Source of the DNA: Candidatus Atribacteria bacterium 1244-E10-H5-B2
GTDB lineage: Bacteria > Atribacterota > JS1 > SB-45 > 34-128
DNA length: 16,434 bases
Assembly: GCA_003575245.1 (NCBI GenBank)
Contig: NMQN01000617.1
Span: 1 to 16,434 of the forward strand
Direction of reading: 5' to 3'
This document shows, one piece after another, positions 1 through 16,434 of the stretch. A program made the translations under genes and the position numbers. The notes under the pieces were generated by a model that made no database searches, was not told where the DNA came from, and was given only the letters and a program-made list of their open reading frames with translations. Position 1 is the stretch's first letter. Each line of letters starts with the position of its first letter.

Positions 1-9
1 AAATGAAAA

Positions 10-324
10 TTGGTTCAGTTATTTTTCTTTACTTATCGTTATATCCATACCATTCATTCTGAGTATATCAGATTAAATAATGCTTTGAAAATAAGAGGAT
101 TTAAACCGCAGACCAATCTCCACACTTATAAAACTTATGCCTATTTAGTGGGGATGATGTTAGTTAGAAGTTATGACCGCTCCAAGAGAGTTTATAATGC
201 TATGTTGTGCCGAGGGTTTAAGGGTAAATTTTGGACTTTAAATCATTTTGTTTCCAAAAAAGCTGATTTTGCAGCGGGAATTGTGATGATAAGTTGTATT
301 ATGGGATTGGTGTTACTGCCATGA
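10..324 (+). CDS. cbiQ: ECF transporter T component (CbiQ/EcfT), C-terminal part; 5' end missing or frameshifted
   Basis: This is the C-terminal third of a CbiQ/EcfT-type membrane protein, which couples the ATPases of an energy-coupling-factor transporter to a substrate-binding S protein. Family marks are a TYRY segment at the start of the visible protein, ALKIRGF and AMLCRGF (the two A-x3-RG coupling motifs), and a hydrophobic C-terminal helix. CbiQ proteins are usually about 220-270 residues, so most of the protein lies left of the window. The reading frame has a TGA at 4-6, so the gene cannot continue upstream in frame. The TTG at 10 is only the first possible start, not a credible native one. 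Either a frameshift lies in the A-rich run at 6-9 or the gene is broken. The stop overlaps the next gene's ATG by 4 bp (ATGA), which indicates an operon. The RGFKG ending suits the cobalt/nickel CbiQ branch, but substrate cannot be read from this part. Confidence 0.75.
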   Translation: MVQLFFFTYRYIHTIHSEYIRLNNALKIRGFKPQTNLHTYKTYAYLVGMMLVRSYDRSKRVYNAMLCRGFKGKFWTLNHFVSKKADFAAGIVMISCIMGLVLLP

Positions 325-992
325 AAGAAAAAGAAAAGGAATCCGTAATCAAATTCGTTGACCTTTCCTTTGCCTACCCCTCCCGGGATTATATATTTAA
401 AAAGTTAAGTTTTAATTTTTTCAAAGGAGAGAAAATTGGCCTGGTTGGGCTCAATGGAAGTGGGAAGACTACTCTATTCCATCTTATTATGGGTCTTTTA
501 AATCCTTCGGGAGGGAAAATAGAAATTTTTAGAAAAGAACGAAAAGTAGAGAATGATTTTGTGGAAGTCAGAGAAAGAATTGGCCTTCTTTTTCAGGATC
601 CGGATGATCAATTATTCAGTCCTACTGTGGCTGAAGATATTGCCTTTGGTCCTCTAAACTTAAGAAAAAATCATCAGGAAACTAAAAAAATCTTGAAAGA
701 AACTTTGGAGGCTCTCGGGTTAACTGGCTTTGAAGATAGAATTACCTACAATCTTTCTTATGGAGAAAAAAGATTAGTTTCCCTAGCTACGGTATGGGCA
801 ATGAAGCCGGAGATTTTATTACTTGATGAACCTACAATCTGGCTTGATGAGGGGACTATCGAAAAGATAGTTCAAATATTAAATAGTCATCCCCATTTAT
901 CCTACATAATTATTTCTCATGATAAAAAATTTTTAAAAGAGGCTACTAATTGTATTTACCTGATGGATAACGGAAAGATAAATAAGACATAA
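321..992 (+). CDS. cbiO: ECF transporter ATPase (CbiO/EcfA-like)
   Basis: ABC ATPase of 223 residues that energises the ECF transporter begun by the preceding gene. Walker A is GLNGSGKT (43-50), the Q-loop sits in the LFQDPDDQLFS segment (Q92) that is characteristic of CbiO/EcfA ATPases, the signature is LSYGE (145-149), Walker B is ILLLDE with catalytic E170, and the switch histidine is H200. The D-loop reads WLDEG where LDP is more usual. An ATG at 294 is in frame, but the ATG at 321 is preferred because it overlaps the CbiQ stop by 4 bp and avoids a hydrophobic nine-residue extension without family similarity. It is probably a single ATPase working as a homodimer, as in CbiMNQO systems, since no second ATPase follows. 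It could serve cobalt, nickel or another S component, and which one is not visible. No clear terminator follows. Confidence 0.9.
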   Translation: MKEKEKESVIKFVDLSFAYPSRDYIFKKLSFNFFKGEKIGLVGLNGSGKTTLFHLIMGLLNPSGGKIEIFRKERKVENDFVEVRERIGLLFQDPDDQLFSPTVAEDIAFGPLNLRKNHQETKKILKETLEALGLTGFEDRITYNLSYGEKRLVSLATVWAMKPEILLLDEPTIWLDEGTIEKIVQILNSHPHLSYIIISHDKKFLKEATNCIYLMDNGKINKT

Positions 993-1217
993 TTCTTATT
1001 TTTATTTTTGAAATGCATTTGTTATAATGAAAATCAAAAGGAGATAAAAAAGTAAACTAAAAGCAAGATATTATAATACAATAAATTGATTGAAGAGATA
1101 TTTTGAAAATCTTAGCGATAAAGATAAAACTTATAGCCATACAAGACATTTATCCTATTGGAACTAAATAACCATCTAACCAGGTAACCAACTAACTAAA
1201 GAGAAGGGGGAGAAGAA

Positions 1218-2291
1218 ATGAAAATTGGAATCGTGGGGATGCCTTTAACGGGGAAGACCACCCTGTTTAATCTTTTAACCGGCCAGCATAAAGAGACTTC
1301 TGCTTATTCCTCAAAAGGTACTAAAAATATAGGGATAGCTACTGTTTGCGATCAGAGAATAGAATATTTAAGTTCACTTTATCATCCCAAGAAGACCACT
1401 TACGCCGCTATTGAATTTGTGGACATCGGTGGAATTTCTCCAGAGTTGCCAACAAAAGAGAAGGTAGAGATATTTAGTCTTATCCAGGATGCTGAGGCCT
1501 TGCTGTTTGTAATCAGATTATTTGAAGACCCGACGGTTGCTGGTGAGAAAGATCCGATTGTTCAAGTTGAAAATTTAAGATATGAACTTTTGCTCAGAGA
1601 TTTAGAGGTAGTAGAGAATCGCTTAAGTAATTTAAAAAAATCTAAGAAAGAATTAACTAATGATGAATTAATAGAAGAAGATGTTTTGGAAAAATGTGAT
1701 CAATATCTAAGCGATGATAAATTTCTCTTCAGCTTTGAATTTACGGAAGATGAAATAAAGAGGATAAGTGGTTTTAGTTTTTTTACTCTAAAGCCAATAA
1801 TTATTGCTCTAAATCTTAGTGAGGAACAATTTAGATCTAATGTATTTCTTGGGAAAGAGGAATCAAACCAACTTATAAAAGATAATAATATGGTGAGCAT
1901 AAACATTTGTGGAAAAATGGAGATGGAAATAAGTCAACTGGAACCAGAAGAGAGACAGGTATTTTTAGAGGACCTAGGATTAAAAGAATCGGGCATTGAA
2001 AGGTTATGTCGAGTAGGTTATGAACATTTAGGTCTAATCACCTTTTTTACAGTAGTCAAGAATGAAGTTCAAGCATGGACTATTAAAAAAGGTACCCATG
2101 CAGTAAAAGCCGCCGGAAAAGTACATTCAGACATAGAAAGAGGTTTTATCCGGGCAGAAATAGCCAGATATCGGGATTTAGTTGATCTTGGTTCTATGCA
2201 CGCAATAAAAGAAAAAGGACTACTAAAGATTGAAGGGAAAGATGCAATAATCGAAGATGGGGATATTATCAATTTTCGATTTAATGTTTAA
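1218..2291 (+). CDS. ychF: YchF/OLA1-type ribosome-associated ATPase, divergent
   Basis: OBG-class P-loop NTPase of 357 residues (E. coli YchF is about 363). The P-loop is GMPLTGKT (7-14), the G3 region is FVDIGG (67-72), and the G4 position reads NLSE (199-202), matching the NxxE of YchF that shifts preference from GTP to ATP. A TGS-like C-terminal domain covers about 270-357, with the FFTV, QAWTI, KAAGKVHSD, GFIRAE and IEDGDIINFRFNV segments typical of YchF. The family binds ribosomes and has been tied to stress and translation control. The region after G3 is unusual: canonical YchF has a glycine-rich GxGLGN stretch there, while this protein has ISPELPTKEK. It may therefore be a paralogous branch rather than strict YchF. 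SD-like GAAGGGGGAG lies just before the ATG. The 225-bp upstream gap has only weak promoter-like boxes (a TATAAT at 1023-1028 without a good -35). Confidence 0.85.
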   Translation: MKIGIVGMPLTGKTTLFNLLTGQHKETSAYSSKGTKNIGIATVCDQRIEYLSSLYHPKKTTYAAIEFVDIGGISPELPTKEKVEIFSLIQDAEALLFVIRLFEDPTVAGEKDPIVQVENLRYELLLRDLEVVENRLSNLKKSKKELTNDELIEEDVLEKCDQYLSDDKFLFSFEFTEDEIKRISGFSFFTLKPIIIALNLSEEQFRSNVFLGKEESNQLIKDNNMVSINICGKMEMEISQLEPEERQVFLEDLGLKESGIERLCRVGYEHLGLITFFTVVKNEVQAWTIKKGTHAVKAAGKVHSDIERGFIRAEIARYRDLVDLGSMHAIKEKGLLKIEGKDAIIEDGDIINFRFNV

Positions 2292-2374
2292 AGCGTAAAA
2301 AGGGGACGGTTCTATTTTATTCTTTAATTTTATAAAATAACTAAAAAAATAGAACCGTCCCCTTTTTACGCTTT
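2290..2374. repeat. Palindromic repeat, full copy 1 (GGGGACGGTTC family)
   Basis: Perfect inverted repeat with 29-bp arms, 2290-2318 and 2346-2374, around a 27-nt AT-rich loop. The arm core reads AAAAGGGGACGGTTCT. It begins inside the TAA stop of the YchF-like gene. A second, independent copy with the same arm core is at 5533-5610. In RNA it would form a very stable hairpin on either strand and may end transcription in both directions. The outer AAAGCGT portion is absent from copy 2, so only the core is shared. Confidence 0.9.
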
Positions 2375-2530
2375 TCGTTTTTCGATATATAGTATCCGCT
2401 AAACGCTATCCGCTAGTATACGATAATTAATTTAACTCCTTATTATCTCAACGCAATACGCAATATAATGTACTCGATACTTATTTCTTTACGAGATACG
2501 ATTCACGAGATACTAAATACGAAAATATTA
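2375..2530. repeat. Noncoding stretch of short imperfect direct repeats
   Basis: There is no coding sequence here. The stretch holds several short direct repeats: TATCCGCTA at 2393-2401 and 2407-2415 (14-bp period), ACGCAAT twice in 2451-2465, and ACGAGATAC at 2491-2499 and 2505-2513 (again a 14-bp period). Similar words in the opposite orientation recur at about 10631-10755. The origin is unknown; it resembles decayed tandem-repeat spacer DNA. Confidence 0.5.
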
Positions 2531-2534
2531 ATAG

Positions 2535-2563
2535 TTGACAAAAATATTTAATTATATTATAAT
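2535..2563 (+). promoter_or_regulatory. Consensus housekeeping promoter of the rrf2 cluster
   Basis: TTGACA at 2535-2540 and TATAAT at 2558-2563 are separated by exactly 17 bp, giving full consensus at both boxes. Transcription would start near 2570, inside the inverted repeat described next, about 40 nt before the rrf2 ATG. Confidence 0.9.
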
Positions 2564-2564
2564 C

Positions 2565-2590
2565 ACTACTAAAGTAATAGTAATAGTAGT
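2565..2590. promoter_or_regulatory. Probable Rrf2 operator (autoregulation)
   Basis: Inverted repeat ACTACTA (2565-2571) and TAGTAGT (2584-2590) with a 12-bp AT-rich centre. It starts 2 bp after the -10 box and covers the expected transcription start, where a bound dimer would block initiation. Rrf2 regulators commonly bind dyads of roughly this size in their own promoters. That this one is the target of the adjacent regulator is inferred from position. Confidence 0.65.
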
Positions 2591-2610
2591 AATTAAGCGA
2601 GGTGAATTTT

Positions 2611-3027
2611 ATGAGGCTCTCTACCAGAGCAAGATATGGTACAAGGTTAATGTTAGAATTAGCCTTAAATTTTGATAAGGGGACTATCTTTTTAAAGGAT
2701 ATTGCCGAAAAGGAAGAGATTTCCGAAAAATATTTAAGTCATCTGGTTATCCCCCTTAAGGCAAGTGAGTTGATAAGCTCCTCTCGAGGAGCCCACGGAG
2801 GGTATCAGTTAGCCAAATCTCCTTCCCAAATAACTCTCAAAGAGATTGTGCAAACTTTGGAAGGGGGGATAAGTTGTGTTGAATGCGTAAAAAATCCCTC
2901 TGTTTGTCCCAGAGTTTCCAAATGTGCAACTCGAGGTATCTGGGAGAAATTAGATGAAAAAATTTCCGATGAACTTAGCTCTGTTACTTTAGAGGATTTA
3001 ATGAACTCGCAAAAAGAAATAAACTAA
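2611..3027 (+). CDS. Rrf2-family transcriptional regulator, probable Fe-S sensor
   Basis: Winged-helix Rrf2 protein of 138 residues. The N-terminus MRLSTRARYGTRLMLELAL and the wing with RGAHGGYQLAKSP (about 59-71) are diagnostic. Four cysteines lie in the sensor loop, C89, C92, C99 and C105. The last three give C-x6-C-x5-C, close to the IscR/NsrR-type cluster-binding arrangement, so an Fe-S cluster is likely, although CymR-like function in cysteine control cannot be excluded. ATG at 2611 is chosen because GAGGTG (2599-2604) sits 6 nt upstream; the in-frame GTG at 2602 lies within that SD. The gene has a consensus promoter with a dyad over the start site, which suggests autorepression. Downstream lie a SHOCT membrane protein, cysteine synthase and a YHS permease, fitting a sulfur, metal or redox regulon. 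Confidence 0.9.
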   Translation: MRLSTRARYGTRLMLELALNFDKGTIFLKDIAEKEEISEKYLSHLVIPLKASELISSSRGAHGGYQLAKSPSQITLKEIVQTLEGGISCVECVKNPSVCPRVSKCATRGIWEKLDEKISDELSSVTLEDLMNSQKEIN

Positions 3028-3078
3028 TTATTGCTATCCTATTTCGCGAATATTAAATATGAAAAAGAGGTGAAATTT

Positions 3079-3393
3079 ATGAGAGTATTGATTATGGTTT
3101 TTGTAATATTATTTATGTTTCCAGTTCTTGCATTTGCTGATGTAGAGGGCTGTGGATTTACATGGGGGTGGAATCAAATGATGAATTTTGGACCTGGAGG
3201 AGGAATCTTTATGATGTTCATGTTTGCAATTGTTATTGGATTAATAATTTATTTTATTATCACCAATACAAAATCTAATAGATATACTGGGGGGTTTAGC
3301 GAAACTTCCTTAGATATTGTCAAAGAACGATTTGCAAAGGGAGAAATTAGCGAAAAAGAATTTGAAAAAATGAAAAAAGTTTTGAAGGGTTAA
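3079..3393 (+). CDS. Small exported/membrane protein with C-terminal SHOCT domain
   Basis: Protein of 104 residues. Residues 1-20 form a signal peptide or first helix ending in LAFA before DVEG. A Gly/Met/Trp-rich linker follows (CGFTWGWNQMMNFGPGGG, 25-42), then a transmembrane helix at about 43-61, and a C-terminal SHOCT motif (SLDIVKERFAKGEISEKEF, 77-95). SHOCT segments are short helical modules in many small membrane proteins. Genes of this architecture often sit next to heavy-metal or redox genes, but no biochemical role is established. The ATG at 3079 has GAGGTG 6 nt upstream; the in-frame TTG at 3031 would add a non-hydrophobic leader and has no SD. The gap after rrf2 is 51 bp without a terminator, so co-transcription is likely. 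The single Cys25 would be periplasmic if residues 1-20 are removed or inserted. Confidence 0.7.
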   Translation: MRVLIMVFVILFMFPVLAFADVEGCGFTWGWNQMMNFGPGGGIFMMFMFAIVIGLIIYFIITNTKSNRYTGGFSETSLDIVKERFAKGEISEKEFEKMKKVLKG

Positions 3394-3462
3394 TTAATTT
3401 CTTATACGGGATATAAAATAGTTATAAAAATTGCGAAATAAAAAGATGTTTAGGAGAAAACT

Positions 3463-4371
3463 ATGAATCTGTTGTCATCTATCGGCAATACACCACTTGT
3501 TGAGTTAAATAATCTAAATGGAATTTCAAAGGTAAGAATTTTTGGCAAGCTTGAAGGGAGTAATCCTGGTGGTTCAGTTAAAGATCGTCCTGCCTATTAT
3601 ATGCTCAAAAAAGCAGAGGAGTCAGGGGAACTTGTCAGAGGAAAAACAATACTTGAACCTACTTCGGGAAATACTGGAATTGCCCTGGCAATGATAGGAG
3701 CAGCCAAGGAGTATAAAGTAAAACTTTGTATGCCTGAATGTGTGAGTTTAGAAAGGCGGAGTATTATTGAGGCATTTGGTGCTGAAGTTGTACTCACTCC
3801 TGCAAATGAAACCACGGATGGTGCTATTAGAAAAGCCCATCAGCTCATTACTGAAGAGCCTGATAAATATTATATGCCCAATCAATTCGAAAATGAGGAT
3901 AATGTTCTTGCTCATTATGAGACCACCGGGCCAGAGATATTTTCGCAAACCAAGGGAGAAATAGATGTATTTGTAGCCGGCATGGGGACCGGAGGAACTC
4001 TAATGGGGACGGGTAAATATCTCAGGGAAAAGAAGCCGCAAATTAAAGTTGTAGGAGTTGAACCAACGGTAGGAAATAAAATACAGGGGCTTAAAAATAT
4101 GAAAGAGTCAATTGTCCCCAAGATATACCATTCAGAAAAATTAGATGAGAAAATTACCGTTGAGGATGATCCAGCTTATGAGGTAACCAGATTACTGGCC
4201 ACAAAAGAAGGTATTTTTGTAGGCATGTCCAGTGGTGCTGCAGTTTTGGGAGCCTTGTGCGTGGCCAAAAAGATGAATTCTGGAATAATCGTAGTAATTT
4301 TACCTGATCGGGGAGATAGATATTTAAGCACTAACTTATTCAGGTCAATATGCGGCAAATGCCCGCCATAG
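3463..4371 (+). CDS. cysK: Cysteine synthase family PLP enzyme (CysK/CysM)
   Basis: Fold-type II PLP enzyme of 302 residues, expected to make cysteine from O-acetylserine (or a related activated serine) and sulfide or another sulfur donor. The N-terminus has IGNTPLVEL, PLP lysine K40 lies in NPGGSVKDR, the substrate loop TSGNT is at 67-71, the phosphate-binding loop GTGGT at 175-179, and SSGAA at 256-260 carries the serine that contacts the pyridine nitrogen. The ending PDRGDRYLST resembles CysM and short archaeal-type enzymes. The protein finishes with CGKCPP, a Cys-x2-Cys tail that could bind metal or form a disulfide. TAGGAG precedes the ATG at a normal distance. Its place in an Rrf2-headed cluster fits control of cysteine supply. 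CysK versus CysM specificity cannot be decided from sequence alone. Confidence 0.9.
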   Translation: MNLLSSIGNTPLVELNNLNGISKVRIFGKLEGSNPGGSVKDRPAYYMLKKAEESGELVRGKTILEPTSGNTGIALAMIGAAKEYKVKLCMPECVSLERRSIIEAFGAEVVLTPANETTDGAIRKAHQLITEEPDKYYMPNQFENEDNVLAHYETTGPEIFSQTKGEIDVFVAGMGTGGTLMGTGKYLREKKPQIKVVGVEPTVGNKIQGLKNMKESIVPKIYHSEKLDEKITVEDDPAYEVTRLLATKEGIFVGMSSGAAVLGALCVAKKMNSGIIVVILPDRGDRYLSTNLFRSICGKCPP

Positions 4372-4473
4372 TGGAGTAAGCGAATATTTATAGGAGTTTA
4401 TCTATTTAGGACTTAAAAATAAATAAAAAATGGAAGGAAGTATAATTTTAAATTAATGCTCATTTAATAGATT

Positions 4474-5502
4474 ATGAATATATTAATCGAATTTTTAATT
4501 GTATTTAAAGGATATCTTGTTGAAGTATTACCTTTTCTATTTATAGGGTTTCTGTTAAGCGGTTTAATTCATGAATTTGTACCGGCGAAATTAGTGGAAA
4601 GACATCTTGGTGGTAAAGGCATAAAACCCATTCTTTATACTACCCTTGCCGGGATACTTCTTCCTGTCTGCTGTATAGGTTCACTTCCAATAGCATTAAG
4701 TCTGCACCAAAAAGGAGTAAGGCTTGGTCCTGTTTTAGCATTTTTAGTGGCAACACCTGCTACCTCAATTACAGCTCTTTTAGTAAGTTATGGTCTTCTC
4801 GGATTAAAATTTACTATATTTATATTTTTCGCAGTTATTCTTATGGGACTGATTATGGGTATTGTGGGCAATGCAATTAAGCTAAAAACATTAGAAAGTG
4901 CAAAAAATTCTTTATCTTGTAAAGAAAGTAATTTTGCTTTAGATTCAATTTGTGGAATGAATGTAGATAAATGTGATGGATTGAAAACAGAATATAAAAG
5001 GGAGTCTTATTATTTTTGTTCGTCCCATTGTCAGACAACTTTTGAAAAAGATCCGGAAAAATATATTAAAAGTGATAATTCTAAAGACCGGATAAAGAAT
5101 AGATTAATATCTGTGATTAGATATATTTTTTTAGATATGTTCAGGGAGATCGGGCCTGAAATATTTTTGGGTTTAATATTGGCAGCATTAGTGTCTACAA
5201 TTGCTCCGGTGGGGGAATTTGTGGGGAACCATTTTAGCGGTGGATTTGGTTATCTATTCAGTCTTGTCTTTGGTTTGGCAATGTATATCTGTTCCACTGC
5301 CAGTGTGCCTTTAGTTCATGCTTTTATTTCCCAGGGCATGAATATTGGAGCTGGTATGGTATTGCTCATAGCAGGGCCGGTTACCAGCTGGGGGACTCTT
5401 TTAGTCCTGAGAAAGTCTTTTGGCGGCAAAACATTAATTTTATATTTAACTATTATTAGCATTTTAGCTCTCTCTTTTGGTTATATTTTTTATTTAATTT
5501 AG
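4474..5502 (+). CDS. Permease (ArsP/YraQ/SO_0444-like) with inserted YHS domain
   Basis: Membrane protein of 342 residues with two homologous hydrophobic halves. In half 1 the motif PVCCIGSLP (64-72) is followed by GP and ATPATS; in half 2 the matching segment is ICSTASVPL (272-280), then GPVTS. This Cys..Pro plus P-x-T-S pattern is that of the DUF318/YraQ permease group, which includes ArsP organoarsenical and SO_0444 metal efflux proteins. The loop between the halves carries a YHS domain (about 156-200) with C160 and the pair C182/C186 (FCSSHC), a known metal-binding module. The role is thus likely export of a thiophilic metal, metalloid or its organic form across the inner membrane; the substrate is not determined. 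The start is uncertain because no good SD lies close to ATG 4474, but an in-frame stop at 4468 rules out longer forms. It follows cysK by 102 bp. Confidence 0.75.
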   Translation: MNILIEFLIVFKGYLVEVLPFLFIGFLLSGLIHEFVPAKLVERHLGGKGIKPILYTTLAGILLPVCCIGSLPIALSLHQKGVRLGPVLAFLVATPATSITALLVSYGLLGLKFTIFIFFAVILMGLIMGIVGNAIKLKTLESAKNSLSCKESNFALDSICGMNVDKCDGLKTEYKRESYYFCSSHCQTTFEKDPEKYIKSDNSKDRIKNRLISVIRYIFLDMFREIGPEIFLGLILAALVSTIAPVGEFVGNHFSGGFGYLFSLVFGLAMYICSTASVPLVHAFISQGMNIGAGMVLLIAGPVTSWGTLLVLRKSFGGKTLILYLTIISILALSFGYIFYLI

Positions 5503-5532
5503 TTTGTGATAAAATGCAAATATCTTTAAGAA

Positions 5533-5610
5533 TAAAAAAAGGGGGACGGTTCTTTTTTTACCATCTTTTTAAAATAATGATTAGAAAAAAGAACCGTCCC
5601 CCTTTTTTTA
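5533..5610. repeat. Palindromic repeat, full copy 2 (GGGGACGGTTC family)
   Basis: Perfect 26-bp arms at 5533-5558 and 5585-5610 around a 26-nt loop. The arm core is AGGGGGACGGTTCTTTTT, matching copy 1 at 2290-2374 except for one extra G and loss of the outer GCGT. The loop has a T-rich then A-rich composition like that of copy 1. It lies between the permease stop and the SD (5612-5620) of the methyltransferase, so on the + strand it could terminate the upstream transcript. Confidence 0.9.
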
Positions 5611-5629
5611 TAAAGGGAGGACATATATT

Positions 5630-6628
5630 ATGCAGGAATTTTTAATAGAGATGTTGGAATGTCCCTCCTGCCACGGGGAACTAAATTGGAAAATTATCCA
5701 GCATCAGGGGGATAGGATTGAGGAAGCAGAAGTAAATTGTAAAAAGTGTGATGGTACTTATCCCGTTAAAGAAGGAATTGGTCTTTTTCTAACTCCCGAT
5801 CTACCCCGCAATGATCTTTGGGAGCAGCTTGATAGTCAATTAATTCAATGCCTTCGTGAAAATCCTCAGATTGAAAGCAAATTAATGGATGTACCATTAA
5901 ATACTCTCAATCCTGCTGATCAGTTTTTTAGATCGCAGGTTTTAGAAGAACGGGGGGAGTTTGCCCAGGCCAAAGCAACAGCAAATTTTGCTTATTCTAA
6001 ATTATACGCTCCTGAATATCTGAAATGCTATAATGCTCAGATTAATTACCTTATCACTCAACTCTCTATTTTTGATGGCCCAATTATTGATATTGCTTCC
6101 GGAAGGGGTGATTTAGCAGAATTGCTCGTACGTAAACTTAAACAACCAATTGTTTTTACTGACTTTAGTCCTCAAATATTACGTCGTAATCGTCGATGGT
6201 TGGAGTTTTTCGGTTTATATGAACGGGTTAGTTTGTTAGCTTTCGATGCTCGACGTTCACCTTTTAAAGATGGGGCAATTAAAATGATGACTACAAATTT
6301 AGGCCTTATCAATATCGAAAAACCTGAGAATCTTTTGAATGAATTACGGAGAATTGTTTCAGGAAAGTTTTTTGCTATTTCTAGCTTTTATCCAGAAGAT
6401 GATGAAGTAAATGTAGAAACGATTAAAAAGTTAGGAGTAGATCAATTTTTATTTCGGAATTCCACTCTGGAATCTTTTTACTCTGCTGGTTGGCAGGTAA
6501 GGATGGAAAATATGATGATCGGGAAAGCTTGCCCTACTCCGAAGGGTGAGGTAATAGAGGGGGCCGGCATAGATGCCTTTCCGGTTACAGAAACTAAATT
6601 GGAGTGGGGAATATTGGAAGCACAATAA
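5630..6628 (+). CDS. SAM-dependent methyltransferase with N-terminal Trm112-like zinc ribbon
   Basis: Protein of 332 residues. The N-terminus (1-56) is a Trm112p-like zinc ribbon with C11/C14 and C37/C40 and the characteristic YPVKEGIGLFL segment. Residues 57-140 are a helical linker. A class I methyltransferase core begins near 150: motif I is DIASGRGD (154-161) and motif II ends in the acidic D178 (VFTDFS). A motif IV-like region with TTNLGLINIEKPENLL follows, and the tail has GWQVR typical of the final strand pair. The substrate is unknown. Trm112-like ribbons fused to methyltransferases occur in small-molecule and tRNA/ribosome enzymes alike. SD AAAGGGAGG (5612-5620) lies 9 nt from the ATG. 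It precedes csaA by 28 bp and probably starts that transcription unit, just after the palindromic repeat. Confidence 0.75.
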   Translation: MQEFLIEMLECPSCHGELNWKIIQHQGDRIEEAEVNCKKCDGTYPVKEGIGLFLTPDLPRNDLWEQLDSQLIQCLRENPQIESKLMDVPLNTLNPADQFFRSQVLEERGEFAQAKATANFAYSKLYAPEYLKCYNAQINYLITQLSIFDGPIIDIASGRGDLAELLVRKLKQPIVFTDFSPQILRRNRRWLEFFGLYERVSLLAFDARRSPFKDGAIKMMTTNLGLINIEKPENLLNELRRIVSGKFFAISSFYPEDDEVNVETIKKLGVDQFLFRNSTLESFYSAGWQVRMENMMIGKACPTPKGEVIEGAGIDAFPVTETKLEWGILEAQ

Positions 6629-6656
6629 AGAGATTGAAAGGATGAAATAGAAGATT

Positions 6657-6986
6657 ATGGTAACATTTGAAGATTTTGAAAAAATAGATATCCGGGTTGG
6701 CAAAATAATTGAAGTAAAAGATTTTGAGGAAGCCAGAAGTCTTTCCTATAAAGTAAAGATTGATTTTGGGGAATTAGGTATAAAGGCCTCTTCTGCCCAG
6801 ATTACTAAATTGTATTCTAAAGAAAATTTACTTAACCGACAGATTGTAGCGGTAGTTAATTTTCCTCCCAAAAGGATAGCCGGGTTTAAATCAGAAGTTT
6901 TAATTTTAGGAGTAATGAAAGAGGGTGGAGAAGTTATTCTGCTTCAGCCTGACCGAGAAGCCCCTTTAGGCTATAAAATAGGGTAG
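6657..6986 (+). CDS. csaA: tRNA-binding domain protein CsaA
   Basis: Protein of 109 residues made of one tRNA-binding OB-fold (the Arc1p/EMAP-II/MetRS C-terminal type). CsaA hallmarks are IDIRVGKI (10-17), IDFGELGIKASSAQIT (about 35-50), VNFPPKRIAGFKSEVLILG (about 67-85) and LLQPDREAPLGYKIG at the end. Length matches stand-alone CsaA (about 110). CsaA was described as a chaperone-like, secretion-related dimer in Bacillus; RNA binding is expected from the fold and in vivo function is unclear. The ATG at 6657 has AAAGGA about 14 nt upstream, a little far, but no better start exists. Only 28 bp separate it from the methyltransferase and 37 bp from the sirtuin, so the three are probably co-transcribed. 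Confidence 0.92.
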   Translation: MVTFEDFEKIDIRVGKIIEVKDFEEARSLSYKVKIDFGELGIKASSAQITKLYSKENLLNRQIVAVVNFPPKRIAGFKSEVLILGVMKEGGEVILLQPDREAPLGYKIG

Positions 6987-7023
6987 AATAAGTTGAAAAA
7001 CTCCAAAGTTGAAGGTATTTTAA

Positions 7024-7788
7024 ATGGAAAATATAATTAATAATGAAAAAATTAATCGGGTAGCAGAATTAATTAAAGAATCTAAATATACAGTTGTACT
7101 AACCGGAGCGGGAGTAAGTACCGGATCAGGAATAGCAGATTTTAGGACCCCGGGTAAAGGTATTTGGGAGAAGGTAGACCCCTTTAAAGTTACCTCTATA
7201 ACAGCATTCGAGGAGAACCCACAGCGTTTTTATCATTTTTATCAACCTCGTATCGAGATGTTGTCTCGAGTTTATCCCAATCCTGCACACAAGGCTATTA
7301 CCCGTTTGGAAGAGATGGGTTATGTAAAATGTCTAATTACTCAAAATATCGATAACCTGCACCAGAGGGCAGGCTCGAAGAAAATTATTGAAGTTCATGG
7401 AACTTTAAGAGAAGCTATTTGCCGAAAATGTGGAAAGATGATCTCTTCGGAGGTGCTACTGGAAAAAATAGAAACAAGTGAAGAGAAAGTCCCCTATTGT
7501 GAATGCGGCGGAGTATTTAAACCAAATGTAGTCCTCTTTGGAGAGATGCTTCCCAATTTAGATAGTGCCATTTACCAATCTATGCAAGCAGATTTGATGC
7601 TGACTGTCGGTTCATCACTCCAGGTTAGCCCGGTGAATATGTTACCCCAATATTGTCTGGATAGAGGAGGTAAATTAATCATTGTTAATTTTATGTCCAC
7701 TCATCTGGACCATTCAGCTGAGGTAGTGGTCAAGGGAGATGTTTGTGATTTTTTACCGGCAGTTGTAGAAGTCTTGAGAGGAAAATAG
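7024..7788 (+). CDS. cobB: NAD-dependent protein deacylase, Sir2 family (CobB)
   Basis: Sirtuin of 254 residues, the usual bacterial size. It removes acetyl or other acyl groups from lysines, using NAD and giving nicotinamide and O-acyl-ADP-ribose. Visible motifs are TGAGVSTGSGIADFR (27-41, NAD binding), QNID (107-110), catalytic H125 in EVHGT, the zinc cysteines C133/C136 and C159/C161, KPNVVLFGEMLP after the zinc module, and VGSSLQVSP (195-203). The second zinc pair is spaced C-x-C (YCECGG) rather than the commoner C-x2-C, a tolerated variant. It lacks the Tyr/Arg pair of SIRT5-like desuccinylases at the usual place, where PRIEML is seen, so deacetylation is the default guess. It follows csaA closely. 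After the stop there is no strong terminator, only a half-copy of the palindromic repeat. Confidence 0.93.
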   Translation: MENIINNEKINRVAELIKESKYTVVLTGAGVSTGSGIADFRTPGKGIWEKVDPFKVTSITAFEENPQRFYHFYQPRIEMLSRVYPNPAHKAITRLEEMGYVKCLITQNIDNLHQRAGSKKIIEVHGTLREAICRKCGKMISSEVLLEKIETSEEKVPYCECGGVFKPNVVLFGEMLPNLDSAIYQSMQADLMLTVGSSLQVSPVNMLPQYCLDRGGKLIIVNFMSTHLDHSAEVVVKGDVCDFLPAVVEVLRGK

Positions 7789-7805
7789 TTGTAATTAAAG
7801 ATAAA

Positions 7806-7819
7806 GCCGTCCCTTTTTT
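7806..7819. repeat. Half-site relic of the palindromic repeat
   Basis: GCCGTCCCTTTTTT resembles the right arm of the full copies (ACCGTCCCCTTTTT), with one substitution and one G/C pair missing. No matching left arm is found nearby. Probably a decayed copy, but at this length chance similarity is possible. Confidence 0.45.
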
Positions 7820-7839
7820 AAAAAAATATTTATAAAAAT

Positions 7840-7867
7840 TTGACAAAATTGTTTAAAGAGGTAGAAT
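7840..7867 (+). promoter_or_regulatory. Promoter of the RRM-gene leader (copy A)
   Basis: TTGACA at 7840-7845 and TAGAAT at 7862-7867 with a 16-bp spacer. The same TTGACA-16 bp-TANNNT layout stands before leader copy B at 16277-16304, which supports this -10 over the nearby TATAAT at 7867-7872 (21-bp spacer). The transcript would carry a leader of roughly 210 nt before the RRM start codon. Confidence 0.75.
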
Positions 7868-7893
7868 ATAATAGACAAAGTTAATATAAATGG

Positions 7894-7993
7894 CTGGTCC
7901 TTCTTACTAAAAAGAGATGCTAAAAACAATCCATTAATCCCTGAAAACAGAGATTGTTTATGAGGGATCTCTTGTGTTTTAATAATGTTATCG
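7894..7993 (+). promoter_or_regulatory. Structured leader RNA element, copy A (candidate cis-regulatory RNA)
   Basis: Leader core repeated at 16336-16434. The 5' block 7894-7931 matches copy B at 33 of 38 positions, and the 3' block 7965-7993 is identical over 29 nt. Two helices are possible in both copies: outer AAGAGAT (7912-7918) with ATCTCTT (7967-7973), and inner AACAATC (7925-7931) with GATTGTT (7952-7958). The apical loop (20 nt here, 19 in copy B) is not conserved, whereas the 8-nt internal segment length is. Conservation of stems and junctions with a free loop is the pattern of a functional RNA. I do not recognise it as a known riboswitch class. Confidence 0.8.
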
Positions 7994-7997
7994 TTAA

Positions 7998-8079
7998 GAG
8001 GTTGGAATCTCCGTTTTTGTTTCTACCTCCTACAAGAAACGTTATTGGACTTAAGAGAAATAATAACGAAAAGGAGGTA
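7998..8079 (+). promoter_or_regulatory. SD-sequestering switch upstream of the RRM gene
   Basis: The SD AGGAGGTA (8072-8079) is perfectly complementary over 8 nt to TACCTCCT (8024-8031). A nested 7-bp hairpin, CGTTATT (8040-8046) with AATAACG (8062-8068), brings the two together, so the ribosome site can be masked. An alternative partner exists: GAGGT (7998-8002) plus GGAA (8004-8007) can pair with ACCTC (8025-8029) plus TTTC (8020-8023, one G-U pair), which would free the SD. The two states exclude each other. This is inferred from complementarity only. Confidence 0.7.
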
Positions 8080-8085
8080 TGAAAC

Positions 8086-8346
8086 ATGGAAGGTAGTAAA
8101 TTATATGTAGGTAATCTTAAATATTCTGTAACTAATGAGCAACTAACAGAATTATTCTCAGCTCATGGTGAAGTTAAGAGTGTTAACATCATTGAAGGTA
8201 AAGGCTTTGGATTTGTAGAAATGTCTTCTTCGGAAGAAGCTGAAAAGGCCAAAGAAGCTTTAAATAATACCGATTTCGATGGTCGTCCTTTAAAGATTGA
8301 CGAAGCCCGTCCACCGAGACCAAGAAGCGAATATCGTAGATACTAA
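8086..8346 (+). CDS. RRM-type RNA-binding protein (Rbp-like)
   Basis: Protein of 86 residues consisting of one RNA-recognition motif and a short basic tail. RNP2 is LYVGNL (6-11), RNP1 is KGFGFVEM (39-46), and the second helix and last strand (EEAEKAKEALN, GRPLKIDEARP) complete the fold. The loop before RNP1 is short (NIIEGKGFGF); most bacterial Rbp proteins have about six more residues there. The tail PRPRSEYRRY is Arg-rich and may add nonspecific RNA contacts. Such proteins are abundant, often cold- or stress-regulated RNA binders. SD AGGAGGTA lies 6 nt before the ATG and can be masked by the leader, so translation is likely regulated, possibly by temperature or by the protein itself. It is monocistronic: the next gene has its own riboswitch. 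Confidence 0.93.
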   Translation: MEGSKLYVGNLKYSVTNEQLTELFSAHGEVKSVNIIEGKGFGFVEMSSSEEAEKAKEALNNTDFDGRPLKIDEARPPRPRSEYRRY

Positions 8347-8409
8347 AGTAGTATCTCGTAATTAAAATTTGATTTAGTATACTTAAATTTGTTCTGTTTA
8401 AATATCAAA

Positions 8410-8429
8410 AAAATGGGGCCAGCCATTTT
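8410..8429 (+). terminator. Possible weak terminator after the RRM gene
   Basis: Stem AAAATGG (8410-8416) and CCATTTT (8423-8429) with a 6-nt loop, 64 bp after the RRM stop. The following T-run is short (TTTTAAAT) and mostly within the stem, so termination would be weak. Confidence 0.4.
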
Positions 8430-8458
8430 AAATGTATTTAAAAAATAGAATAATACAA

Positions 8459-8541
8459 TAGGGGAGCTTATTAAGGCTGAGAGTGTTTTTAGTAAACAGA
8501 CCCTTAAAACCTGATCTGGGCAATACCAGCGTAGGGAATTA
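8459..8541 (+). promoter_or_regulatory. TPP riboswitch (thi box aptamer)
   Basis: Conserved TPP aptamer elements appear in order: GGGGAGC (8461-8467), GGCTGAGAG (8475-8483), CCCTTAAAACCTGATCTGG (8501-8519), ATACCAGCGTAGGGAA (8523-8538). These form the pyrimidine-binding CTGAGA bulge and the pyrophosphate-sensing P4/P5 arm. The aptamer precedes thiT-thiN, both thiamine genes, and is followed by a terminator, so TPP is expected to switch transcription off. A good promoter is not obvious; TAGAAT at 8446-8451 is a possible -10. Confidence 0.95.
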
Positions 8542-8560
8542 AAACATCAGCGTTTTTATT

Positions 8561-8602
8561 AAACCGCAGATTGCGATTAAAAGATCAGGTCTGCGGTTTT
8601 TT
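8561..8602 (+). terminator. Riboswitch-controlled intrinsic terminator
   Basis: Perfect 10-bp stem AAACCGCAGA (8561-8570) and TCTGCGGTTT (8590-8599) with a 19-nt loop and a T-run (8597-8602). AGATCAGGT (8582-8590), in the loop and first stem base, is perfectly complementary over 9 nt to ACCTGATCT (8509-8517) of the TPP aptamer. That pairing gives an antiterminator that competes with both aptamer and terminator. Confidence 0.9.
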
Positions 8603-8640
8603 ATTTAAATAAATTACTTTAAAAGGAGGGGAGACTTTTA

Positions 8641-9195
8641 ATGAAAGGAAATCAAGTAAAAATTATGACAGAGGTTGGTATGGCAGTGGCGTTGTCTGTT
8701 ATTTTGAATTTTATTCCTTTGTGGAGGATGCCTCAGGGAGGGTCAATTAGCCTTGAAATGCTACCGATTTTAATTATTGCTTTACGCTGGGGAGTCAGCC
8801 CGGGTATGATGGCCGGAGTAGTATACGGTTTAGTTCAATTAGCATTTGGCCCCTTCATTATACATCCAGCACAGCTGGTATTAGATTATCCTTTGCCTTA
8901 TATGTTGGTCGGATTAGCAGGAATATTCTCAAACAAGATAGATTTAAAGGCAAAGGGTAGTACCTATGGCTGGTTATTATTAGCTGTTTTTACTGGTGGA
9001 CTGGGAAGGTTTGTTAGCCACTTCTTTTCCGGGGTTATATTTTTTGCTCAGTATGCTCCGGAAGGTCAAAGTCCATGGGTATATTCAGCTATATATAATA
9101 TCAGTTACCTTTTACCAGCACTATTGCTAAGCTATGTGATTATAATACCATTAATAAAGATTCTGGTAATTAGTGAAGGTGAAAACCAAAGATGA
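8641..9195 (+). CDS. thiT: Thiamine transporter S component ThiT (ECF family)
   Basis: Membrane protein of 184 residues with about six hydrophobic helices, the size of ThiT (YuaJ). It binds thiamine at high affinity and works with a shared ECF EcfT-EcfA1A2 module. Family signatures are the loop-1 segment MPQGGSISLEMLPI (30-43), LDYPLPY (81-87), and H127, W146, Y152 and N153 in the second half, in the region of the thiamine-contacting residues of the Lactococcus protein. The TPP riboswitch and terminator directly upstream, and the thiamine pyrophosphokinase 11 bp downstream, confirm the substrate. SD AAAGGAGGGGAG precedes the ATG. The gene ends in TGA. Its energising module is not in the immediate operon; the CbiQ/CbiO pair at the left edge may belong to another ECF system. 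Confidence 0.95.
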   Translation: MKGNQVKIMTEVGMAVALSVILNFIPLWRMPQGGSISLEMLPILIIALRWGVSPGMMAGVVYGLVQLAFGPFIIHPAQLVLDYPLPYMLVGLAGIFSNKIDLKAKGSTYGWLLLAVFTGGLGRFVSHFFSGVIFFAQYAPEGQSPWVYSAIYNISYLLPALLLSYVIIIPLIKILVISEGENQR

Positions 9196-9206
9196 GAGGA
9201 TAATTT

Positions 9207-9860
9207 ATGTCAACGAATAAAACGGTTGTTGTCTTAAACGGAGAATTGAAAGGGGATAGGGAAGAATTTAAAAAACTAATTGGAGAGAAAGATATATTCT
9301 TTATTGCTGCTGATGGCGGAGCTTTATTTCTGGAGAGTATAGGCTTTTTACCCGATGTGATTATAGGTGATTTTGATTCACTTACCAAGGCACAATATCA
9401 ACGTTATGAAAAATTGGGAGCCAAAATTATAAAATACCCTGTTGAAAAAGATGAAACTGACGGTGAACTGGCACTCCAATATTGTAAGAGAAGGGGTTTG
9501 GATAATATTATTATCATTGGCTTTGCAGGGGGGCGATTAGATCAGCAGTTAGCCAATATCTTTCTCCTGGAATATGCTTTTAGAAATGGGATAACCGCAT
9601 TTATTAAGGAACCAGGGCTGGAAATGGGGATAATAGATAGAGAAAAAGTGTTTTTTCAAAAAATAGGCACCGGGCTTTCTTTAATTCCCTTAGATGAAAA
9701 GGTTATCGGTGTTACTGTAACGGGATGTAAATATTTACTCGAATCAGGAAGTTTATTAAGATATAAGACCAGGGGGATTAGCAATATAATTGAACAGGAA
9801 AAAGTTGTTATCACCGTTCGTAAAGGTTTATTATTATATGTTCTGAATCAGTCGGAATAA
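9207..9860 (+). CDS. thiN: Thiamine pyrophosphokinase
   Basis: Protein of 217 residues that transfers pyrophosphate from ATP to thiamine, making ThDP (TPP). Catalytic-domain motifs seen are ADGGA (35-39), GDFDS (54-58), DETDGELAL (82-90) and GGRLDQQLANI (108-118); the C-terminal beta-sandwich domain has SLIPL (158-162) and TRGISNI (198-204), where the thiamine-binding Ser-Asn pair lies. Length is normal for bacterial ThiN. GAGAGGA precedes the ATG, and the 11-bp gap after thiT makes a two-gene operon of uptake and activation that shuts down when TPP is abundant. It converges on mazF, 46 bp away. Confidence 0.95.
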   Translation: MSTNKTVVVLNGELKGDREEFKKLIGEKDIFFIAADGGALFLESIGFLPDVIIGDFDSLTKAQYQRYEKLGAKIIKYPVEKDETDGELALQYCKRRGLDNIIIIGFAGGRLDQQLANIFLLEYAFRNGITAFIKEPGLEMGIIDREKVFFQKIGTGLSLIPLDEKVIGVTVTGCKYLLESGSLLRYKTRGISNIIEQEKVVITVRKGLLLYVLNQSE

Positions 9861-9875
9861 CCATGGCCACGGTCT

Positions 9876-9890
9876 ACTAAATCATTTAGT
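9876..9890. repeat. Perfect 15-bp palindrome between convergent thiN and mazF
   Basis: ACTAAAT, C, ATTTAGT reads the same on both strands, with CGG and CCG three bases further out on the left and directly adjacent on the right. It sits mid-way between two convergent genes. It may be a weak bidirectional terminator or a binding site; there is no T-run of note. Confidence 0.45.
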
Positions 9891-9906
9891 CCGCTTGTAA
9901 TCATGT

Positions 9907-10251
9907 TTACAAACCCAAACTAATTCTTATAGCTTCATCTATTTTCTTCATGATTACATCATCGAAATGCTCGAGTTTTTTAACTATTCGTTCTTTTGAT
10001 ATGGTTCTTATTTGATCACCTTGAATAATACTATCTAAATTTAATCCTCCTTTTTCTTTCTTTACCCAGACATCTGTAGGATATTCTTTAGATATTTCTT
10101 TTTGGCTGGTTATAATTGCTATAATAGTTGTTGGGGAAAATTCATTCCCAATATCATTCTGAATTATAACACAAGGTCTTATTTTTCCGGTTTCTGAGCC
10201 CTTAACCGGTTCTAAATCTACTAAAATAGTATCCCCTCTTTTAATATCCAT
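9907..10251 (-). CDS. mazF: mRNA interferase toxin MazF/PemK (NdoA-like)
   Basis: Toxin of 114 residues, close in length and sequence to Bacillus NdoA (EndoA), which cleaves single-stranded mRNA at short specific sequences. Family features are KRGDTILVDLEPVKGSE at the start, IRPCVIIQNDIGN (24-36) with catalytic R25, T48 in IITSQ as the second catalytic residue, and QIRTISKERI (80-89). All key residues are present, so it looks active; the cleavage sequence cannot be predicted. The ATG follows the antitoxin stop by 3 bp, so the pair is translationally linked, antitoxin first. On the opposite strand to its neighbours and with its own promoter, it is an independent module. Confidence 0.95.
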   Translation of the reverse strand: MDIKRGDTILVDLEPVKGSETGKIRPCVIIQNDIGNEFSPTTIIAIITSQKEISKEYPTDVWVKKEKGGLNLDSIIQGDQIRTISKERIVKKLEHFDDVIMKKIDEAIRISLGL

Positions 10252-10254
10252 TTT

Positions 10255-10488
10255 TTAAACATTTTCTCCATCGGTGTATTTAAAGTCTTCACATATTTTA
10301 AGATTTAATTTAGCTTTTGCTTTATATCCTTCAGCTAACTCTTTTTTAAGTTTTTCCTCTTTTATTTTACTGGCATATACTTCAGTTGCTTCCCGGACAA
10401 ATTCACTCAAATTCATATTTAATTCTTTGCTGGTTCTTTTTATTTCATATAATAAATTATCCGAGAAGTTTATATTTATTCTTTTCAT
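10255..10488 (-). CDS. mazE: Ribbon-helix-helix antitoxin of the mazEF pair
   Basis: Protein of 77 residues. The N-terminal ribbon KRININFSDNLLYEIKR (2-18) and the helices with LNMNLSEFVREATEVY (23-38) form a ribbon-helix-helix DNA-binding domain, as in EndoAI-type MazE antitoxins. The Lys-rich C-terminus (about 42-77) is the likely toxin-masking tail. It should neutralise MazF and repress the operon. AGGTG lies 8 nt upstream of the ATG on the minus strand. Two near-identical 12-bp direct repeats between promoter and gene may be its operator. Confidence 0.88.
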   Translation of the reverse strand: MKRININFSDNLLYEIKRTSKELNMNLSEFVREATEVYASKIKEEKLKKELAEGYKAKAKLNLKICEDFKYTDGENV

Positions 10489-10530
10489 TTTTAGTCACCT
10501 ATCATTAAGATCCTTTTCTCTTAAAAATCC

Positions 10531-10555
10531 TATTGTACATATTTATTATACATAT
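10531..10555. promoter_or_regulatory. Tandem direct repeats, possible mazEF operator
   Basis: On the + strand TATTGTACATAT (10531-10542) and TATTATACATAT (10544-10555) match at 11 of 12 positions with a 13-bp period. They lie just downstream of the minus-strand -10 box, over the transcription start. Ribbon-helix-helix repressors typically bind such tandem sites; assignment to MazE is inferred. Confidence 0.5.
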
Positions 10556-10557
10556 TA

Positions 10558-10586
10558 AATATACACCTATATATACATCTTGTCAA
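10558..10586 (-). promoter_or_regulatory. mazEF promoter
   Basis: On the minus strand TTGACA (10586-10581) and TATATT (10563-10558) are separated by 17 bp. The -35 box is full consensus and the -10 box 5 of 6. Transcription would start about 60 nt before the antitoxin ATG. Confidence 0.8.
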
Positions 10587-10631
10587 CACTTATTATTAAC
10601 ATGTTATTAACACACTTATTATTAATATAAT

Positions 10632-10850
10632 ATCGAGTATCGAGTTAAGAAAGAGAAAGAAAAGATAGAAAAAAGCGGCATTCTTCTTTTTATCTAACTA
10701 CCAATTAGATTTTACACTAACCATTAAATACGTATCACGTATTGCGTTAAGAAAGATAAAGAAAATAAATTAATTGAAAGTAGAGAAAAGACGTAAGCAT
10801 AACTTTTTGTACCTAACTGCCCCCACTAAATTTGCACTAATAATAAAGTA
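10632..10850. repeat. Diverged tandem duplication in the mazE-tkt spacer
   Basis: The 448-bp gap before the transketolase gene has no coding sequence. It holds two diverged copies of a unit of about 100-120 bp. Shared landmarks are GTTAAGAAAGA (10644 and 10746), CTAACT (10694 and 10813), and TTACACTAA against TTGCACTAA (ending 10720 and 10840), in the same order; the second copy has about 17 extra bases in the middle. Words such as TATCGAGTAT and CGTATTGCGTT resemble the reverse complement of the spacer at 2440-2515. Confidence 0.5.
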
Positions 10851-10866
10851 TAAAAACAAAAAAAGT

Positions 10867-10895
10867 TTGTAGAAGAAAAAAAATAAGTGTAAAAT
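10867..10895 (+). promoter_or_regulatory. Possible promoter of transketolase
   Basis: TTGTAG (10867-10872) and TAAAAT (10890-10895) with a 17-bp spacer, about 40 nt before the tkt start. The match is moderate (4 of 6 and 5 of 6) in very AT-rich DNA. Confidence 0.4.
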
Positions 10896-10936
10896 ATTAA
10901 ATATCAGTATTCAGAAGAGAAGGAGGAATTTCTAAA

Positions 10937-12910
10937 TTGTTTAACAAAATTGCCAATATAGTAAGAGGGTTGGCTGTAGATATGATAGAGACTGCTCACT
11001 CCGGTCACCCGGGATTACCTTTGGGTTGTGCAGAAATTGGAGCAGCACTCTTTGGAGATGTATTAAAATATGATTCTTCTGCCCCGGATTGGCCGGATCG
11101 AGATCGTTTTGTGCTCTCTGCCGGACATGGTTCAGCTTGGTTATATTCTCTGTTACATCTTTCGGGATATAATCTTTCTTTGGAGGATTTAAAAAAATTC
11201 AGACAGTTTAATTCTAAAACTCCCGGTCATCCTGAATATAGAGAGACTCCCGGAGTGGAAGTTACTACCGGGCCCTTGGGACAGGGTTTTGCTAATGCTG
11301 TGGGGATGGCTCTGGCAGAAAAGATATTAGCTTCCAGATTTAATACTGAGAATTATAAAATTGTTGACCACTATACCTACACCCTTTTAAGTGATGGCTG
11401 TATGATGGAGGGCATTACTGCTGAAGCCGCCTCACTGGCCGGACACCTGGGTCTGGGAAAATTAATCACTATCTATGATGATAATAGTATCTGTCTTGCC
11501 GGAGAGACTAAAGCAACTTTTACCGAATCGGTAGCAGATAGATTTAGAGCTTATAACTGGAAAGTAATTGACTATATTAACGGTCATAGCATTGAAGAAT
11601 TTAAAGCAGCTATTATTAAAACTAAAGAAACCGAAGATAAACCCACTTTGATTATAGCTAAAACCCATATTGGTTATGGTGCCCCTACCAAGCAGGATTC
11701 TAGCACCTGTCATGGCGCACCTTTGGGAGAAGAAGAAGTAAAAGGTTTAAAGAAAAATTTAGGATTACCTTCGGAGGAGAAATTTTACATTTCATCTGAG
11801 GTTAAAGAATTTTTTGAAGACAGAAAAAAACAACTTACCAAAAAAAGAGAAGAGTGGGAAAATAAATTCACCCAATGGGCTCAAAAATATCCTGAACTCA
11901 AAGAACAATGGGATAAAGCATTAAATTTAATTATTCCTCAGGATTTAGAACTGGATAGCCTAAAAATAAAATCTCCAGCAGCTACCCGAGTAGCGTCATC
12001 GATAGTTTTAAATAAACTTGCCGATAAAATCCCTTATCTTATCGGAGGTTCAGCTGATTTATCTCCTTCTACCAAAACATATCTTAATAACTATGGGGAA
12101 GTTCAAAAAAATAATTTTAAGGGCAGAAACCTCAGGTTTGGAGTTAGGGAACATGCAATGGGGGCAATTGTTAATGGTATAGCAGCACACAAGGGATTGA
12201 GACCTTATTGTTCTACCTTTTTTGTCTTTTCTGATTATATGCGTCCGGCTATTAGAGTGGCTGCCTTAATGGGGCTCCCGGTAATCTATATTTTTACCCA
12301 TGATTCTATAATGGTGGGAGAAGATGGTCCCACTCATCAACCGGTGGAACAGCTTGAATCTCTAAGGCTTATCCCCGGTTTAAAAGTCATCAGACCTGCC
12401 GATGAAGAAGAGACCAAATTAGCCTGGAAGGAAGTTTTGAAAAGGACAGAAGGTCCAACTGCCCTGGTTTTATCCCGACAGAATTTACCTCATCTGGAAA
12501 AATGCCGTGGTACAAAAGAATTCTCCCGGGGTGGCTATGTAATATCCCATAAAGAAAAAGAAGCGCCCCGGGTAGTATTAATGGCCAGCGGTAGTGAAGT
12601 TTCGATAGCCGTAAAGGTAAACTTTATTTTAAAAGTGAACGGTATTACCGGTCGGGTAGTATCTGTTCCGGACAGGGAAGAGTTTTTAAGACAGGAGAAA
12701 AAATATATAGAAGAGGTCCTGGGACCCAAAAACGCACTTCGGATAGTGATTGAAGCTAATACCGGACAGGGATGGTATCAGTTATTAAACGATTCTTATT
12801 ACACAATATTTATGAAGTCTTTTGGCAAGAGTGCACCGGCTAAGCAATTAGCTGAATGCTTTGGTTTTACTCCTGAGAAAATCGCTCAAAAAATCATTCA
12901 ACTCTTATAA
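10937..12910 (+). CDS. tkt: Transketolase
   Basis: Full-length single-chain transketolase of 657 residues (E. coli about 663). It moves two-carbon units between sugar phosphates in the nonoxidative pentose phosphate pathway and needs ThDP and a divalent metal. Visible motifs: HSGHPGLPLG (21-30), GHGS (63-66), GPLGQG (112-117), the ThDP-binding segment from SDGCMMEG (142-149) to DDN (171-173), GGSADLSPS (360-368), catalytic glutamate E395 in RFGVREHAMG (390-399), and GEDGPTHQP (451-459) of the pyrimidine domain. The first residue of the metal-binding GDG motif is Ser here. The start is a TTG at 10937, supported by AGGAGG (10921-10926) 10 nt upstream and by conserved family residues (NIVRGLAVDMIETAHSGH) that would be cut by the next ATG at 10982. 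ThDP can come from the riboswitch-controlled thiT-thiN pair 1.1 kb upstream. Confidence 0.97.
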   Translation: MFNKIANIVRGLAVDMIETAHSGHPGLPLGCAEIGAALFGDVLKYDSSAPDWPDRDRFVLSAGHGSAWLYSLLHLSGYNLSLEDLKKFRQFNSKTPGHPEYRETPGVEVTTGPLGQGFANAVGMALAEKILASRFNTENYKIVDHYTYTLLSDGCMMEGITAEAASLAGHLGLGKLITIYDDNSICLAGETKATFTESVADRFRAYNWKVIDYINGHSIEEFKAAIIKTKETEDKPTLIIAKTHIGYGAPTKQDSSTCHGAPLGEEEVKGLKKNLGLPSEEKFYISSEVKEFFEDRKKQLTKKREEWENKFTQWAQKYPELKEQWDKALNLIIPQDLELDSLKIKSPAATRVASSIVLNKLADKIPYLIGGSADLSPSTKTYLNNYGEVQKNNFKGRNLRFGVREHAMGAIVNGIAAHKGLRPYCSTFFVFSDYMRPAIRVAALMGLPVIYIFTHDSIMVGEDGPTHQPVEQLESLRLIPGLKVIRPADEEETKLAWKEVLKRTEGPTALVLSRQNLPHLEKCRGTKEFSRGGYVISHKEKEAPRVVLMASGSEVSIAVKVNFILKVNGITGRVVSVPDREEFLRQEKKYIEEVLGPKNALRIVIEANTGQGWYQLLNDSYYTIFMKSFGKSAPAKQLAECFGFTPEKIAQKIIQLL

Positions 12911-12919
12911 TATATGACA

Positions 12920-12930
12920 GGGGACGGTTA
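12920..12930. repeat. Half-site relic of the palindromic repeat
   Basis: GGGGACGGTTA matches the arm core of the repeats at 2290 and 5533 in 10 of 11 bases. It lies 10 bp after the transketolase stop and inside the possible 5' extension of the next ORF. No second arm is present, so it is read as a deletion remnant. Confidence 0.5.
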
Positions 12931-12949
12931 TTTGACAAAGTCTTTTCTT

Positions 12950-13852
12950 ATGACTACGGGAACAGTTTTTAATATTCAAAGATATTCGATTCATGATGGA
13001 CCAGGAATTCGAACCGCAGTCTTTTTAAAAGGATGTCCGCTTAATTGCTGGTGGTGTCAAAATCCTGAAAGTCAGTTAAGCGGGCAGGAAATGATATTTT
13101 GGGGAGATAGATGCATAGGCTGCGGAGCATGTTCTACGATTTGTCCTTCTGGTGCTATTCAGATAAAAAATGGTATTCCGGTTACTGAAAAAGAGAAATG
13201 TATTCTTTGCGGAAAGTGTATAGAAAAATGCCCAGCTTTAGCCCGGGAAATGATAGGGGAAAAATTAACCACCGGAGAGGTTATAAAAGAGATAGAAAAA
13301 GATCTAATATTTTATGAAGAATCTGGCGGGGGAGTGACCTTCTCCGGTGGAGAACCATTGAGACAATCTGAATTTTTAGGAGGACTCCTAAATAGCTGCA
13401 GAGAAAAGAAGATTCACACCGCAGTCGATACCTCCGGATATATTTCCTGGGAAATTTTAAATAAAATAAGCTCCAAGGTAGATTTATTTTTATACGATCT
13501 TAAGATAATGAATAGCGGAAGGCATAAAAAATATACCGGGGTATCCAATGAGATAATTTTAGAAAATTTAAAGAAACTTTCCTCAGTGCACAATAATATC
13601 TTTGTTCGTTTTCCGGTTATCCCTGGCATAAACGATGATTATCAAAATATCAGGGAAATAGGAGAGTTTCTATCTTCCTTAAAGATAACTCAGGTGAATC
13701 TTCTCCCTTATCACTATATAGGCATAGATAAATACAGAAGATTGCGAATGACCTATAAGTTAGCAGACATCCAACCTTCTTCAGAAGAAAAATTATCCGA
13801 GATATCCGTGATTTTAAGGAAGTTTAATCTGAATGTGAAATTAAGAGGTTAA
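12950..13852 (+). CDS. Glycyl radical enzyme activating enzyme (radical SAM)
   Basis: Radical-SAM activase of 300 residues that installs the glycyl radical on the adjacent dehydratase. From the ATG at 12950, RYSIHDGPGIRT (11-22) precedes the cluster motif C29-x3-C33-x2-C36. An inserted ferredoxin-like domain carries two more 4Fe-4S sites, C55/C58/C61/C65 and C84/C87/C90/C94, typical of GRE activases outside the pyruvate formate-lyase group. GGGVTFSGGEPL (126-137) binds SAM, and later KKYTG, FPVIPG and LLPYH complete the family pattern. An ATG at 12914 is in frame but would add 12 residues encoded by a relic of the palindromic repeat and lacks an SD; neither start has a good SD, so 12950 rests on family conservation. 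It lies 39 bp after tkt and 5 bp before the dehydratase gene, so the pair is coupled. Confidence 0.92.
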   Translation: MTTGTVFNIQRYSIHDGPGIRTAVFLKGCPLNCWWCQNPESQLSGQEMIFWGDRCIGCGACSTICPSGAIQIKNGIPVTEKEKCILCGKCIEKCPALAREMIGEKLTTGEVIKEIEKDLIFYEESGGGVTFSGGEPLRQSEFLGGLLNSCREKKIHTAVDTSGYISWEILNKISSKVDLFLYDLKIMNSGRHKKYTGVSNEIILENLKKLSSVHNNIFVRFPVIPGINDDYQNIREIGEFLSSLKITQVNLLPYHYIGIDKYRRLRMTYKLADIQPSSEEKLSEISVILRKFNLNVKLRG

Positions 13853-13857
13853 TCTTT

Positions 13858-16218
13858 ATGAATGAAAGAGTGGAAAAATTAAGACAGGAAAGTTTAAATA
13901 CTCAACCTTATATTTCTATCCAGCGAGCAAGTTTAGTAACTGAAGCGTATAAGATATATGACGGGACAGTTTCGGTTCCTGTTCTTCGCGCTTTAGTTTT
14001 TCAACATGTGTTGGAAAATAAAAGCATATGTATTAATAAGGGAGAGCTTATTGTAGGAGAGCGAGGAGAAGCTCCCAGGGCTACTCCCACCTTTCCAGAA
14101 TTATGTTGCCACAGTCTTGAAGACCTTGAACTGATTAATAATCGAAAGAAGATTTCTTTTACAGTAAATCAAGAAGTAAAGGAAATTCAAAAAGAGAAGA
14201 TTATCCCTTATTGGAAAAACAGATCAATGCGCAATCGGATATTTAAAGAGATGACTCCAGAGTGGAAAGATTGTTACACAGCCGGAATATTTACCGAATT
14301 TATGGAGCAGAGAGCTCCCGGACATACGGTGGCTGATGATAAGATATATCAAAAAGGTTTTTCTGATTTTATCCAGGATATAGAAAAAAATATACAGAAT
14401 CTTGATTATTTAAATGATCCTAAAGCTTATGATAAACAGGAAGAATTAAAGGCCATGCTTATTTGTGCTAAGGCAATAATTAGGTTTGCCGAACGTTATG
14501 CCGAAAAGGCCTTAGAGATGGCTGATGCCGAAAAAAATCCTCGAAGAAAAAAAGAGTTAAAAAAAATTGCCGAAGTTTGTTCATATGTCCCTGCCGATTC
14601 TCCCCGCAATTTTTGGGAAGCCCTCCAGATGTACTGGTTTGTTCACGTAGGAGTTATCACCGAACTTAATACCTGGGATTCCTTTAATCCAGGCAGATTA
14701 GATCAACATCTATATCCTTTTTATAAAAAGGGATTAGAAGAAGGGACACTGACTCAGGAGAAAGCGAAGGAACTTTTAGAGTGTTTCTGGATAAAATTCA
14801 ATAATCAACCGGCACCACCCAAAGTAGGGGTAACTTTAGCAGAAAGTGGGACCTATACCGATTTTGCCAATATTAATAATGGTGGATTAAAGGTAGACGG
14901 TTCTGATGGAGTGAATGACTTGACCTACCTGATACTCGATGTAATCGATGAAATGAGATTATTGCAGCCCAGTACCAATATTCAATTGAGCGAGAAAAGT
15001 CCGGATAAGTTTTTAAAACGGGCTAGCGAGATAATTAGAAAGGGTTGGGGACAGCCTTCGGTATTTAATGCCGAAGAAGTTATCGAAGAGATGCTCAGAC
15101 AGGGTAAATCTTTAGAGGATGCCCGATGTGGCGGTACAAGTGGTTGTGTGGAGACCGGTGCCTTCGGCAAAGAGAGCTACATCTTAACCGGTTATTTTAA
15201 TTTAGTAAAAGTTCTGGAGATAACTTTAAATAACGGTAATGATCCCCAGACTGGTAAGAAAATAGGAATAAAAACTGGTGAAGCAACCCAGTTTAATTCT
15301 TTTGAAGAATTAATGGCTGCCTTTAAAGGACAGCTTCACCATTTTACAGATATAAAAATAAAGGGAAATAATATAATCGAAAGATTATATGCTACTTATA
15401 TGCCCGCTCCATTCCTCTCTATAATAATTAGTGATTGTATTGAAAAAGGAAAGGATTATAATGCCGGAGGAGCTCGCTATAATACCGATTATATTCAGGG
15501 CGTGGGAATTGGGACTATCACTGATAGTCTTTCAGCAATTAAATATCATGTCTTTGACCGGAAAAATATAAGTATGAAAAAATTAAAAGAAGTATTAAAA
15601 GATAATTTTGTTGGCCACGAAGAGATACGCCAATTGTTTTTAAACAAGACCCCTAAATACGGGAATGATGATGATTATGCCGATGATATTATGAAATTAG
15701 TATTTAATGCTTTTTATAAGGAAGTAAACGGAAGAAAAAATACCAAAGGAGGAGTTTACAGGATTAATATGCTCCCTACAACCTGCCATATTTATTTTGG
15801 TTCAGTAGTGGGAGCTACACCAGACGGGAGAAGAGAGAAACAACCGCTCTCCGAAGGTATTTCCCCGGTACAGGGGGCAGACCGTTTGGGACCCACGGCA
15901 GTTATTAAATCAGCAGCCAAGATGGATCAGGTAAAAACAGGCGGGACTCTTCTAAATCAAAAATTCACTCCCCAACTATTAAAAGGAGAAAAAGGCATAG
16001 ACAGCCTTGCTAGTCTGATTAGATCCTATTTTAAATTAGGGGGGCACCATATACAATTTAATGTAGTAAGTGCTGATATTCTAAGAGCTGCTCAAAAAGA
16101 ACCTGAAAAATACCGAAATCTTATTGTACGAGTAGCAGGTTACAGTGATTATTTTAATAATCTCAGCAAGACCTTACAGGATGAGATAATCAGCCGAACA
16201 GAACATCAATTTTGTTGA
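13858..16218 (+). CDS. hypD: Glycyl radical dehydratase, probable trans-4-hydroxy-L-proline dehydratase (HypD)
   Basis: Full-length glycyl radical enzyme of 786 residues. The thiyl cysteine is C430 in GGTSGCVETG (425-434) with E432 two residues on, and the radical glycine is G761 in RVAGYSDYF (758-766). From memory of the Clostridioides difficile HypD numbering, its residues H160, D278, S334, F340, C434, E436, Y450, T645 and G765 correspond here to H156, D274, S330, F336, C430, E432, Y446, T641 and G761, a constant offset of four. That supports trans-4-hydroxy-L-proline dehydratase, which yields pyrroline-5-carboxylate and water and feeds proline metabolism. No P5C reductase gene is in the window. 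AAGAGG (13843-13848) lies 9 nt before the ATG, 5 bp after the activase. The radical is destroyed by oxygen, so the host must be anaerobic or use the enzyme under anoxia. Other GREs (glycerol, propanediol, choline) fit less well. Confidence 0.82.
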   Translation: MNERVEKLRQESLNTQPYISIQRASLVTEAYKIYDGTVSVPVLRALVFQHVLENKSICINKGELIVGERGEAPRATPTFPELCCHSLEDLELINNRKKISFTVNQEVKEIQKEKIIPYWKNRSMRNRIFKEMTPEWKDCYTAGIFTEFMEQRAPGHTVADDKIYQKGFSDFIQDIEKNIQNLDYLNDPKAYDKQEELKAMLICAKAIIRFAERYAEKALEMADAEKNPRRKKELKKIAEVCSYVPADSPRNFWEALQMYWFVHVGVITELNTWDSFNPGRLDQHLYPFYKKGLEEGTLTQEKAKELLECFWIKFNNQPAPPKVGVTLAESGTYTDFANINNGGLKVDGSDGVNDLTYLILDVIDEMRLLQPSTNIQLSEKSPDKFLKRASEIIRKGWGQPSVFNAEEVIEEMLRQGKSLEDARCGGTSGCVETGAFGKESYILTGYFNLVKVLEITLNNGNDPQTGKKIGIKTGEATQFNSFEELMAAFKGQLHHFTDIKIKGNNIIERLYATYMPAPFLSIIISDCIEKGKDYNAGGARYNTDYIQGVGIGTITDSLSAIKYHVFDRKNISMKKLKEVLKDNFVGHEEIRQLFLNKTPKYGNDDDYADDIMKLVFNAFYKEVNGRKNTKGGVYRINMLPTTCHIYFGSVVGATPDGRREKQPLSEGISPVQGADRLGPTAVIKSAAKMDQVKTGGTLLNQKFTPQLLKGEKGIDSLASLIRSYFKLGGHHIQFNVVSADILRAAQKEPEKYRNLIVRVAGYSDYFNNLSKTLQDEIISRTEHQFC

Positions 16219-16276
16219 AATAATTAGTGTAAAATTTAGTAGGGTGGTAAATAAATAAATTATTAGTTAAATAAAT

Positions 16277-16304
16277 TTGACAAAATTATAAACTGTGTTA
16301 TACT
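16277..16304 (+). promoter_or_regulatory. Promoter of leader copy B
   Basis: TTGACA at 16277-16282 and TATACT at 16299-16304 with a 16-bp spacer, the same layout as at 7840-7867. It stands about 60 bp after the dehydratase stop and 32 bp before the conserved leader block. No clear terminator for the dehydratase transcript lies between 16219 and 16276. Confidence 0.8.
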
Positions 16305-16335
16305 TGTGAAGTTAAAGTTTGTTAGATGAAAACGA

Positions 16336-16434
16336 CTGGCCTTTGTTACTGAAAAGAGATGCTAACAACAATCAACCGAGTTCTTTATAACAGATTGTTA
16401 AAAAAGGATCTCTTGTGTTTTAATAATGTTATCG
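16336..16434 (+). promoter_or_regulatory. Structured leader RNA element, copy B (cut by window end)
   Basis: Second copy of the element at 7894-7993. Outer stem AAGAGAT (16354-16360) with ATCTCTT (16408-16414), inner stem AACAATC (16367-16373) with GATTGTT (16393-16399), apical loop of 19 nt unlike that of copy A. The last 29 nt (16406-16434) are identical to copy A. The gene it controls lies beyond the right edge; by analogy it should be another small RRM protein. Confidence 0.8.

Follow-up and report, generated by a model that had tools for sequence, protein, structure and literature searches.

A candidate two-state cis-antisense leader of bacterial RRM-protein mRNAs

Two copies of a leader-like sequence lie in the window (the whole stretch of Atribacteria DNA analyzed here, 16,434 nucleotides), the first of them ahead of a gene for an RRM protein, which raises the question of what kind of RNA this leader is and how it might act on the gene that follows. 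A sequence-only reading had taken positions 7894–7993 and 16336–16434 for a duplicated, structured leader of no recognized class and had considered riboswitch, protein-binding, and thermosensing roles for it.

Leader copies and neighboring features in the window

The claimed duplication, with 33 identities in a 38-nt 5′ block and an identical 29-nt 3′ block, was confirmed. The 5′ blocks (7894–7931 and 16336–16373) differ at 5 of 38 positions as counted by eye, and the 29-nt block GGATCTCTTGTGTTTTAATAATGTTATCG occurs exactly at 7965–7993 and 16406–16434, with no third site elsewhere in the window even when 3 mismatches are allowed (shuffle mean 0.00, n = 200). A 44-nt repeat of the two leader copies shows 84% identity, and a similar promoter-like stretch with TTTGACAAAATT precedes both (repeat D1, 81%), in agreement with the common promoter layout that had been described. 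The two nested stems, AAGAGAT/ATCTCTT and AACAATC/GATTGTT, could indeed be drawn in copy 1 and copy 2, but by eye they were seen in leaders from Atribacterota and not in those from other phyla; in minimum-energy folds they appeared for copy 2 alone and were absent for copy 1. Over the spans originally reported, the copies are not unusually stable (z −1.3 and −1.5, with 18 and 13 of 200 shuffles folding equally well).

Those spans proved too short. The leader unit begins near 7888 and extends beyond the RRM start codon (8086) into the coding sequence. Most of the 3′ block common to both copies, although real, forms one strand, the 5′ one, of a longer helix, the other strand being located downstream. 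The principal feature of the leader, a cis-antisense strand together with a mimic of the start site, falls outside 7894–7993. The parts of the leader were as follows.

7840–7867, plus strand: promoter-like stretch (TTGACA 7840–7845, TAGAAT 7862–7867), by consensus only; similar stretch before copy 2
7888–7897, plus strand: AAATGGCTGG box near the presumed transcript 5′ end, from sequence
7912–7973, plus strand: Atribacterota-type 5′ hairpin (AAGAGAT 7912–7918 with ATCTCTT 7967–7973; AACAATC 7925–7931 with GATTGTT 7952–7958), from sequence and by eye in Atribacterota relatives
7969–8057, plus strand: P1ext helix (CTCTTGT 7969–7975 with A8049-C8050 and AAGAG 8053–8057), from null-model pairing
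7981–8046, plus strand: P1 helix of the ON fold (AATAATGTT 7981–7989 with AACGTTATT 8038–8046), from null-model pairing
7998–8007, plus strand: start-site mimic GAGGTTGGAA, forming P2 with 8021–8029, from null-model pairing and duplex energy
8010–8031, plus strand: cis-antisense strand against the RRM Shine-Dalgarno/start region, from complementarity and duplex energy
8040–8068, plus strand: hairpin inside the OFF helix (CGTTATT 8040–8046 with AATAACG 8062–8068), from sequence and predicted fold
8072–8100, plus strand: target, comprising the Shine-Dalgarno sequence AGGAGGTA (8072–8079), ATG (8086–8088), and codons 2–5, from sequence and pairing
8086–8346, plus strand: RRM protein gene, 86 amino acids (PF00076, 77.3 bits)
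16276–16434, plus strand: second copy, with promoter-like stretch and leader as far as the P1 5′ strand (16422–16430), from repeats; the window ends before the mimic

The Atribacterota-type 5′ hairpin and P1ext compete for CTCTT, and the hairpin at 8040–8068 occupies the 3′ strand of P1. The window antisense duplex was calculated at −22.2 kcal/mol (whole-upstream z −2.8). Copy 2, incomplete at the window end, gave a match to the covariance model described below at E 0.12 only. In two relatives (L005 and L006), a leader matching copy 2 runs into an RRM gene, and L006 also has a stretch upstream of its leader like that of copy 2. The window RRM protein is 94% identical to the proteins of two records labeled Atribacteria.

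Several other features were met in the window. An ordinary TPP riboswitch (RF00059, 72.9 bits) at 8450–8554 is followed by genes for a thiamine transporter (Thia_YuaJ) and thiamin pyrophosphokinase. Two long, near-perfect hairpins (2290–2374 and 5532–5609), both with GGGGACGGTTCT, are perhaps copies of a small mobile repeat and attract spurious microRNA-type Rfam matches; a similar stretch, GGGACGGTTCTTTG, lies upstream at locus L028. A PemK/MazF-like toxin gene (PF02452) occupies 9907–10488 on the minus strand, and the small ORF upstream of it, perhaps an antitoxin gene, has no Pfam match.

Distribution of the leader and its link to RRM genes

Scanning genome contigs at the protein level gave 145 relatives, the best 80 of which were kept as loci, and the upstream DNA of these RRM loci contained a common core far outside Atribacterota. 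A covariance model, R1 (105 positions, 27 pairs), was built from 34 leaders. At E ≤ 0.01 it matched immediately ahead of the gene in 46 of the 80 RRM loci, 33 of these 46 being in the seed; the other matches at this level fell in the window, on the reverse strand of L069, at a second site in L032, and at a position some 300 nt upstream of the L080 RRM gene. The second site in L032 (256–360) is a weaker class I match (30 bits; class I denotes the R1-type leader) followed by an RRM-like start, and this locus has two neighboring RRM genes, each apparently with its own leader.

Whole-genome searches with R1 covered sets of 50, 148, 247, 19, 40, 25, 60, 6, 60, and 41 genomes (696 in total, some searched twice) and gave matches in 12, 1, 8, 8, 3, 20, 1, 3, 1, and 1 genomes, respectively, at a cut-off of E 0.1 for the 50-genome set and 0.01 for the others. 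The 25-genome set had been picked for holding RRM loci (20 with a match), and in the sets of 148, 40, 60, 60, and 41 genomes one match in each was the center genome itself. Sensitivity was lower in the large sets (148 and 247 genomes), where 16–26 candidates were scored per genome, so absence of R1 there is weak evidence. The distribution across genomes was patchy.

An RRM reading frame was visible just downstream in 66 of the 70 loci from the genome searches, and the remaining four could be accounted for: the contigs of L114 and L126 end within the gene start (L126 reads MQVSKLYVGNL), L117 represents L111 read from the other strand, and L134 coincides with L057, at which the protein scan confirmed the RRM. 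Twenty-four of the 70 loci lay outside both the seed and the 80 protein-scan loci. Carrier records were titled Atribacteria, Zixibacteria, Nitrospirota, Deltaproteobacteria, Desantisbacteria, Neomarinimicrobiota, Nitrospinota, Cloacimonadota, KSB1, Eisenbacteria, Spirochaetes, Levyibacteriota, Actinomycetes, and Dehalococcoidia. The core stands before RRM genes in records labeled with a dozen or more phyla, although carriers are mostly MAG contigs whose labels may be wrong; two are titled chromosomes (CP070770 and CP070702).

No Rfam 15 family matched the leader (window at E ≤ 1; 20 loci at gathering cut-offs), and a search of one leader at E ≤ 10 returned three weak microRNA or sRNA matches and nothing else. 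The proposal of a conserved leader RNA of unrecognized class, tied to RRM genes, therefore stood: the covariance search found many copies rather than the two in the window, and no match to an existing Rfam family was found. A metabolite riboswitch was disfavored, as no riboswitch model matched the leader and RRM genes alone lay downstream in the loci checked; nothing found favors the small-molecule riboswitch that had been considered. Viral or plasmid carriage found no support in the sequences searched, with no R1 match at E ≤ 1 in an IMG/VR relative (L159) or in six plasmid RRM loci (L160–L165, of 198 matching plasmid records), and with an exact-pattern scan of viral contigs empty. Two of the plasmid RRM genes adjoin translation genes, rpsU in Tolypothrix (L164) and infA in Aquabacterium (L165). 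No description of the leader, or of an antisense-plus-mimic layout, was found in the open-access literature searched.

R1 misses 34 of the 80 RRM loci, and 11 of these 34, all labeled Atribacteria, carry a different leader (class II), with P1 near CAGUAAUAU/AUGUUACUG and an antisense stretch of 25–30 nt. The class II antisense reached z ≤ −3 against shuffled start regions in 10 of 11 loci, forming one uninterrupted helix in L023. The other 23 R1-negative loci gave no antisense signal (z between −1.5 and +1.5); four of them (L036, L052, L065, and L080) had weak R1 scores (E 0.04–0.55) without the signal. With no structure given, RNAalifold predicted the antisense:start helix from 10 class II sequences, while 21 class I sequences yielded P2 and neither P1 nor the antisense helix.

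An RRM protein at E ≤ 1e-8 was present in 22 of 50 Atribacterota genomes, at 1–4 copies each. The survey of this phylum comprised 44 RRM places, weaker paralogues excluded, of which 30 had loci and 28 were assessed (two were without a start by the pattern used). By their P1 strands, 17 of the 28 belong to class I and 11 to class II, and the antisense reached z ≤ −2 in 23. As judged from complementarity, a second Atribacterota leader class that R1 does not detect keeps the antisense in a different sequence, which suggests that the design of an antisense to the gene's own start has been retained where the rest of the leader was swapped.

Predicted pairing of the antisense strand with the mimic and the gene start

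The class I core has the consensus UUCUCUUGUGUUUAAUAAUGUU, a variable joint, and then AGAGGUUAGAAUUGCUAUCUUGCUUCUACCUCCAAAAGAAACAUUAUUGGACAGAGAGAA, and the gene start reads GGAGGUUAGAAUGCAAGGUAGU in many of these leaders. The ON-type fold consists of P1ext, P1, and P2, the last formed by the upstream mimic GAGGUUAGAA with UUCUACCUC. The OFF-type fold pairs UUCUACCUCC with the Shine-Dalgarno sequence and the preceding loop UUGCUAUCUUGC with the stretch from the last base of the start codon to codon 5. The hairpin loop and the anti-Shine-Dalgarno strand (consensus UUGCUAUCUUGCUUCUACCUCC) are together antisense to the gene's own Shine-Dalgarno sequence, start codon, and codons 2–5, and the mimic is the alternative partner of the same strand; because this strand is common to both folds, the folds are mutually exclusive. 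In their 5′ regions, class I leaders such as L031, L107, L152, and L155 contain a AAAGGRGGTGRTAA stretch, often about 46 nt before the core, together with the AAATGGCTGG box; AAAGGRGGTGRTAA is an extended complement of the 16S rRNA tail. The box was present at ≤2 mismatches in 33 of 65 leaders (raw count, no chance control). Four loci (L045, L076, L107, and L108) have a longer stretch between core and start codon (73–89 nt), with an extra hairpin by eye.

For the pairing tests, the 70 matches of alignment A3 were reduced to 65 class I leaders by dropping three opposite-strand matches, the duplicate core L121, and L114 (no start codon). Dereplicated subsets were used for the comparisons of own with permuted partners (50 leaders), bulge conservation (52), and loop against coding start (46). 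Own partners beat permuted ones for the antisense:Shine-Dalgarno duplex (p = 0.0024) and for the mimic:antisense duplex (p = 0.014), relatedness among the 50 leaders not being removed, while the mimic:Shine-Dalgarno control was no better than permuted (p = 0.93). An upstream stretch with a Shine-Dalgarno-like element was rejected as partner of the antisense strand in the same 50 leaders (p = 0.78). The loop:coding start duplex averaged −9.4 kcal/mol, a value equaled by none of 300 sets of shuffled loops (average −4.6 kcal/mol), with own partners again better than permuted (p = 0.024); along the gene, the two start-codon windows (−8.9 and −9.4) exceeded all others (−1.3 to −5.2) in these 46 leaders. 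Taken singly, 51 of 65 class I antisense strands reached z ≤ −2 and 35 reached z ≤ −3, leaving 14 above −2.

Pairing in the 65 leaders was then compared with 1000 simulations under a null model that preserves the tree, the types of substitution, and the rate of each column, in two runs, the second including coding columns, for which the start codons of L053 and L067 were re-anchored. P1 was paired at 0.90 against 0.76 under the null (0/1000 in the first run, p = 0.001 in the second) and P2 at 0.86 against 0.69 (0/1000 in both). The outer six pairs of P1ext were paired at 0.72 against 0.37 (0/1000, first run), and P1ext again gave 0/1000 in the second run; its inner three pairs showed no excess over the null (p = 0.128, first run). 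For the antisense:Shine-Dalgarno core, p was 0.020 and 0.034 in the two runs; in the second, loop:coding pairing gave p = 0.001, and the whole antisense:start pairing 0.854 against 0.732 (0/1000). Slid controls were not significant in the first run, nor were loop slides in the second except slide −3 (p = 0.029). The P1, P2, and P1ext columns came from a structure-fitted alignment, whereas the Shine-Dalgarno and coding columns were not so fitted; on the unfitted MAFFT alignment A1, the helices were 61–90% paired.

The compensatory changes that the sequence-only reading had looked to were present in sum and not in any single pair. Cells with both sides changed numbered 37 against 18.2 for the whole antisense:start pairing (p = 0.031) and were above the null for P1ext (p = 0.031); no such excess was seen for the loop alone (p = 0.083), the Shine-Dalgarno core (0.088), P1 (0.56), or P2 (0.14). 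In an R-scape-like test of all column pairs, no single covarying pair was significant (best E about 5). Loop position 55 was associated with the third base of codon 3 (Fisher p = 0.0029) and position 52 with that of codon 4 (p = 0.0023), these two pairs having been picked from 12 after the counts were seen and kinship being ignored. The antisense:start, P1, and P2 pairings are preserved beyond a null that keeps the phylogeny. This preserved pairing points to two mutually exclusive conserved pairings, one of them over the ribosome-binding site.

The proposed switch, its trigger, and known systems

From the complementarity and the preserved helices, we consider it probable that the RRM mRNA has in its leader a cis-antisense translational switch with two states. 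In the OFF state, the antisense strand would pair with the Shine-Dalgarno sequence, start codon, and first codons and so block initiation; in the ON state, with P1 and P1ext closed, the antisense strand would be captured in P2 by the mimic, which nearly duplicates the start-site sequence, and the start would be left free. The ON helices are transcribed ahead of the start site, so the ON fold would be able to form first. In the cell, the folds would interconvert, their balance being set by the RRM protein at the mimic and/or the start site, and/or by low temperature. Ordinary conserved intergenic sequence, kept by descent and horizontal transfer without regulatory structure, could account for the patchy distribution, the strong primary conservation among related sequences, and the lack of an individually significant covarying pair, but several helices pass tests that keep the phylogeny and R1-negative class II holds the same antisense, and we judge this explanation highly improbable. 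Rather improbable, too, is a sensor of ribosomes in which a ribosome or 30S subunit, recruited by a 5′ element (AAAGGRGGUGRUAA) or by a short reading frame upstream, would bias the downstream fold. Of the 65 leaders, 35 contain the element, a complement of the 16S tail, at ≤3 mismatches (raw count, no chance control), often some 46 nt ahead of the core, and in some leaders a short frame reading MKWLAN... can be made out by eye; the element was nevertheless not found in 30 of 65, some with promoter-like sequence abutting the core, and the upstream stretch pairs with the antisense strand no better than when permuted. The short frame is absent from the Atribacterota leaders read, and a short upstream peptide was for this reason rejected as a universal feature.

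As to the trigger of the cis-antisense switch, we lean to the RRM protein itself, with temperature second, and both may act; the autoregulatory or cold-shock role suggested by the sequence-only reading is thus still the likeliest guess. Autoregulation, which we favor tentatively and at somewhat under an even chance, would have the RRM protein bind a GAGGUUAGAAU-like element of the mimic and its own start site, so that abundant protein shifts the fold and lowers its own synthesis. In many leaders the mimic resembles the start site, although this likeness also follows from their common pairing partner; protein-bearing Atribacterota genomes have 1–4 copies, and all 28 loci assessed there have one of the two leader classes. 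A Bacteroides RRM protein binds GUAGGAUA (PMC12119571), and the mRNA of such a protein has a binding site for it (PMC11697453). The motif resemblance is a lead only and not evidence of binding, and the nucleotide bulging from the antisense pairing is weakly conserved in mimic and start site (0.37 and 0.50 bits; 52 dereplicated leaders).

Alternatively, the many-pair ON fold might be favored in the cold and the OFF antisense helix in the warm; the RRM protein would then be induced by cold, much as a cold-shock protein is through the cspA leader. Three fold-energy calculations were carried out, the second and third of them on 63 leaders (two of the 65 dropped). In free ensembles, mean antisense:Shine-Dalgarno pairing rose with temperature (0.36, 0.42, and 0.56 at 10, 37, and 60 °C), as this trigger would have it, but mean Shine-Dalgarno accessibility stayed flat (0.25, 0.28, and 0.26), which counts slightly against a thermal trigger. 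With fixed helices, OFF was preferred in 49 of 63 leaders at 37 °C, with no consistent temperature slope (a fall in 25 of 63). When each macrostate was obtained by forbidding one of the partners, the median ON/OFF difference was −0.8 kcal/mol at 37 °C, and from 5 to 65 °C 41 of 63 leaders leaned toward OFF, 17 crossing from ON to OFF and 1 in reverse; the sequences are related and so not independent, and energies far from 37 °C are extrapolated. For the window leader, ViennaRNA placed nearly everything in the OFF fold at 10–60 °C, and the macrostates were likewise OFF throughout. These models make bistability of the leader plausible, L107 being one leader with a predicted balance, and cold-ON behavior is suggested by just one of the three calculations. 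Temperature was rejected as a certain trigger since the calculations disagree, and in spite of the requirement of the Synechocystis RRM protein Rbp1 for cold adaptability (PMC9333190), we regard a thermal trigger as on balance unlikely. With distinctly more doubt than belief, we envisage a dedicated, self-tuned RRM switch in which a start-site antisense and a protein-recognized decoy would be combined with cold responsiveness, as an RRM counterpart of the cspA circuit, in at least two leader classes little alike outside the antisense.

Little is known of how bacteria use and regulate RRM proteins. The leader constitutes an RNA family open to model-based detection across many uncultured lineages and opens a way to further RRM genes under the same control; the switch would supply a precise mechanism (antisense versus start-site mimic) and a candidate natural binding site for RRM proteins. 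Among known RNAs, Chlorobi-RRM (RF01697) is, like the R1 leader, a candidate cis-regulatory RNA named for such genes. Identity with it was rejected on model score, as its 73-position model exceeded the 45-bit cut-off in 0 of 15 RRM-holding genomes; weak matches occurred in 13 of the 15 (best 29.3 bits), with no RRM signature motif near them in the 8 stretches fetched. The candidate motif is listed from Chlorobi alone (Weinberg 2010, PMC2864571).

Like the RRM leader, the cspA leader belongs to the gene of a small RNA-binding protein; the gene codes for a cold-shock protein, not an RRM, and no antisense-plus-mimic layout is known in that leader. No cspA family match was found at the leader (window; 20 loci; one leader at E ≤ 10). 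Escherichia coli cspA has a cis thermosensor in its leader, and CspA stimulates its own mRNA in the cold (PMC9947658). R1 found nothing at the three cyanobacterial plasmid RRM loci L162–L164. Cyanobacterial rbp genes are cold-regulated, with control in the 5′ UTR. Their Rbp proteins are single-RRM proteins, one of them with a role in the cold (PMC9333190). The Bacteroides proteins RbpA/B/C (RRM-1) and Porphyromonas gingivalis RbpPg1 are bacterial single-RRM regulators like the window protein, which RbpPg1 (7jly) matches at 5.7e-12; the passages covered on them describe no comparable leader, and RbpB binds the rbpB mRNA itself (PMC11697453). The general kind to which the RRM leader would belong, in which the ribosome-binding site is concealed or exposed by the leader, is already known.
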